Below are positions 1 to 64,000 of a stretch of 64,000 nt of DNA, piece by piece. The notes below the pieces were generated by a model. It searched no databases. It worked only from the letters and a program-made list of their open reading frames with translations, and was not told the origin of the DNA. The position numbers were made by a program, and so were the translations under genes. Numbering within the stretch: the first letter of the stretch is position 1; every line of letters starts with the position of its first letter. Source of the DNA: an uncultured Planctomyces sp. (GTDB lineage Bacteria; Planctomycetota; Planctomycetia; Planctomycetales; Planctomycetaceae); assembly GCA_937904325.1 (NCBI GenBank), contig CALGTK010000374.1, positions 1 through 64,000 of the forward strand, read 5' to 3'.

Positions 1-1370
1 CGGTCCGGAACGTTCGGCCTTCAGGTGATAAAGAAATCGTTCTCCGCCTCGGCCGTGCAGGTCCCTCACGGAAAGAAAATACTGACCATCAGCTGGAGCG
101 TTCCAGTAGAGTTTCGAGTCCTTCGTCTGCAGGTAGTCGTCGGCCTCTTTCTGCAGTTTTCCGTTCGCGTCATAGACTTCAAGAATACTGTCAAGCGGCA
201 ATCCCAGACGCCGCGCCGTTACTTCAAACAGCAGCGAGTCGCCCTTCTTCGCGTCGAAGGAGTAGTAGTGAGCACCTTCCTGATCGGGAAACCGAGCATT
301 GATGCCGACGGGAAATTTCAGCGAAAATGCCTTTTCGATGGATGTGTTCTTTTCGTCAACGACGATCTGTGGATGCTCGCTCACGATGACCGGAACGGGG
401 TTGGTTTCGCCGGCTGCCGTCTGCAGCCGCTGCCGCGTAATCCCTGATTGCACACCTGTTGTTCCGCGAATTTCAACATCGCTTGATTCGCCAAGTGCGT
501 GCCCGATCGCAATCGCTGTCGACGTCGTTCCGGACTGAACGCTCAGCGGGAAGGTCGCGTGAGCGTACGGTCGACTTGCCAGTTCAATGCAGTAGGCGTA
601 CCGGCCGCTCCCCGCGTATCGAGCGTCGCGAATTTCCAGGCTGTACGTGCCCTCTTCCGGCAGTGTGACCGCGATAAAAGAATCGCCACCATAGAAATTA
701 TCATTCTGAGCAACAATCTGCCCGTTCGGACCGTACAACGTCATCAGTCCGTCCATCAGATAAATCAGTGGACCTCGCACAACCATTCCATGAATCCCGG
801 CGGTGGCTCGCTGTGCAAACAGTTCGGCTGTGATCTGCTGGCCGGCCTTGCCTTCGAACGAGTAAAAGTCGACGTCTTCGGCGCGTGCAACTCTTCCACA
901 AATTGCAACGGGCAGCGTAACAGCCACTGCCTGATCTCGAACGTTGTTCACTTTCGTTTCGTCTTCGCGGATCACCGGATAGTCCGTCACCATCAGATGC
1001 GAAACGCTGGACACGGCCTGGTCGGTAGCCACGCGAAGCTCTCGCACTCCTGGCTCAGCACCAGCAGAAACTACAACGTCAAAAGCAAACGGAGTTCCGT
1101 CCGAACCGCGTCCCTTGCGAGGTGCCTCTTTCGGTTCCTTCTCGGCAAACGTCATTGTCACGCCCGGCTGATCGAAGAACACCGAGTGCGTACCGTCGAG
1201 TGTAAAGTTCGAACGCAGATGGACCTGCTGACTGACGCCACGTTGAACTGCGACTGGTTCAACAATCGTCAACTGCCGAAACCCAATTTTTGTCTCGGCT
1301 TGAGCTAGCGATATTCCGGACGACAAAGCCGCGATGAATGCGAAAACTGCGACTGTCGATGCTGGCTTCA
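1..1370 (-). CDS. Secreted PPC-domain protein, 3' part cut by window edge
   Basis: The minus-strand frame is open from an ATG at 1370 to the window edge (about 456 codons), so the C-terminus is missing. It opens with a Sec signal peptide (MKPASTVAVFAFIAALSSG, cleavage probably after SLAQA). Two regions then look like bacterial pre-peptidase C-terminal (PPC) beta-sandwich domains, roughly residues 145-245 and 350-450. Each has the features 'D-x-D-x-Y/F-S-F', then 'L-x-x-Y/L-D/G-x-N/G-x-x' and 'G-x-Y-x-L/F-x-V/I-x-D'. Such tandem PPC proteins are common in planctomycetes, exported to the periplasm or cell surface, and mostly of unknown role. No catalytic domain is visible in the part present. 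An enzymatic or adhesion domain could lie beyond the edge. Confidence 0.8.
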
Positions 1371-1574
1371 TGACACTCTCCTGGCAGGAACGAACGTGGG
1401 TGTGACAGCGAGGCGTCACCACGAGGAAGATGTCTGAAAGATGCGCTGAATGATTGATTTGAGCAAGCGAGCGGCGTCTGACGACGCGTTTCGGTAGGTC
1501 AAGATGCGCCTGACTGCGTCTGGTCCACAGGCTTTCATTGAGAAATCAGCGACAATCTCTGGTCATCAAACTTC

Positions 1575-1591
1575 GTCAGGCAGAGCCTGAC
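1575..1591. repeat. Short perfect hairpin repeat
   Basis: A 7-bp perfect inverted repeat (GTCAGGC, loop AGA, GCCTGAC) lies in the 308-bp gap between the PPC-domain gene and sppA. The gap otherwise holds only a possible terminator and no ORF with gene-like features. The hairpin resembles small intergenic palindromes seen elsewhere in this window. Confidence 0.5.
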
Positions 1592-1610
1592 CTGCGACTG
1601 AGAAAATCAA

Positions 1611-1646
1611 AACGCCGCAGGGAGTCGATGTGCACACTACGGCGTT
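1611..1646 (-). terminator. Possible terminator of sppA
   Basis: Read on the minus strand just after the sppA stop codon, AACGCCG pairs with CGGCGTT across a 22-nt loop and is followed at once by a T-rich run (TTTTGATTTTC). The position and T-run fit intrinsic termination. The long loop makes it weaker than a textbook case. Confidence 0.45.
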
Positions 1647-1678
1647 GAGTCGATGTACATTGTGAGTAACTCTAAGAA

Positions 1679-3529
1679 TTACTCCGCGATCAGAATTGGC
1701 ATGCTGAGTGAAATCTGTTCGCGGCTGACGATGTCGAGTTGCTGGATGGCTTGTCGCACGGCGGCGACTCGGTTTGGATCGAGGCCCTGCAGCAGCGGCA
1801 GCACGGACTTCCACAGGCTGTCCTGTGAAACGGAATGCTCCAGTGAAAGTGTTGTCGACTTCTTGTTTCCGCCACCGCCCAGGTCGCCCATCAGAAGTTC
1901 CGCGAAGTTCTGTGGACGAGGAATCACTCGGACTTCATAGTCCTCACCGATTTCCGCTTCGTCAGCGATGAATTTAATCGCGTCGTGGATGCCGCCGATC
2001 TTGTCGACGAGGCCGTATTCGAGAGCCTGCTGGCCGGTCCAGACTCGGCCGGCAGCGAGGTCGTCGATCGGTTTCTTCAGACGATCGCCGCGGATTGTCG
2101 TCACGTGGCCTTTGAACTGTCCGTAGACTTTTTCCATCCAGGCCGTCATGCGGGCTCGTTCACCTTCGGTGAACGCTGTTGCCGATCCAAGCATTCCGGC
2201 CTTCTTACCTCGAGTAACCGGCGTGAAATTGATGCCGACGCTTTTCCACATGTCGGTCGTCACGAACTTGCCAGAGAGAACTCCGATTGAACCGGTGACG
2301 GTGCCGGACTCGGCGAAGATTGTGTCCGCGGCGCAGCTCACGTAGTAGCCACCGCTGGCTGCCGTGTTGCCCATTGAAATGACGATTGGCTTCTTCGCTT
2401 TCACGCGTCGAGTCGCGTCGAGAATGATTTCGCTGGCAACGACGGAACCGCCGGGTGAGTCGACTCGCAGAACGACGGCTTTGATCGTGTCGTCTTCCGC
2501 GGCTTTGTCGAGAGCTTTGCGAATGGAAGTGCTGTACGCGCCACCGGCCTGTGCTAACGGAGATGCCGCTGGAGTCCCAGTTAGAATCGAGCCTTCAACA
2601 TAAATGACTGCGATGCCGTCTTTGTCCGACTTTTTCTTCGACGGCCCTGATAGAATCTGAGCCCAAAGCTGTAACGCGGCGAAGGGATTGGAGAGGTCGA
2701 TCTGCTGCTGCGATTTCCTGCCGTAGCGTTTGTCGAATGAAATGTCGTTGCCGTGCTTTACTTTGATCTGCTCAACCAGGTCCTGGCGATAAGTAACGGA
2801 GTCGATAATGCCGGCTTCTTCGGCTTCCGTCGCCGAGTAGATTCCGTCGTCGATCCAGGCTTTCACCTTCGCTGGCTTCACGCCGCGGCCCGATGCGAGA
2901 GCGTTGACCGTTGAGTCGTACATCCCGTCAAAGAGCCACTTAGTCATGTCAGCAGCAGCCGGCGATGCTGATTCAAGCATGAAAGTTTCAGCGGCGCTTT
3001 TGTAAGCACCCATCGTGATGAAATCGGGTTTGATTCGCAGTCGGTCGAGCAGACCTCGAAGATGTACCTGCTCGCCGTACAAGCCATTCAGAAAAATGTA
3101 TCCGGTCGGTGTCATGCTGATTTCAGATGCTCCGCTGAAAATCATCAACTGCCGAGTCATCAACTGGTCAGCATGCACATAAACAGGTTTACCTGCCTTT
3201 TTGATATCGACCAGAAGTCTGTGCAGTTCCTCTGCCTGAGCCAGCCCCGGGGCGGTACCCCCCGCCAGGATCACGACAGCTTTGACATTGTCGTCGTTAA
3301 TCGTCTTCCGCATTCGAGTCGTCAGTGCCAGGAACGAGTCCGCCGACTGGCCGGTAAAAATCGCGAGTTCCTCATCGCCGGGTTTTTCGGCGACTCCACC
3401 GCTGATACTGAAAACTGCAACCGTACCAGTGTCCGCATCGTTTTCGTCAGCAGCGGCTGCGAAGTTTTGAGCCAGCAGTAATACTGCCGAAAGTGCAAGA
3501 TAGGTGCATCGCCATGTGAGTTGTCTCAT
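1679..3529 (-). CDS. sppA: Signal peptide peptidase SppA, long (67K) type
   Basis: This 616-aa serine protease of the ClpP/crotonase fold cleaves leftover signal peptides in the membrane. It has an N-terminal signal or anchor (residues 1-27) and two tandem SppA domains. The catalytic dyad is split between them, as in the E. coli long form: Lys177 in 'MGAYKSAAE' of the first domain and Ser392 in 'NTAASGGYYVS' of the second. The motif 'VDSPGGSVVASE' lies before the serine and 'GTVTGSIGV' after it. The length matches the family (about 600-620 aa). The ATG at 3529 is supported by a GAGGA ribosome site. It appears to be a single gene: the upstream neighbour on this strand is a decayed operon more than 300 bp away. 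Confidence 0.93.
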   Translation of the reverse strand: MRQLTWRCTYLALSAVLLLAQNFAAAADENDADTGTVAVFSISGGVAEKPGDEELAIFTGQSADSFLALTTRMRKTINDDNVKAVVILAGGTAPGLAQAEELHRLLVDIKKAGKPVYVHADQLMTRQLMIFSGASEISMTPTGYIFLNGLYGEQVHLRGLLDRLRIKPDFITMGAYKSAAETFMLESASPAAADMTKWLFDGMYDSTVNALASGRGVKPAKVKAWIDDGIYSATEAEEAGIIDSVTYRQDLVEQIKVKHGNDISFDKRYGRKSQQQIDLSNPFAALQLWAQILSGPSKKKSDKDGIAVIYVEGSILTGTPAASPLAQAGGAYSTSIRKALDKAAEDDTIKAVVLRVDSPGGSVVASEIILDATRRVKAKKPIVISMGNTAASGGYYVSCAADTIFAESGTVTGSIGVLSGKFVTTDMWKSVGINFTPVTRGKKAGMLGSATAFTEGERARMTAWMEKVYGQFKGHVTTIRGDRLKKPIDDLAAGRVWTGQQALEYGLVDKIGGIHDAIKFIADEAEIGEDYEVRVIPRPQNFAELLMGDLGGGGNKKSTTLSLEHSVSQDSLWKSVLPLLQGLDPNRVAAVRQAIQQLDIVSREQISLSMPILIAE

Positions 3530-3583
3530 CGTGTCTTCCTCTTTGATTCCGTTTTAAGAGTTGAAGGCGGCAGCCGGGCGCAG

Positions 3584-3632
3584 GGTGGGCGGCCCCCACC
3601 GAATATGTTTCTTTATGGTGGGCAGTGCCCAC
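3584..3632. repeat. Two adjacent GC-rich palindromes
   Basis: Two short hairpins sit 17 bp apart between sppA and the decayed permease. The first is GGTGGG, loop CGGCC, CCCACC (3584-3600). The second is GTGGGC, loop AGT, GCCCAC (3618-3632). They share a GTGGGC core and look like members of one dispersed intergenic family. No gene is visible from 3530 to 3848. Confidence 0.55.
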
Positions 3633-3736
3633 TCTAAGTAGCGTTGTTGTAGCAACTCTGCCGGTCAGAGAAACGTCAGACTGCACAATGAGATCGACAT
3701 GCTCGATTACCGACTTCTGAATATCGCAACTTCTGA

Positions 3737-3810
3737 TAACCCGACGCGTCAGCGAGGGACGCATTTCGACATATTTGTGACCGAAAATCTCTTGCTGACG
3801 CGTCGGGTTA
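3737..3810. repeat. 17-bp perfect inverted repeat, 40-bp spacer
   Basis: TAACCCGACGCGTCAGC at 3737-3753 is repeated as its exact reverse complement at 3794-3810. A further 6 bp inside each arm match imperfectly. The core ACGCGT is itself palindromic. The repeat lies just beyond the 3' end of the permease remnant and may have inserted into or replaced its tail. It resembles dispersed planctomycete intergenic repeats, but its copy number cannot be judged from one window. Confidence 0.7.
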
Positions 3811-3848
3811 CTTCTTCGACACGTTTCTCCAACGTGTTCCCGATATTG

Positions 3849-4523
3849 TCACCGCAACGTTCGCACGGGATCCCTTTCAGCGTCACAAACCACGAGATGG
3901 CAATCGAAGGTTGCACCGACTGCTGTGTCGAGAATCGAGAAGCTCGTCCAGGGCTTTGCCGGGCCATTGATTCCGCGAGGGTAGTAGTGGCTGCGAATCG
4001 AGAAAATCAGACAGATTGCAAGGACTCCGCAGACGGATAGTTTCCGAAAGCTGAATCTCTTCAGACTCCAATACATCGCCATCAGCATGGAGATCGTCAC
4101 TTCAAAGACTGGCTGACAGGGACCGATCAGGCTGCTGCTCTCTCCGAAGATCACTCGCATGCTCCAGTCAGAAAGCATGAATTCGTAGATGTCGTGAACG
4201 ACCAGTTCCTGTCTAACGACAGCCACAATTGACGAGATAATCATCCACGTTGCGATAAATTCGGTTCGAGACGGGTAACGTAAACATTCTCTGGTGAGCA
4301 GATGCGTAGCCCGCGACCATCGGAGTGGCCATTAGGATGAAGCTCAACCCGAGGTACATGCAGTGCCAGCTTAACGCCGGAATGTCGGCATCGGAAAACC
4401 GGTTAAACAGGAGAGGCCTGCCAGACCCAGCGGCCCCAGCAGCAGGATTCCGATGATCAGCGGCGCGGTCAGCACCATCCGTCGGCAAAATTTCCAACTC
4501 AGAGTTTTAATTGGACCAGTCAT
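3849..4523 (-). pseudogene. Decayed ABC transporter permease
   Basis: A minus-strand reading begins at ATG 4523 (MTGPIKTLSWKFCRRMVL) with a clear membrane segment (APLIIGILLLGPLGLAGL), then stops after about 50 codons. The reading continues in a second frame with another membrane segment (MYLGLSFILMATPMVAGY), and again in a third frame (MIISSIVAVVRQELV) with further hydrophobic stretches down to about 3849. At least two frameshifts are therefore needed to read it through. The order regulator-ATPase-permease and the hydrophobic segments suggest it was the membrane subunit of the transporter whose ATPase remnant lies upstream. No permease family can be assigned. Its 3' end runs into palindromic repeats. 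Confidence 0.7.
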
Positions 4524-4639
4524 AAGCATGCACTCACTGCCAGGTGAAATCGTTCGGAGTCATTCAAATCAGTAGGTCGGGCCGAGGACCGGCGCTGTGA
4601 TTGATCCAGCCTGCCCAATTTTACCCTGCAACGAATTTA

Positions 4640-5505
4640 TTAATCGTTGATCCGAGCTGAGAAAATCTCGTCCAGTGTAGGTGCCCCTCGGTCGACGATC
4701 TCGCCGTTGAGCTTGGTTAGTTGAGTTTCGACATTGGCTTGCTCACCGTTACCGAGAATCGTTCATGTCCGGCCCTGGCCTTCGCAGCGCAAAGCTCCCT
4801 CAGGTTTCAGAGCTGAATAGAGCGACTGTGCGAATCGCACTGTCAATCGATGGTGTAATGTAGCACGTCATCCATCGGAGAAGTCAGGAGCATTTTCCCA
4901 GATGCAGCATCGCGACGTGATCGGACACTCGCTGGACTTCGTCAACGAGATGAGACGAAGACAAAACGGTTCGCCCTTCGTCAGCAACCGTGCGAATAAT
5001 TGCTGACAGGATGTCTCGCCGAACGACTGGATCGAGCCCCGACGATGGTTCATCAGGAACCAGCAACTGTGGCCGATGAGCGATCGCAGCGATCAGCCCG
5101 ACCCGCGCGAGAGCGTCTTGACTTTCTGAACCAGCGACAGTTTGAACATTTCGCAGAGTTCTTCGGCGATGGTATCGTCGCAGGATGGGGAGAAGGCCTT
5201 TGTGTAACTCATCAGTTCGTCGATCTTCATCCAGTCAGGACGGTCGCGAATTTCCGAGAGATATCCGATTTAACCGAGGACCGATTGGGGACCGGTCACC
5301 GGGTCTTTACCAAAGACTCGCACGCTTCGGGTCCGAGCTTTAAACAGCCCGAGTACGTGTTTAAGGAGTGTGGTCTTCCCGGTCCCGTTTTCTCCGACGA
5401 GGCCGACAACGCTTGCCTGTGGAACGGACAGGTCTACTTCGTTGAGTGCACGTTTTTTTCGAATGATCGCGAAACGCTTTTGATGTCGACTACTGATTCG
5501 CTCAT
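4640..5505 (-). pseudogene. Decayed ABC transporter ATP-binding protein
   Basis: Almost a whole ABC ATPase can be read, but only across several breaks. The start ATG at 5505 overlaps the regulator stop (ATGA). After MSESVVDIKSVSRSFEK a one-base loss in an A7 run (5453-5459) shifts the frame. The next frame holds the Walker A motif GENGTGKTTLL, then an in-frame TAA just after 'GPQSVLG', then 'IGYLSEIRDRPDWMKIDE'. A further deletion and frameshift falls right at the signature motif ('TLSRG'). The last part has Walker B with Pro for Leu ('LLVPDEPSSGLDP'), the H-loop 'SSSHLVDEV' and, after another frame change, the tail 'GAPTLDEIFSARIND' ending at 4640. It cannot make a working ATPase. Confidence 0.85.
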
Positions 5506-5901
5506 GACTTGCCTCCCCGCGTTGAGTCAAACTTTTTGCTGCGTTGTTCGATCAGCTTCAGAAGAGAGTTCACTCCGACGTTAAGCTGGCTGGACTCCGT
5601 GAGCAACGCATCGATGCGTTCGTGCAGAATTCGAGTCTTTTCTTTCCGCGACAGCGGCGAACCCGAGTCCGAAACGAAGACTCCGGCTCCGCGACGCGAA
5701 TTCACCACTCCTTCGGATTCGAGTTCCCGGTACGCGCGGGCGACGGTGTTCGGATTGACGAGCAATTGCTCAGCCAGCCGTCGAACCGGTGGGAGTTGCT
5801 CGCCTTTATCCAGCCTGCCAGACGCCACCAGAAACTTGATCTGGTTGACAACCTGCTGGTAAAAACGGCATGCCGTCTGCCTGGGTGATGTGGATCTGCA
5901 T
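5502..5901 (-). pseudogene. GntR-family (YtrA-like) regulator with a one-base frameshift
   Basis: The natural start is ATG 5901 (MQIHITQADGMPF). An extra T in a T5 run shortly after then breaks the frame. The rest reads in the neighbouring frame as a standard YtrA-subfamily GntR repressor: winged helix 'YQQVVNQIKFLVASGRLDKG', 'LPPVRRLAEQLLVNPNTVAR', 'ELESEGVVNSRRGAGVFV', then a short helical tail. It ends at 5502, overlapping the ATPase start by 4 nt. YtrA-type regulators normally repress the ABC transporter genes beside them. A single homopolymer indel could be a sequencing error, but the two downstream genes are broken several times, which favours real decay. A longer ORF with an unrelated N-terminus (to 6068) spans this region and is probably not translated. 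Confidence 0.8.
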
Positions 5902-5922
5902 GGCCTGAATCTTTTGGAAAAC

Positions 5923-5942
5923 TGTATTAGTGCAGTGATACA
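5923..5942. promoter_or_regulatory. Probable GntR/YtrA operator
   Basis: The near-palindrome TGTATTAGTGCAGTGATACA (TGTATTA and TGATACA arms, one mismatch) lies 22 bp upstream of the regulator start codon. Interrupted TGTA...TACA palindromes of this type are typical for YtrA-subfamily GntR repressors, so this is probably the autoregulatory operator of the decayed operon. The remaining 280 bp to thiC hold no gene, and I could not fit a convincing TPP riboswitch there. Confidence 0.55.
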
Positions 5943-6224
5943 AAATGATTCTCGGTCAAGTACTATTTGTAAGATTTTTCGATAGGACTGAAAGTTTGCG
6001 GATGAGGCTTCGATTGTGGAATTGTCCCGCGACCTATCGAAGTTTCTTCGTTCGAGAGGGCAAGCCATTGAAAAAGGCGAGGTCCGTAACCATGATTCCC
6101 GGAAGCCAGCGTTGGTAGATTAAGAAAGCTGCCGAACGCCCGACCTGAACATATTCGCCCGGAAGCCGGACAGAAACCTGAATTTCATGGGTTTCTTCCG
6201 ACAGACATCTCAAGGGAATCTGCG

Positions 6225-8027
<1,803 letters not shown>

Positions 8028-8038
8028 GTGATCGTCAT

Positions 8039-8067
8039 GTTGAACGAACCTTGTTCGGTGGTTCAAC
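8039..8067 (+). terminator. Hairpin after thiC
   Basis: GTTGAAC and GTTCAAC pair perfectly (7 bp) with a shorter inner ACC/GGT stem, starting 12 nt after the thiC stop. No T-run follows, so it may be an mRNA-end stabiliser or a factor-dependent terminator rather than an intrinsic one. Confidence 0.35.
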
Positions 8068-8144
8068 CTATGACTGCCACTTCGTGATTCAATCCCGGTT
8101 CGTCGACGTGTGCCGGCGTTTTTGCCGCTTGAGGAGTGAAGAAA

Positions 8145-8669
8145 GTGAATGATCTGAAGTATGTCCTGAAGGCAGGTTTGCTTGGTTTGTTTCTCGTCGC
8201 AGGCTGCGTGCCCGCACCTTCTTCCAACAGTGGAATCGGTCGCGTTCCAGTTCCGACTGCTCCTGCAGCAGAACATGCGGAAACCGTCTTAGATGTGAGC
8301 ACGGAGCCTGGCCCTGACGATCCGGATGCACAGACTGAGTTCACCGAAACGGCAACCGGTCTGAAATACAAGATTCTTCGCAAAGGTGACGGTCTCAAGC
8401 CAACAGCTGCAGACACCGTTTTCTGCCACTATCGAGGTACGCTCGACGATGGGTCAGAATTCGACAGCTCTTACGGTAAAAATGCTATCGACTTCCCACT
8501 GACCGGAGTGATTGCTGGCTGGACACAAGGTCTGCAGCTCATCGGTGTTGGCGGCAAGATTGAACTCGAAATTCCTTACCAGCTTGGCTACGGCGAAGCC
8601 GGTAGTCCGCCGAGGATTCCGCCAAAGTCGACTTTGCACTTCATTGTCGAACTGATTGCCATTCAGTGA
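8145..8669 (+). CDS. Lipoprotein FKBP-type peptidyl-prolyl isomerase
   Basis: This is a small exported FKBP that should catalyse cis-trans isomerisation of prolyl bonds during folding in the periplasm. GTG 8145 is the best start because GAGGAG lies 8 nt upstream. An in-frame GTG at 8136 directly abuts that site and is less likely. The signal peptide ends in the lipobox LVAGC, with the lipidated Cys at residue 21. A variable Pro/Ser linker follows, then one FKBP domain (about residues 85-174) with 'ADTVFCHYRGTLDDGSEFDS', 'PLTGVIAGWTQGLQLIGVGG' and 'IPYQLGYGEAGSPPRIPPKS'. These carry the usual active-site aromatic and Asp residues. Confidence 0.92.
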   Translation: MNDLKYVLKAGLLGLFLVAGCVPAPSSNSGIGRVPVPTAPAAEHAETVLDVSTEPGPDDPDAQTEFTETATGLKYKILRKGDGLKPTAADTVFCHYRGTLDDGSEFDSSYGKNAIDFPLTGVIAGWTQGLQLIGVGGKIELEIPYQLGYGEAGSPPRIPPKSTLHFIVELIAIQ

Positions 8670-8810
8670 ACGAATTCTGAAACCTGCGTGAATAATCGGT
8701 CTTCCACTGAAACCTTAGAATTCAGCCTCGGCCGACTCGCGTTTGGGTGTACGATCACATAGCTGAACACCGTTTGTGTTCGACGAGTGCTCGTACAAGA
8801 GGAATACGTT

Positions 8811-9704
8811 ATGCAGCTATTGAGATTGGCGGCTGGTGCCGTGTTTGCTCTGGCGGTTGCTGGCTGTTCTTCCGGCGGCGTAGATTTGTCACCGCTCATT
8901 GCCCAGACGGCGGTTGAAGCCCCGGCAAATGTTGCAGAGCAAAGAAAGCCATCGAAAGTGCGATCTCTGGATGAACTGTTGCTCTTTCAGCCGACGAAAT
9001 TTCCGAGTGGAGACTGGGAACCAGCGGGACTGAATTTCGTCGACGTTTGGATGACTTCACAAGACGGGACTCAGATTCACGGTTGGTATTGCCCGGCCGA
9101 GAAACCCAAAGCGGTCGTTCTATATTGCCACGGCAATGGTGGGAATCTTGCCGGTCGCGCATTAACGCTGCAGTTTCTGCAGGAGACGATGGGTGTTTCG
9201 GTTCTAATTTTCGACTATCGCGGGTATGGGCGCAGCAAAGGTAAAGCAACAGTGTCAGGCGCAATCGCTGATGCCAGGGAAGCTCGCACAGAGTTGGCGA
9301 AACTAGCGAACGTAAACGAGGCAGAAGTTGTACTCATGGGACGTTCGCTCGGCGGAGCTATCGCGATTCAGATTGCTGCCGATGCATCTCCGCGAGGACT
9401 GATCATTGAAAGTTCGTTCTCGTCGCTGCGCGATGTGGCGGCCGAACACTTTCCAAAACTTGCCTGGTTGGTCGCGAAGAAAAAATTGGACTCCGCTCAG
9501 GCTATCGCCGAGGTTCACTGTCCGGTGCTTCAATGCCACGGAGATGCGGATCGGGTCATTTCGTATGCAAACGGCCGGAAGCTGTTTGCGGCTGCGAGGC
9601 ATCCGAAGCACTTCGTCAGATTTCCAGAGATCGGTCACAACGATCGACCGACTCGCGAGTATTACGATGCGATGGCCGACTTTCTGAACGCGCTGCCGAA
9701 ATAG
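8811..9704 (+). CDS. Lipoprotein alpha/beta hydrolase
   Basis: This is an exported serine hydrolase of the alpha/beta fold, substrate unknown. ATG 8811 is preferred (GAGG 8 nt upstream) because it begins directly with a lipoprotein signal ending in AVAGC (Cys19). The fold features are in order: oxyanion-hole strand 'VVLYCHGNGGN', nucleophile elbow 'GRSLGG' with Ser179, acid Asp247 in 'GDADRVI' and His276 in 'EIGHND'. The length (about 297 aa) matches BEM46-like or 'alpha/beta hydrolase of unknown function' relatives. It probably acts on an ester or peptide at the cell envelope. It follows the FKBP gene after about 140 bp and could share its transcript. Confidence 0.88.
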   Translation: MQLLRLAAGAVFALAVAGCSSGGVDLSPLIAQTAVEAPANVAEQRKPSKVRSLDELLLFQPTKFPSGDWEPAGLNFVDVWMTSQDGTQIHGWYCPAEKPKAVVLYCHGNGGNLAGRALTLQFLQETMGVSVLIFDYRGYGRSKGKATVSGAIADAREARTELAKLANVNEAEVVLMGRSLGGAIAIQIAADASPRGLIIESSFSSLRDVAAEHFPKLAWLVAKKKLDSAQAIAEVHCPVLQCHGDADRVISYANGRKLFAAARHPKHFVRFPEIGHNDRPTREYYDAMADFLNALPK

Positions 9705-9758
9705 TCATCCGTTGGGTATGGCGATGGCCGAATACTGCTTCCATCGCGACTTCGGGCT

Positions 9759-10226
9759 TCACTCGCCTCTTTGAGAAACTGGAATGCTTCTTGATTTGGC
9801 GGTTTCAGACTTACCAAGTTTCAGGGTAAGAACTCCGTCATTGACCTCGGCCGAGATCTCTTCGTGGTTTACCGGTACTGGCATCGGGATCGAGTGTGAA
9901 AATGGTCCTTGCGGGCGGTTGCTCACGTGAACGATCCAACTGGCATCAATGTCGCTCATGGGATGGCTGCCGTTAATCGTCAGCATGTTGCCGACGATCT
10001 TGACGTCCAGACTCGCCGATGCGACGCCTGGGACATCCAGCGTGACAATCACGGCGTCAGGGGTCTCGATGACGTCTGCCTGAGGCTGCCACTCGCCAGT
10101 TCGGATGCCCATTGCATCGAGAGCTTTTTCACCTCCATCACGGAGTCTTACGACGACGCGTTCGAGCTCTTCTCGAATTCGGTCAGATGAGCCAAACAGT
10201 CCGCTAGCTTTTCCGAAATCAGTCAC
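9759..10226 (-). CDS. Small heat-shock protein, Hsp20/alpha-crystallin family
   Basis: This 155-aa ATP-independent holdase chaperone has an alpha-crystallin domain at roughly residues 45-145: 'WQPQADVIETPDAVIVTLDVPG' (quoted in part), 'ASLDVKIVGNMLTINGSH', 'PFSHSIPMPVPV', and the conserved 'VNDGVLTLKLGK' where the family has 'A-x-x-x-x-G-V-L'. The C-terminal 'SRSIPVS' supplies the I-x-V-type tail that docks on neighbouring subunits. It starts at GTG 10226 with AGGAG 9 nt upstream. It is convergent with the hydrolase gene. No CIRCE element was seen upstream. Confidence 0.9.
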   Translation of the reverse strand: MTDFGKASGLFGSSDRIREELERVVVRLRDGGEKALDAMGIRTGEWQPQADVIETPDAVIVTLDVPGVASASLDVKIVGNMLTINGSHPMSDIDASWIVHVSNRPQGPFSHSIPMPVPVNHEEISAEVNDGVLTLKLGKSETAKSRSIPVSQRGE

Positions 10227-10362
10227 TGCTCAGGTCTCCTGCTATGTCGTTAATGAAAAACTGCCGGAACGATTGAATCGCCCCAGCAGTGATCGTGCCT
10301 CTTTAGTTGATAGTGTGTCAAGCTTTCATTTCGCGACGTACGAACTTCAGTTTGGCAAACCG

Positions 10363-12306
10363 TTACGCGTCGTACTTCTGCATGATGTCCAACTCGTCGA
10401 CGCCGGACAGAGCCGAGAATCCGCCATCGACGATCGACTCGCCGAGTTTAGTGAGCGTGCGGAAGTATTTTCCGGATGGAAGTTGACCAGTGATCTTGTT
10501 TCGAAGCGTTTGGCATAAGGCTTCAGCAGACGCTCGAATGATCTCATCTTCCTGACGTCCGGCGTAAACCGCAGTGACCAGCATGACGATCTGATCCTGA
10601 ATTCGTTGAGAAAGATCAGCCATTGCGCACTGACGGTCTGCCAGGGTCAACTTGTACTTGAACATCAGGCCATCGACCTTCAGCCGACTTTTCTGGAGAC
10701 GATCCGCGGCCCACTGAGCGTGCGCGGCCAGCTTCGGATCGGATAGTCGAATGTTCGCTCGCTTTGCGCCGCCGAGTATTTGCTTCGCCTTCCAACCAAG
10801 ATACGGCATGGTCGGACCGGCCAGTGCCATTGCGTGAGCCGGATTCAATGGGTTCGGAGTTCGAATGCCGGCCTTCGCCAGGGCTTTGCCGATTGGTTCG
10901 AAGTAAGTCGAGCCGTGAACTTTGACCAGCGACTTGAAAAAGGCCATGCCGAGCATTTCTCCTTCGCCCTCGTAAATGCAGGGAGCCAGGAAGTCGTGGA
11001 CGTTGTCGCCGAACAGGTGACCCTTCAGGAAGGACCGCCCGCCGTGCGTCTTCATGAATAGTTCGATGGCTGCTTCTTTTTGCGATTCGCTACCAAAGAT
11101 CTTGGCGATGATACACTCCATTTCACCGCGATAGCCTTCGTCGAGCAACCACGAACACCAGTCGGTCAACGCGTCGCAAGCCACGATCAAACCGGCCATG
11201 TGACCGACGCGGCGTTGGACGAGTTCGCGAGTGTTGATCTGGGCTCCGTATGTCTTTCGGAATTTCGCCCACGGCAGGATATTTTTCAGCATGACTCGCA
11301 TCGTGCCCGCGGCTCCGGCGACGAGAGCGACGCGGCCACGATTCAAACCGTGGTAAGCTATCGTCAGTCCGTCACCCCGGCCGGGATCGAGCAGATTCTC
11401 GGCGGGCACTCGGAAGTTGTTGAATTTCAGGCCGTTGTTCCAAGAGTGCTGCAGTGCGTAAATCCCATAAGGCACGACCTGGAATTGTTCGTTTTCTTCA
11501 TCGGGAAGATCGGCGATCAGTACGGATGGCTTGCCCTCGATCAGACAAACGATCGCGATTGTCCGGCCGGGGATTGCGTTGGTGATAAACAGTTTCTCGC
11601 CGTTAACGACGTAATCGTCTCCGTCGAGTTTGGCTGTTGTTCGCAGAGCGGTCAGGTCGGACCCTGCGCCGGGCTCCGTCAATGCGAATGCCGAAATGCG
11701 TTCACCGCTGGCAAGTTTCGGCAGGATGCGTGACTTCTGCTCGGGTGAACCAAACGCCAGCAGAGGGTCAACGGCGCCGATGCAGCCATGTACAGATGCC
11801 GTGCCCGCGACGGTGGGATCGACCGTCGCCATTCGAGTCAGAAACTTCGCGAAGGCCGAGAACGGTGCACCACTTCCGCCGTGATCCTGTGGAACGAGTA
11901 GTCCCCAGTAGCCAGCGTCGCCCAGCCCGCCAAGCAAGTCGGGCGACATCTTGCCATTGGCGTCGTACGCCGTTCCGTTCTGGTGCATCGTTCGAGTCAG
12001 GTCGATGGACTTTTCCATGACCTCATCGCAGCTAGATGGCGTCGGAGACTCGTTCGGGGCGAACAGTTCGAGCGGGAAGTTGTCGCCCCACACCGCCTGG
12101 TGACAAGGACTTCCTTCTGTTCGATACTTCGCGGCAAAGAGTTCTTCGACCTGTTCGTCGGCGCGATCGATAGCTCCAGTCTTTCGAGCTTCTTCCTCGC
12201 TTTTTCCGCTGAGCTTCAGAGCTGTCTCGACAAAGTTGTCGGATTGCGGCGTTTCCGATTCAGGTGCTTCAGAGTCTGAGTTACAGGGCGTTGCGTCGGT
12301 TGACAT
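10363..12306 (-). CDS. Acyl-CoA dehydrogenase, long form with C-terminal extension
   Basis: This FAD enzyme introduces the trans-2 double bond in acyl-CoA, the first step of beta-oxidation. ATG 12306 is chosen (AGGACC 8 nt upstream) over a longer reading to 12447, giving 647 aa. The domains in order are a helical N-terminal region (about 95-190), a middle beta-domain with the FAD/substrate motif '[16 protein letters not shown]' and '[11 protein letters not shown]', and a C-terminal helical domain with the catalytic base Glu446 in 'IYEGEGEML'. About 190 further residues follow ('[16 protein letters not shown]...'), as in the larger VLCAD/ACAD9-like enzymes. No electron-transfer flavoprotein or thiolase gene is adjacent. 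Confidence 0.92.
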
Positions 12307-12638
12307 CGCGAGGTCCTTTACGCTGGAGTCATCCTGTCGAACGGGTGGTTCGGTTGAGGAGAACAGCAGCCAGCCTCGAGACAGGAACGCGGACTGACAC
12401 TGCTCCCACCAACGGAGTTCCTTACGGTCCAAATGGAAGGGTACCACGATCTGTTGACGTCATAGAAGATGAGTTTTCATAAGGTGAATACGTATAGATC
12501 GAGCGGAAACAACGGGCCAAACCAGCATTCCCGCGGGTAAGCGGTAGATTTGGCGAATATGTACGCGCATCGTGTGCCTGGTCGATCTTACGTCGCTCGT
12601 TGAACGTTCGTGTCTGATCCTGATTTTTCGCCGCTGCC

Positions 12639-13523
12639 TTACTTTGCGGAAGCTGGTTTGGCTGACGATTCCGCACTCGCATGCTGGATTTCGCCTTGCG
12701 GCTCCGGCATCAAGTTGGGAGGCTGATTGAAGACGAACTCTTCGTCGTGTGAGACTGCCTGTCGCCGCTTGTCTCCGTCTTTGTCACCGATAAGCGGCAG
12801 CGCGATCTTCATGCCAGCGAACCGAGGTTTTTCGTAAATCGTGCCGCTCTGAAACGGCCCGACGCCAAACAACCAACTGTCCTTGGCATTGCTTCGAGCC
12901 GTCGAAACTCCCGACTGCCAGACTGGATTTCCGGACTCAGCGTCGTAGGCAAATATGGCCAGTTTCGTAGCTGCCATCTGGTCGTTTTTTCGAGCGAGCG
13001 AGATTTCTGGGATGGGCGGAACTGGCGGAGCTGTTGGAACCAGCGAAGCCGCCTGAGTCAGCAGATTGCTCGACGGAATCCCGTAGGTTACTTCGTTTTC
13101 GTTCGCCCCGAGAACTCCAAGACGCGGCTCGATGATAATATCGGCGTCAGTCTTGGTCGCAGCGAGAATGCCGCCAGCAGCGGACAACTGGTTACGCACC
13201 GAACTCAAAACGTAGTCGGCGTTAACAAAAGAAGCAGACTTCACTGTCTTCAGATACGTGGTGTCGACGTAGCACGTGCGGCGGGCCAGCGGCGAAAAGT
13301 CGATACTTCGAATCGCTCGGTCGACGCTGTCAGAAAGAATTAGTTGCTCGGTTGCTGTGTTACGAAGCGTTTTTCCGCAACCGGACAGAAGCAACACTGC
13401 TGAAAACAGAATCGGCCAGACGAATCGGTTGCCGCAACGCGCGCAACGAATCCTTCCAGCCAGCAGCGATTTTCGCCGCGCAGAAAGATCGTGATTCGGT
13501 ATCCGAGTGGATTGACCGTGCAT
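12639..13523 (-). CDS. Planctomycete lipoprotein, DUF6655-like
   Basis: This 294-aa lipoprotein has a signal segment (VWPILFSAVLLLSGC) preceded by an unusually long Arg-rich, Cys-containing N-terminus (CARCGNR). The true start may be downstream of 13523, though no better codon with a ribosome site is obvious. The mature part begins 'NTATEQLILSDSVDRAIRSI', a pattern I associate with the DUF6655 family of planctomycete lipoproteins. A mixed alpha/beta domain follows, with 'ADIIIEPRLGVLGANENEVTYGIP' (quoted in part) and 'YDAESGNPVWQSGV'. Function is unknown. The family name is from memory and less certain than the lipoprotein call. Confidence 0.7.
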   Translation of the reverse strand: MHGQSTRIPNHDLSARRKSLLAGRIRCARCGNRFVWPILFSAVLLLSGCGKTLRNTATEQLILSDSVDRAIRSIDFSPLARRTCYVDTTYLKTVKSASFVNADYVLSSVRNQLSAAGGILAATKTDADIIIEPRLGVLGANENEVTYGIPSSNLLTQAASLVPTAPPVPPIPEISLARKNDQMAATKLAIFAYDAESGNPVWQSGVSTARSNAKDSWLFGVGPFQSGTIYEKPRFAGMKIALPLIGDKDGDKRRQAVSHDEEFVFNQPPNLMPEPQGEIQHASAESSAKPASAK

Positions 13524-13735
13524 TGGAGTCAGGTTGAACTCTGGTTTGAGTCGGGCAGGAGGGAATGGCGCCCGTTGGAAGGGATGCCGCAGGTGGAACT
13601 CTTTTTCGTCAGGCTGAAACGCCCACGAAAGAATCCTCGCGACCGGCGGATTGTAGCCGACAGCCAGCTATGAAGCCTAGAGCGTTCTGATTCGACTGAT
13701 ATCGTCCAGTTTTATACTGGTAGAACGCTACGCTG

Positions 13736-15919
13736 CTAAGGAAGCTGCGAATACTGGCCCGTGGCAGCGTCGAACAGAATTCTGCGGTGATCAGGAAATG
13801 CTTCAGCAGCCAGTCTTTCCGTTTCTTCCTCGGAAGTGCGTCTGTCAGCTGGCATTCGACCAATCAAGAGTGGCTCGGTGAGCGAGGGGTGATTGGATAC
13901 ATAGTCGATGTGGCGATCTGCCGGGTCATGCCGGACAAGTACCAGCGTAGGACCGTGGTGGAGACTATAATTGTCCATTATCCATCGAAAGCTGAATTGC
14001 CGCACGCGTGAGAATGCCAGCTGGTTGATTCCAACCGTAAGTCTGGAGACATTCTGAAACGGTGGAAGCGCGACGTTATTGGTCGTCACGGTGGCAATCA
14101 GTAACAGCCCGATCCAGACCACCATCCAGGGCCGCTCCACTTCCTGAACGGCCGAAACCAGAAGCTGCACGGCGGTGGCGATGATCAGACACCACAGGAT
14201 TCCGGATTCAAAAACGTAGTGCCAGTGAAAGATACCATCGTACCAGTACGGAACGTGGGCGATCTGTAGCGACAGGATGGCGGCCAGAATCAGCCACCAG
14301 CGACCATCAAGATTTCGCCAGGCTCCCATCAGAAAAACGGTTCCAAGCAAAACGACGACCACCAGGCCGAGCGTCCATTGCCAGCTTGCCAGAAATCGAT
14401 TCTGAACGTTCTGAATCGCGAGCTCGGAGTCAAGGTTCTCGGCCCACTGATCGTAGTTCTCGAGCGTCCGCTCGGTGATCAACGGCTTTGCGCGTTCGAC
14501 GTTGTTGAAGCCAAACATGTGCCTTGGCGTGAAGAGTTCGGTGTAGAGCTGGTAGGGCGTTTTGAATGCGCTGCCTGTTGTGTTTTGATTGTAAACACCG
14601 GCGGCGACAAAGCCGACTGCCAACGGAACCGCGAAGCCGACAAATACCAGTGTCGCCGCGCGCCTGTGCTGCCGAAAATTCTGAACGAGCCAGAGGGCAA
14701 GCCATAAGCCAAATGGAAGTCCGATCGCCGCCGCGGTCATTGGTCGGCAAAGCATCGCGAACGATAGCCCAATACCTGAAAGCGTTGCCGTGGTGACGAT
14801 GCTTCTGGAGCTTCCTGCTAGCGTCGAATCGCCACCATTGTCACGCGGCAACAAAAGTTTCAGCATTCCAATAGCGGATACACCGAGCGCACTCGGAAAC
14901 AGCATCATCTGCTCGAGCGGGTGGCGAATAAACCTTCTTGCAGCCACACAAACGAATTCGACGATCGTCATAAAGACAGCTTCACGACCGTCGTCCAGCA
15001 GTCGTTGCATTCTCAGGTATGAGTAAACGAATAGACCGAGTCCCACCAGTGTCGGCTGATGTGCAAGCAACAGATTGCCGAACAGTACCAGGCCTGGCGA
15101 CAGGGCGGCCAGCAATCCCGCAAGCAGCCCGACGCCGTTGCACGACAACTCTCGCCCGATCAAAAAGACGAACACACAGATGATTGTCGTTGCGAACCAG
15201 TGTGCAAGGTACGGCTCTCCGAGCATCAGGAACGGAGCAATCCACAGGCCAGTTCCGGGAAAGTAGCGGCTCGCAAATCTGCCTTCGTTCAGAACGTGCA
15301 TCTGGTCGAACATTCGAGCCGCTGTCCGGTGGCTGGGAAACGACAGCTTTCCGGCCGCAAACGTTTCAGCCTGAAAGAGGTAGCTGAATTCGTCGTGGTA
15401 TGCCGGTGGCATTTTTGCAAGAGAGGCAGTTTCCCATTGATATCCGTCGATCGTAAATTCTGTCATCGGAACTCTCAGCACCGAAGTGGCTGCCACACAC
15501 GCGATGAACAGTCCCGCAAGACCGACCAACAGCCTGCTGCCGGTCGGCGAGTTTCTCGGCGACTCGCTCAGCCATTTCTTAAACTTCGTCCACAGTCTCG
15601 GCGGACGAGCGGTCAGCGGTTGCTGGAACAGCCACATGACAGGCAGAAGAACGAAAAGTACGGCATAGGGCGTCGTGTCGATATTCATGTCGAACAGCCA
15701 TGCCGTACCCGGTTCACCGGTCAACTCGGTCCAGCGGTCGATTTCTGCCGGAACGACAATCGCCAGGCTGATAGCGCATCCGATCGCAAATCCAATCAGA
15801 ATTCGGCGCGACGAGGTAGCCCGTTCCGGTGTGGACGCGTCCGAGTCGGCGATAGCGATGGACTCATCAGAAGATGATTCTGTCGGTAATGGCGTCTCGC
15901 TGGATGGCTCATTGTTCAC
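13736..15919 (-). CDS. Polytopic PMT/GT39-like glycosyltransferase
   Basis: This is a large integral membrane protein with about 11-13 hydrophobic segments. Near residue 170 it has 'YHDEFSYLFQAETFAAGKLS', matching the acidic loop-1 motif (D-E-x-x-Y) of protein-O-mannosyltransferase/ArnT-like GT39 enzymes. That motif is followed by 'HQPTLVGLGLFVYSYLR'. These enzymes move a sugar from a polyprenyl phosphate carrier to a protein or lipid on the outer face of the membrane. The donor and acceptor here are unknown. I take GTG 15919 as the start. The frame is open to a TTG at 15976, adding 19 residues without a ribosome site. The last 100 residues form a soluble tail. No other glycosylation gene is beside it. 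Confidence 0.78.
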   Translation of the reverse strand: MNNEPSSETPLPTESSSDESIAIADSDASTPERATSSRRILIGFAIGCAISLAIVVPAEIDRWTELTGEPGTAWLFDMNIDTTPYAVLFVLLPVMWLFQQPLTARPPRLWTKFKKWLSESPRNSPTGSRLLVGLAGLFIACVAATSVLRVPMTEFTIDGYQWETASLAKMPPAYHDEFSYLFQAETFAAGKLSFPSHRTAARMFDQMHVLNEGRFASRYFPGTGLWIAPFLMLGEPYLAHWFATTIICVFVFLIGRELSCNGVGLLAGLLAALSPGLVLFGNLLLAHQPTLVGLGLFVYSYLRMQRLLDDGREAVFMTIVEFVCVAARRFIRHPLEQMMLFPSALGVSAIGMLKLLLPRDNGGDSTLAGSSRSIVTTATLSGIGLSFAMLCRPMTAAAIGLPFGLWLALWLVQNFRQHRRAATLVFVGFAVPLAVGFVAAGVYNQNTTGSAFKTPYQLYTELFTPRHMFGFNNVERAKPLITERTLENYDQWAENLDSELAIQNVQNRFLASWQWTLGLVVVVLLGTVFLMGAWRNLDGRWWLILAAILSLQIAHVPYWYDGIFHWHYVFESGILWCLIIATAVQLLVSAVQEVERPWMVVWIGLLLIATVTTNNVALPPFQNVSRLTVGINQLAFSRVRQFSFRWIMDNYSLHHGPTLVLVRHDPADRHIDYVSNHPSLTEPLLIGRMPADRRTSEEETERLAAEAFPDHRRILFDAATGQYSQLP

Positions 15920-15976
15920 ACAGATATTTCCCGTTTGGCTGCAGTTGGTCAGATTAAAGCGAGGACGATATCTCAA

Positions 15977-17122
15977 TCGTTGTATCTAAGGAATGTGTGC
16001 GTCACTTGACAATCGCCAGTTTGGGAACGGGAAATACATTGTTCCGGGGTAACTGGATGGCGTGGATTTTAGCCACATCGGTTCAGACAACGCTCAATAC
16101 TGGAACGCCAGGAGCACTTCGTACGGACCTATTTCTTCTACTGTTCAGGAAACATGTTTATTGGTCGACGTTGGCAGTTCGACGCTTTGCTGAATCTATT
16201 CGTGACGAGTTTTCCGGTGGAACCCAGTTGCAGGCGGCTTTGAATGAATTGGTTGAGGCCATCGACGGTTTGAAAACTCGCCCAACGAAGCCACGTACAG
16301 GCTGGTCAGAACTTCTAACAATTCCGGATAGTCAACGCGTGGAGTTAATTGCATTGCGGCTCCTTCATCGAAAGTGGATGCGATACACGAATTCCTGCTG
16401 AGACAATCACTAATTGTTTCGGCTCCGTATCGCCGGAATGTGTCGATTCTGCTGAGGTGATACAGCCGAATATGCTAGCGGTAGACGAAGATGACGAGAG
16501 TTACGATCGCGATGAAACGCTCGGAAAGGTCATTGAACAAGTTTCAACGAGACTGGCCTGTCACGCTAGCGAATGGCATGCCTTGGAATCGTTCTGGCGA
16601 CCAGCGGTGGTCGCCAGAACGATGTTGTCTGACGACAGCAGCAGAGCTGCAGTATCTGCATGTCCCAATCCTGGTTTGTTGAAGCAGCGGCGAGTTGCAA
16701 AACGAGCCGTAGAGATCGGCTTTGGAAACGGCCCGCAGGAAATGAATGAAACGCTTACCGCCTGCTGGAATTTTTACACCCACCACGCGATCTCTGGCGG
16801 CAAAACGGTACTCGCGGATGGTAACTCTTTTGCGACCGGGCACTGGATTTGGAACGAGGAAAGTTCCGCTGACATTTTCGACTGCATGCGGCAAGCGAAT
16901 CATTCTTCGTGGACCGGCATATTATCCTCGAATGTGCGGTTCATAGCGAGCATTCGATTGGTTGAAAGCGTCGATTCAAATCGATGAGTTCCTGAACCCG
17001 ACTGGCGTCGACGAGTGAGTATCTCGCCTGGCTCAAGAATGAGGAAAACTTTGCGGCCGCCGGGCTGAAATGCGAGTTAAGTCACTCGCTGACATACTGC
17101 TGATCAGCGGGTGTAGCCGGCT
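15977..17122. other. 1.1 kb with no recognisable gene
   Basis: The largest open frames are plus-strand 15997-16401 (134 codons) and 16349-16987 (212 codons). They overlap, have no clear ribosome site, show no familiar motif, and have compositions unlike the neighbouring genes. The second is crossed by a 36-nt perfect hairpin (16588-16623). The region may be a decayed gene or a remnant of a mobile element. The TolC-like gene on the other strand ends at its right border. Confidence 0.5.
16588..16623. repeat. 16-bp perfect stem hairpin
   Basis: The left arm ATCGTTCTGGCGACCA (16588-16603) and the right arm TGGTCGCCAGAACGAT (16608-16623) are exact reverse complements around a GCGG loop. It is the strongest hairpin in the window, lies in DNA with no recognised gene, and has no T-run on either side. 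That makes a repeat element more likely than a terminator. Confidence 0.75.
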
Positions 17123-19642
17123 TTACTTCGCTCGGACTCGTGTGACGCCGGACGTACTGACTCGGATTGGCGGCAGGAAACCATCAGCATCAGGATGGTT
17201 CGTCATCGATGCGCTGGCACGGTCAATCGTTGAGGCTGTTGACGGTGTGCTCGGTGCCGTTGGCGAGGTCCGCAGCGTTGTCAAAGCTGCGGGGGCCAGT
17301 GTGTGTTGGATGGGCGTTTGGTCGACGAATCCATTTTGTTTCGCGGGCTGATCTGGCGGTGTGTTTTGAAAAGGCGATGCTTGAGCGGAGTTGCGATCAG
17401 GTCTGATTGATTTCGCTGTGTTTGGTCTCGCGGTGCGAGGGGTTGCCGGAGCAGCCGGAGCAGCCGGAGGGTTGAGCAAGTTCAGTGGCGAAGGCTCAGG
17501 AATCGATCGAAGACTGTTTAAGCCTTCGTTGTCGAATTCGGCGTTGCCGCCCGGTGGATGTAAGGTGGCCGATGGGACTGCTGACGAGTCACCTTCAGAT
17601 GGCTCGTCCCTGGTCGGAGGCGAGAGTGCTGACTCAGTCGTCATGGGGCGAGATTCGGGTAGCGGTTCGGCGCTGAAGTATTGCTCGCCGGATGGCGAGT
17701 CGAACGAGGCTTCGACAAACTCATCGGGTTCAGTGTGCTTCAGGTTGGAAGCGTCGAACGCATAGGTTCGCGATTTCGCTCGCCGGTACGCCTGGTAGTA
17801 GGCTTCCGGATCCCACTCGCCTTCAGCCAGGAAGACATTGTTGAATGGCAGTAAAGTTCCCTGTCTGTAATGCAGGTTGGCGATCGCCTGGCTGTATGCG
17901 ACGAGTGATCGGAAGTAAGCCACTTCGGCGTCGGCAAGACTCGACTGAGCTCGCAGTAGAAGGTCCAGCGTTTGCGTGCCGACACGGAACTTTTTCTCGA
18001 ACAACTCGGCGCGGTCTTTCGCCGCTTCACGACGGTTAAAATACGTTTGCGCGGTCATGTATTTCTCGGCGAGTTCCTGGAACGCGTTGCCGACTTCGTG
18101 AGCGATCTCCAACTCCTGAGCCGACAGAACATCGCGCGCCTTTGCCAGACGAAGCTCAATATTCTGCACCTGGGCCTTCGCTGACCGCAGCCCAATTGGC
18201 ATTTCCATCACTAAACCTGTCGACCAGCCGGTCTGCTCGTTGTCCGCCATCGTGCCGTAGAAACTGCTGAATCTTCGACTGTCGTCATGGTCGATGAGGT
18301 CGTCTCCGAATCCGTTGACTGAGTAACCGGCCACAAAGTCCAGTCGAGGACGCACTAGACTGTTTGCCGCTAGAAGCTGCAGTTCCAAACTCTTAATATT
18401 CCACTTGTGGCGACGTAATTCGACTCGATTTGTCAAAGCGTCTGCCACGCTGCTGGCCCATTCAGGCTCAATACGAGCGGTCAACGGTTCGTCGCTCGGA
18501 CGAATTATCGATCCATCATTGACGGACAGCCCGATCAGCCGACGAAGAGCTGACTCGTTCTTATAGAGCAGTGACAGATTCTGTTGAGTCGTCGCCTTGG
18601 TGTTGAAGTACTGGTCTCGGGCCTGAGCTTCGTCTTCGACTGAGAAGCCTCGCACACCGCCGATTTCCAATTTTCGCTTGGAATCCCGCCACGTGCGGAG
18701 AGCACTGTTTCGAGCAGCAACATTTGTGTCATAAATTCTGTACTGGAGATACAGCTCCCAGTAAGAATCCTCAACGTCCTTAACAAGGTTGTTCACGTTT
18801 GATTCAAAGTCGGTCAGAGAAATGTCGTGGTTGATTCTGGCGATCGACACGCCTTGCGTCACACCGGACAATCCTCCGAACGAGGCTGAAATCGGTCCGG
18901 CAATTCGAGTGAACTCGGTGCCTGATCCAGCCAGTAGGGGATGACGATAGCGCGCCCGCATGTTCCCGGAGTATGACGATGCAAACAGGCTCGGCGAATT
19001 GCTCCCCAGATAGTTGACTTCGTGCCCGAGTTCGATCGAACCCCCGTAGGCAAAGTTCTTTGAAAGCGTCGAGCTGAAGTTCCCGGTCTCGCCAACAAAG
19101 ATCGATCCGCCAGGCAGGTTGTTGCCGACCGGATTGTTCTGCACCAATTCGTTGCGTCCCCAGGTCATCTGAGTCGTGAAGTTTGTATCAAACGAGGCAA
19201 GTGCCGATTCGACACCTCGGCTGCCAAACAGAACTCCGGTCGACTGGATAGCCGGGTCGTAGATCGAGGGAGATCGTTCAGGGTTAGCGAGAATCGAGTT
19301 GCCGGGTGAATTGAACGACGACTTCGCCCGAATCACCGTGCTGTTGAGCAGGGCGGTGCGGATACATTCTTCGAGAGACATGTCGCGGATCTCGTCCTTG
19401 TTGAGATCCATGATCGTGCGAGGCTGGTGCGACAGTGTCACTTCTTCAGGGCTGGACTGATAAATCGATGGGTAGTCGATTTTTGTTGACTGATCGAGGT
19501 AGTAATCCAGCTCTTCCGTGCCGTCCTCTGGAGAGACTCGCGATTCGCCGACCAGATACTGCAGACTTCCGACCTTCGCGCAGCCGCTGAGGAAAGCGGC
19601 TACATAAAGACAGAAGAAAACGTTTTTAATCAAATTGTGCAT
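17123..19642 (-). CDS. TolC-family outer membrane efflux lipoprotein
   Basis: This 839-aa outer membrane channel protein should export small molecules or polymers together with an inner membrane pump. It has a lipoprotein signal (FFCLYVAAFLSGC, Cys21). The two TolC repeats (about residues 200-620) are long amphipathic helices, for example 'DVEDSYWELYLQYRIYDTNV' and 'ELEIAHEVGNAFQELAEKY'. After the channel domain comes a Pro/Thr/Ala/Ser-rich, probably disordered tail of nearly 200 residues that ordinary TolC lacks. The start ATG has AGGGG 6 nt upstream. No membrane-fusion or pump gene is adjacent, so the partner is unknown. Confidence 0.85.
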   Translation of the reverse strand: MHNLIKNVFFCLYVAAFLSGCAKVGSLQYLVGESRVSPEDGTEELDYYLDQSTKIDYPSIYQSSPEEVTLSHQPRTIMDLNKDEIRDMSLEECIRTALLNSTVIRAKSSFNSPGNSILANPERSPSIYDPAIQSTGVLFGSRGVESALASFDTNFTTQMTWGRNELVQNNPVGNNLPGGSIFVGETGNFSSTLSKNFAYGGSIELGHEVNYLGSNSPSLFASSYSGNMRARYRHPLLAGSGTEFTRIAGPISASFGGLSGVTQGVSIARINHDISLTDFESNVNNLVKDVEDSYWELYLQYRIYDTNVAARNSALRTWRDSKRKLEIGGVRGFSVEDEAQARDQYFNTKATTQQNLSLLYKNESALRRLIGLSVNDGSIIRPSDEPLTARIEPEWASSVADALTNRVELRRHKWNIKSLELQLLAANSLVRPRLDFVAGYSVNGFGDDLIDHDDSRRFSSFYGTMADNEQTGWSTGLVMEMPIGLRSAKAQVQNIELRLAKARDVLSAQELEIAHEVGNAFQELAEKYMTAQTYFNRREAAKDRAELFEKKFRVGTQTLDLLLRAQSSLADAEVAYFRSLVAYSQAIANLHYRQGTLLPFNNVFLAEGEWDPEAYYQAYRRAKSRTYAFDASNLKHTEPDEFVEASFDSPSGEQYFSAEPLPESRPMTTESALSPPTRDEPSEGDSSAVPSATLHPPGGNAEFDNEGLNSLRSIPEPSPLNLLNPPAAPAAPATPRTARPNTAKSIRPDRNSAQASPFQNTPPDQPAKQNGFVDQTPIQHTLAPAALTTLRTSPTAPSTPSTASTIDRASASMTNHPDADGFLPPIRVSTSGVTRVRAK

Positions 19643-19732
19643 GAAAAACCCCTGCAGCGGCGATCAGTCAGCAACTAACGCTGCGCAGGGACTGCGAGCG
19701 TCGGCATAACCGCTACAGGTGATATCGGCTTC

Positions 19733-20023
19733 CTAATCCGAAGACTTTGACTCTTTCACGCAGCCACGTGCAAACTCCTGGTACGGTTTACCAAGAGCCT
19801 TCTTGATCAGGATTAGTTCGCCAGCGTCGTTTCCTTCAATAGCGTGCCCGACGAATTGCAGAATGTAGCCACCAACGAACGCAATGGCGGCCAGATTGGG
19901 ACGTTGCTCGACGAGCAGGATGACGGAGCCGATAAACGTCAAGGGAACGCCAATCAGGTGAAGAACCATGTTCGCTCGGTTCTGGTGTCGAGCGATGTAG
20001 TTTGTGAGGAACCGAGTCAACAT
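19733..20023 (-). CDS. DUF962/Mpo1-like small membrane protein
   Basis: This 96-aa protein has the family's short pattern: an N-terminal 'Y-x3-H' start ('NYIARHQNRANMVLHLIGVP'), two membrane segments (LTFIGSVILLV; AAIAFVGGYILQFVG) and 'GHAIEGND' in the place of the conserved 'GH-x3-E-x-N/R'. The yeast relative Mpo1 is an iron dioxygenase that removes one carbon from 2-hydroxy fatty acids. The His residues here match the pattern, but the bacterial activity is untested. It lies in the gap between the TolC-like gene and the divergent fabH. Confidence 0.8.
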   Translation of the reverse strand: MLTRFLTNYIARHQNRANMVLHLIGVPLTFIGSVILLVEQRPNLAAIAFVGGYILQFVGHAIEGNDAGELILIKKALGKPYQEFARGCVKESKSSD

Positions 20024-20361
20024 TACTAAGAAATCCGGAGTGCTTTCGTGCGGAAACAGGTGATGATCCCTGAAAATTTTGAGGCTCCAAAGGCGTTTGA
20101 AAGAACCGTTTCAGACAAGATTGAGGCTCATTGTTGACAGTAGATTCTGCCATCCAAATTTCTACCACGCAACTGACGAGCCCGTAAGGTCAACCTGATC
20201 GGTATCCTCGGAATCACGTCGTATCAACCGAATCGGTGGTGCCTGACCTCGCTGGTTTCACTGGATTGCGAGGGCTATACTCGAACGCAAATTTATCTGA
20301 TGAACGCTGGAATTCTGACACTTCCGCGTTAGATTTTCACGAGAGTAAGGAGAGTACTGCG

Positions 20362-21435
20362 ATGACCACGAGTTCTGCCACGTCTGATCAGCAGGACTCA
20401 GGATCCGCAAACTCGGCCAGCTCCAAACGCACTCTGGTGAGCGAGCGAACCAATTCGCTTCTGGGTGTTCAGATCATTTCGTCCGGCTCCTACTTGCCGG
20501 ATCAGGTGATTTCGAACGAGCAACTGCGAGACGAACGCGGCTTTGATCCTGATTGGATTAAGCAGCGAACCGGCATTCTCACCCGCCACCACGCTCCCCA
20601 GAATTTAGCGACCAGCGACATGGCTGTTGCAGCGGCTAAATCTGCAATCGAGCGTGCGAAAGTTAACCCCGCAGACATCGATTTGTTACTTATTGGGACG
20701 TTCACACCCGATTACTGCTGCCCGTCGACAGCCTGCCTGGTTCAGGATCGCCTCGGTCTTGAATGCCCGTCTGTCGATCTACAGGCTGCATGTTCGGGCT
20801 TTATGTATTCGCTGGTGACTGGATCGCAGTTCGTCGCGACTGGAAACAGTAAGCTGGCTTTAATCATCGGTGCCGACTGTAACAGTCGAATCGTCGACCA
20901 GTCGGATCGAACAATTGCGCCGCTTTTTGGCGATGGTGCCGGAGCGGTTCTGATGACCCGCGGAGAGGCCACGCAGGGGCTCATTTGCTATCAGCTCGGG
21001 TCGGACGGCAGCGGCGGACCGTTGCTTCAGGCAACGACAGGTGGAACGAAGGAGCCAAATACACCTGAAGACGTCGCGTCGAATAACCACCTGTTAAAGA
21101 TGGACGGTCGCAATGTTTTTAAATGGGCCGTACGAGTCGTGCAGGAATCAATCGAGCTGGTGCTCGAAAAATCCGGCATGTCCGCCAACGATGTCAGTCT
21201 GTTTCTGATTCACCAGGCGAACATCCGAATCGTCGACGCCGCGATGGAAAAACTGGGAATTCCGGCATCGAAAGTGGCGATCAATCTCGATCAATACGGT
21301 AATACTTCGGCCGGATCGATCCCGATCTGCCTTGACGAGGCTCAGCAGGCTGGACGCATAAATAAGGGCGATGTCCTGCTGATGTGCGGCTTCGGTGGCG
21401 GTTTGACCTGGGGCACAGCGTTGTACCGTTGGTAG
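20362..21435 (+). CDS. fabH: 3-oxoacyl-ACP synthase III
   Basis: FabH condenses acetyl- or other short acyl-CoA with malonyl-ACP to start fatty acid synthesis. ATG 20362 is chosen because AAGGAGA lies about 10 nt upstream, giving 357 aa. A longer reading to 20236 has no ribosome site. The first 35 residues are Ser/Thr-rich and extra to the usual FabH. The catalytic triad is complete: Cys144 in 'LQAACSGFMYS', His284 in 'FLIHQANIRI' and Asn314 in 'YGNTSAGS'. The dimer and CoA motif 'GDGAGAVLM' is present. No other fab gene or acpP is adjacent. The nearest neighbour, der, starts about 220 bp downstream. Confidence 0.93.
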   Translation: MTTSSATSDQQDSGSANSASSKRTLVSERTNSLLGVQIISSGSYLPDQVISNEQLRDERGFDPDWIKQRTGILTRHHAPQNLATSDMAVAAAKSAIERAKVNPADIDLLLIGTFTPDYCCPSTACLVQDRLGLECPSVDLQAACSGFMYSLVTGSQFVATGNSKLALIIGADCNSRIVDQSDRTIAPLFGDGAGAVLMTRGEATQGLICYQLGSDGSGGPLLQATTGGTKEPNTPEDVASNNHLLKMDGRNVFKWAVRVVQESIELVLEKSGMSANDVSLFLIHQANIRIVDAAMEKLGIPASKVAINLDQYGNTSAGSIPICLDEAQQAGRINKGDVLLMCGFGGGLTWGTALYRW

Positions 21436-21656
21436 GCCTGCCTGCTAAGCTTTGCTCTATGCTATCACCCGCGAGCCCTGACTTCGTCCCGAAATCCGTG
21501 GCTCAAATGCAGTAATCGGATGCGTTTCTCGGTAGGATCCCAATCAGCTTCTCGGATTGTCACGTCGCCTCTGCCGCTTTTGATGTCCGAATCTTCCTTC
21601 GGCGAGAACGGGTCAGACCGTTTTTCCCCCCAACGCTCAACGTGGAATTCAGAGAA

Positions 21657-23054
21657 ATGTCCATCCCCAAAGTCGCCATCGTGGGACGCCCGAACGTCGG
21701 GAAAAGTTCGCTGTTCAACTGGCTCGCCCGGAAAATGATCGCTGTCGTCGATGGTACGGCCGGAACTACACGCGACCGAATGCGACATCTGCTGCACGAG
21801 GAAGATCGCTATTTTGAGTTGATTGATACGGGCGGAATGGGTATCGATGATTCTGACGATCTGACCAGCGACATCGAAAACCAGATCAATATGGGGCTGC
21901 ATGAAGCTGACCTCATTGTCTTCGTGGTCGACGGCAAGGCCGGCCCAGTCCCGCTCGACATTCATGTCGCCAATCGACTGCGACATATCGACAAGCCGAA
22001 ACTGCTGGTTGTGAATAAGTGCGACTCGTCACAAACAGCCGACGACATCGCCGAATTCTACAAGCTGGCGAACTGCAAACTGATCACGACAAGCGTGAAG
22101 GGAAATCACAATCGCCATGGTTTGATGGCCGCCGTTCTGGAATTGCTGCCACCGATCAGCGACAAAGAATCCGCCGATGGTGCGGACCAGGCTGCCGAGC
22201 CTGAGATGAAGCTAGCGATTGTTGGGCGGAGGAACGTTGGCAAGAGCACGTTTATCAACGCACTTGCAGAAGAAGACCGCGTGATCGTCAGCGAAGTCGC
22301 CGGGACAACTCGGGACAGCATCGACCTTCGCATCGATGTTGATGGAAAAACGATCATCGCCATTGACACTCCGGGGGTTCGCAAGAAGAAAAGTCTGGCC
22401 AACGACATCGAGTTCTACGGTCTTGTTCGTGCTCAGCGAAGTATCCGCCGCGCAGACGTTGTGTTGATCTTTTTCGATTCGCAGAAGACTGTTTCGCGAG
22501 TCGACAAGCAACTGGTTGAGGAAGTTCTGACTCACTACAAACCGTGCATCTTTGTTGTGAACAAGTGGGACGAAGCAACTGAAGCAGGCATGACCATTGA
22601 GTCGTGGGGCGATTACCTGCTGAAAGAATTCGCATCGATCCGGCATGCTCCTGTGGCCTTCGTGACGGCCATCGAAAATCGCAACACTCGAAAACTGATC
22701 AACCTTGCCCAGACCGTCTTCAAGCAATCGATGGCCCGCGTCGGAACCGGGAAGCTAAATCGCATTCTCCGGGGAGCCATTCTGAAGAACCGACCGCCAA
22801 TGCGGAAAAGCCGAATTCCAAAGATCTATTATGCAGTGCAGGTTGCAATACAGCCGCCAACAATCGTTCTTAAGTGCAACGATCCGACACTGTTCGACAA
22901 TTCGTGGAAGAGGTATCTGCTGGGGGTTCTCCAGGAAGAGCTCCCGTTCGCCGAAGTGCCAATCAAGCTTTACATGCGGGCGAAGACTACTGAAGAAGAA
23001 CGCTTTCCAAATCGATTGCCGGCAGGTGTCGAGGAAACCGTCGAGAATATTTAA
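21657..23054 (+). CDS. der: Ribosome biogenesis GTPase Der (EngA)
   Basis: Der is a double GTPase needed for maturation of the 50S ribosomal subunit. The protein begins with the expected MSIPKVAIVGRPNVGKS at ATG 21657. An upstream GTG at 21642 is also in frame, and neither has a strong ribosome site. G-domain 1 has 'GRPNVGKSS', 'DTGG' and 'NKCD'. G-domain 2 (from about residue 180) has 'GRRNVGKST', 'DTPG' and 'NKWD'. A KH-like C-terminal domain follows ('RILRGAILKNRPPMRKS'). The length (465 aa) is normal. The gene stands alone before the epimerase gene. Confidence 0.96.
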   Translation: MSIPKVAIVGRPNVGKSSLFNWLARKMIAVVDGTAGTTRDRMRHLLHEEDRYFELIDTGGMGIDDSDDLTSDIENQINMGLHEADLIVFVVDGKAGPVPLDIHVANRLRHIDKPKLLVVNKCDSSQTADDIAEFYKLANCKLITTSVKGNHNRHGLMAAVLELLPPISDKESADGADQAAEPEMKLAIVGRRNVGKSTFINALAEEDRVIVSEVAGTTRDSIDLRIDVDGKTIIAIDTPGVRKKKSLANDIEFYGLVRAQRSIRRADVVLIFFDSQKTVSRVDKQLVEEVLTHYKPCIFVVNKWDEATEAGMTIESWGDYLLKEFASIRHAPVAFVTAIENRNTRKLINLAQTVFKQSMARVGTGKLNRILRGAILKNRPPMRKSRIPKIYYAVQVAIQPPTIVLKCNDPTLFDNSWKRYLLGVLQEELPFAEVPIKLYMRAKTTEEERFPNRLPAGVEETVENI

Positions 23055-23169
23055 AGCATTTTCAGAATTTGCATTCAGTCGTAGCTGAAGTGGCAACACT
23101 TCGGGAGTTGCTGGAACTCTTGCGTGCCTGGCTACGAGGGTGGCAAAAATCTGAAACCAGGAAATTAAA

Positions 23170-24138
23170 ATGGATCGCAGTCAGCACGTATTGATTACTG
23201 GCGGAGCCGGATTTATTGGAAGTCATCTCGCGAGAGAGCTGTTGAAATCCGGCCGGCGAGTTTCTGTGATCGATAATTTGTCGACCGGCCTGCACGCCAA
23301 CGTCGCTGATCTGGAATCTGATTCCAATTTTCGCCTGTACGTCGACACGGTCCGCGAAGTTGCGTTGATGGAAAAGCTGATGTCCGAATGCGACACAGTC
23401 TTTCATCTCGCCAGCGCTGTCGGCGTAAAGTTGATCATGGAACAGCCGGTCGACACGATCGACACAATTTACCAGGGGACGGAAGTCGTACTCCGACTGG
23501 CCCGTCGCTACAGAAATCGCGTCTTGATCACGTCGACTTCCGAAGTCTACGGAAAGTCCGAAAACGTTCCTTATCGCGAAGACGATGATCGGCTCGAAGG
23601 CGCAACAACTAAACATCGTTGGGCGTATGCCTGTGCAAAAGCGCTTGATGAATTCCTCGCGCTGGCCCACTGGAAGGAAAGTCGGCTGCCGGTCACGATC
23701 GTTCGATTGTTCAACACGGTGGGGCCGCATCAGCGCAGTCAGTACGGGATGGTGGTTCCGCGATTCGTTGAACAGGCCTTACGAAATGACAAACTGGAAG
23801 TTCACGGCGACGGCAGTCAATCGCGGTGCTTCTGCCATGTTTACGATGTCGTACAAGCATTGATTAAGCTGGTTGACTCTGAAGAAACCTGCGGGCAAAT
23901 TTTCAATGTGGGAAGTACCGAAGAGCTTTCGATTCTGCAGCTCGCCGAGTTGATCATCTCGCGTTTACAGAGTTCTTCGAAAGTTGAGCTTGTCCCGTAT
24001 GACAAGGCATACGGAGAAGGTTTTGAAGATATGCAACGACGAGTGCCATCGATCGACCGGATCAACGAAACCGTCAGTTGGCAGCCTACACGAACGATTA
24101 ACAACATCATTGATGATGTCGCTGCAGAGCTACGCTAA
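23170..24138 (+). CDS. NAD-dependent sugar-nucleotide epimerase/dehydratase
   Basis: This is an extended short-chain dehydrogenase of 322 aa. It has the NAD motif 'GGAGFIGSH' near the N-terminus, the acidic end of strand 2 ('VIDNLSTG'), the Ser/Thr of the active site ('LITSTSEVYG') and the Y-x3-K pair in 'YACAKALDEF'. The motifs 'RLFNTVGPHQ' and 'HGDGSQSRCFCHVYDVVQAL' (quoted in part) are typical of UDP-glucose/UDP-glucuronate-type enzymes such as UDP-xylose synthase, but the exact substrate cannot be read. A DegT-like gene follows 262 bp later, so the two may act in the same sugar pathway. The start ATG has AGGAAA about 7 nt upstream. Confidence 0.88.
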   Translation: MDRSQHVLITGGAGFIGSHLARELLKSGRRVSVIDNLSTGLHANVADLESDSNFRLYVDTVREVALMEKLMSECDTVFHLASAVGVKLIMEQPVDTIDTIYQGTEVVLRLARRYRNRVLITSTSEVYGKSENVPYREDDDRLEGATTKHRWAYACAKALDEFLALAHWKESRLPVTIVRLFNTVGPHQRSQYGMVVPRFVEQALRNDKLEVHGDGSQSRCFCHVYDVVQALIKLVDSEETCGQIFNVGSTEELSILQLAELIISRLQSSSKVELVPYDKAYGEGFEDMQRRVPSIDRINETVSWQPTRTINNIIDDVAAELR

Positions 24139-24400
24139 GCGTTTTGCGACAGCAGAAGTTTATGCGTTCGATGTCCGAGCCAGCGTGACACGCGCCTGCC
24201 ATGCCGCGCGGTGTCACTCGCGAAACACGAATCGCGGATTGCCGCAGTCTTTATGCAGTCCACCGGCACGAAGTGTGCGGATTGAATCATCGTTGCCGCA
24301 CAGCAGTCAGTCCATTTGTGACAGCGTCGGAGAATCCGAAACGCGGTTCACTGGATGTTGCGGGTCCATCACAGAATCAGCGTTCAAGGACTTTTCAGAA

Positions 24401-25621
24401 ATGTCACATCAATCGGTCTCTCCTAACCACTTTCCAGAAAGGAATGCTCCAACTGAGCAGGTGGAAGGACCGGCAAACGTTTCCAGAGGCCGTGTTGCAT
24501 CGGCAGCGGTCGCTGCTCTGCAAAGACTAGTCGCGATGGGCCCATCGCGTGCGGATTGGCAAACGGAACTGGAAGCGGAAACTGGTCGGCTATGTGGCAC
24601 GCCGCACGTCGTTGCCGTGGCGAGTGCCAATGTTGCCTTGCACTGCGTTCTTGCTGCCAGCAACCTGAAGCCGCAAGATGAAGTCATCATTCCGGCTTAC
24701 CTGCCACCATCGATTCCGGAAGTCATCTGGCAATTTAATGCGCATCCGATTCTCGTCGATATCAGCCCAGAATCGGCACACATCGACGTAGACCAGATTG
24801 CGGATTCATTGACGGATCGAACTCGAGCGGTTGTCGCTGTTGACATCGCAGGTTTGCCTGTGGACTCGCAAGTGCTCGGAAATTTTTGTCGCCGCCATCA
24901 CCTGCTGTTGATCAATGACGCCCAGGCACAATCTCCTGGCATCGGAACGCGAGGCGGCGTCGAAGGTAATGACGTCCGAATTTACCACTGCCGATCGGAA
25001 GAAACGAGCCTGCTGAATACGGGAGCTTTGATCTGCACATCGGACAATGGTCTCGCGACACGACTGCGGCAGGAGATCGCACCACTTGACGATCTGCCCG
25101 GCGAGTGTCAGCGATGGGACGCAAAGCGATCTTTGCACTATGCAGATCGGATGACAGACCTGGCCGCCGTCTGGCAACTGGCAGCGTTCGGGAAAACTCG
25201 CGACGCCTGGCGTCGACGATGCCAGATCGCGCTAAGTTATACTGCGGCGTTCAGTTGCCGACGAGAATTTCAGGTTCCGTACGAACGCTCAGACTCGAAT
25301 CACACATGGCTGAATTACCCGCTGGGACTGAACCTGCAACACCTTGGCGTCACACGCGACGAGTTTTCATCGGAACTTCGTCGTCGAGGCGTCTCGGTCA
25401 CTGTTTCTTGCCTGCCAGTCAATCTGATGCCGCATTACCAGGAACGTTACGGAGTTGCGGCCGAAACCTTTCCCGTCGCCCGAAATGAATTCCTGCGTCG
25501 CGTCTGTTTGCCAATAGACGCACGGATGAGTGATGCCGACATCGACCGAGTCGCTGGTACTGTCATGACATTTACAGACGAGTTGATTGCTCGGCGGACG
25601 ATGGCAGCCGAAACTCGATAA
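24401..25621 (+). CDS. DegT/DnrJ/EryC1-like protein lacking the PLP lysine
   Basis: This 406-aa member of the DegT sugar aminotransferase family normally uses pyridoxal phosphate to aminate keto sugars. ATG 24401 has AAGGA about 10 nt upstream. The frame is open further upstream to 23984, but that part overlaps the epimerase gene and is not convincing. The fold features are 'ASANVALHCVLAA', 'EVIIPAYLPPSI' and the PLP ring-nitrogen Asp173 in 'INDAQAQ'. The Schiff-base lysine should lie 28 residues after that Asp (as in ArnB). Here the position is Glu201 in 'YHCRSEETSLLNTG', with no Lys nearby. The protein is therefore probably not a normal aminotransferase. It could be a regulatory or structural paralogue. 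Confidence 0.82.
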   Translation: MSHQSVSPNHFPERNAPTEQVEGPANVSRGRVASAAVAALQRLVAMGPSRADWQTELEAETGRLCGTPHVVAVASANVALHCVLAASNLKPQDEVIIPAYLPPSIPEVIWQFNAHPILVDISPESAHIDVDQIADSLTDRTRAVVAVDIAGLPVDSQVLGNFCRRHHLLLINDAQAQSPGIGTRGGVEGNDVRIYHCRSEETSLLNTGALICTSDNGLATRLRQEIAPLDDLPGECQRWDAKRSLHYADRMTDLAAVWQLAAFGKTRDAWRRRCQIALSYTAAFSCRREFQVPYERSDSNHTWLNYPLGLNLQHLGVTRDEFSSELRRRGVSVTVSCLPVNLMPHYQERYGVAAETFPVARNEFLRRVCLPIDARMSDADIDRVAGTVMTFTDELIARRTMAAETR

Positions 25622-25705
25622 TCGTAAGAGCGTGTAAAGAACGCTGCGCATCCCGGCTAGAGAAGCATCATCGCTTTGATCGTCGGAAATGCCGTCTGGT
25701 TACAC

Positions 25706-27325
25706 TTAGTCTGACCCAACGGGTGGTGTCGCATCAGCAATGCGCCGCTGTAGTTCTTCGGCCCGGTGGACGTACTTGCTCGCCTCTGCATCGTCCTGAT
25801 AAAGGACGGTAAGACCGTCGAGTACCGAAAGCGCGTCGTTAATACGACCTTCGTCGATCAATGCTTCCGCTTGCTTAATTGCCTGCTGTGGCAATCCCAC
25901 TTTGTCGCCATGCTGTTTTCGCCGCTTGTCGAGAAACTTCAACTGCGTATCAATTTCGGCGATGGTGTCACCGTACGCTTCAGCATGAACGATAACCGCT
26001 CGAAGCGCCCGCAGGACGCGTTCTTCGCGAGGGATATCTCCATTTCGCCGGTATGATTTTGCCAGTCGAATAAACCGAGCAACTTCCCCTGATGCCCCGG
26101 ACGAATCCGTCACCAGGTCTGAACTGCCGTTCAGAGAACTGTCTTGCTGAACCCCGTTCATCCATAGAAAGCCGCCGCCGACCAGCAGTCCGAGGCAAAG
26201 AATAAGAAACCAGGTGTTGTCGAACAGTTTGGCAACGGGAGACTTGTCTTGTTCCCGTGCCAGTTCTGCGCGAAACGCATCACGCATCATCGTGGCCGAC
26301 CCCGGACCGTCGTAACGTGCGTCGCCAAACTGCTCACTTACCTCACGGGTTCCCGACTCCAGCAGTCCGGATTCGAATATCTCTTCCTCGTTGTGAACGA
26401 GAGAACTCCGGCTTGGGGCTGTCGACGTTGCGGATATTAAACTGTCCGCCTTCATCGGTCTGGCAATAGTTTCGTCTTTGCTTGCGAATTCGACACGCTT
26501 GACGACTTCTTTTAGTCGTAGCGACACTACGTGGGCGTCGCTGTACCGCTCGTCGGGGGCCTTCTTTAACAACTGGCAAACGACGTCTTCCAGAATCTTT
26601 GGAATGTCAGCAGCGTACAGGCTGGGCCGATCGAACATTGCTGTTGAGTGTTTCTGAATGATATCGACGATACTTTTGCCGGTGAACGGCGGCCGCCCGG
26701 TCAGCATGACGTAAAGCACGGCCCCGAGTGAATAAAGATCGCTTTTCCGGGTGCATCGCCTTCCCTGAGCCTGCTCGGGTGACATGTACTCTGCCGTGCC
26801 GATGATCCCGCCCGTTACGGTCAATCGTTGCGCTGCAAACACCTGAGCAACTCCAAAATCAGTCAGCTTGACGACGCCGTCATCGCCAATCAGCAGGTTC
26901 GATGGTTTGAGATCCCGATGCACAACACCGGTTGCATGAGCGGTTTTCAGTGCTGCACAAATCTGAATCGCGATATCGACCGACTGTTCCCACGGAAGTC
27001 GGCGGTTGGTGCGGATGCAATCGGTCAGCGTCTCCCCTTCGACATACTCCATCGCAAACCACATTTGGTCCGTCGGTTCATCGTGTCCGCTCTCGAATAA
27101 CTCGACGATGTGCGGTCCGGCTAGTTGCCGCATAGCATCGATTTCGCGTTCAAACCGATCAATCGTTCCCGGCTCACGGGCCATCGATGACGGCAGCACT
27201 TTCACCGCTGCTTCAAGCTGAGTATCAACATGCCGTCCCAGATAAACGGTGCCCATTCCTCCGGAACCAATCTTCCGGAGAATCTCGTACGGGCCGATTC
27301 GGTGTGGAAGTTCTACTTCGTCCAT
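25706..27325 (-). CDS. Transmembrane Ser/Thr protein kinase (PknB type)
   Basis: This 539-aa kinase has an N-terminal catalytic domain (residues 11-275): Gly loop 'IGSGGMGTVYLG', Lys42 in 'AAVKVL', catalytic Asp138 in 'HRDLKPSN', DFG Asp156, and 'GTAEYMSPEQAQG'. A juxtamembrane linker follows, then one membrane segment (about 371-389, WFLILCLGLLVGGGFLWM) and an outer C-terminal region of 150 residues rich in charged helices that looks TPR-like or coiled, with no PASTA repeats. The outer part is the likely sensor or protein-interaction domain. The gene is divergent from the DUF1445 gene, with a short gap between them that must hold both promoters. Confidence 0.93.
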   Translation of the reverse strand: MDEVELPHRIGPYEILRKIGSGGMGTVYLGRHVDTQLEAAVKVLPSSMAREPGTIDRFEREIDAMRQLAGPHIVELFESGHDEPTDQMWFAMEYVEGETLTDCIRTNRRLPWEQSVDIAIQICAALKTAHATGVVHRDLKPSNLLIGDDGVVKLTDFGVAQVFAAQRLTVTGGIIGTAEYMSPEQAQGRRCTRKSDLYSLGAVLYVMLTGRPPFTGKSIVDIIQKHSTAMFDRPSLYAADIPKILEDVVCQLLKKAPDERYSDAHVVSLRLKEVVKRVEFASKDETIARPMKADSLISATSTAPSRSSLVHNEEEIFESGLLESGTREVSEQFGDARYDGPGSATMMRDAFRAELAREQDKSPVAKLFDNTWFLILCLGLLVGGGFLWMNGVQQDSSLNGSSDLVTDSSGASGEVARFIRLAKSYRRNGDIPREERVLRALRAVIVHAEAYGDTIAEIDTQLKFLDKRRKQHGDKVGLPQQAIKQAEALIDEGRINDALSVLDGLTVLYQDDAEASKYVHRAEELQRRIADATPPVGSD

Positions 27326-27472
27326 TGGAAATCACACTCCGTGGATTAATATCGACGTCTCAAAGTTTGATCGCCGACACAGTGAAAAACGGGAAGATAA
27401 AACCGACCGCCAGAAATCGTGAATGAATTGTGCCATGATCGGTACAGTTCGAGGCTGCGCCAATGGGCGACC

Positions 27473-28309
27473 ATGCTGGAAACCTCAGAGAAAGAACAAC
27501 CGCCCGTGCCATCCCGGAATGATTTATTGACGCCAGAGTCCGTCAGACGTGCCTGCCGTTCGCAGGAATTGACCATGCAGACGTCAGGGCTTGCTCCTGG
27601 CTTTGCTCAGGCAAATCTGGTCATCCTGCCGAGTGAGGACGCTGGCGAGTTTCTTCGTTTCTGCGAGTTGAACCCAAAACCCTGTCCGCTCCTTGAAGTG
27701 ACCGAGCCTGGGCAGGTTTCTCTCCCAAGGCTCGCAATGAACGCGGACCTGAGAACCGATTTGCCGATGTACCGAGTCTGGCGAAGCGGCCAGTTCACCG
27801 ATGAAGTTACAAACATCTCAGAAATCTGGCAGGACAACTTTGTCAGCGTTCTGATCGGTTGTTCGTTCACATTTGAAGAGGCTCTGATCGAAGCGGGGAT
27901 CCCTGTCCGGCACATTGAACTTGGCTGCAACGTTCCAATGTACCGGACAAATATCGACTGCAAGCCCGCCGGCAGATTTCATGGCCCACTCGTGGTTTCA
28001 ATGCGACCGCTAAACCCGTCTGACACGTCTCGAGCGGTACAGATCACGTCTCAATTTCCCGACGTTCACGGAGCACCAATCCACATCGGCACTCCGGAAG
28101 AGATCGGTATCACAGATTTGCACAGCCCGGACTTCGGCGACGCCGTACCAGTCGCCCCTGGCGAACAGCCTGTCTTCTGGGCCTGCGGAGTCACTCCCCA
28201 AGCCGCCCTGGTGGCGGCAAAGCCGGAATTCGCCATCACTCACAGTCCTGGTTGCATGTTTGTCTCTGATCTCAAAGACGAATCGCTTAGACGCTCGCCG
28301 CAGCTGTAA
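27473..28309 (+). CDS. DUF1445 putative hydro-lyase (D-glutamate cyclase family)
   Basis: The protein is about 278 aa from ATG 27473, or 296 from an in-frame codon at 27419 with no ribosome site at either. It carries the family blocks '[20 protein letters not shown]' (quoted in part), '[16 protein letters not shown]', '[20 protein letters not shown]' (quoted in part), 'VSMRP', 'HGAPIHIG', '[13 protein letters not shown]' and '[13 protein letters not shown]'. The family includes mitochondrial D-glutamate cyclase, which turns D-glutamate into 5-oxo-D-proline. Bacterial members are annotated only as putative hydro-lyases. It is not in an obvious operon: the kinase is divergent and the formate dehydrogenase genes start 340 bp on. 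Confidence 0.85.
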
Positions 28310-28651
28310 ATCCCGGTTTCAAGGCAAACAATTGTCCTGATGGCTTTCGGGCGGTTCGTGGCTATCAAGTGATGGGTAGTTCCTTAACCCTTACGCCTCG
28401 CTGCATGCAGTTCGGCAATAAATTTGCCGCATGCCAAATAGGATGCCCGAGTCAGTCGTTACGACTTTGAGAAACCTTACCGAGTGACCTCGATGAAAAT
28501 GTCGAGATCGAGCTAAAGTCCCACTTTAAATACGATCATCGCAGTAGCCTTCGGGATGCCGCGAGAATAATTTTCTCAGTTCCCACGTCATCATCCCCGT
28601 GCAGGCGGGAAACCAGCTTGATCAAGAAGCTGATTGATAAGGATTATCGTT
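28310..28651. other. 342-bp gap upstream of formate dehydrogenase
   Basis: No gene is seen. The gap holds three small hairpins: CGGCAA/TTGCCG around 28412-28430, AGTCG/CGACT near 28456-28470, and a REP-like CCCG-tgcagg-CGGG near 28596-28609. The last is shortly before the ribosome site of the formate dehydrogenase beta gene. A promoter for that operon should lie here, but no clear -35/-10 or sigma-54 match was identified. Confidence 0.4.
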
Positions 28652-30271
28652 GTGAAACTTCTTCGTGAGCTGACGCGAGTCCAGCACGAACGCGGCTGGT
28701 TAAGCTACGAGACGTTGCGTGAAATCGCCAAACAACAACGGGTTCCGCTCTACCGTCTGGAGGGACTCGTCAGTTTCTATCCGAGTTTCCGCCGCTCTCC
28801 GCCGCCGCGAAGAACTGTGCATGTGTGTCGCGACGTCGCATGCGCGATGGGCGGGTGTGCAAAACTGAGTTCCGATCTTCGAGCAAACCTTGCTTCGCAG
28901 GAAGATGTTGAAGTCGTCGAAGTTTCCTGCATCGGCCGCTGCGACCATGCTCCGGCCGCGTCTGTCGATGAAATTCCGATTGGAAATACATCGACAGACG
29001 ACTTGCTGAAACTGATCGATGGCTCACAGCCTCTGCCGGCTAACGGTTCCACGCAAACATCGCGTAGTTGGAAATCCGATCCGTATGGCATTCCGTCTGA
29101 ACGATACGGCACAGTCCGGAAGTTCGCTGTTGACCCGGGTGAAGTCTGCATGGAAGCGCTGAAAGCTTCTGGCTTACGCGGCATGGGCGGAGCTGGATTT
29201 CCAACCGGTCGAAAATGGGAACTCGTTCGAGGCGAATCCGAACCGCAGAAATTCGTCATCTGTAACGCCGACGAAAGTGAGCCCGGCACATTCAAAGATC
29301 GAGTCATTCTGGAAGAACTTCCTCACCTGGTGATTGAGGGAATGCTTCTGGCCGGGCTGACGATTGGAGCTGACACTGGCATTGTCTATCTGCGCCACGA
29401 ATATCAAAAGGAGCAGAAGGCTCTGGAAGCCGCCCTTGGGTATGCCCGAGATCAAGGTATTCTCGGCGACAACGCGGCCGGTTCAGGTAAATATTTCGAC
29501 ATCGAAATATTCGTATCGCCTGGCGGTTATATCCTCGGTGAAGAAACGGCGTTACTCGAAGCTCTGGAAGACAAACGAGGCGAACCTCGCAACAAGCCAC
29601 CCTATCCCGGAACGCATGGTCTGTGGGGCAAGCCGACGCTCATCAACAACGTTGAAACCTATGCTCTGGCAACTTCAATAGTGACGCGCGGAGTCGACTG
29701 GTGGAACGATCAGGCGGAAGGTGATTTCGCCGGATTGAAATTCATCTCCGTTTCCGGAGACGTCAAACAGCCGGGTGTCTACGAAACTGCCATCGGCACC
29801 AGCGTGTCCGATTTGATTGATCTCGCGGGTGGAATGCGAGACGGAGTGACGCTTCAGGCCTTTCTGCCCGGCGGAGTCAGCTCAAACTTTCTGCCGGCCG
29901 ACAAAGTCGACACACCGCTCGACTTCGACGCGATGAAAGCCGCCGGAAGCATGCTCGGTACCGGAGCGGTCATCGTGATCGGCCATCAGCACAACCTGTT
30001 CGACCTGGCCACCAACATCGTCCGATTCTTCCGCAACGAGTCGTGCGGAAAGTGCGTCCCGTGTCGCGTCGGCAGCCAGAAAGCCGTACAGATCCTGGAA
30101 GGAGCGGTCTGTGGAGGATCGAAGGACTCGGACCTGGCGATCCTTCTCGAACTCGGCGATACGCTTGAGCAAACCTCGATCTGTGGCCTCGGCCAGGTTG
30201 CCCTGAACTCAATCCTGTCGCTTATGAAAAACGTCCCCGACGCCGTACCCAACAATCCTCTCTCGCCGTAG
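28652..30271 (+). CDS. Formate dehydrogenase NAD-binding subunit, NuoE-NuoF fusion
   Basis: This is the diaphorase half of a soluble NAD-dependent formate dehydrogenase, passing electrons from Fe-S centres to NAD through FMN. GTG 28652 is the start (AAGGA 8 nt upstream). A TTG at 28634 is in frame but before the ribosome site. The N-terminal part (about 1-115) is a NuoE/FdsG-like thioredoxin-fold [2Fe-2S] domain with 'CRDVACAMGGC' and 'CIGRCDHAP'. The rest is NuoF-like, with the FMN/NADH loop 'GLRGMGGAGFPTGRKWE', 'NADESEPGTFKDR' and the [4Fe-4S] motif 'CGKCVPCRVGSQ'. In Cupriavidus FdsG and FdsB are separate genes. Here they are fused. Confidence 0.9.
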   Translation: MKLLRELTRVQHERGWLSYETLREIAKQQRVPLYRLEGLVSFYPSFRRSPPPRRTVHVCRDVACAMGGCAKLSSDLRANLASQEDVEVVEVSCIGRCDHAPAASVDEIPIGNTSTDDLLKLIDGSQPLPANGSTQTSRSWKSDPYGIPSERYGTVRKFAVDPGEVCMEALKASGLRGMGGAGFPTGRKWELVRGESEPQKFVICNADESEPGTFKDRVILEELPHLVIEGMLLAGLTIGADTGIVYLRHEYQKEQKALEAALGYARDQGILGDNAAGSGKYFDIEIFVSPGGYILGEETALLEALEDKRGEPRNKPPYPGTHGLWGKPTLINNVETYALATSIVTRGVDWWNDQAEGDFAGLKFISVSGDVKQPGVYETAIGTSVSDLIDLAGGMRDGVTLQAFLPGGVSSNFLPADKVDTPLDFDAMKAAGSMLGTGAVIVIGHQHNLFDLATNIVRFFRNESCGKCVPCRVGSQKAVQILEGAVCGGSKDSDLAILLELGDTLEQTSICGLGQVALNSILSLMKNVPDAVPNNPLSP

Positions 30272-30291
30272 GCCGGATCAAGCTCCGGCCT
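30270..30291 (+). repeat. Intercistronic hairpin between the formate dehydrogenase genes
   Basis: AGGCCGGA and TCCGGCCT pair perfectly (8 bp) around a 6-nt loop, with the left arm overlapping the TAG stop codon of the beta gene. No T-run follows. The element resembles REP/BIME-type palindromes and could adjust the ratio of the two subunits by stalling 3' exonucleases or weakly attenuating read-through. Confidence 0.6.
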
Positions 30292-30341
30292 GCGACAATC
30301 ATCCGTAATGCACAGACACTACTAACATTTATCGAGACGGC

Positions 30342-33338
30342 ATGATCACTCCAATTCCCGAACAACCAGATGTCACGCTGACAATTGATGGCCAGCAAGT
30401 CACCGTGCCAGCCGGATCAACGATCTGGGAAGCGGCACGTGCCGCTGGCATCAGCATTCCGGTGCTGTGCCATACTGACGGCATGGATCCAGTCGGCGTG
30501 TGCCGGATGTGCGTTGTGGATGCGGGCGAGCGCGTCCTCGCTCCGTCGTGCATGCGCGAATGCCAGCCGGACATGAAAGTCGATGCGTCGTCACCGAAGG
30601 TCGAGAAACACCGCAAGGTGCTGACGGAACTGCTCCTCAGCGAGCATCCGGTCCCGTGCGCACGCGAACTGTCATCGGGAGATTGTGAACTGGAAGCTCT
30701 CGGTCGTCAGTACGGAATTATGCCCGACACGCTAACCGAAGATGCAGACTGTGCGGGAGCAAGCTGCGTCGGTCCGCCGGAAAGGTTCGCACCAGCCGAA
30801 GCGCAACTCAACGACCACGAAGAGCGCACGGGGTGGCGAAGTCATGATGACAGCTCGCCGGTCATCGCCGTTGACCATCAGGCATGCATTCTGTGCGACC
30901 GTTGCGTCCGAGCCTGCGACGACATTCAGTCAAATGACGTCATCGGACGCAGCGGCAAGGGTTTTGCAAGCGAAATCGCTTTTGATCTGCGCGACCCGAT
31001 GGGCGACAGCTCCTGCGTGTCGTGCGGCGAATGCGTTAGTTCCTGCCCAACCGGAGCCCTCGTCCCACAGCAGATTACGTTGCCCATGATTCCGTTAGAC
31101 GAAATGACGTCGGTCGACAGCGTGTGTCCGTACTGCGGAGTCGGTTGTGCCATCACGTTTCACACTGTCGACAATCAGATCGTGCAGGCTGAAGGCCGCG
31201 ACAGCCCGGTCAATCACGGTCGGCTTTGTGTGAAAGGTCGATACGGTTGGGATTACCCGATGCACGCTCAGCGGCTGACAAAACCGTTGATCCGAATCGA
31301 CTCGGCCTATCCCAAAGGCCCGTTGTCCAGCGAGGTCACACAGTCCGTCAGCCGTCGCGCCGGCGGAGTCGTCGACTACGCCGAAGTAATGCCGGCGTTC
31401 CGTGAAGCATCGTGGGAAGAAGCCCTCGATCTAATCGGCAAGAAACTCGGAGGCATCCGTGACGAACACGGCGGCAACGCACTCGCTGGTTTCGGATCGG
31501 CTAAATGTTCGAACGAAGAAGCCTACCTGTTTCAAAAGCTTGTCCGCGCCGGATTCAGAACGAATAACGTCGATCACTGCACGCGGCTTTGCCATGCGTC
31601 CTCCGTCGCGGCTCTGATGGAAACGATCGGCTCCGGAGCCGTCACGAACGTCTTCGCCGATGTCGAACATTCGGCTGTTGCACTGGTCACGGGCAGCAAC
31701 GTCACTTCCAATCACCCCGTCGCGGCAACATTCATGAAGGCCGCCGCGAAGAAAGGCACGAAGCTGATCATGGTCGACGTACGGCGTCACGACCTCGCCG
31801 ATTTCTGCACACACTTCGCTCAGATCAAACCCGGCACAGACGTTGCCTTTTACAACGGTGTCATGCACACGCTGATTGCCGAAGGGCTGGTCGACCAGGA
31901 ATACATCGCCGCGCACACCGAAGACTTCGAAAAGCTGAAGACGTTGCTGCTGAGTGACTATTCGCCGGAAGTCGCCTCGCAGATTTGCGGAGTGCCCGCC
32001 GACGAAATTCGAGCCATCGCGCGAACGATCGGAGGAAAAGCAGAGGGACAGGAGTCGAGTGTCGAGCGACAGGCCGCTCACGACCCCTCGTCTCTCAACG
32101 CTCGCCCCTCAGCCATTCCCAGCATGCTTGTCTTCTGGGGGATGGGCATCTCTCAGCACACGACCGGAACCGACAACGCCCGGTGCCTGATCTCGTTGTG
32201 CCTGATGACCGGCAACGTTGGCAAACCAGGCTCGGGCCTGCATCCGCTGCGAGGTCAGAACAACGTCCAGGGAGCCAGTGACGCCGGACTGATCCCGATG
32301 GTCTTCCCAGACTACCAGCCCGTCACCGACGAAGTTATCCGCAAGAAGTTTGAAATCGCGTGGGGAAGAACGCTCGACGAAACTCCGGGTCTGACAGTCG
32401 TCGAGATCATGAAAGCCGCACTCGTCGGATCGATTAAAGGCATGTACATCCTCGGCGAGAACCCTTTCATTTCAGATCCGAACAGTAACAAAGTACGGAA
32501 GGCGCTGGCCTCGCTCGACTTCCTGGTCGTTCAGGACATTTTCCTGACCGAGACTGCCGAATTTGCCGACGTCATCCTGCCGGCCAGCAGCTACTTCGAA
32601 AAATCCGGTACCTACACCAACACCGACCGTCGAGTACAGATCGGCCGACCGGTGCTGGAAACTCCTGGCGAAGCGCGCGAAGACTGGCGAATCATTTGTG
32701 ACATCGCCGACCGTCTTGGCCTCCCCATGAATTACGAATCGCCCGCTGAAGTCTTCGCCGAGTTCACATCGCTCACGAAAAACTACGCCGGACTGACGCA
32801 CGACAATCTCGGCCCGACTGGCAAGCTCTGGCCATGCCCTGATCCAGACGCGGGCGACGGAGTTCAGATTCTGTTCGGTGATAGCTTCCCCACGGCAAAC
32901 GGTCGAGGCCGTTTCGTTCCGTGCCCTTATCTGCCCGCCGCCGAACTTCCCGATGAAAAATATCCCTTCGTACTGAGCACCGGTCGAGTCCTTGAGCACT
33001 GGCACACCGGCAGCATGACCCGCCGCAGCTACGCATTAAACTCAATCGAACCCAACGCCTTCGCCGCCATGCACCCGTCCGACATCGCCACCTTAAACCT
33101 GGAAACCGGAGACCACATCGCCGTCAGCAGTCGTCGAGGAACCATAGCTCTGGCTGTCCGCTCCGACGATTCCATCGAACCCGGTTGCGTCTTTATCCCG
33201 TTTCACTTCCGAGAAGCTGCTGCCAATGTCCTCACCACAGATGCTCTGGATCCCTACGGCAAGATCCCCGAATTCAAATATTGCGCTGTCAAAGTCGAAA
33301 AGTCGCAAACACTTACCACACACGAGGCAACGCCATAA
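30342..33338 (+). CDS. Formate dehydrogenase catalytic (molybdopterin) subunit
   Basis: This 998-aa protein oxidises formate at a molybdenum/tungsten bis-MGD centre. Domains in order: NuoG-like ferredoxin [2Fe-2S] ('CHTDGMDPVGVCRMC'); a His/Cys cluster region; two [4Fe-4S] motifs ('CILCDRCVRAC', 'CVSCGECVSSCPTG'); the molybdopterin N-terminal [4Fe-4S] motif ('CPYCGVGC' to 'CVKG'); and the catalytic region with metal ligand Cys417 and His418 in 'HCTRLCHASS'. The Mo ligand is therefore Cys, not selenocysteine. C-terminal motifs include 'LTGNVGKPGSGLHPLRGQNN' (quoted in part). A roughly 27-residue insert at about 566-592 looks foreign. It forms a two-gene operon with the NuoEF-like subunit. No fdhD or chaperone gene is in the window. 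Confidence 0.94.
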   Translation: MITPIPEQPDVTLTIDGQQVTVPAGSTIWEAARAAGISIPVLCHTDGMDPVGVCRMCVVDAGERVLAPSCMRECQPDMKVDASSPKVEKHRKVLTELLLSEHPVPCARELSSGDCELEALGRQYGIMPDTLTEDADCAGASCVGPPERFAPAEAQLNDHEERTGWRSHDDSSPVIAVDHQACILCDRCVRACDDIQSNDVIGRSGKGFASEIAFDLRDPMGDSSCVSCGECVSSCPTGALVPQQITLPMIPLDEMTSVDSVCPYCGVGCAITFHTVDNQIVQAEGRDSPVNHGRLCVKGRYGWDYPMHAQRLTKPLIRIDSAYPKGPLSSEVTQSVSRRAGGVVDYAEVMPAFREASWEEALDLIGKKLGGIRDEHGGNALAGFGSAKCSNEEAYLFQKLVRAGFRTNNVDHCTRLCHASSVAALMETIGSGAVTNVFADVEHSAVALVTGSNVTSNHPVAATFMKAAAKKGTKLIMVDVRRHDLADFCTHFAQIKPGTDVAFYNGVMHTLIAEGLVDQEYIAAHTEDFEKLKTLLLSDYSPEVASQICGVPADEIRAIARTIGGKAEGQESSVERQAAHDPSSLNARPSAIPSMLVFWGMGISQHTTGTDNARCLISLCLMTGNVGKPGSGLHPLRGQNNVQGASDAGLIPMVFPDYQPVTDEVIRKKFEIAWGRTLDETPGLTVVEIMKAALVGSIKGMYILGENPFISDPNSNKVRKALASLDFLVVQDIFLTETAEFADVILPASSYFEKSGTYTNTDRRVQIGRPVLETPGEAREDWRIICDIADRLGLPMNYESPAEVFAEFTSLTKNYAGLTHDNLGPTGKLWPCPDPDAGDGVQILFGDSFPTANGRGRFVPCPYLPAAELPDEKYPFVLSTGRVLEHWHTGSMTRRSYALNSIEPNAFAAMHPSDIATLNLETGDHIAVSSRRGTIALAVRSDDSIEPGCVFIPFHFREAAANVLTTDALDPYGKIPEFKYCAVKVEKSQTLTTHEATP

Positions 33339-33487
33339 ATTAGGCGTACATTGTGGGTAAGAACCACCATTCGTAATCCGGTGGCACAGATTGCATGCAG
33401 CGACGATAGAAAAGAACACAAAAATTGCACCTGCGAAGTCGACGTGGAGTCGTTCGGTCACTCAGCTTAGAACGGTCGCCCCTTCGT

Positions 33488-33967
33488 TCACTTTTTTTCG
33501 CGTTGCTGGTTTGGCTGGTGATTCGAATTTCGTCCGAGTTGGTTCGTCGGGGTTGTTGATTTCATCAGATGCACCATTGCGACTTTGCCGGCGTCCGCGA
33601 CTTTGCTGAACTGACTCTCTCCAGAGTAGTAACCACCGATCGTGGTGCCGAAGATTGATGCGACCAGTTGATCGTCCTGCCAGGCTTCGACGGTTGTGAT
33701 CAAATTTCGGCGATTGAGTTGGACGTAAACATCGGCCGATTCAGGACTAATCCAGGATTCTTCGCGCGACGGACACTCTTTGAGAGTGGCGTTAAATGCC
33801 GTGTTCACCCGAATCTCAAAACGTCGTTGCCTCATCAGCCTCTTGACGTTTCTGGGAATTCGATATTCATCGATCGGAATGATCCCTCATTGCGGTGGGC
33901 GACGCCATTCGAGTCCGCCGGACTCGTTACCCATAGCGAAGAAGCCGTTAACGTAATCCTGGATCAT
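33488..33967 (-). pseudogene. Broken leucyl/phenylalanyl-tRNA-protein transferase (Aat-like)
   Basis: A second Aat-like gene starts at ATG 33967 (MIQDYVNGFFAMGNESGG) but has an in-frame TGA at 33887-33889, where the family has Arg ('PPQ*GIIPIDEYRIPRNVK'). After the stop the homology continues: 'EESWISPESADVYVQLN', 'TTVEAWQDDQLVASIFGTTI', 'GGYYSGESQFSKVADAGKVA'. It ends early with an unrelated tail, lacking the last third of the protein. It is closely related to the intact gene just upstream on the same strand, so a tandem duplication followed by decay is likely. The GES motif, changed in the intact copy, is preserved here. Confidence 0.8.
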
Positions 33968-34129
33968 AGACCCACCCGAGAGCTGCCTGGACTCCAGAAC
34001 GCTCTGCAGCAGCATTTCGATATCGATCGGCAGTTTTCTCAGCCGCAGTCGTAACACGCTTTGAGTTAAAGATGTTCACATAGTCCTGCTCGTGAAGTGT
34101 GTGCGGTTGTGACATGAACTCGGCAACGT

Positions 34130-34807
34130 CTACGCGTCGGCGGTAGCCGTCGTTCGCTTGCTGGTGGTCTCGCCTTGCTTCAGCTTGAGGACGGCTTCTG
34201 AAGTTGGCCGTGGAATTTGATGAGCGAACCAGTCAAACTTCGCGGATGAAGCAACAGCAGCCAGAAGCTGTTTTCGAAAATCTTCCTTGCTCATTTTGAA
34301 GCAGCCAAACTGTTCAAGGTGAGGTGTGAATGCCTGTACGTCGTGCATCGCGAATGAGTGCGTTCGTAGCACGTGCATGCAATGCATGAATGCGATCTTG
34401 CCTGCATCTCGAACTTCGTTGAACTGACTGATGCCGACGAAATAGCCGCCAATCACCAGACCGAAGTAATCGCCGATCAATTCTGTTCCGTCCTGCCAGA
34501 CTTCGAAGCTGTGTGCAAAGCCCTGGCGGTGCAGCTTTGAATAGAGCTCAACGATCTGCGGACTGATCCACGTTTCTGTTCGTCCTGAAAAGTTCCGGGC
34601 GACGTCCTCAAAACAGCAGTCAATCGAGACTTGAAAGCGGTCCTGACGAAGCGTTCGCTTAAGATTTTTCGGGATGTGGAACTCGTCAATCGGCATGATC
34701 CCGCGATGTTCCTCGGACGACCAGAAAATTTCTCCTGAGTCAGAACTTGTCAGTGGAAATCGCCCACTCATGAAGGCATGAATGACGGCTTCTATCGAAG
34801 GGGACAC
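34130..34807 (-). CDS. aat: Divergent leucyl/phenylalanyl-tRNA-protein transferase (Aat-like)
   Basis: Aat transfers Leu or Phe from tRNA to proteins with basic N-termini, marking them for ClpS/ClpAP degradation. This 225-aa protein (GTG 34807) matches the family over its length: 'FMSGRFPL', 'GIMPIDEFHIPKNLKR', 'TWISPQIVELYSKLHRQGFA' (quoted in part) and 'HSFEVWQDGTELIGDYFGLV'. It differs where the family has 'GESMFS..DASK': here the motif is 'GISQFNEVRDAGK', so Ile126 replaces the conserved Glu. The Asp156/Gln158 pair ('HDVQAF') that aligns with the E. coli D186/Q188 catalytic pair is kept. Activity or substrate range may therefore differ. The C-terminus has a Thr/Lys-rich tail. Confidence 0.82.
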   Translation of the reverse strand: MSPSIEAVIHAFMSGRFPLTSSDSGEIFWSSEEHRGIMPIDEFHIPKNLKRTLRQDRFQVSIDCCFEDVARNFSGRTETWISPQIVELYSKLHRQGFAHSFEVWQDGTELIGDYFGLVIGGYFVGISQFNEVRDAGKIAFMHCMHVLRTHSFAMHDVQAFTPHLEQFGCFKMSKEDFRKQLLAAVASSAKFDWFAHQIPRPTSEAVLKLKQGETTSKRTTATADA

Positions 34808-34822
34808 ACTTTGGACATCGAG

Positions 34823-35107
34823 CTACAGATCAAAAACCCGTCGCTGATGGTTCGGGACCAGTTTGAGCGTTCCCAGAACGGCTGAGCGAGCTCCCAGGCG
34901 AAGTGGTGAAAGAAGCGATTTCAACATGCTGCACCGGAAATCAATGTTCAAGAAGAGAGTCAGTCGTAATAACAAATGGGTCTTCTGGAAATACATCGCA
35001 GTCTGGCGGTAATAGGTCAGAAACCCTGGATGGACAGGAGCCTTTACGGCCTCATGTTGAATAATCGGGTCTGTCACGAACCAGGCCCATCGCTTCTGCG
35101 AGGGCAT
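34823..35107 (-). CDS. Unrecognised small ORF upstream of aat
   Basis: This 94-codon frame ends 15 nt before the Aat-like gene on the same strand. It starts MPSQKRWAWFVTDPIIQHEA and contains hydrophobic and Arg-rich stretches, but I recognise no domain. A purine-rich stretch (AGGCGGA) abuts the ATG and is too close for a normal ribosome site. It may be a small real gene co-transcribed with aat, or a remnant. Confidence 0.25.
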   Translation of the reverse strand: MPSQKRWAWFVTDPIIQHEAVKAPVHPGFLTYYRQTAMYFQKTHLLLRLTLFLNIDFRCSMLKSLLSPLRLGARSAVLGTLKLVPNHQRRVFDL

Positions 35108-35603
35108 TCCGCCTGGAAATCATAGAGAACCGTTCTGGTCCGCGACTGCTGAGTATCAATCAGCCATGTCAAACTTCGGCAAAGATTCGACAGGGGATGG
35201 CAGCGTCACAATCGTGACATCTGTTACTGACATCCAGATTCGACTTAGTCAACATCCTGGTCGCATCGAGCTTCAGCTTCAGGCTAAGCTGATCAATTGT
35301 GGTGCTGATCAATGTGGTGCTGAATTTTCCGGATGTTAAGCACGTAAAGATCGGCTCGCGAGTAATTGCGGCGGGTGAAGCCACACCGTGTGATTAATGC
35401 TTACTTGGGATCTGCGCTGGGTGGCCCGGTGCGATTGTCCGGTGCGATTGTCCGGGTCACGGAGCGATAAGTGGCCCTATTATCCGTATCCGGTTTCGCG
35501 TTAGACGATTGAGACAAATTTCGCCAACTGTTTGTGAGGCATCCAGTGTCTGGGGTACCGGACAGCAAGCGGTTGGGGCACCCAATGAGCTTGATGATCC
35601 TGC
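35108..35603. other. Gene-free stretch with small tandem repeats
   Basis: No convincing gene is seen in about 500 bp. Two local duplications are present. One is a 13-nt unit (CCGGTGCGATTGT) twice in a row at 35426-35451. The other is a near-repeat of 'GCTGATCAA(T)TGTGGT' around 35284-35315. They suggest degraded coding sequence or slippage-prone DNA. Confidence 0.45.
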
Positions 35604-36593
35604 TTACTTGATCGCGCTGTGACGATGCAGCACGGCTTGAACCAACGCCTCACCGTAGAAACGCCAGAGAAATCCGGGAGACTGAGTGGCGGCGTTGGGG
35701 GGGAGTTCAAAGGTGATGGTAGGGATGCCGAGGGTGACCCCAGCGTAAGAGCCCAGTGAGCCAGGGCGACTACCGAGTTTCTCGACAGGCAGCGGGCAGT
35801 GCTCACTCATCACTGTGGCCAGATCTTTGGCGGGGCCGTCGTAGTCGACGCATTGCAACGGCTCGTGCAGCGTCACGATGTGGTTTGGCAGGGTGTCGTT
35901 GATGACCTGGTAGATGGCCAGTGCTTCCGGTTCGGACAGAGCGTTCAATCCGTAGCGGCTGGAGTTCTGCCGGTTCTCTGCCGGGAAGTTTCGGTTCAGG
36001 TCAACGCCTCGCGCGTTGTAGCGTTTTCCGCTTTCCACTCCATCCGGATTGACGACCGGCATTAGAACCAGCGTCACGCCATCGAGTAATTCGGAATTAG
36101 CGACAACGTGTTCGGCCAGATTATTCAGTAGCGGAGTCCCCGCTGCTTCGTTGCCGTGAATCGCCGCCATCATCAGTACGACATACTCCCCGTCGCCAAT
36201 TCTGCGGCAAACAATGGGCCTTTCTTCAACGGAATGTCCAACGGGCGTCTTAAGTGATGAGACGTTTCGAACGACTGGCTCTGCTTTTTCAGCAATGTGA
36301 GCAGTCAGTTTCGAATCGGTCGCCGACAGGTCGGTGGCGTCGCCCATTGGAACTTGCAAGGTTGTTGAATTACCAGAAGCATCCGCATTCGGTTTGAGTT
36401 GGGTGGTCGATTCAAGGTTCCGAGTCGATGATAGACCATCCTTTTGCAGCGGCCGCCAGCTACGAGTGGTTGGCCCACCCATCGTGAAAAGAAACGCCGC
36501 GACTGCTGCCAAAGAGAGGCTCGCAGCCAGCAGAGCTGCTGATCCTCGGCGGCTTTCCACAATTTGACAATCCGCGGATTCTCGACTGTTCAC
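35604..36593 (-). CDS. M14-family zinc carboxypeptidase, membrane anchored
   Basis: This 329-aa metallopeptidase resembles the MpaA (murein tripeptide amidase) branch of family M14. An N-terminal anchor (about residues 18-38) is followed by a Ser/Thr-rich linker to about 115, then the catalytic domain. Zinc ligands are His146 and Glu149 ('HGNEAAG') and His243 ('TLHEPL'). Substrate-binding residues are in 'GVDLNRNFP', and the catalytic Glu296 is in 'TFELPP'. It probably trims peptidoglycan peptides or other peptides outside the membrane. Its GTG start shares the last G of the gcvT stop (TAGTG), so translation of the two genes is probably coupled, although no functional link is obvious. Confidence 0.88.
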   Translation of the reverse strand: MNSRESADCQIVESRRGSAALLAASLSLAAVAAFLFTMGGPTTRSWRPLQKDGLSSTRNLESTTQLKPNADASGNSTTLQVPMGDATDLSATDSKLTAHIAEKAEPVVRNVSSLKTPVGHSVEERPIVCRRIGDGEYVVLMMAAIHGNEAAGTPLLNNLAEHVVANSELLDGVTLVLMPVVNPDGVESGKRYNARGVDLNRNFPAENRQNSSRYGLNALSEPEALAIYQVINDTLPNHIVTLHEPLQCVDYDGPAKDLATVMSEHCPLPVEKLGSRPGSLGSYAGVTLGIPTITFELPPNAATQSPGFLWRFYGEALVQAVLHRHSAIK

Positions 36594-37693
36594 TAATTCG
36601 CTCGCTTGTAGAACGGTAGATTCACAACTCGTGCGACGTGTCGTTTTCCTCGAATGTCGACTTCAACTTCAGTTCCAGTTGCTGAAACTGCGGCGTCGAC
36701 ATAACCCATTGCGATGGCTTTCTGAAGAGTCGGCGAAAAAGTTCCCGATGTTACTTCACCGGCTTGTTGCTCGCCTGAAAGTATTCCGGCACCTTCGCGA
36801 GCGATACGCTTTCCTTCGAGTTCCAAACCTATTCGCATTTTTCCTGTCGGCGATTCCGCAAGTTTTTTAAGGGCGGCACGGCCGATGAAGTCAGCGGCTT
36901 CGAGTTTGACGGCGAAGTCGAGGCCGGCAGTCAGCGGGTCGGTGGCTTCGTTTAACTCGTGACCGTACAGCGGCATTGCTGCTTCCAGCCGTAATGTGTC
37001 CCGGCAGCCCAGCGCGCAGGCCTGAACTCCGAATGGCTGGCCGGCTTCGAGCAGAACATTCCAGAGTTCCATTCCGGCTTCACTTGGCACAATTAACTCG
37101 AAACCGTCTTCGCCCGTGTAGCCGGTCCGGCTGACCAGCGCGTCCATCCCTGCAACGGTCATGGGTGCCGCCGAGTAGTAACGATGTTTCGAGGCGGTGT
37201 CCGCTTCAAGGGCGGTCAGAATCTCAACGGCCTTTGGTCCCTGCACGGCGATCATCGCGTGCGAAAGGGTCTGATCTTCAAGGTCGACGTTGAACTTCGA
37301 AATGTGCTGACCAATCCAGTCGACGATCTTCGTTCTGTTCGACGCATTGACGACTAGCATGTAGCAATCCGGCAGTCGATAGACGAGCACATCGTCAAGC
37401 ACACCACCGTTTTCGTTGCACACCAGCGAGTATCGCACCTGCCCGACCTGTAACTTCGAAACATCGTTGGTCAGCAGGTAATCGAGAAACGAGCAAGCAT
37501 AGTCACCCGCAAACCGAAGCCGCCCCATGTGCGAGATATCGAAAAGCCCGGCAGCGTTTCGAACGACGTTGTGTTCTTCTACAATCGTCGAATACTGAAC
37601 CGGCATGTGCCAGCCACCGAACTCGACCATCCGGCCGCCGTTTGCCGAATGCCAGTCGTGAAATGGTGTTTGCAGCAATTCCGTATCGCTCAT
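36593..37693 (-). CDS. gcvT: Aminomethyltransferase, glycine cleavage T protein
   Basis: GcvT takes the aminomethyl group from the H protein and, with tetrahydrofolate, makes methylene-THF and ammonia. The 366-aa protein has the whole family pattern: 'GGWHMPVQYS', 'ISHMGRLRFAG', 'DVLVYRL', 'VVNASNR', 'RTGYTGEDGFEL', 'GCRDTLRLEAAMPLYGHEL' (quoted in part) and the C-terminal beta-barrel ('REGAGILSGE', 'GTFSPTLQKAIAMGYV'). GGGAG lies a few nt before ATG 37693. The H and P proteins are not adjacent. Instead gcvT is translationally coupled to an M14 peptidase. Confidence 0.95.
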   Translation of the reverse strand: MSDTELLQTPFHDWHSANGGRMVEFGGWHMPVQYSTIVEEHNVVRNAAGLFDISHMGRLRFAGDYACSFLDYLLTNDVSKLQVGQVRYSLVCNENGGVLDDVLVYRLPDCYMLVVNASNRTKIVDWIGQHISKFNVDLEDQTLSHAMIAVQGPKAVEILTALEADTASKHRYYSAAPMTVAGMDALVSRTGYTGEDGFELIVPSEAGMELWNVLLEAGQPFGVQACALGCRDTLRLEAAMPLYGHELNEATDPLTAGLDFAVKLEAADFIGRAALKKLAESPTGKMRIGLELEGKRIAREGAGILSGEQQAGEVTSGTFSPTLQKAIAMGYVDAAVSATGTEVEVDIRGKRHVARVVNLPFYKRAN

Positions 37694-37780
37694 GATGCTC
37701 CCTTATCCTGTCAGGTCAGGGGGGGATCATAGCAACGAACTCGCGACTGTGTGAGCGGCCTGGAGCGAACTTCTCGCTTC

Positions 37781-38398
37781 TCAATTCCCGTTGAAGTCTT
37801 TCGGCTTTCCTTCGCCAGGTTTTTCTTCGAATTTCAGCGAGGCGGAATTCATGCAGTAACGCAGGCCAGTTTGCGGCGGTCCATCTTCAAAAATATGTCC
37901 CAGATGCGCGTCGCAGCGGCTGCAGAGAACTTCAGTTCGAACGCTGAAGAACGAACGGTCTTCCTCTTCTCGAACGGCCTCAGCACTGGCTGGTTTGAAG
38001 AAGCTCGGCCAACCAGTGCCCGACTTGTATTTGGTTGCCGATGAGAAAAGCAGCTTATCGCAGCAACGGCAGTGATAGAGACCTTCCTTCTTGTTATCCC
38101 AGTATGCGTTTTCACCGGATCGCTCAGTGCCTTTCTGCCGAGTGACATAAAACTGTTCGTCGGTCAGAATTTCTTTCCATTCAGCGTCGGTTTTCGGCTT
38201 CCACGGTTCTTGTGCCTCGACGGTTTCGATCGATCCATTTTCCGAAGGAGAATTTGCTTCGGGAGCAACTGGGACGGGCTCCGTCGAGCCAACCTGATCT
38301 TGCTCGGATGGGACAGAATTGTTCACATTCTGCTGGCTGTCAGCGCAGCCAATGAGAATTACGAGCAGACTTAACATCGCAACTGGCTTGATCATCAT
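37781..38398 (-). CDS. msrB: Lipoprotein methionine-R-sulfoxide reductase
   Basis: MsrB reduces the R form of methionine sulfoxide in oxidised proteins. This 205-aa copy is exported: lipobox LVILIGC with Cys18, then a Pro/Glu/Ser linker of about 45 residues. The domain (70-190) has the zinc pairs Cys110/Cys113 and Cys159/Cys162, 'GTGWPSFF' and the catalytic Cys182 in 'RYCMNSAS'. Cys112 lies between the first zinc pair. A resolving Cys may be absent, as in other single-Cys MsrBs. It probably repairs envelope proteins. GAGG lies 5 nt before the ATG. Confidence 0.94.
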
Positions 38399-38564
38399 AA
38401 AAACCTCACGCAGCAGTTTTCAAAAGTGCTTCGAATTTAGAGCGTTCACGGCCCGACGTCAGCCCTATAAACTCTACGCTTTACGACAAACTCTAACTGG
38501 TGGCTAGAGCAACCAGCAAAACTCGGCAACCCGTTCTCATTTTCGAATTCTGACGCGAAGACGG

Positions 38565-39383
38565 ATGCGAGAGCAACCGTTTCCGACAACACTGTACGGC
38601 GAATGGAGCCCCGCGGAAGTGCAACTGCTTGATCACATTTACAAATCAAAACGCGGGCTACCCGAGATTCGGGCAGACGTCAAACAGATTTATGCAAATC
38701 TGCTCGCTGAATCACGCTCGATCTGCGAAGGCAATTTCAAGTCGATTCACAGTAAGGATCTCGAGATTCTGTTCTCAAAGTACGATGAAATGTTCTTCGA
38801 CGGCCTCCTGTATGAAACGATTGAGCGGTCCGGCGAGCCGATCTCATTTCGTGTTTCCAAGCGAATGACGAAAGTCGGCGGGACGACGACAAAGTATCAT
38901 ATGGCTCGCGGCCCTGGTCCGCAGTCGTCGTACGAGATTGCTATCTCTTCGACGCTTCTCTTTTCGACATTTTATGACGTCGATCGGCCGGTCAACGTAA
39001 CCGGTATCGAATGCCGGGATCGTATCGAATGTCTGCAGCGGATCTTCGAACACGAACTGATCCATCTGACGGAGATGTTAATCTGGGATGATTCGAGCTG
39101 TTCTCGACAGCGATTTCAGTCGCTCGCTTTTCAGTTTTTTACTCATACTGAAGCTACGCATCAGTTGATCACGCCCGGTGAGCGAGCGAGCGAGAAATTC
39201 GGCATCCGAACCGGCGACAAGGTTCAATTCTGCATTGACGATGCCTGCTACGAAGGTTTCGTCAACCGAATTACCAAACGGGCAACCGTGCTGGTCGAGG
39301 ACGATTGCAGCCCGCTTTACTCTGACGGAAAACGTTACGCCAAGTACTATGTTCCGGTCGCGAAGCTCGAGCGTGTCGGCTGA
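38565..39383 (+). CDS. SprT-like zinc metalloprotease
   Basis: This 272-aa protein has the SprT/SPRTN-type motif 'HELIH' (His163, Glu164, His167), with a possible third ligand in 'THTEATHQLI'. The region before it ('FSKYDEMFFDGLL', 'SFRVSKRM') fits the N-terminal lobe of this family, in which a small core sits beside an HExxH helix. The C-terminal 60 residues form a beta-rich domain ('GDKVQFCIDDACYEGFVNRI', quoted in part) that looks SH3-like. Eukaryotic SPRTN digests DNA-protein crosslinks; the role of bacterial SprT proteins is poorly known. It lies 317 bp upstream of the ExbB-like gene on the same strand. Confidence 0.85.
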   Translation: MREQPFPTTLYGEWSPAEVQLLDHIYKSKRGLPEIRADVKQIYANLLAESRSICEGNFKSIHSKDLEILFSKYDEMFFDGLLYETIERSGEPISFRVSKRMTKVGGTTTKYHMARGPGPQSSYEIAISSTLLFSTFYDVDRPVNVTGIECRDRIECLQRIFEHELIHLTEMLIWDDSSCSRQRFQSLAFQFFTHTEATHQLITPGERASEKFGIRTGDKVQFCIDDACYEGFVNRITKRATVLVEDDCSPLYSDGKRYAKYYVPVAKLERVG

Positions 39384-39700
39384 TCGCCGTCGGAAATCTT
39401 GCGATCGCGGCCTGCGCTGGCCGGGGAACGGTATGACAGGTGATGCCGTTTGCATATTCGGATGTGAATTCCAGGCAGACGTTGTCACTAGACTGCTTGA
39501 TCCAGATCCCTGATCCCCCGATATGGTATCCTTGCCGAGTGCGGCTTCGTGCTGCGCAGGCCGTCCGATCCGATCGGTACAACCGTTTCAAACAGCTCAG
39601 CAGGAACGTGGTGATGCATTCGCCTTGCCGAAGTTCCTCTCTCGGATTTCTTAGGTTTCTGCCGTCGGCAGTAATTGTGAACTCCGTCTGGATGTGATTC
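39384..39700. other. 317-bp gap upstream of the ExbB/ExbD-like pair
   Basis: No gene is seen between the SprT-like gene and the MotA/TolQ/ExbB-like gene. The stretch is expected to hold the promoter of the pair, but no clear promoter or terminator could be assigned. Confidence 0.35.
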
Positions 39701-40402
39701 ATGTATGCCCTTGAAACAATCTCCGACCCGCTCGCCGTCGCCAATCTGCTCGACAGTCTTTCGGGGCTGTCGACGTTGTTGATCGTCGGCCTGTTCGCGA
39801 TACACCTGTTCGCGTTCTTCGTCCTGTGGGTCTGGTGGCGGCGGGATCTACGCGCCATTGCTTCGTCACTTGACGAATTCACTCGCGGAATCCGACAGCG
39901 CAGCCTGATGGACAGCAGCGCTCACCTTTCCGAACAGGTCGAGGCGTTTCTGGCTGACGTCAAGGAAACTCTGGAATCCACCGGAAACTCGCAGGACCGC
40001 CACACTCTTTATCACCGGATGGCGATTCTCGATGAGAAGCGACGCTACCTCAGCTCGATGTTTTTCGAGACGAGCTACAACATCTGTCGAACCATGATCG
40101 AGGCGTACCCTCTCCTTGGAGTTCTGGGAACAATCCTCGCCATCGGAGCTGCCCTGCAAACGGGAGACGGTGGCAGCGCGTCGGCTTCCGTTGGCGTGAT
40201 CGTCAGCCGATTCGGCGATGCCATCTGGTCGACATTCGCCGGACTGACCGCGGCCGTGCTGCTGATGTTTTTAAACAGCGCGCTGGAACCACGTTTCCAA
40301 CGCCTGGCAGAAAACCGTGGCAACGTCCGGAAGACTGTCGCTCATGCCAAACGTGAACTCGCGATTGGAACCGCAAACTCGCAGCCGGAGATCCCGCAGT
40401 GA
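39701..40402 (+). CDS. MotA/TolQ/ExbB-like proton channel subunit
   Basis: This 233-aa membrane protein has a first membrane segment (LSTLLIVGLFAIHLFAFFVLWVW, about 22-45, quoted in part here as a helix), a cytoplasmic loop, and the two family segments: 'YPLLGVLGTILAIGAAL' (about 138-155) and 'FGDAIWSTFAGLTAAVLLMF' (about 173-195). Those two contain the conserved 'P-L-L-G-x-x-G-T' and 'T-x-x-G-L' residues that line the proton path. Its last codons overlap the next gene by 4 nt (GTGA), so the two products are almost certainly partners. In such pairs the channel subunit drives a rotating or pulling partner with the proton gradient. Confidence 0.85.
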   Translation: MYALETISDPLAVANLLDSLSGLSTLLIVGLFAIHLFAFFVLWVWWRRDLRAIASSLDEFTRGIRQRSLMDSSAHLSEQVEAFLADVKETLESTGNSQDRHTLYHRMAILDEKRRYLSSMFFETSYNICRTMIEAYPLLGVLGTILAIGAALQTGDGGSASASVGVIVSRFGDAIWSTFAGLTAAVLLMFLNSALEPRFQRLAENRGNVRKTVAHAKRELAIGTANSQPEIPQ

Positions 40403-41244
40403 CGTCACGCCGGCTGACATTCCAGCTGACCCCACTGCTGGATCTGCTTCTGATCGTGATCTTCGCACAGTTTCTGGACGTGCGTGACACGACGACGGAA
40501 CGTGAGCAATTGACGTCGACGCAAGTGGCAACTGCTGACCAGGAACTGGCCGCCACTCAGGATCAACTTGCAAAGATCATCGCCGAGAAAGATAAAGTGG
40601 AAGCCGATCGTGAGTTTCTGCGGAAATCGCTTCAGGAGTTGAAGGCGTCGAAAACCGGCCTGGAAATCGAACGAAAGTCGCTCGAAGAAGCTCTGAAGCG
40701 TGCGAACGAGCAACGTGACACCGTCGCCAGCCTGGTTGCCGATCTGTTCGACTTACCGGACCAAACGATCAACGAGTTACTCCGAACTCGCGCGCCGGAA
40801 AACGTTCGTTTGACTCCGGAACAGGTCGAGCGACTGCGCGAGGAATTTAAGTCGTTCGCCAAGCAGAACCCCGGCGAGTCTGTCCGGCATCTGCTCACGT
40901 TCGAAGAGCTGCGCAAGCGATGCGACATCTGGGAAATTTACATCAACGACACCGGCCAGACGGTGTTCTCAGGGTGCGGTCAGACGCACACATTTCGAGC
41001 GGAAACGACTGAAGAATTCGCCTACGAGCTTTACGAGCGGTATAAAACCTTGCCCCAGCCAAAAAGTCTGGTGATCATGCTGCTTTCCTATGGCGACGTA
41101 AAAGCATCGGTTTACGAAGCTGCTGTTGATGGTCTGCCGGTCGTAGCCGAGCGAATGCGATCTGACCAGAGCGGCCGCTCCCGCTTCGAATACGCGGTCC
41201 TCGGCTTCAACCCGTCGCCGCCCGTCGTGCCGACGGTCGAGTAG
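40399..41244 (+). CDS. ExbD/TolR-like partner with a long coiled coil
   Basis: This 281-aa protein has one N-terminal membrane segment, 'LTPLLDLLLIVIFAQFL', with Asp15 at the place of the essential ExbD/TolR/MotB aspartate. It is followed by about 85 residues of coiled coil (residues 31-115, rich in Glu, Lys, Ala and Leu heptads, e.g. 'DQLAKIIAEKDKVEADREFL'). A folded C-terminal domain follows (about 135-275: 'WEIYINDTGQTVFSG', 'PKSLVIMLLSYGDVKASVYE'). Ordinary ExbD is about 140 aa and has no coiled coil. The pair with the upstream ExbB-like protein is therefore an energy-coupled complex of unknown cargo. It lacks the nuclease/helicase genes that would mark it as Zorya. Confidence 0.75.
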   Translation: MTSRRLTFQLTPLLDLLLIVIFAQFLDVRDTTTEREQLTSTQVATADQELAATQDQLAKIIAEKDKVEADREFLRKSLQELKASKTGLEIERKSLEEALKRANEQRDTVASLVADLFDLPDQTINELLRTRAPENVRLTPEQVERLREEFKSFAKQNPGESVRHLLTFEELRKRCDIWEIYINDTGQTVFSGCGQTHTFRAETTEEFAYELYERYKTLPQPKSLVIMLLSYGDVKASVYEAAVDGLPVVAERMRSDQSGRSRFEYAVLGFNPSPPVVPTVE

Positions 41245-41261
41245 GTCAGAAGTCGGCCTAC
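41241..41261 (+). terminator. Bidirectional hairpin terminator
   Basis: GTAGG and CCTAC pair across an 11-nt loop between the convergent ExbD-like and mandelate racemase-like genes, whose ends are only 14 bp apart. On the plus strand it is followed by ATTTGTTTA. The stem is short, so strength is doubtful. Confidence 0.4.
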
Positions 41262-42451
41262 ATTTGTTTAGGGCTGATCGGGAAATGCTCTTCCGCAACC
41301 GCTACTCTTTTCAGTGCAGCCTCATCGATTGAAACGCCCAACCCCGGTTGCGTCAGAGCGGGAGCAATGCCTCGACGCCCCCAAGTCAGGTTTTCGTGGG
41401 TGAGCCGTTCCTTAACGAGGAACGAATCGTAGCTGCCTTCGAGATATCGAATGTCGCCAACACTCGCGGCGAAGTGCCGACCGGCAGCACTGAGAATTCC
41501 GGTCTCGCCGACTTGACAGCCGAGTTGGTAGCCAAATCCGGCCTGATGTGCCGTCGCGGCGATCTTGAGCGAATTCAGGAAGCCACCGCACTTTGAAATA
41601 CGAATATTGAAGAGATCGCAAAGCCCAGACTCAACTGCCCGCTGGCCGTCTTCCACACTGCAGAGTGACTCGTCGAGCATGATCGGTGGGGCAATGTTTG
41701 GACGAATCTTTGCAAGGCCATCGATTTCAGTGTGATGAACCGGCTGTTCGATCGACGTGATATTGAACTTCTCCAGAGGCTCAAACTTCGATTCCATGTT
41801 TTTGCAAGTCCAGGCTTCGTTGGCATCGATACGAAGATCCATCTGTGGACCAACGAGTCTGCGAATCCTTCGCAAAGAAACCTCGTCGTCAACGTTCTCG
41901 ACTCCGACCTTAACCTTCGTCTGGTGAAACCCGTGAAGCCAGATCAGGAACGATTTGATGCGTTGCTTAACCGGCGAACTGGATGTGATGACCGCGCTGT
42001 ACTGAACTTCGTCTTGTGCGTTCCGGATTCCGGCGGCAGGCCCGAAAAGCGAAGTGATTGCAGACAGCGGAATTTCGGATGCTCGACAAACGGCGCTAAG
42101 GATGCTCAGTTCGACCGCGCATCGGATTGAGTTTCCAAAACAGTTTCTTGGGTCGGCTTCTGGGCGAGTCAGTTCAAATCTCTCGCAGACGTCTATTGCC
42201 GCTTCAGGACTTTCCAGTTCTGAATCAAGCTGTTGAGCTAACGGAGTGTCGCGGAGCAATTCGAACGCCGAGTCGATCGTTTCGCCAGTGACATATTCGC
42301 GCGGAAGCCCCTCGCCCCAACCTTCGGTTCCATCGGCCAGTCGGCACCGAACGACTAACGAATCAGTCATCCGCCGAGTGTACGAGGCGTGACGGATCCT
42401 GGTCTTCAACGGAATCTGAACGTGGTAGGCGATGAGCTCGGTAATTCGCAC
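41258..42451 (-). CDS. Enolase-superfamily enzyme, MLE/dipeptide-epimerase-like
   Basis: This is a 397-aa TIM-barrel enzyme of the muconate-lactonising subgroup. It has the lysine pair 'K-x-K' in 'TKVKVGVENV', three metal ligands in 'DLRIDANEAW' (Asp), 'SIEQPV' (Glu) and 'MLDESLC' (Asp), and the second catalytic Lys in 'IRISKCGGF'. This is the arrangement of o-succinylbenzoate synthases, dipeptide epimerases and N-acylamino acid racemases. The exact reaction cannot be read from sequence. It sits 156 bp downstream of a second enolase-superfamily gene on the same strand. Confidence 0.87.
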   Translation of the reverse strand: MRITELIAYHVQIPLKTRIRHASYTRRMTDSLVVRCRLADGTEGWGEGLPREYVTGETIDSAFELLRDTPLAQQLDSELESPEAAIDVCERFELTRPEADPRNCFGNSIRCAVELSILSAVCRASEIPLSAITSLFGPAAGIRNAQDEVQYSAVITSSSPVKQRIKSFLIWLHGFHQTKVKVGVENVDDEVSLRRIRRLVGPQMDLRIDANEAWTCKNMESKFEPLEKFNITSIEQPVHHTEIDGLAKIRPNIAPPIMLDESLCSVEDGQRAVESGLCDLFNIRISKCGGFLNSLKIAATAHQAGFGYQLGCQVGETGILSAAGRHFAASVGDIRYLEGSYDSFLVKERLTHENLTWGRRGIAPALTQPGLGVSIDEAALKRVAVAEEHFPISPKQM

Positions 42452-42607
42452 CGGCAGTACTCGTCAATCAATGAAGTTTCGGGAGTGCCATTGGAGTAAG
42501 CACTCTAATTGGCGCACTATACGAGAACCACTGGGCGATACGGAGACCAAACTGGGGTCGCAAGTTCGACCCCTGCCACATCCCGCACCTCTCGATTGCT
42601 GTTCTGA

Positions 42608-43687
42608 TTACGCGATCGAGAAATGTTCAAGTTTTTCGACGTCGCCTTCGATGCCAAGGCCCGGCATTGTGGGAACTCGCATTCGCCCGTTCTTGATCTC
42701 AAATGGTTCTTTCAGAATATCGTCGGCGAGCCCGAAGTACGTGCAGTCATTGGCCAGCGAGTATGACGGGCAGGCCGCCGCGATGTGGAGCATCGCTGCT
42801 GTTTTGGGACCGAGGTCGTGGCCGCAGTGCATGATGCACGGAATGTTGGCCGCTTCGCAGAGATGGCCGATCTTGACGCAAGGTAGAATTCCGCCAGCGA
42901 TATGAGTGTCTGGAAGGATGTGCGACGCGGCGTCTGCCAGAAATATCTGCGAGACGGTGTCGGGGCCGACGACGCTTTCGTTCAGAGCGATCGGGACCGA
43001 GGTTTGCTCTCGCAGCCATTTCGCGTCCGAGAGCGGTTCCGCATGAATTGGCTGCTCGAAGTATTCGAGGTCGTAGTCTTCGAGTTTCTTTGCCAGGTCC
43101 GCGGCCTGTAGTGGCGAGTAGGCTCGGTTGGGATCGATTCTTAGTTTCAGTTTGTCGCCGACGGCGTCGCGGATTCCTCGCACCATGTCCAGATCCTCTT
43201 TCGCGTCCGAACCCGCTTTGGTTTTGAGCGTCGTATAACCCTGCTCGACGTAAAGTGCGGCGATTTCGCCAGCGCGTTCGTAAGTCTGAATCCCCATGCA
43301 GGCGGCGAGTTCGATTTCTTCTCGAATGACGCCGCCAAGAAGCTGAGCAACGGACATGTTCGCCGCTTTACCGGCGATGTCCCACAACGCGAGTTCCAAC
43401 CCAGCTTTCAGTCGAGATTCGAACGGACACTCAAGGTGGAACAGAGCGATGTTCAACGGGTCACGACCCACCGACCACTCGGTAGCGTCCTTCTGCATGC
43501 GTCCCAGATCGAGTCCGGGCAGGAAGTTGAGATTGCACTCACCCCAGCCACTGACACCTTCGTTCGTGTCGATTCTTGTGATCGCTTTGGTCGTGGTAGA
43601 ACTTGTGCGAATGTGGGAACGATACGGCGCAATTGGTTCGACTTGCGGAACTTCCACAAGCCACATGGAAACTGCAGAGATTCTCAT
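42608..43687 (-). CDS. Enolase-superfamily enzyme, mandelate racemase-like
   Basis: This 359-aa protein starts at ATG 43687 (AAGGACA upstream); the frame is open further to 43738. It has 'K-T-K' in 'TTLKTKAGS', metal ligands in 'LRIDPNRAY' (Asp), 'YFEQPI' (Glu) and 'ALNESVV' (Glu), then 'PDTHIAGGI' and 'MHCGHDLG' in the positions of the general-base Asp/His region. This places it nearer the mandelate-racemase/sugar-acid branch than its neighbour. The substrate is unknown. The two enolase-superfamily genes in a row may act on related acids or peptides and probably share a transcript. Confidence 0.85.
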   Translation of the reverse strand: MRISAVSMWLVEVPQVEPIAPYRSHIRTSSTTTKAITRIDTNEGVSGWGECNLNFLPGLDLGRMQKDATEWSVGRDPLNIALFHLECPFESRLKAGLELALWDIAGKAANMSVAQLLGGVIREEIELAACMGIQTYERAGEIAALYVEQGYTTLKTKAGSDAKEDLDMVRGIRDAVGDKLKLRIDPNRAYSPLQAADLAKKLEDYDLEYFEQPIHAEPLSDAKWLREQTSVPIALNESVVGPDTVSQIFLADAASHILPDTHIAGGILPCVKIGHLCEAANIPCIMHCGHDLGPKTAAMLHIAAACPSYSLANDCTYFGLADDILKEPFEIKNGRMRVPTMPGLGIEGDVEKLEHFSIA

Positions 43688-44203
43688 TGCCTGTCCTTCA
43701 ACTTGGTTGCAACTGCACCGGTCAGAAAGCCAGTTCAATCTGACTGTCTACTCGCTCCAAGAATGGAAATTCACCGGTAAGTTCAGCACGCGGAACGTGC
43801 TTCCTGACCCTCAGGTGAATCCCTCCGACGTAATCATGGCGGGACGTTTTTATTAGCATAACTCCGACATTCTACTTGCCAGGCAATCTTTTCTGAACCA
43901 GTAGATTGAACCTGTACAGCCCAGACCGGACCGGACATCAATTCGGGGGAAATAAATCCCTCCCGGTCTACGTCGATCCCGATTTCGTGGTCCGAGTGTG
44001 CCGATTTTTCTGGACATAGATGTCAGTTTCTGACGGGCGGACGGTCTGCTGTGTCAGCATGTTTCGATACGACCGACGAAAAGCCTGCATGCAGGCCGGT
44101 ATGTCGGTTGAGGCACTGTGTCGCCGATCTGTCCCTCTTTGGCTTTCGATGCAACGCTCTGTTCCTCCAATTAATCGTACACGGGAATCGGGAAGAATCA
44201 GTC
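43688..44203. other. Gap between divergent genes
   Basis: About 500 bp with no recognised gene. The ORF reading 44051-44203 in frame with the downstream gene shows no ribosome site. A perfect 14-bp palindrome lies at 44083-44096. Promoters for both divergent genes should lie here. Confidence 0.4.
44083..44096. repeat. Perfect 14-bp palindrome
   Basis: GCCTGCATGCAGGC is its own reverse complement, with no spacer. It lies 107 bp upstream of the coiled-coil protein start and could be an operator, but it is also short enough to arise by chance. Confidence 0.4.
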
Positions 44204-45265
44204 ATGTCGCAGGAAAGAATGTTGAACTTCATCGCGGCTCAGTTGACAGTCGTCATCGTGATGCTCGGAGTTGGGTTGTACCGGATGGCTGACAATTCAA
44301 ACCCGCAATCATTTGCAGCTAGCCAGACCGCGACATCATTTGACCGGTCCGTCTTGCTGCCTGCAGGCAAACCGTCGCCGCAAGTCTCTCGACACACTTC
44401 AATTTCGGGTGGGGCGACCTGTCAAACGTCGGTTGCCGAGTTGTCTCTGCCTGAGATTACCCGGCGTGAACACCTGCTGGACGATTCTCGCGAGCGAATT
44501 GCATCAACGACAGAAGTCCAAACGGCGAAAGGTCGGCACGTCGAGTCACAGACTCTGCTTGCCAGTCAGACAGAAACGATTAATCAATTAAGAGCCACGC
44601 TTCAAAATGTAGACCAGAGGTTGGATCAGACTCGTCATGAACTGAATGAAACAACGACTCGCGTTGAAAAATTCCACGGGAGCCTGCGTTTTCGCCGCCA
44701 GCAACTGATTCAAAATGCGCTCGGTAATGTCTTTGAGCATTACGACAGGACACTGAAGACAGCAGAAAAAGAACGCGATGAACGCAACCAGAGACGACGA
44801 CGTTTGGGCAGTCAGCCATCCACTTCCTCGGAAGCGGAATTAACGCGATCAATTAGTCGAAATGCGAGAACAGCGGCGGGAAAAACACTGTTACAATTCA
44901 TCATGGCAGAGGAAAAGGCGATCGACAGCGAGCGAACAGCATTGGAAAACCAGATTTCAAGGACCAGCGAGTCACTGGAAAATTTGCGTCAGACGCGTGA
45001 CCAAACTGCCCATGAACTGAACCGCGTCATAGCTAATATTCCGACCGGCCGCGAAGATATTGGCGAGAATTACGAACGATACCAGATGCGAAAAAGAGAA
45101 CAGGCTGATCTGGGCGACCCGAAAAACAGTCACGGAGTAAAGTCGCCCGATGCGTTTGCGAATCATCAGCCTCCGCCCGTCACCAGTTATCTGTATTTGC
45201 CGCGGAACAGACCAGCCCCTGGTTCCATCGGAACATATGACGAAAAATATAAGGTCGTTCGATAA
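44204..45265 (+). CDS. Single-pass membrane coiled-coil protein, unknown
   Basis: ATG 44204 (GGGAAGAA upstream) begins a 353-aa protein with one membrane segment at about residues 10-27 (AAQLTVVIVMLGVGLYRM). A Ser/Thr-rich linker and two long coiled-coil stretches follow (about 110-190 and 225-300, e.g. 'LRATLQNVDQRLDQTRHEL'), with Arg/Glu-rich joins. The C-terminal 45 residues are Pro-rich. I recognise no family. It is probably an envelope or structural protein. Confidence 0.65.
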   Translation: MSQERMLNFIAAQLTVVIVMLGVGLYRMADNSNPQSFAASQTATSFDRSVLLPAGKPSPQVSRHTSISGGATCQTSVAELSLPEITRREHLLDDSRERIASTTEVQTAKGRHVESQTLLASQTETINQLRATLQNVDQRLDQTRHELNETTTRVEKFHGSLRFRRQQLIQNALGNVFEHYDRTLKTAEKERDERNQRRRRLGSQPSTSSEAELTRSISRNARTAAGKTLLQFIMAEEKAIDSERTALENQISRTSESLENLRQTRDQTAHELNRVIANIPTGREDIGENYERYQMRKREQADLGDPKNSHGVKSPDAFANHQPPPVTSYLYLPRNRPAPGSIGTYDEKYKVVR

Positions 45266-45377
45266 TCAGTGAGCGACATTGCCCGTCACTGGAACGGTAC
45301 GTCAGCCCATGGCTGGTGGACATCTGAAGGATTGCCAGGGATCCTTATCTGGAGACCGTTAGGTCAGAGAAATCGAA

Positions 45378-45663
45378 GTGAGCACGTCGTTCATTCAGTG
45401 CTGAGTTCAAACAGGATGCCGTTGACCTTGTCGTCAAGCAGGGTTACTCATTCAAGGCGGCGGATGCCGTTGGTGTTGCAGCGAAGAGTCTCAGGGATTG
45501 GCATGCGAAGCTGACTCCAGCGACTGCGTCGTGTGATGACGACGCCTCGGTTGCTGTGCTGCAGGATGAGATCAAGCGTCTCAGATAGCTGCTGCTGCGG
45601 GCTTTAATGGAACGTGAAATCTTAAACAAAGCCACGGCGTATTTCGCAAGGGAGTCACCTTGA
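45378..45663 (+). pseudogene. IS3 OrfA remnant
   Basis: The remnant reads with an early frameshift after the probable GTG at 45378, then 'FSAEFKQDAVDLVVKQGYSF' and 'VGVAAKSLRDWHAKL', a helix-turn-helix of the IS3 OrfA type. A TAG codon then falls inside the leucine-zipper end ('EIKRLR*LLLRALMEREI'), where CAG or similar is expected. The frame ends with TGA at 45661, overlapping orfB as usual. Confidence 0.75.
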
Positions 45664-46542
45664 AGTACGCATGGATCAAGCAGCATCGTGACTCGGTTTT
45701 GGTGACGTCGATGTGTCGTACTCTCGATGTCAGCACAAGCGAATACTATAAGATGGCTGAAGGCGGTCCTGGCTTGAGGGCTCAACGGTCAACTCGAATC
45801 CGCATATCGATCAGGCAGGTGCACGACGAGTCCCGCGGGATATACGGCAGTTACAAGATTGCTGATCGACTTAAGGGTGAGGAGTTTCTGGAAGCTGCAT
45901 GCCGTAAGACTGTCGCCACGGCGATGCGTGAAATGGGACGAAGCAAGGTGTTAAAAACGTTCTCGTCGACAACAACCGTTTCTGATTCAGCAACAGCGGC
46001 CGCACCAGATGTTCTCAACCAGTCCTTTGACACGGAGCTCCGAACAGCAAGTGGGTGAGCGACATCACGTAAGTGCAAACGGCGGCGGGCTGGTTTTATC
46101 TGGCTGTTGTCCTGGACCTGTACAGACGCAAAGTTGTGGGCTGGGCGATCTCAGAAAGCCTCGCCACACCACTGGTCCGCTCGGCTCTTCGTAACGCCGT
46201 TGAGTCGCGGAAACCCGACACGAACGGCTTGCTTCATCACAGCGATCGAGGCTCGCAGTACACCAGCGATGACTACCAGCAGACTCTGAAAACTCTCAAC
46301 ATGACCTGCTCGATGAGTCGTACCTGTTGCTGCGTACGACATCGCCGTCATGGAGCGTTTCTTCTGGTCGCTCAAGCATGAGTGGACGAAGTTCGAATCC
46401 TTCGTTGACATCACACACGCAAGACTTCAGTGTGTTTCAGTACATCGAAACGTTCTATAACTCAAAGAGAATCCATCAGACTTTCGGATACCGAATATCC
46501 GACGAATTCGAAGAACACCACCACGCAAAAAACGCCGTCTAA
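45661..46542 (+). pseudogene. IS3 OrfB (DDE transposase) remnant
   Basis: The HTH_21-type N-terminus ('YAWIKQHRDSVLVTSMCRTL', then 'SRGIYGSYKIADRL') runs to a frameshift near 46055, shortly before the first catalytic Asp ('DIT'). The catalytic core continues in another frame ('HHSDRGSQYTSD'). A further shift near 46320 is followed by 'MERFFWSLKHEW' and 'FQYIETFYNSKRIHQTFG' in a third frame, ending 'EEHHHAKNAV'. It cannot make a transposase. Confidence 0.8.
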
Positions 46543-46561
46543 AACCTAATTCAGGTGTCCA

Positions 46562-46954
46562 TTTCAAGTGGGTAGTCGCATTTCGTGGCGGGCCGAGTGG
46601 AGTGCCCCGGATTGTTTTTTCGAAAGCCAGGTACGAATCGTTCGATGCTGCCGTACGTTCTGCCAGTGAGTTCGTCAGTGACTGTTCAGTAAAGGTTCTG
46701 AGCGTAGCGACGGTCGTACTACCAAATATTTGGAAGGGCTTTGAAGGAGGGATGACTGACTCGTCGATCAGTATCCATATCGAGAAACAACTTCGACCTG
46801 GCACCAGTTCATCCGTGTCTGGTTGCGAGAACTGGACGGTAGCGATCGCCGAACAGCCTTGCAGTGATTCCGGTCGAATCTGATACTGGGCGCTTTGATT
46901 TCGCACGACGCTGGCGAATACTGAAATTCAACGGTTTAACGACAGGGTTGCTCG
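46562..46954. other. Gap between the IS remnant and DUF1501 gene
   Basis: About 390 bp with no recognised gene. Planctomycete DUF1501 genes usually follow a cytochrome-containing DUF1549/DUF1553 gene. None is visible here, and the IS remnant occupies the expected place. Overlapping ORFs on both strands show no familiar motif. Confidence 0.45.
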
Positions 46955-48301
46955 ATGGGCATCTGGAAGAATTGCGAAGGAACAACGCGTCGAGACTGCC
47001 TCAAGCTAGGCCTCGGCGGGTTCTTCGGTACTGGTCTGGTGAACGCGTTGCGACATCAGGGACTGAGTGTAGACTCGGTTCGAAAGATCGCGCCGACGGC
47101 AAAGAACTGCATCCTGATCTGGATGGACGGCGGGCCGACTCATTTCGAGACGTTCGATCCTAAACCGGACGCACCTGCCGAGATTCGCGGCGAGTTTGAG
47201 CCCATCGCTACAAAGCTGCCGGGAGTTCATTTCTCGCAGCATATGAAGAAGCTGGCGTCGATCAACGACCGCTTCTCGATGATCCGATCGATCCGCCATA
47301 ACCAGGGCAACCACGGCGCCGGCAACCACTACATGATGACCGGCGCTCCGCCGAGAATTCCAGTTGGCTGCGGAGCGTTTGTCAGTTTCCACCCGAGCAT
47401 TGGCTCCGTCGCCGCGAAAGAACTTGGCAAAAGCGATGGATTGCCGGCTTACTTTTCGCTGGCTCGCATGTCCCGCTCTGGCGGTCCGAATTTTCTGGGA
47501 GCCAGGCACGCTCCCTTTGTCGTCGGTGACGATCCAAATTCGTCGAGCTTCCGCGTGCGAGACGTCGCACTCCCGAAAGGCTTGACGTCCGACGGATTTC
47601 AGAACCGATCCGGGCTTCGAAAGCTTGTCGATAAACTGCCCCGCATTAACGAGGAAGCTGCAGGCGATCCGGTGCTCGCTCTCGACGAGTACTATCGCCA
47701 GGGCTTCAATCTGATCACCTCGCCGGCTGCACAGGAAGCCTTTGACATTCACAAAGAACCCGACGAAGTCCGCGAGCGATTTGGACGAGACTCGTTCGGG
47801 CAACGTTGTTTGCTCGCACGTCGATTGGTCGAAGCCGGAGTTCCATTTACGACTGTGTACGATGGTGGGTGGGATTCTCACAGCAACCTCTTTGGTGCAC
47901 TGGGAACGCGTCTCCCCAAATGGGACAACTCCGTTGCGACATTGATCGAAGATCTTGATGAGCGAGGCCTGCTCGATTCAACACTCGTCATCGCACTCGG
48001 AGAGTTCGGCCGGACTCCCAAGATTTCTACGCTGTCCGGACAAACGAAAGCCGGCCGCGATCACTGGGCGAACGCTATGTCGGTACTGATGGCCGGAGGC
48101 GGTACGCCCGGCGGAGTCGTCGTCGGTGCCACTGACAAGAACGGCTACTCTGCTGTCGAACGGGTCCTCTCGCCCGAGAACTTTGTCTCAACGATCTACA
48201 CAAAACTCGGTATCGACCCGGACAAGGTCTACTACACACCGCAAGGCCGCCCAACGCACCTCGTCAGCGACCCAACGCCAATTGCTGAAGTGCTGAGCTA
48301 A
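46955..48301 (+). CDS. DUF1501 family protein, Tat-exported
   Basis: This 448-aa protein belongs to the DUF1501 family, which is greatly expanded in planctomycetes and has a sulfatase/alkaline-phosphatase-like fold. A twin-arginine start (Arg12-Arg13 in 'TTRRDCLKLGLGGFFG') marks Tat export. Core motifs: 'ILIWMDGGPTHFETFDPK', 'IRSIRHNQGNHGAGNHYMMT' (quoted in part), 'YDGGWDSHSN', 'LGEFGRTPKI' and 'GRDHWANAMSVLMAGGG'. These supply the conserved Asp, His and Glu that probably bind metal. The substrate is unknown, though a polysaccharide-related role is often suggested. It normally pairs with a DUF1549/DUF1553 gene, which is missing here. Confidence 0.92.
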   Translation: MGIWKNCEGTTRRDCLKLGLGGFFGTGLVNALRHQGLSVDSVRKIAPTAKNCILIWMDGGPTHFETFDPKPDAPAEIRGEFEPIATKLPGVHFSQHMKKLASINDRFSMIRSIRHNQGNHGAGNHYMMTGAPPRIPVGCGAFVSFHPSIGSVAAKELGKSDGLPAYFSLARMSRSGGPNFLGARHAPFVVGDDPNSSSFRVRDVALPKGLTSDGFQNRSGLRKLVDKLPRINEEAAGDPVLALDEYYRQGFNLITSPAAQEAFDIHKEPDEVRERFGRDSFGQRCLLARRLVEAGVPFTTVYDGGWDSHSNLFGALGTRLPKWDNSVATLIEDLDERGLLDSTLVIALGEFGRTPKISTLSGQTKAGRDHWANAMSVLMAGGGTPGGVVVGATDKNGYSAVERVLSPENFVSTIYTKLGIDPDKVYYTPQGRPTHLVSDPTPIAEVLS

Positions 48302-48335
48302 CTGCAGTTGGCGAATGGAACAGCTTCGGCAGGGG

Positions 48336-48381
48336 GCGTCTCGATGCACCACAGATTGCTCAATCTGGTGCGTCGAGACGC
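48336..48381. repeat. Long palindrome, dispersed-repeat copy A
   Basis: GCGTCTCGATGCACCA pairs with the right arm ending in GTGCGTCGAGACGC. There is one mismatch and a 2-nt bulge, and an inner GATT/AATC stem closes on GCTC. It lies between DUF1501 and the amidase. It shares the core GCGTCTCGA-N-GCACCAC with the element at 60111-60158, so the two look like copies of one repeat family. Confidence 0.65.
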
Positions 48382-48441
48382 ACGCTACGAACTAACAAAC
48401 GATTCAAAAACTATTGGTCGCGTTACGTTGAGGAGTCTGCT

Positions 48442-49320
48442 GTGAAAACTCTGCGCGTTGCGACTTGCCAGTTTTCTGTTGAGTCAGACATTGTTCATAA
48501 CCAAAAAGAAGTTCTACGGTTGATGGATCGTGCAAGTGCTGACGCCGCGGACGTCGCTCACTTTTCAGAGTGTGCCCTGTCTGGCTACGCGGGCGTTGAA
48601 TTTCCCGACATGCAGTCTCTTGACTGGGACTTGCTGAAGAGAGCGACTCGCGAGATTCAGCAACGGGCGAAAGAACTGAAACTCTGGGTGTTGCTCGGCT
48701 CGACCCATCAGTTGTCGGCAGGCAACAAACCGCACAATTCAGTTTATGTGATTAACGCCCGAGGCAAGATCGTCAATCGCTACGACAAACGTTTCTGCAC
48801 GGGAACAGGCGGACGGACTCCGACACTCGACCTGCAGCACTATTCGCCTGGCAATCGCAATTGCGTCGTCCGAATTAAGGGCATCACTTGCGGAGTGCTC
48901 ATTTGCTACGACTATCGATTTCCTGAACTGTACCGCGACCTCAAACGCGAAAAGGTGCAGATTGTCTTTCAGTCGTTCCACAACGCTCGACAGACGGTGG
49001 TCGACGACGAAAGTTACAACATCTGGAAAACGATCGTCCCGTCAACAATGTCGTGTCGCTCGGCAGAGAATCACTTCTGGATCAGTGCGAATAACAGTAC
49101 GACGCGATTGTCGCGTTGGGGCAGCTTCGCCGTACAGCCGGACGGTCACATCGTCGGACAACTGGCCCTGCACCGCTCGGGTGTTCTGTTCACGGAGATG
49201 GAGATGCGAAAGGACTTCTTCGACGCACCAGGACCGTGGCGAAACTCGGCGATGAACGGCCAGCTGCACAGCGGCTGTCTCATCGATGACCCTCGTTCAT
49301 CTGACGTTTCGCGTTTGTAG
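48442..49320 (+). CDS. Nitrilase-superfamily carbon-nitrogen hydrolase
   Basis: This 292-aa hydrolase of linear amides or nitriles has the Glu-Lys-Cys triad: Glu43 in 'FSECALSGY', Lys116 in 'YDKRFC' and Cys155 in 'GVLICYDYRFPE'. The active-site pattern is that of aliphatic amidase/carbamoylase-type members, and the substrate is not predictable. GTG 48442 is the start, with GAGGAG 6 nt upstream. It lies downstream of DUF1501 in the same direction but is separated by a strong palindrome. Confidence 0.9.
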   Translation: MKTLRVATCQFSVESDIVHNQKEVLRLMDRASADAADVAHFSECALSGYAGVEFPDMQSLDWDLLKRATREIQQRAKELKLWVLLGSTHQLSAGNKPHNSVYVINARGKIVNRYDKRFCTGTGGRTPTLDLQHYSPGNRNCVVRIKGITCGVLICYDYRFPELYRDLKREKVQIVFQSFHNARQTVVDDESYNIWKTIVPSTMSCRSAENHFWISANNSTTRLSRWGSFAVQPDGHIVGQLALHRSGVLFTEMEMRKDFFDAPGPWRNSAMNGQLHSGCLIDDPRSSDVSRL

Positions 49321-49370
49321 TTGAGGGATATCAAGGCCGGACAATTTTCTGTCAGCCAGTGATGTGTCTG

Positions 49371-49991
49371 TCAGCGGTTGATGTATTCAATCAGTCGGCA
49401 ATGAGTGACGAAAGGGGCGATTGCCTTGGCGAACGAATTGATCAATTCGACTTCTTCTTCTGAGTATTTGCGAGCTTCGATCGTCTGCACGACGAGTACC
49501 CCCTGAAGCTGATTTTCGTCGCACAGTGCCAGACCATGGAAACTGCTGTATTTATCCTCACCGGCTTCTGGGAAATGTTTAAATCGAGGATGTTCGGAAG
49601 CAGCCGCGACCGACACCGACTTCAATTGCTCGGCAACCAGTCCTGCAAGACCTTCGCTGATTTGCATTCGGACATGCCCAATGCTGGATTGATCCAGTCC
49701 CATTGTTACGGCCAGACACAGATGCTGAAGGTCTGCTTCCAGAACGTAAATCGAGCAGACGTCGAGTTCCAATTTGTTGGCGATGCGACGAACCATCTCG
49801 GTCAGCGCCTGTGATGGAGGATCCAGCTGTTCGGCAATTCGATCGAGTTCTACCGACGAAAATTCTTCTTCGGCAGGCACGTCTCCGATCGATTTCAGAG
49901 TCATCATCACACTTGCCGTTTCTAATTCCGCCTGAATTACCGCTGTTGCGTCGGTCAGTCCGTAAGTGTCGCAACCAAAACGATCAAACAC
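49371..49991 (-). CDS. GAF-domain protein
   Basis: This 206-aa protein has an N-terminal region of about 65 residues, then one GAF domain (about 65-195) with 'LELDVCSIYVLEADLQHLCL' (quoted in part), 'MQISEGLAGLVAEQLKSVSV' (quoted in part) and 'GVLVVQTIEARKYSEEEVEL' (quoted in part). This resembles the GAF domains of NifA-like and PtsP-type sensors. Its GTG start (49991) overlaps the end of the Fis-type gene by 8 nt, so the two are probably translated together. No output domain is attached, so it may sense a small molecule and act through its neighbour. Confidence 0.82.
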   Translation of the reverse strand: MFDRFGCDTYGLTDATAVIQAELETASVMMTLKSIGDVPAEEEFSSVELDRIAEQLDPPSQALTEMVRRIANKLELDVCSIYVLEADLQHLCLAVTMGLDQSSIGHVRMQISEGLAGLVAEQLKSVSVAAASEHPRFKHFPEAGEDKYSSFHGLALCDENQLQGVLVVQTIEARKYSEEEVELINSFAKAIAPFVTHCRLIEYINR

Positions 49992-50505
49992 ACTTTCGTT
50001 TCTCGATCAGTACGTTCTGCCGAATGTTGAGCTCCTCAACTTCCGGATCGAGCAGTTCGTGTTTCAACAGTTTTTTATGAATTGTGTTTCGATTGACCCC
50101 GAGCCGTTCAGCTGTCCGAGTCTGCACCTGCCCGCACGCGACGTACGTCTTTTCGATGAGGGCTTTTTCCACACTCGACATCACTCGATGAAACAGTTGA
50201 CCTGATTCGTCATTTGCCAGCTCGCGTTGAATTAACATGTCAATCAACCGATCAAACGAGTCTACATTTGCCAGCGCATTTACATTCAGGACCGTATCAA
50301 CGACGGTTTGTGCACGCTCGGCGGAAACAATTGCTTCAAGTCGCACTCCACTGGTATCGTCGTCGCCATCTTTCGGCGTGGACGATCGCGAACCGCCGTT
50401 GATTGGGATCACTTCAGGTTCCGTATCCGGTTCGTTGGATGCGTCAGTGGCAAGGTCGGCAGCACGCGACTTTACTGTTTGAATCTGAACGATGACTCGT
50501 TTCAT
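49984..50505 (-). CDS. Fis-type HTH DNA-binding protein
   Basis: The protein is 173 aa from ATG 50505 (with GGAGTG about 11 nt upstream; a GTG at 50517 is also in frame). The first 90 residues are acidic and low in complexity. The C-terminal 60 end in a Fis/NtrC-type helix-turn-helix: 'ALIEKTYVACGQVQTRTAER' (quoted in part), 'LGVNRNTIHKKLLKH'. NtrC-family activators carry exactly such a C-terminus, here without the AAA+ and receiver domains. It overlaps the GAF gene, and the pair looks like a split sensor/DNA-binding unit upstream of which a kinase is encoded. Confidence 0.8.
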   Translation of the reverse strand: MKRVIVQIQTVKSRAADLATDASNEPDTEPEVIPINGGSRSSTPKDGDDDTSGVRLEAIVSAERAQTVVDTVLNVNALANVDSFDRLIDMLIQRELANDESGQLFHRVMSSVEKALIEKTYVACGQVQTRTAERLGVNRNTIHKKLLKHELLDPEVEELNIRQNVLIEKRKCV

Positions 50506-50833
50506 TTGTCCGTTCACACTCCGAAAACCGTCGTCGAGTTTTTCCGCGGGAAATCCGCCCGTTGACGATCAAGCAATCTCTGGACCAATTCTAAACTGCG
50601 ATTCGGAAAATCGGGGAAGAACAACAATTACCAAACGCAGCGGTTGCCAGGCGAGCTTTATATTCGTCCGAACTGGCGACTTGCTGTTTCGAGGATTGCC
50701 GGCGGCATGCGCAGTGCGGTGGCAGTTTCGCTCGAATTCGAAGCACGGAAGCATTTCACTTCAGCCGTGAAACTGTTTTCTACGGATGCCTGTCATAAAA
50801 AATTGCCAATGAAGCTATGGCAACGCAGCCGTG

Positions 50834-51841
50834 TTACATTCGGCCGAAGAAACGGAGTGCAGCTGCTCCAGCAATCAACCCGACGATCGTTGCAGCGGCA
50901 ATGCCAAGCTGCTTCCACGAGACGTCGTTGGTGGTCAGGGGTTCGGGCGATACCAAACGTTCGAGGCGTCGAGAACCTGTCTGATGGCAGTGTTTTAACG
51001 TGTCAATCACATGCGGTCCGACAATCACCGAAAGCATTTCGGCGAGCACTCCCTGAATACTCCGGGCGTTGATTGGCCGGTCGTCCGGATCTTTACTCAG
51101 CAGACTTCGGATTAAATCGTCGAGGACTTCTGGACACTCGGCAACGCATTCTCGAGCGGAAGGCGGCTCGGCACTTAAGTGCTGATCAAAGATTCTGGCG
51201 AAGTTGCGCCCTTCATAAGGCGGCTTGCCTGTTACCAATTCGAAAAGCAGGCAGCCGACGGCGTAAAGATCAGCCTGGTAAGAGATTGACCTCTCACCTC
51301 GAATCTGCTCGGGAGCCATGTAGAGGTACGAGCCGACGGTCAGTCCCTGGTCGGTAATTTCAGTGGCTCCGGTGTCTAGCGCGATACCGAAATCGCCGAG
51401 TTTGATAAGGCCTGTGTGGTTGAGATAAATGTTCGAGGGTTTCAGATCGCGATGCACAATACCGTGATTATGGATGTATTGCAGAGCCGAACATAGTTGC
51501 CATCCACATTCCAGTGCCTCTTCGATCCGCAACTTGCCGCGTTTCTTAAGTAGCTGTTTAACCGTGCCGCCACGAACGATCTCCATGCTGTAAAACAGTC
51601 GGTCACCATCGAGACCGTGGTCATAGCACGCCACGACGTTCGGATGATCGAGCTTGTGAAGAACTTCGATCTCTCGTTCGAAACGCAGCCGGATCGTTTC
51701 GTCCTGAGAAACCGCAGGCTGCAGAATCTTCAGTGCAACTTCTCGGCGGTTTGCGCGATCGACGGCTCGACGGATCGTGCCCACGGTGCCGACGCCGAGC
51801 GTCTCGCCAAGCTGAAACGATTTGAGAGTCTTCTGTGTCAT
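50834..51841 (-). CDS. Tail-anchored Ser/Thr protein kinase
   Basis: This 335-aa Hanks-type kinase has 'LGVGTVGTIRRAV' as Gly loop, Lys38 in 'VALKIL', Asp132 in 'HRDLKPSN', DFG Asp150 and 'GSYLYMAPEQIRG'. The catalytic domain fills residues 9-275. After it, one hydrophobic helix at the very C-terminus (about 312-331, LGIAAATIVGLIAGAAALRF) should anchor the kinase in the membrane with nothing outside. It is divergent from amt and upstream of the Fis and GAF genes on the same strand, about 330 bp away from the Fis gene. Confidence 0.92.
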   Translation of the reverse strand: MTQKTLKSFQLGETLGVGTVGTIRRAVDRANRREVALKILQPAVSQDETIRLRFEREIEVLHKLDHPNVVACYDHGLDGDRLFYSMEIVRGGTVKQLLKKRGKLRIEEALECGWQLCSALQYIHNHGIVHRDLKPSNIYLNHTGLIKLGDFGIALDTGATEITDQGLTVGSYLYMAPEQIRGERSISYQADLYAVGCLLFELVTGKPPYEGRNFARIFDQHLSAEPPSARECVAECPEVLDDLIRSLLSKDPDDRPINARSIQGVLAEMLSVIVGPHVIDTLKHCHQTGSRRLERLVSPEPLTTNDVSWKQLGIAAATIVGLIAGAAALRFFGRM

Positions 51842-52041
51842 GGACTTGCTGATCGTAGTCTCAAGGTGGCTTTGCGAAAAAGTCAGGCACGAGTGACCGG
51901 GCTTCGGGCAATAAGCAGGCTGTCATGCTGACGTTCTCAACGCGAGTGCCGCAAGTCGTGAGCCATGTGCAAAGCCAAATTTGCAGAATTTGGCTTTGTG
52001 AGCGGTTTCTGTCGCTTGAATCGCTGGTAGGTTTTTCGTTT
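51842..52041. other. Divergent control region between kinase and amt
   Basis: No gene is visible. It contains the 12-bp-arm palindrome at 51970-51998 and leads into the sigma-54-type promoter of amt. The kinase promoter should also lie here. Confidence 0.45.
51970..51998. promoter_or_regulatory. Candidate enhancer-binding palindrome upstream of amt
   Basis: AAAGCCAAATT and AATTTGGCTTT are exact inverted copies around TGCAG, and one more C-G pair closes each end. It lies about 50-85 bp upstream of the sigma-54-type promoter, the usual place for an NtrC-like activator site, although the sequence is not the enteric NtrC consensus. The genes on either side diverge, so a terminator role is unlikely. 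Confidence 0.5.
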
Positions 52042-52057
52042 AGGCACGCGAATTGCA
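52042..52057 (+). promoter_or_regulatory. Sigma-54 (RpoN) promoter of amt
   Basis: AGGCACGCGAATTGCA matches the RpoN consensus (TGGCACG-N4-TTGCA) except for the first base. The GG (52043-52044, -24) and GC (52055-52056, -12) are 10 bp apart as required. Transcription should start near 52068, leaving a leader of about 110 nt before the amt start codon. Nitrogen-controlled transcription of ammonium transporters by sigma-54 is well known in other bacteria. Confidence 0.7.
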
Positions 52058-52178
52058 AAACGGCGTTCTGCCGACAGTCCGGCATCGCATTCAGGAAGAC
52101 CGCGATGCTTTTAGCTTTGAACGGCTCTATCAAGACCCCCCCCCCGAAACATCAGTGATTTTGAAAGGCCGATTTGCG

Positions 52179-53675
52179 ATGCACAGTCTGATGAGAATTC
52201 GACGAGGCAATTTTAGTTTGTGGAGCGTGATGCTTGCGCTGCTGACGATTTCAGCAACGTCATTTCTGCCAGTAACCACCGTTGTTGCCCAGGAAGGCGC
52301 TACGCCAACTGAAGAAGTTTCTACAGAAACACCAACTGAAGAAGCTGCGTCCGTCGAGGCCGAAGAAGAAGCACCGACTCTGGAAAGTATTGCGACAGCA
52401 GTTGCCGAGAACGGCGAAAACTCAAATATCCTGTGGACCTGCCTGGCAGCGTTTCTGGTGTTCTTCATGCAGGCCGGGTTCGCCATGGTCGAGGCAGGGT
52501 TCACGCGAGCGAAAAACGCGTGCAACATTCTCATGAAAAATCTGATGGATTTCTCCATCGGTTCACTCGCCTTCTGGGCACTTGGCTTCGGCGTCATGTT
52601 TGGAGTCACCGACGGCTTCATCGGAACCAACCTGTTCTTCTTTGATGCCAGCAGCGAATCGGCAGCAGCTGCAGAATTCTCTTCAGAAGGATTCGGCTGG
52701 GCGTTCCTGATCTTCCAGACAGTGTTCGCTGCAACGGCTGCCACCATCGTCAGTGGGGCTATGGCTGAGCGAACAAAATTCGTCGGTTATCTGGCCTACT
52801 CGATCGGCATCTGCGTCATCGTTTATCCAATCTTCGGTAGCTGGTGCTGGAATGGTCTGGTTGGCGGAACTGGAGCAGGATGGCTCGAAGGCATGGGCTT
52901 CCTGGACTTCGCGGGTTCGACCGTCGTTCACTCAATTGGTGGATGGGCCGCTTTGGCTGGTGCCATTGTCATCGGAGCTCGAAAAGGTAAGTACAAAGAA
53001 GGCAAGCCACAGCCGATTCCTGGACACAACATTCCAATGGCTGGTCTTGGCGTGTTCATTTTGTGGCTCGGTTGGTTCGGGTTTAACCCCGGCAGCACGA
53101 CAGCTGTTGGTGCCGACATGGCTTACATCGCCGTCACGACAAATCTCTCAGCGTGTGCTGGAGCTGTCACCGCCATGATCATGTCCTGGATTCTGTTCAA
53201 GAAGCCGGACACCAGTTTTGCTCTGAACGGTGCTCTGGCGGGACTTGTTGCGATCACGGCCGGCTGTGACATCATGTCTCCGGCAATGGCTGCCGTGACT
53301 GGGGCGATTGGCGGAGTGATTGTCGTCTTCTCTTGTCTGTTCATCGAAAAAATCGGCATTGACGATCCAGTCGGTGCGGTTTCTGTGCACGGCGTCTGCG
53401 GTGCATGGGGCACGCTGGCCATCGGTATCCTCTCCAGTGAAGCCAGCATGAGCCAACTTGGCGTTCAAGCCATCGGCGTTGGAGCCGGCTTTGCCTGGGC
53501 CTTCCCGGTCAGCTTTATTCTCTTCTCATTGATCAAAGCCACAATCGGTTTGCGAGCCACTGAAGAAGAAGAAACTGTCGGACTGGATGTCAGCGAGCAC
53601 GGTATGGCTGCTTACGGTGGCAACTCAATGCTGCCCGAGCCGACTCAGGCAGCTTCTCCAACCGCTTCTGTCTAA
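52179..53675 (+). CDS. amt: Ammonium transporter Amt
   Basis: This 498-aa channel brings ammonium into the cell. ATG 52179 follows AAAGG at about 11 nt. A signal peptide (about 1-33) is followed by a Glu/Thr-rich periplasmic segment of about 45 residues, then 11 membrane helices. Family residues: 'FFMQAGFAMVEAGFTRAKN', the twin-His pore residues in 'VVHSIGGW' and 'SVHGVCGAWG', and 'WFGFNPGS'. The N-terminal acidic segment is longer than in E. coli AmtB. A C10 tract lies in the leader (52136-52145). No glnK gene is adjacent. Regulation is probably by sigma-54. Confidence 0.95.
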   Translation: MHSLMRIRRGNFSLWSVMLALLTISATSFLPVTTVVAQEGATPTEEVSTETPTEEAASVEAEEEAPTLESIATAVAENGENSNILWTCLAAFLVFFMQAGFAMVEAGFTRAKNACNILMKNLMDFSIGSLAFWALGFGVMFGVTDGFIGTNLFFFDASSESAAAAEFSSEGFGWAFLIFQTVFAATAATIVSGAMAERTKFVGYLAYSIGICVIVYPIFGSWCWNGLVGGTGAGWLEGMGFLDFAGSTVVHSIGGWAALAGAIVIGARKGKYKEGKPQPIPGHNIPMAGLGVFILWLGWFGFNPGSTTAVGADMAYIAVTTNLSACAGAVTAMIMSWILFKKPDTSFALNGALAGLVAITAGCDIMSPAMAAVTGAIGGVIVVFSCLFIEKIGIDDPVGAVSVHGVCGAWGTLAIGILSSEASMSQLGVQAIGVGAGFAWAFPVSFILFSLIKATIGLRATEEEETVGLDVSEHGMAAYGGNSMLPEPTQAASPTASV

Positions 53676-53723
53676 TGTAAAACAATCCCGACCAGGCAGT
53701 CGGTGTCACCAGCGAAAGAAACA

Positions 53724-53760
53724 GACAGCCTCGGAATAATTCCGGGGCTGTCTTCGTTTC
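53724..53760 (+). terminator. Terminator of amt
   Basis: GACAGCCTCGGAA pairs with TTCCGGGGCTGTC (13 bp with one G-T pair) around a TAA loop, starting 49 nt after the amt stop and followed by TTCGTTTCG. The stem is strong and the position is right. Confidence 0.7.
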
Positions 53761-53920
53761 GTGAGACCGTCGGAATCATTCCCGATCGAGCGGCAAAACT
53801 ATTTGCACCTGATCGCTTTCAAAAAGCGATTTCACAAGTGACATTCCGCATCAGTCATGCGATGGTCGTCTCAGCGATATGAATTCGCTGTCGTTGCACA
53901 AGGCTCGCATCGGAGGCACC

Positions 53921-54937
53921 ATGAGCATTGAAAAAACAGAATCAGCTTTAACGAACAAAAAGAAGGAGTACTGGGTCGGCTTCGACCTTGGCGGCACAAA
54001 GATGCTGGCCGCCGTTTACGATGCCGACTTCAAACTGCTCGGCAAAAAACGCAAGCCGACAAAGGGACACGAAGGCAGCGACGCTGGCGTCGAGCGAGTT
54101 CTCGGCGTCATCATAAAAGCTCTGGAAGCTGCTGAAGTGTCCACCGACCAGATTGCTGGGATTGGAATCGGAGCACCGGGACCACTGGACGTGATCGACG
54201 GAGTCGTGCTCGATACGCCGAATCTTGGCTGGAAGGACGTACCGATCCGGAAGGAGCTCCAAAAAGAATTCGGCTGCCCGGCGGTTCTGATGAACGATGT
54301 CGATGCCGGAGTGTATGGCGAATTTCGTTTTGGTTCCGCAAAGAACGCTCGGTGTGTGATCGGCCTGTTTCCAGGGACAGGCATCGGTGGCGGATGCGTT
54401 ATCGACGGAGAGATCTTCCGAGGCTCGCGGTTGTCATGCTTCGAAATTGGGCACATGCGAGTCGTACCCGACGGACCTCGTTGTGGTTGTGGACGTCGAG
54501 GTTGCTTGGAAGCTGTTGCCAGCCGTCTGACAATTTCCTCTCATGCGGCGGCAGCAGCCTATCGAGGCCAGGCTCCGTATCTGAAAGAAGAGATTGGTAC
54601 GGATGTTTCAAACATCAAGAGTGGCGCGCTGGCGGCGTCGATAAAAGCGGGTGACAAAACGGTTGAAGGCATTGTCCGAGCTGCCGCCCGGCACTTAGGG
54701 ACAGCGGCGGGCTCTCTAGTCAATCTCCTCAACCCGGATGTCATCGTCCTCGGAGGCGGACTCGTTGAAGCATTACCGGACCTCTACTCCGACGTCGTCG
54801 TTGCGGCAGCCCGGAAGCGAGCCATGGCATGCTACCAGGACACGTTCAAAGTCAAAGTCGCAAGCCTCGGCGATTATGCGTCCGTCCAGGGAGCTGCGGC
54901 CTGGGCTCGGCACACGCTGGAGACGAAGAAAGTCTGA
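53921..54937 (+). CDS. ROK-family sugar kinase
   Basis: This 338-aa ATP-dependent hexose kinase, probably a glucokinase, starts at ATG 53921 (GGAGG 5 nt upstream; a start at 53879 is unsupported). It has phosphate-1 'GFDLGGTKM', 'GIGAPGPLDVIDG', catalytic Asp in 'LMNDVDAG', 'GTGIGGG' and the zinc motif 'CGCGRRGCLE' preceded by 'EIGHM'. The zinc motif and the absence of the 'VPNTE' signature point to an ordinary ATP glucokinase rather than a polyphosphate glucokinase. It lies upstream of the ppx-ppk pair in the same direction, about 270 bp apart. Confidence 0.88.
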   Translation: MSIEKTESALTNKKKEYWVGFDLGGTKMLAAVYDADFKLLGKKRKPTKGHEGSDAGVERVLGVIIKALEAAEVSTDQIAGIGIGAPGPLDVIDGVVLDTPNLGWKDVPIRKELQKEFGCPAVLMNDVDAGVYGEFRFGSAKNARCVIGLFPGTGIGGGCVIDGEIFRGSRLSCFEIGHMRVVPDGPRCGCGRRGCLEAVASRLTISSHAAAAAYRGQAPYLKEEIGTDVSNIKSGALAASIKAGDKTVEGIVRAAARHLGTAAGSLVNLLNPDVIVLGGGLVEALPDLYSDVVVAAARKRAMACYQDTFKVKVASLGDYASVQGAAAWARHTLETKKV

Positions 54938-55209
54938 CTGCTGACGAATTCTTAACACACAGCCATTGACGCGGATTTCTGTTGAAGCAAACTGGACTGA
55001 AGTGTCGATCAAGATCGGCTTGTTCCACAATCGTCAATCTTCTGTAATCACGCCACCCCCTGAATCTTATAAGTGGAATACAAACCGAAACTGATAGACG
55101 CTCATTAAAATTGCTGTAGATCAGTGCTGATTAGTGTTCCCAGTTGCGAATCGTCACACTTAGTCTCTCCATTTGGCATTTCTCCGTTGATTCGAACCCA
55201 CCCGCTTCT
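54938..55209. other. Intergenic gap before ppx
   Basis: No gene is seen. There is no good ribosome site before the ppx start codon. A promoter for the ppx-ppk pair should lie in this stretch. Confidence 0.35.
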
Positions 55210-56814
55210 ATGAGCACGCGTCATCAGCAGTCTGAACTGACTCCGCCCGGCAATGATGCTTCTGCAGCTCCGCCGCGGCTGGTCGCAGTTATTGACATCG
55301 GAACCAGCGCGATTCGCATGGCGATTGGCGAAATTACCGACGACGGACTGACCCGTACGGTTGAAACGCTTTCTCAGGCAGTGGCGATTGGCAGAGATAC
55401 ATTCACCGAGAGAAAGATCAGTCGCTCCACGATCGAAGACTGTGTTCGGATCCTGAGTAGCTACCGTGTTGTGCTGGACTCGTACAGCATCGCTAACGAC
55501 GAGCAGTTGAGATGTGTAGCTACCAGCGCTGTGCGAGAAGCTCAGAATCGTCTGGTATTTCTTGATCGAATTTATATTGCCACGCAAATTCAGGTCGAAG
55601 TGCTCGACGAATCGGAAGTTGCCCGGATCACGTTTCTTGGCGTACAACCAAAGCTAAAGGCGGACCCGCAGTTGGCTGCCGCGCGATCGTTCGTCGTTGA
55701 AGTGGGAGGTGGCAACACCGAATTTCTTGTCGTCGAAAACGGCCAGGTTACGTTTTCCCATACATGTAATCTGGGATCGTTGCGGCTGCGGAAAATGATG
55801 GAGTCACTGAAAACTCCGATCCGTAAGGAGCGTGCGTTTCTCGAGAACCAGATCGATCGCTTCGTCGGCCAGGCGTTGCAGCAAGTACGAACTGACGATG
55901 GCCTCACGACCGAGCTGATTGCTCTTGGCGGCGATTTCCGATTTGCGGCGAAGAAGCTTGCACCGGAAGGGGATGAGAATTCTCTGGCAACAATTCCGAT
56001 CGACACGCTGCAGGATTTCGTCAATCGAATGTTACCGTTGTCCGTCGACGAACTGGTGCACGATTATCGACTGACATTTCCCGATGCAGAAACGCTCGGC
56101 CCGGCTTTGCTCACAATGGCCAACATCGCACAGCGTCTTAATGCTGATCAGATTCGAGTTTCCGATGTCAACCTGAGAGACGGTCTTTTGGCCGAACTCG
56201 CCAGCGACGACATCTGGAGCGGCGACTTCCGAGACCATGTTATCAGTTCAGCTATTGACCTTGGCTCGAAGTACGGTTTTGACAAACGTCATGCGAAGCA
56301 TGTGGCCGACCTGTCCGGGATGCTGTTTGACGCTTTGCAGAAACATCACCGTCTGGACGCTCGCGCGAGTGTCATGCTGACACTCGCCGCAGTTCTCCAC
56401 GAAATCGGCACGTTCGTCAGCATCTCGGCCTACCACAAGCACTCACTATATCTCATTCAAAACAGTGAGCTGTTTGGTCTCAGCCAGCTCGATCTGCAGA
56501 TCGTCGCGCTGGTCGCTCGCTATCACCGTCGCGCATCCCCGAAACCGACACACGCCGGTTACTCGAACCTGTCGCGACAGGATCGGGTTGTCGTTTCAAA
56601 ACTCGCGTCGATTCTTAGAGTTGCTGACGCGCTCGATCGTTCCTACAGCCAGCGAATCCGTGACTTCATGTGTGCCGTTCAGAAAGACCGACTGATTATC
56701 ACCGTGGCCGGCGTCGACGACCTGTCGCTGGAACAGATTGCGTTGAAGCAGACGGCTCAATTGTTTGAAGAAACGTACGGGTTGTCCGTGCTGATGCGTC
56801 GAGAACGAGTCTGA
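55210..56814 (+). CDS. ppx: Exopolyphosphatase, Ppx/GppA family with HD-like C-terminus
   Basis: Ppx removes phosphate from the ends of inorganic polyphosphate (GppA members also act on pppGpp). ATG 55210 starts a 534-aa protein. The actin-like N-terminal half has 'AVIDIGTSAIRMAIGEI' and 'VEVGGGNTEFLVV', the two ATPase-fold loops. The C-terminal half has an HD-like helical domain: 'KHVADLSGMLFDAL', 'VLHEIGTFVSIS' and 'VARYHRRASPK', as in long Ppx proteins. It is followed after 52 bp by ppk in the same direction, forming a polyphosphate make-and-break pair. Confidence 0.92.
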   Translation: MSTRHQQSELTPPGNDASAAPPRLVAVIDIGTSAIRMAIGEITDDGLTRTVETLSQAVAIGRDTFTERKISRSTIEDCVRILSSYRVVLDSYSIANDEQLRCVATSAVREAQNRLVFLDRIYIATQIQVEVLDESEVARITFLGVQPKLKADPQLAAARSFVVEVGGGNTEFLVVENGQVTFSHTCNLGSLRLRKMMESLKTPIRKERAFLENQIDRFVGQALQQVRTDDGLTTELIALGGDFRFAAKKLAPEGDENSLATIPIDTLQDFVNRMLPLSVDELVHDYRLTFPDAETLGPALLTMANIAQRLNADQIRVSDVNLRDGLLAELASDDIWSGDFRDHVISSAIDLGSKYGFDKRHAKHVADLSGMLFDALQKHHRLDARASVMLTLAAVLHEIGTFVSISAYHKHSLYLIQNSELFGLSQLDLQIVALVARYHRRASPKPTHAGYSNLSRQDRVVVSKLASILRVADALDRSYSQRIRDFMCAVQKDRLIITVAGVDDLSLEQIALKQTAQLFEETYGLSVLMRRERV

Positions 56815-56866
56815 TTACATCAAACTTTTCGAGTTGTTTGCAGCTTGAATCAACAAATAAATTACT

Positions 56867-58987
56867 ATGCCAGAATCTGATCTTCGCTTTCTGAACCGAG
56901 AACTCAGTTGGCTCGAATTCAACCAGAGAGTGCTCGAAGAAGCACAGAACGGGTCGCTTCCGCTGCTGGAACGCCTGAAGTTTCTGGCCATCACCGCATC
57001 GAACCTGGACGAGTTTTTCATGGTCCGCGTCGGTGGTTTACAGACTTTGTACGTTCGCGGAAGCAAGACCAAAGACTCGGCCGGGATGACGCCGAATCAG
57101 CAACTCGCAGCGATCAGCGTACGGGCCCACGAACTGACTCGTGATCAGTATCAATGCTACCTCGAACAGCTCGAGCCGGCACTGGCCGAAGCCAGCATTC
57201 AGCGACTCCGTATGGATGATTTGTCGGCACAGCAAACGCAATTCGTGCAGCAGGTCTTCATCGACGAGATTGTGTCGCTCGTTGCTCCGCTGGCGGTCGA
57301 ATCGCCCGAGCGTTTCCCGACGCTGACAGGAAACACTATCAGCATGTGCGTTCGGTTGGAGCGTCCTGCGAAAGACAGCGCTGAGACCGAGATTCGGTAC
57401 GTCGTTCTCCCGTTTGGAAGAATTTCCACGCGTTTCGTTACACTTCCTTCCGAGGGAACTTACTCGTTCGTGCTTCTGGAAGAATTGGTTGAACGCTTTA
57501 TCGCTGATTTCTTTCCAAAGGAGACCGTGCTTGAGTGCGTGGCGTTTCGCGCAACCCGCAACGCAGACATGGCCATCCGAGAAGATTTGGCAGGCGATCT
57601 TCTCGAAGAAATGAAGCAGCTTCTGGTTGCACGACGTGAGAGTGACTTCGCTCGCCTCGAAATCGCCGCCGATGCGTCCAAACAGTTGACGCAATTTCTG
57701 GCAGATTGCCTTGGCGTAACTCAGCGAGACATTTATCGCATTCCAGGGCCGCTTGACCTGACGCATTTCTTCCAGATAGCCGACGCCGGTTCAGGCGAAG
57801 GTAACCGTTTCGAAGACTGGCCACCACTGGCGTCGCCGATGGTCGATTCGACGGAAAGCATCTTCGATACGATTGCGCGGCAGGACGTCTTGCTTTGCCA
57901 TCCTTATGACAGTTTTGATCCGGTCGTCCGGTTTATCGAGGAGGCCTCCGAAGATCCAGATGTTCTAGCCATTAAGCAAACCCTCTACCGCACCAGCAGA
58001 AACAGTCCGATTCTTGCCGCGCTGGCCCGTGCCGCAGAAAAGGGCAAACACGTCACAGTGATCATCGAACTGAAAGCTCGCTTCGACGAAGCCCGCAACA
58101 TCGAAGGTGCCAAGGCACTTGAACAAGCCGGTGTCCAGGTTTTCTACGGGGTCAAGGGTCTGAAGACTCACGCGAAGGTCTGCATCGTTGTCCGCCGCGA
58201 ACCGCAAGGGATCCAACGATACCTGCATTTTGGAACGGGTAACTACAACGAGTCGACAGCCAGACTTTACAGCGACGTAAGCCTCCTTACCTGCAACGAG
58301 AACCTGGGGGCTGACGCGATCTCATTCTTCAACGCAGTCACCGGCTACTCGTTGCCACAGACCATGCATAGCCTGTCGGCTGCACCAACCACTCTTCGGG
58401 ACCGACTCGCCGAAATGATCGAGGCGGAGATCCAGTTCAAACGGCAGAGACAGAAATCGGGGATCACGATCAAAGTCAACTCGCTTGTTGACCCGCAGAT
58501 GATCGAGTTGCTCTACCGCGCGTCTCAGTCTGGCGTGAAAGTTCGCCTGAATATTCGCGGAATCTGCTGCCTGCGTCCCGGAGTCCATGGCCTCAGCGAG
58601 AACATCGAAGTCGTCAGCGTCGTCGATCGACTTCTCGAACACGCTCGGATCATGCACTTCCGGCACGGCGGCGATGATCGAGTCTTCATCTCCAGCGCTG
58701 ACTGGATGGGACGCAGTCTTGATCGACGAGTCGAACTGCTAGTTCCCGTCGAAGAAAATCGGTCGCGAGACCGGTTGATGGCAATTCTTGAGTGCTACTT
58801 TAAAGACAATATCAAAGGCCGCCGATTACAGCCTGACGGCAGCTATGAAATTCCCACAAAGCGACGATCAAGCGGTCTGAAAATGCCCGCGCAGGAATGG
58901 CTTTACCGGGAAACCTGTCGTATCGCCGAACTGGCATCTCAATCCCGGCAGGCCGTTTTCGAACCCCACCGCGCTCCCGAGCAGTAG
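56867..58987 (+). CDS. ppk1: Polyphosphate kinase 1
   Basis: Ppk1 makes polyphosphate from ATP. The 706-aa protein has the family start 'FLNRELSWLEFNQRVLEEA' (N-domain), the head domain, and the two phospholipase D-like catalytic domains. The catalytic residues fall at exactly the E. coli positions: His435 in 'GLKTHAKVC' (autophosphorylated) and His592 in 'LLEHARIMHF'. 'GTGNYNESTARLYSD' and 'FISSADWMGRSLDRRVELL' are also present. The ATG has no clear ribosome site, and translation may be coupled to ppx. A ROK gene on the other strand ends 88 bp beyond. Confidence 0.96.
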   Translation: MPESDLRFLNRELSWLEFNQRVLEEAQNGSLPLLERLKFLAITASNLDEFFMVRVGGLQTLYVRGSKTKDSAGMTPNQQLAAISVRAHELTRDQYQCYLEQLEPALAEASIQRLRMDDLSAQQTQFVQQVFIDEIVSLVAPLAVESPERFPTLTGNTISMCVRLERPAKDSAETEIRYVVLPFGRISTRFVTLPSEGTYSFVLLEELVERFIADFFPKETVLECVAFRATRNADMAIREDLAGDLLEEMKQLLVARRESDFARLEIAADASKQLTQFLADCLGVTQRDIYRIPGPLDLTHFFQIADAGSGEGNRFEDWPPLASPMVDSTESIFDTIARQDVLLCHPYDSFDPVVRFIEEASEDPDVLAIKQTLYRTSRNSPILAALARAAEKGKHVTVIIELKARFDEARNIEGAKALEQAGVQVFYGVKGLKTHAKVCIVVRREPQGIQRYLHFGTGNYNESTARLYSDVSLLTCNENLGADAISFFNAVTGYSLPQTMHSLSAAPTTLRDRLAEMIEAEIQFKRQRQKSGITIKVNSLVDPQMIELLYRASQSGVKVRLNIRGICCLRPGVHGLSENIEVVSVVDRLLEHARIMHFRHGGDDRVFISSADWMGRSLDRRVELLVPVEENRSRDRLMAILECYFKDNIKGRRLQPDGSYEIPTKRRSSGLKMPAQEWLYRETCRIAELASQSRQAVFEPHRAPEQ

Positions 58988-59075
58988 CCTTGACTGCGAT
59001 TCGAAACGGTCGGTTTTCTAAGAGTATGACAAGTGGACAGCGTCAGGCATGGGATTCAGTGCAAGCTGGATTGAG

Positions 59076-60041
59076 TCACTGTTTTGTCAAGGACTCTGCA
59101 GCCAAAGCAATTGTTCCCAACAGTCCAGCTTTGTCGCCGAGAACTGATTTTTCGACCTGAACGTTTTCTGTGGGGAACATCCCTACGTGTTTTCGGGCGG
59201 CGGTACGGACCGGGTCGATCAGGATGTCTCCCATTTCGGCGACGCCGCCAGTAAGGACAACCAGGTCCGGGTGAAGAATAGTGACGACGTTGGCGACTCC
59301 GATTCCCAGATAACCGGCGCGGCGTCTGATTGACTGAGCAAGCACTTCGTCGCCTTCGCGCGCGGCCTGAGCCATTTCTCGCGGACTCACTTTTCCGATG
59401 TCGCCGTCGACCAGTTTGTGAAGTCCGGGGGCGAGGCCAGCTTTCAACAGTCGTACTGCTTCGCCGGTGAAAGCCGGGCCGCTGACGAGTGTTTCAAGGC
59501 AACCACGCTGTCCACACCCGCACAATGGACCATCCGGCATAATTCGTTGATGACCGAGTTCCCCGGCCGCTCCCAGGGGGCCAAGTACGAGTTTGCCGTC
59601 GACTGCGATTCCGCCGCCGACCCCTGTACCGAGAGTCAGCATAGCCATTGAGTCAATGTCTTTACCGAGTCCATAGCGAAGTTCGCCCAGGGTTGCTGCT
59701 CGAGCATCATTCAGAAGTTTGACCGGACAGGTTAGTTTGGCGGTGACCAGTTTGGCGACTTCGACGTCTCGCCATTGTGTTGGCATGTTCGGAAGAAACT
59801 TCGTCGTGCCGGCTTTCAGGTCGACGAGTCCCGGTACGCCGAGTCCGAATGCGGTGGCCGCTCCCCCTGCTTCTTTGGCTAATGCGAGCACCTTGTCCGA
59901 AATTCGTGATAGAACGGCTTCGGGGCCTTCGTGCGAGTCTGTCGGGATTTTGGTTTCGGCGACGATCGTCCCGTCACACTTTGCTAACGCGATTGAAACT
60001 GTAGTTCCGCCAAGATCGGCGCCTGCAACAAATGTGGTCAT
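59076..60041 (-). CDS. ROK-family sugar kinase, second copy
   Basis: This 321-aa ROK kinase is related to the one at 53921 but on the opposite strand. It has 'GADLGGTTVSIAL', 'GLGVPGLVDLKAG', 'LLNDARAA', 'TLGTGVGGG', 'ELGHQRIMPDG' and the zinc motif 'CGCGQRGCLE'. It is probably a glucokinase or another hexose kinase. The start codon ATG 60041 follows GACGGG. Its neighbour upstream on the strand is a sugar isomerase/oxidoreductase pair, more than 160 bp away and past a palindromic repeat. Confidence 0.9.
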   Translation of the reverse strand: MTTFVAGADLGGTTVSIALAKCDGTIVAETKIPTDSHEGPEAVLSRISDKVLALAKEAGGAATAFGLGVPGLVDLKAGTTKFLPNMPTQWRDVEVAKLVTAKLTCPVKLLNDARAATLGELRYGLGKDIDSMAMLTLGTGVGGGIAVDGKLVLGPLGAAGELGHQRIMPDGPLCGCGQRGCLETLVSGPAFTGEAVRLLKAGLAPGLHKLVDGDIGKVSPREMAQAAREGDEVLAQSIRRRAGYLGIGVANVVTILHPDLVVLTGGVAEMGDILIDPVRTAARKHVGMFPTENVQVEKSVLGDKAGLLGTIALAAESLTKQ

Positions 60042-60110
60042 TACACCCGTCTCTCGATTTTTCGATTTGTATTGTCGTTATATGCGGCCAGTAGCGTTCG
60101 GTTCTTGCCG

Positions 60111-60158
60111 AGCAGGGTGCGTCTTACACATTGGTGGTGCTTCGAGACGCACTCTGCT
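60111..60158. repeat. Long palindrome, dispersed-repeat copy B
   Basis: AGCAGGGTGCGTCT (60111-60124) and AGACGCACTCTGCT (60145-60158) form a 14-bp stem with one G-T pair. The 20-nt loop contains TGGTGGTGC. On the minus strand it reads GCGTCTCGA-A-GCACCAC, matching the core of the element at 48336-48381. Confidence 0.65.
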
Positions 60159-60203
60159 GCCGGAACTCGTGAGTTTTGCTTCCGCCCCCCCGTGCCCACA
60201 TTC

Positions 60204-61124
60204 TTAGTTGCTGATGAAGTTTCTCAGGTACGTGTAGCTTTGCTGGAGCGACTTCTTTCGAGATTCCAGCGTGCCTTCGTAGGCTCGGTCTTCGACCTCG
60301 ACACACACCGGCCCTGTGTAGCCGACGTCGGTCAGCACCGAGCAGAATCGTCCCCAGTCAATTTCACCCAATCCAGGTAGTTTCGGAACGTGGTATTCGA
60401 CCGGGTGAGCCATGATGCCAACCTGGTCGAGCCGATCTTTATCCATTCGTACGTCCTTGGCATGAACATGGAAGAGTTTGTCAGCGAAGCTTTTCATCGG
60501 CTGCAGGTAGTCCATGAACTGCCAGATCATGTGAGACGGATCGTAGTTCAGACCGAAACTGTTACTTGAAATGTCGTTAAACATGCGAGTCCAGATGGCT
60601 GGCGTCGTGGCGAGATTTTTTCCGCCGGGCCACTCGTCTGCCGTAAAGCTCATTGGGCAGTTTTCGATGCCGACGCGAACGCCATTGTCTTCGGCGAATT
60701 GAATCAGTGGTTTCCAGACTTCCAGAAATCTCGGCCAGTTGTCGTCGACTGACTTTGTCCAGTCGCGTCCGATGAAAGTATTCATCTGGTTGATGCCGAG
60801 CAGCGCCGATGCATGAATGACCTTTTTGATTTGAGCGATGCTGGCTTCAGACTCTTCACGATCTGGCGTTAATGGGTTCGGGTAGTAGCCCAGACCGCTG
60901 ATTTCGACGCCTGCTTCGGCGGCGATCCCACTGACTTCGTCTGCTTGGCTTTGACCGAAATCTGTGACGTCGATGTGAGTGATGCCTGCGTAACGTCGTT
61001 CCGCTTTGCTGACCGGCCAGCACATGACTTCGACACAGACGAACCCAGTGCCTGCGGCGGTTTGCAGCACGCTTTTCAGGTCAAGTTCAGGCAGAATGGC
61101 GCTAACGAATCCAAGTTTCATCAT
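60204..61124 (-). CDS. Sugar phosphate isomerase/epimerase (xylose isomerase-like TIM barrel)
   Basis: This is a 306-aa metal-dependent TIM-barrel protein from ATG 61124 (a second ATG follows directly; GGAG lies upstream). Core motifs: '[20 protein letters not shown]' (quoted in part), 'NTFIGRDW', '[10 protein letters not shown]' (Glu ligand), '[13 protein letters not shown]' (Asp and His) and 'HVHAKDV', ending with '[12 protein letters not shown]' (Glu). The specific substrate cannot be told. Its ATG overlaps the oxidoreductase stop (ATGATGA), so the two are translated together. Such pairs are typical of planctomycete sugar or inositol metabolism. Confidence 0.88.
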
Positions 61125-62311
61125 GGCAGTAATTCTCCGGTTACTATCGTGTTGCGGACTAAGTGTTGGGGAACGTTGACCCACCGCTGTTCCTTGTGGC
61201 TTTTCAATATCGCTTCACACAGAACGATCTCGCGATGGCCGTCAACAAAGGTTGGAAACGTCGGCGTGGCCGAGAAGTTTCCGGCTTCGATGTACTGGTA
61301 AAATGAGCGGAAGCATTGCTTGAAGGTATCGGAGAATCCTTCGTTATGGCCGCCTGGGTAATTGATGGTGCCAAGAGCTCGGTCGCCGACAAGAGCTGGG
61401 TCACGGATCAGACTTTCGTTCGGTGTGACACGATGCCCGACCCACAATTCGTTCGGTGACTCGCTGTTCCAGGCCAGTGCCTGCTTTGCTCCTGCCACTT
61501 CAAAACTGAGACGGTTCTTTCGTCCGGCAGCCACCTGGCTGACTTGCACACTGCCTCGCGCTCCTCCAACGAATCTCAGCATGATGCTGCCAAAGTCTTC
61601 TGTTGTCACATCGACTGCTTCTGTAGAAACCGGAGTGTCTGTTTTTCCGCTGAACGTTTCAACATTGCCGGTTGGCCGCTTTCTGACAGGAAAGACGGTC
61701 AGAAGATCTGCGCAGACGGCTTCGACTTCCAGGCCGATGATCGTATGAACGAGATCCAGCCAGTGAGTGCCGATGTCCGCTACCGCTCGCAGTTCGCCGC
61801 CGTCTTCTGCGAGAACACGCCAGTTGAAGTCGGTTTCGTGGAATAGCCAGTCCTGAAAATAGCTGCCCGTCACGTGGTAAACGTTGCCGACGACGCCGTT
61901 GCACACTCGATCCGCTGCTTCCTGGCAAAGCGGGTAATAGCGAATATTGTAGTTCACGCCGCATGCGACGTTTGAGTTCGCGGCCAGACGGACCAGTTCG
62001 GCGGATTCGTCGGAATTCATCGCAAGAGGTTTTTCGCAAAGCACGTGTTTGGCCGCAGCGATGCAAGCTTTTGCCTGTTTGAAGTGCAGTCGGTTAGGAG
62101 TTGCCAGGTGGACGCAATCGACGTCTGCGTCGGCGAGAAGTTCGTCGAACGAAGCGTATGCTTTTTCGATATGCATTTCAGTTGCTGATGATTGAGATTT
62201 ATCTGGGGTCGATCCAAGGATCCCAACGACTTCAACGCCTGCTCGACGCAGGCCTTCGACATGGACGGGGCCGATGAATCCCGTGCCGGCGACGGCAACT
62301 TTGAATTTCAC
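61121..62311 (-). CDS. Gfo/Idh/MocA-family NAD(P) oxidoreductase
   Basis: GTG 62311 is chosen (GAGGAC upstream) because the protein then begins [20 protein letters not shown], the usual nucleotide-binding start. The 19 upstream codons to 62368 have no ribosome site. This gives about 396 aa. The Rossmann fold has '[11 protein letters not shown]' and the family motif 'CEKPLA'. The C-terminal domain includes '[13 protein letters not shown]' and '[15 protein letters not shown]'. It probably oxidises or reduces a sugar, with the TIM-barrel isomerase as partner. Translation is coupled to it. Confidence 0.9.
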
Positions 62312-62660
62312 GAAGTCCTCAACGGTTGAATCTGACAGCGGTCTGAATAGAAGCTGAGTACAAGCCATCGGCTCTGTAATTTGAGCAATGGGCGACGATT
62401 GGGGATCGTATCGGATAGAGAATTTAGCCGCACGGCATCGCCAACGCTCTGCATCTGTCTGGGAATTGGAATGTTCAAATTGACCCGTTTATGTGGCCGC
62501 AAAACCTGCACGATCATTCCATCTGGCGCGTGAGCGGAGGCGTACGCCGCATCACTGATATCAGGCAGTTCACCGGATCGTAGCAGGGGTGTGATTCGCC
62601 GATAGCAGGATTGTGGGCTGTCATGAACAGTTCGAAAGTGTGTTTAGAGAACGGGTTCTC
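62312..62660. other. Divergent gap before asnB
   Basis: About 350 bp with no recognised gene. It must hold the promoters for the oxidoreductase pair and asnB. GAGAACGGGTTCTC, a 6-bp-arm palindrome, directly abuts the asnB start codon at 62647-62660 and takes the place of a ribosome site. Confidence 0.4.
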
Positions 62661-64000
62661 ATGTGCGGAATTCTTGGTGTCATTGCTCCTCTTGGTCGGT
62701 CTATTTCAGTCGGTCGTGAACGAGTTGTTGCAATGCGCGACAGAATGACGGCACGAGGCCCGGACGATGCCGGACTGCTCATGCGAGGCAATGTCGCGCT
62801 TGCTCATCGGCGACTGGCGATTCGTGATCCCTCCGCTGAAACGCAGCCCATCGTTTCCGAAGATGGACAGACCGTACTTGTCTACAACGGCGAACTTTAC
62901 AACGATCGCGAACTACGCACTGAACTACAAAAATACGGCGTGAAGTTTCAAACTCGCTGCGACACCGAAACGTTGCTTGCTGCGTGGAGTACGTGGGGAG
63001 TTGACTGTCTGCAGAAGTTGAAAGGAATGTTTGCTTTCGGAGTCTACGACTTCGCAGAGAACCGTTTGTTCCTTGTGCGCGACCGATTCGGAGTGAAGCC
63101 GCTGTTCTTTGCGGAAGTCGCCGGTGAACTGGTTTTTTCCAGTACGGTCGCTGCAGTGCTGGAGCATCCTCATATCGTTCGACAGCCGAACTGGTCGACC
63201 ATCAGCCATTACCTGACGACCTTCCGCACGACCATGGGACGTGAGACGATGTTTCGCGGAGTCAGTCAACTGCGTCCTGCAGAGTACCTCGATTGGAACC
63301 TGCACACGGGGCAGTTGCAGATCGCCAGTTACTGGAACTTTCCAACGAAAACGATAGCCGACATTACCTTTGACGAAGCGGCCAACGAATTGGAATCGCT
63401 AATCGTTGATGCGACAAAAAGTCGACTGGTCAGTGATGTGCCGGTCGGGATGTTTCTGAGTGGTGGTGTCGATTCCAGCATACTGGCCTCGTACGTTTCG
63501 GAGTCGCACGACAGCCGGTTGCTGGGAAGTTGTGGAGGCGGAGAAATCGAATCCGATCACGCCGAACCGGACAACGATTTCTCCGCCGCAGCCAACTGTG
63601 CGCGCCATACCGGTTTTGACTTCGACGAAGTTCGCGTGTCGTCGGAGACGTATCTGGATTGCTGGAGCGAAATGGTCCATGAAACAGCGTTGCCTTTGAC
63701 GACCCCCAGTGACGTGATCATCCATCAGCTTGCTCGGCGAATGAAGCAGGACGTTGGTGTCGTACTGGGAGGCGAAGGGGCGGACGAACTATTATGTGGC
63801 TATGCTTTGCCGCACTGGTCGATTGAAGACTTTCGGCTGGCTCGTCTTTGTGCGACAGGACAGTGGCCGGGGCAACCGTCGAGCGAACGAGCTTTTCTGA
63901 AATCGCTTGAAGCGACTTATGGACGATGTCAGTTCAACAGTCTGGTTGATCACTACTTCGCCGCGAACAGTCTGATCCCGCTGGCTGTGAAGCCTCAGTT
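62661..64000 (+). CDS. asnB: Asparagine synthase (glutamine-hydrolysing), 3' part beyond window
   Basis: This gene makes asparagine from aspartate, glutamine and ATP, or amidates a related cell-envelope product. It is open from ATG 62661 to the edge (446 codons seen). The start MCGILGVIAP puts the nucleophile at Cys2. 'RMTARGPDDAG', 'LAHRRLAIRD', 'VYNGELYN' and 'DTETLLAAW' form the glutaminase domain. 'GMFLSGGVDSSILAS' is the ATP-binding PP-loop, followed by 'LGGEGADELLCGY'. Many bacterial AsnB-like proteins modify antibiotics or cell-wall amides, so the asparagine role is likely but not certain. The start codon is preceded by a palindrome rather than a clear ribosome site. Confidence 0.92.
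   Translation, partial: MCGILGVIAPLGRSISVGRERVVAMRDRMTARGPDDAGLLMRGNVALAHRRLAIRDPSAETQPIVSEDGQTVLVYNGELYNDRELRTELQKYGVKFQTRCDTETLLAAWSTWGVDCLQKLKGMFAFGVYDFAENRLFLVRDRFGVKPLFFAEVAGELVFSSTVAAVLEHPHIVRQPNWSTISHYLTTFRTTMGRETMFRGVSQLRPAEYLDWNLHTGQLQIASYWNFPTKTIADITFDEAANELESLIVDATKSRLVSDVPVGMFLSGGVDSSILASYVSESHDSRLLGSCGGGEIESDHAEPDNDFSAAANCARHTGFDFDEVRVSSETYLDCWSEMVHETALPLTTPSDVIIHQLARRMKQDVGVVLGGEGADELLCGYALPHWSIEDFRLARLCATGQWPGQPSSERAFLKSLEATYGRCQFNSLVDHYFAANSLIPLAVKPQ

Follow-up and report, generated by a model that had tools for sequence, protein, structure and literature searches.

The locus considered here lies in a window of 64,000 nucleotides, the whole stretch of DNA that was analyzed, from an uncultured Planctomyces sp. 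It raises the question of what kind of machine is encoded by a channel gene of the MotA/TolQ/ExbB type (gene A) and an overlapping partner with a long helical extension (gene B), and what such a machine might energize. A sequence-only reading had described the two genes as a pair that stands alone and may power an envelope or defense function. The pair is indeed alone within the window, but in relatives it is accompanied by a third gene, referred to here as C, which was missed because in this genome it has been relocated to another contig. The features of the locus are collected in Table 1.

Table 1. Coordinates and properties of genes A and B in the window
Feature	Position	Strand	Description
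Gene A, ExbB/TolQ-like pentamer subunit	39701..40402	+	233 aa, three TM segments, ATG 39701 to TGA 40402
Gene A pore residues			Glu134, Pro137, Thr144 (TM2); Thr178 (TM3)
Gene B, long-stalked ExbD-like axle	40399..41244	+	281 aa, GTG 40399 to TAG 41244
B transmembrane helix	40414..40497	+	about residues 6-33; Asp15 codon 40441-40443; hydropathy
B helical stalk	40498..40746	+	residues about 34-116; predicted one helix, continuous with TM helix (AF2)
B C-terminal folded domain	40921..41208	+	residues 175-270, predicted bbbabab (AF2)

Gene A displays three hydrophobic segments in its hydropathy profile and is recognized by the Pfam family MotA_ExbB (PF01618) with 37.4 bits, against a cut-off of 22.9. 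Its profile matches the structures 6ye4 and 7ajq, which we take to be Serratia ExbB. The alignment places TM2 (PLLGVLGT) and TM3 (STFAGL) on the ExbB pore helices, with both pore threonines aligned, which agrees with the pore segments first read from the sequence. Thr144 and Thr178 are the counterparts of the pore-lining threonines of ExbB and TolQ, and each is found in 75/75 homologues. These threonines, one in TM2 and one in TM3, are Thr148 and Thr181 in ExbB and Thr145 and Thr178 in TolQ (for the roles of Asp and Thr, see PMC12905483, PMC12215075). Gene A also harbors Glu134, which precedes a conserved aromatic-Pro and is present in 74 of the 75 homologues as well as in distant genomes; this residue is a signature of the branch to which gene A belongs.

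The start of gene B overlaps the stop of gene A by 4 nt (GTGA), as had been reported from the sequence. The sole hydrophobic segment of B in its hydropathy profile is LTPLLDLLLIVIF, and the Asp15 within it aligns with the TP(M/L)(I/L)D motif of ExbD, occupies the position of the ExbD Asp and is retained in 74/74 homologues. With its single N-terminal membrane helix and an apparent proton-carrying Asp, B thus looks like an ExbD/TolR partner, and the earlier assignment of Asp15 is upheld. As both Asp15 of B and the pore threonines of A are intact, A and B are likely to form an ExbB/ExbD-type motor powered by protons.

Beyond the membrane, B departs from its relatives. It extends for 266 residues after the Asp, against 113-139 in the canonical ExbDs of this genome; the sequence-only reading had given ordinary ExbD/TolR as half the size. 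An AF2 model built on the 74-sequence alignment predicts an unbroken helix from residue 10 to 116, with pLDDT 92-98 for most of its length, followed by further helices up to residue 174. The stalk past the membrane is predicted to span about 84 residues; taking 1.5 A per residue, a straight helix of this size would measure about 12 nm. The distance from Asp15 to Trp178 varies from 99 to 173 aa across the 74 homologues, and hence the length of the stalk varies too; these mostly helical residues between the Asp and the folded domain contrast with the linker of about 20 disordered residues found in ExbD and TolR (PMC12905483). The sequence-only reading had placed about 85 residues of coiled coil here. 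A helix of this length is supported by the model, but the heptad pattern is modest: 19 of 1000 shuffles score as well, and the median heptad z over 72 B orthologues is 1.8. Since this periodicity exceeds that of the shuffles only modestly, the evidence favors the term long helix over classical coiled coil, and the latter may not apply along the whole length.

The divergence of B is also apparent in family searches. In profile comparisons with the ExbDs of this genome only the membrane motif of B could be aligned. The ExbD/TolR family PF02472 does not include B among its matches above the cut-off in its own genome, and gives any match at all to just 3/74 B homologues, with a best E of 0.015. 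Pfam searches of B and C homologues gave chance matches to coiled coils but otherwise no family that recurred consistently. With both proteins below the PF02472 cut-off, B and C are classed as ExbD-like rather than as ExbD.

The C-terminal domain of B, spanning residues 175-270, is predicted with pLDDT of about 92-98, and Trp178 and Gly269 are invariant among homologues. It had been described as a new domain, a view that is not supported. Its bbbabab order of elements is, in the predictions, the same as that of the domain of C, which matches ExbD/TolR, though the best matches of the B domain itself are not specifically to these proteins. In a fold search it matches TolR 5by4 with Z 6.9 (83 residues, 3.7 A), level with unrelated folds at 6.8-7.8, and several RNase H-like folds also resemble it.

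The pair is widespread in the family to which the window belongs. B was found in 65 of 68 Planctomycetaceae genomes within a sample of the class, in which it was also weakly detected in two genomes of another family. The named relatives, all from this family, are Gimesia, Schlesneria, Planctomicrobium, Fuerstiella, Thalassoglobus, and Alienimonas. A is directly upstream of B in 74/74 public loci, nearly always with an NTGA overlap, and the genes of the unit are single-copy. Between the window and five congeners, A has a dN/dS of 0.03-0.06 and B one of 0.06-0.09, and purifying selection on the two genes is strong. Taken with the family-wide presence and the retention of the NTGA overlap, these low ratios of 0.03-0.09 indicate that A and B are real genes. 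The A-B-C order is also found, with highly diverged sequences, in two genomes of another family of the same class (G039 and G044) and in two from other families of the phylum (G283 and G553).

The third gene, C, is an ORF encoding about 150-180 aa that lies 3' of B on the same strand in 48/74 public loci, some of the others being truncated by contig ends. Within the genus of the window C is unlinked from B and is found elsewhere as a single copy; in this genome (G000:C187:34782-35246) its neighbors are an FHA-like gene on one side and a large ORF on the other. In four congeners C follows response-regulator-like and FHA-like ORFs (L169:7302-9258 on the same contig), a genus-specific link, and different genera do not share the surroundings of the relocated gene.

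C tracks B closely. Among 77 genomes of the family, C is present in 71 of the 72 that contain B and in 1 of the 5 that do not, a co-occurrence for which the hypergeometric chance is about 2e-5 when the relatedness of the genomes is ignored. In one genome (G209) B is present and C was not detected. A separate case is G144 (L200:7077-7742), where C is present and A and B were not detected, representing either an assembly gap or an orphan C. Across the 48 loci the pairwise distances for the three genes correlate at 0.76-0.88, as would be expected for genes that are inherited together. The claim that the pair stands alone therefore applies to the window but not to the family, where C follows B or co-occurs with it from elsewhere.

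This co-occurrence bears on another account of the locus, in which A and B would make up an ordinary ExbB/ExbD motor serving a TonB or TolA encoded elsewhere, with the helix as a lineage-specific spacer and C as a loosely connected gene. Such an arrangement would fit with tonB often being unlinked from exbBD (PMC12204202) and with the differences in stalk length among B homologues. However, it sits poorly with the nearly one-to-one relationship between B and C, with the failure of PF02472 to recognize B at its cut-off, and with the existence in this genome of at least three further exbB-exbD cassettes, and we regard it as improbable.

C comprises a membrane helix and a C-terminal domain joined by a low-complexity linker. 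In the model the linker has low confidence and is followed by a domain at residues 66-153 with a pLDDT of about 95. A three-part layout is common to TonB and TolA and to the vWA transducers that were proposed recently (PMC12204202), and the modeled C, with its membrane helix, linker, and folded C-terminal domain, resembles TonB and TolA in this respect. The domain itself is predicted to have the periplasmic fold of ExbD/TolR: its top matches are 8vgc (Z 8.8, 2.4 A, 72 aligned) and 5by4 (Z 8.8, 3.1 A, 80 aligned), followed by 8p9r, 8pek, and 8vgd at Z 8.4-8.7 and 2jwk at 6.8. Ranked by Z, the first six solved structures are thus all ExbD/TolR periplasmic domains, and the first unrelated chain scores 6.2.

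A second ExbD-like protein beside an axle invites the suggestion that C is half of that axle, with B and C forming a heterodimer that derives from exbB-exbD-exbD' cassettes and has one proton-carrying Asp per axle. Cassettes of this kind are found on at least three contigs elsewhere in this genome, including C33, C77, and C283, and their gene order is paralleled by A-B-C. The composition of C, with one membrane helix, a linker, and an ExbD-fold domain, is also that of an ExbD, and the C proteins of distant genomes align along the ExbD domain. In profile comparisons, C aligned with the ExbDs of this genome over a short stretch alone and with distant C sequences over 60 columns with 22% probability. 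Yet an acidic residue (D/E) is found within the membrane helix of just 1 of 48 C sequences, and the helix lacks the TP-x-x-D motif. With nearly all sequences lacking an acidic residue in the helix, an ordinary second ExbD is unlikely. ExbD and TolR are, moreover, reported as symmetric dimers in solved motors. The heterodimeric axle is thus unlikely, albeit slightly less so than the ordinary motor with an unlinked TonB or TolA, and the role of C is most likely that of a transducer in the place of TonB or TolA. The SHLS motif (SxHxLxS in the membrane helix) is absent from all 48 C sequences, so a TonB- or TolA-like mode of binding to A has no support from this motif.

Mining of the neighborhoods of the 74 loci found no conserved fourth gene, and no tonB, tolA, tolB, pal, or defense gene recurs widely beside the unit. 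The sequence-only reading had proposed a search of planctomycete relatives and their neighbors, and no standard Tol/Exb unit with tonB or tolA nearby emerged from it; judged by its recurrent neighbors, the unit is neither a Tol-Pal operon nor a linked Ton unit. Recurrent neighbors beyond A and C are merely local. An example is a metX/metW-like methionine pair, found in 9-12 of the 74 loci and located directly upstream of A-B in L095, L097, L098, L100-L102, L108, L119, and L124, which probably reflects a neighborhood of shared ancestry.

Upstream of A is a genus-restricted gene (window 38565-39383) with a weak match to SprT-like metalloproteases (E 0.001, below the cut-off), which adjoins A within the same genus alone. 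Downstream are two adjacent minus-strand ORFs (41258-42451 and 42608-43738) that belong to one similarity cluster and which, by reading only, we take to be enolase-superfamily (mandelate racemase/muconate-lactonizing)-like. A further ORF (44051-45265) encodes a 404-aa orphan that probably has a membrane anchor at its N terminus and contains long helical segments; a Pfam search found no clear family for it, and a similar ORF is absent from the compared loci. Next to this orphan, the ORF at 45660-46058 resembles, again by reading only, an IS3-type transposase of which a portion is left, apparently through truncation.

The Zorya anti-phage system (ZorA-ZorB) is also a MotA/ExbB-type motor whose partner bears an Asp, and it too has a long helical extension, so a Zorya-like motor was considered. 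In Zorya, however, the coil is on the channel subunit ZorA and nuclease/helicase genes follow, whereas in A-B-C it is the periplasmic partner that bears the stalk, no such neighbors are present, and the unit is part of the core genome. That the pair differs from Zorya had already been noted at the outset. The best PADLOC match to ZorA has E 0.079, and the PADLOC matches of B look like coiled-coil artifacts. A single-copy unit present in 65/68 genomes of the family, with no fourth gene conserved in 74 loci, makes a Zorya-like function very improbable. A defense system in general was rejected on similar grounds, the PADLOC match being negligible and no nuclease/helicase companion being conserved; near-universal, single-copy presence without such neighbors is the behavior of a housekeeping system. 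Of the two roles first suggested, defense is therefore unlikely, and an envelope function of A-B-C remains the likely one.

The reading that we favor, and consider reasonably probable, is that of a 5:2-type motor, powered by the PMF and belonging to the ExbB/ExbD superfamily, with a stalk of about 12 nm and an Asp-free, ExbD-fold C in the place of TonB or TolA. Both the 5:2 stoichiometry and the rotation are presumably shared with solved relatives, from which they are taken over (PMC12215075, PMC9389320, PMC12905483). Five copies of A would surround two of B, and protons would move between Asp15 of B and the ring of Thr144 and Thr178 of A, thereby turning the B dimer. The helical stalk would convey this rotation far into the periplasm, along with both C-terminal domains. 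C, which has an uncharged membrane helix and a flexible linker and would be anchored beside the motor, would engage the head of B or its linker and pass force to an envelope target.

In many respects this arrangement mirrors the Ton (ExbB-ExbD-TonB) and Tol (TolQ-TolR-TolA) systems, which likewise have a channel with two pore threonines, an axle with a membrane Asp, adjacent genes, and a third single-TM subunit with a linker and a folded domain. It differs in the stalk of B, in the predicted ExbD/TolR fold of C and its lack of SHLS, and in that tolB, pal, or receptor genes are not conserved nearby. The flagellar MotA-MotB motor provides, by analogy, a 5:2-type proton motor layout for A-B, but the OmpA-like peptidoglycan-binding domain was not found in B by the Pfam scan. 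Another parallel is found in the tolQ-tolR-tolR' clusters of the PVC group with vWA force transducers (PMC12204202), which occur in the same phylum and in which two distinct single-TM partners likewise come after a TolQ-like gene. In A-B-C, however, only the first partner, B, bears the Asp, along with its long stalk, while C has neither a vWA domain nor SHLS and a TPR gene is not conserved upstream of A.

We found no description of the A-B-C unit in the literature, and the main text of a paper on essential genes in P. limnophila makes no mention of Exb, TolQ, Tol-Pal, or MotA (PMC10632474). The evidence for A-B-C as a conserved gene set is strong, its reading as a motor is well supported, and the role proposed for C is plausible. 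The unit is real and is apparently a variant of the ExbB/ExbD motor family, with three components, that has not been described before. More tentatively, and as a possibility held with rather less confidence than the motor itself, the unit may represent an undescribed class of trans-envelope, PMF-driven motors in Planctomycetota, in which a rotating B with a 12 nm stalk works with C as an Asp-free, ExbD-fold transducer and the two belong to an envelope machine that is core to the Planctomycetaceae, instead of or alongside Tol-Pal. The periplasm of planctomycetes is enlarged, and P. limnophila can do without peptidoglycan genes that are essential elsewhere (PMC11958385, PMC10632474). A near-universal, single-copy, long-stalk motor with a new third subunit is a candidate for energizing or stabilizing the planctomycete outer membrane. 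The unit would add to the force-transducing partners known for ExbB/TolQ motors, and its Asp-free, ExbD-fold C bears on the relation between TonB/TolA-like subunits and second ExbDs.
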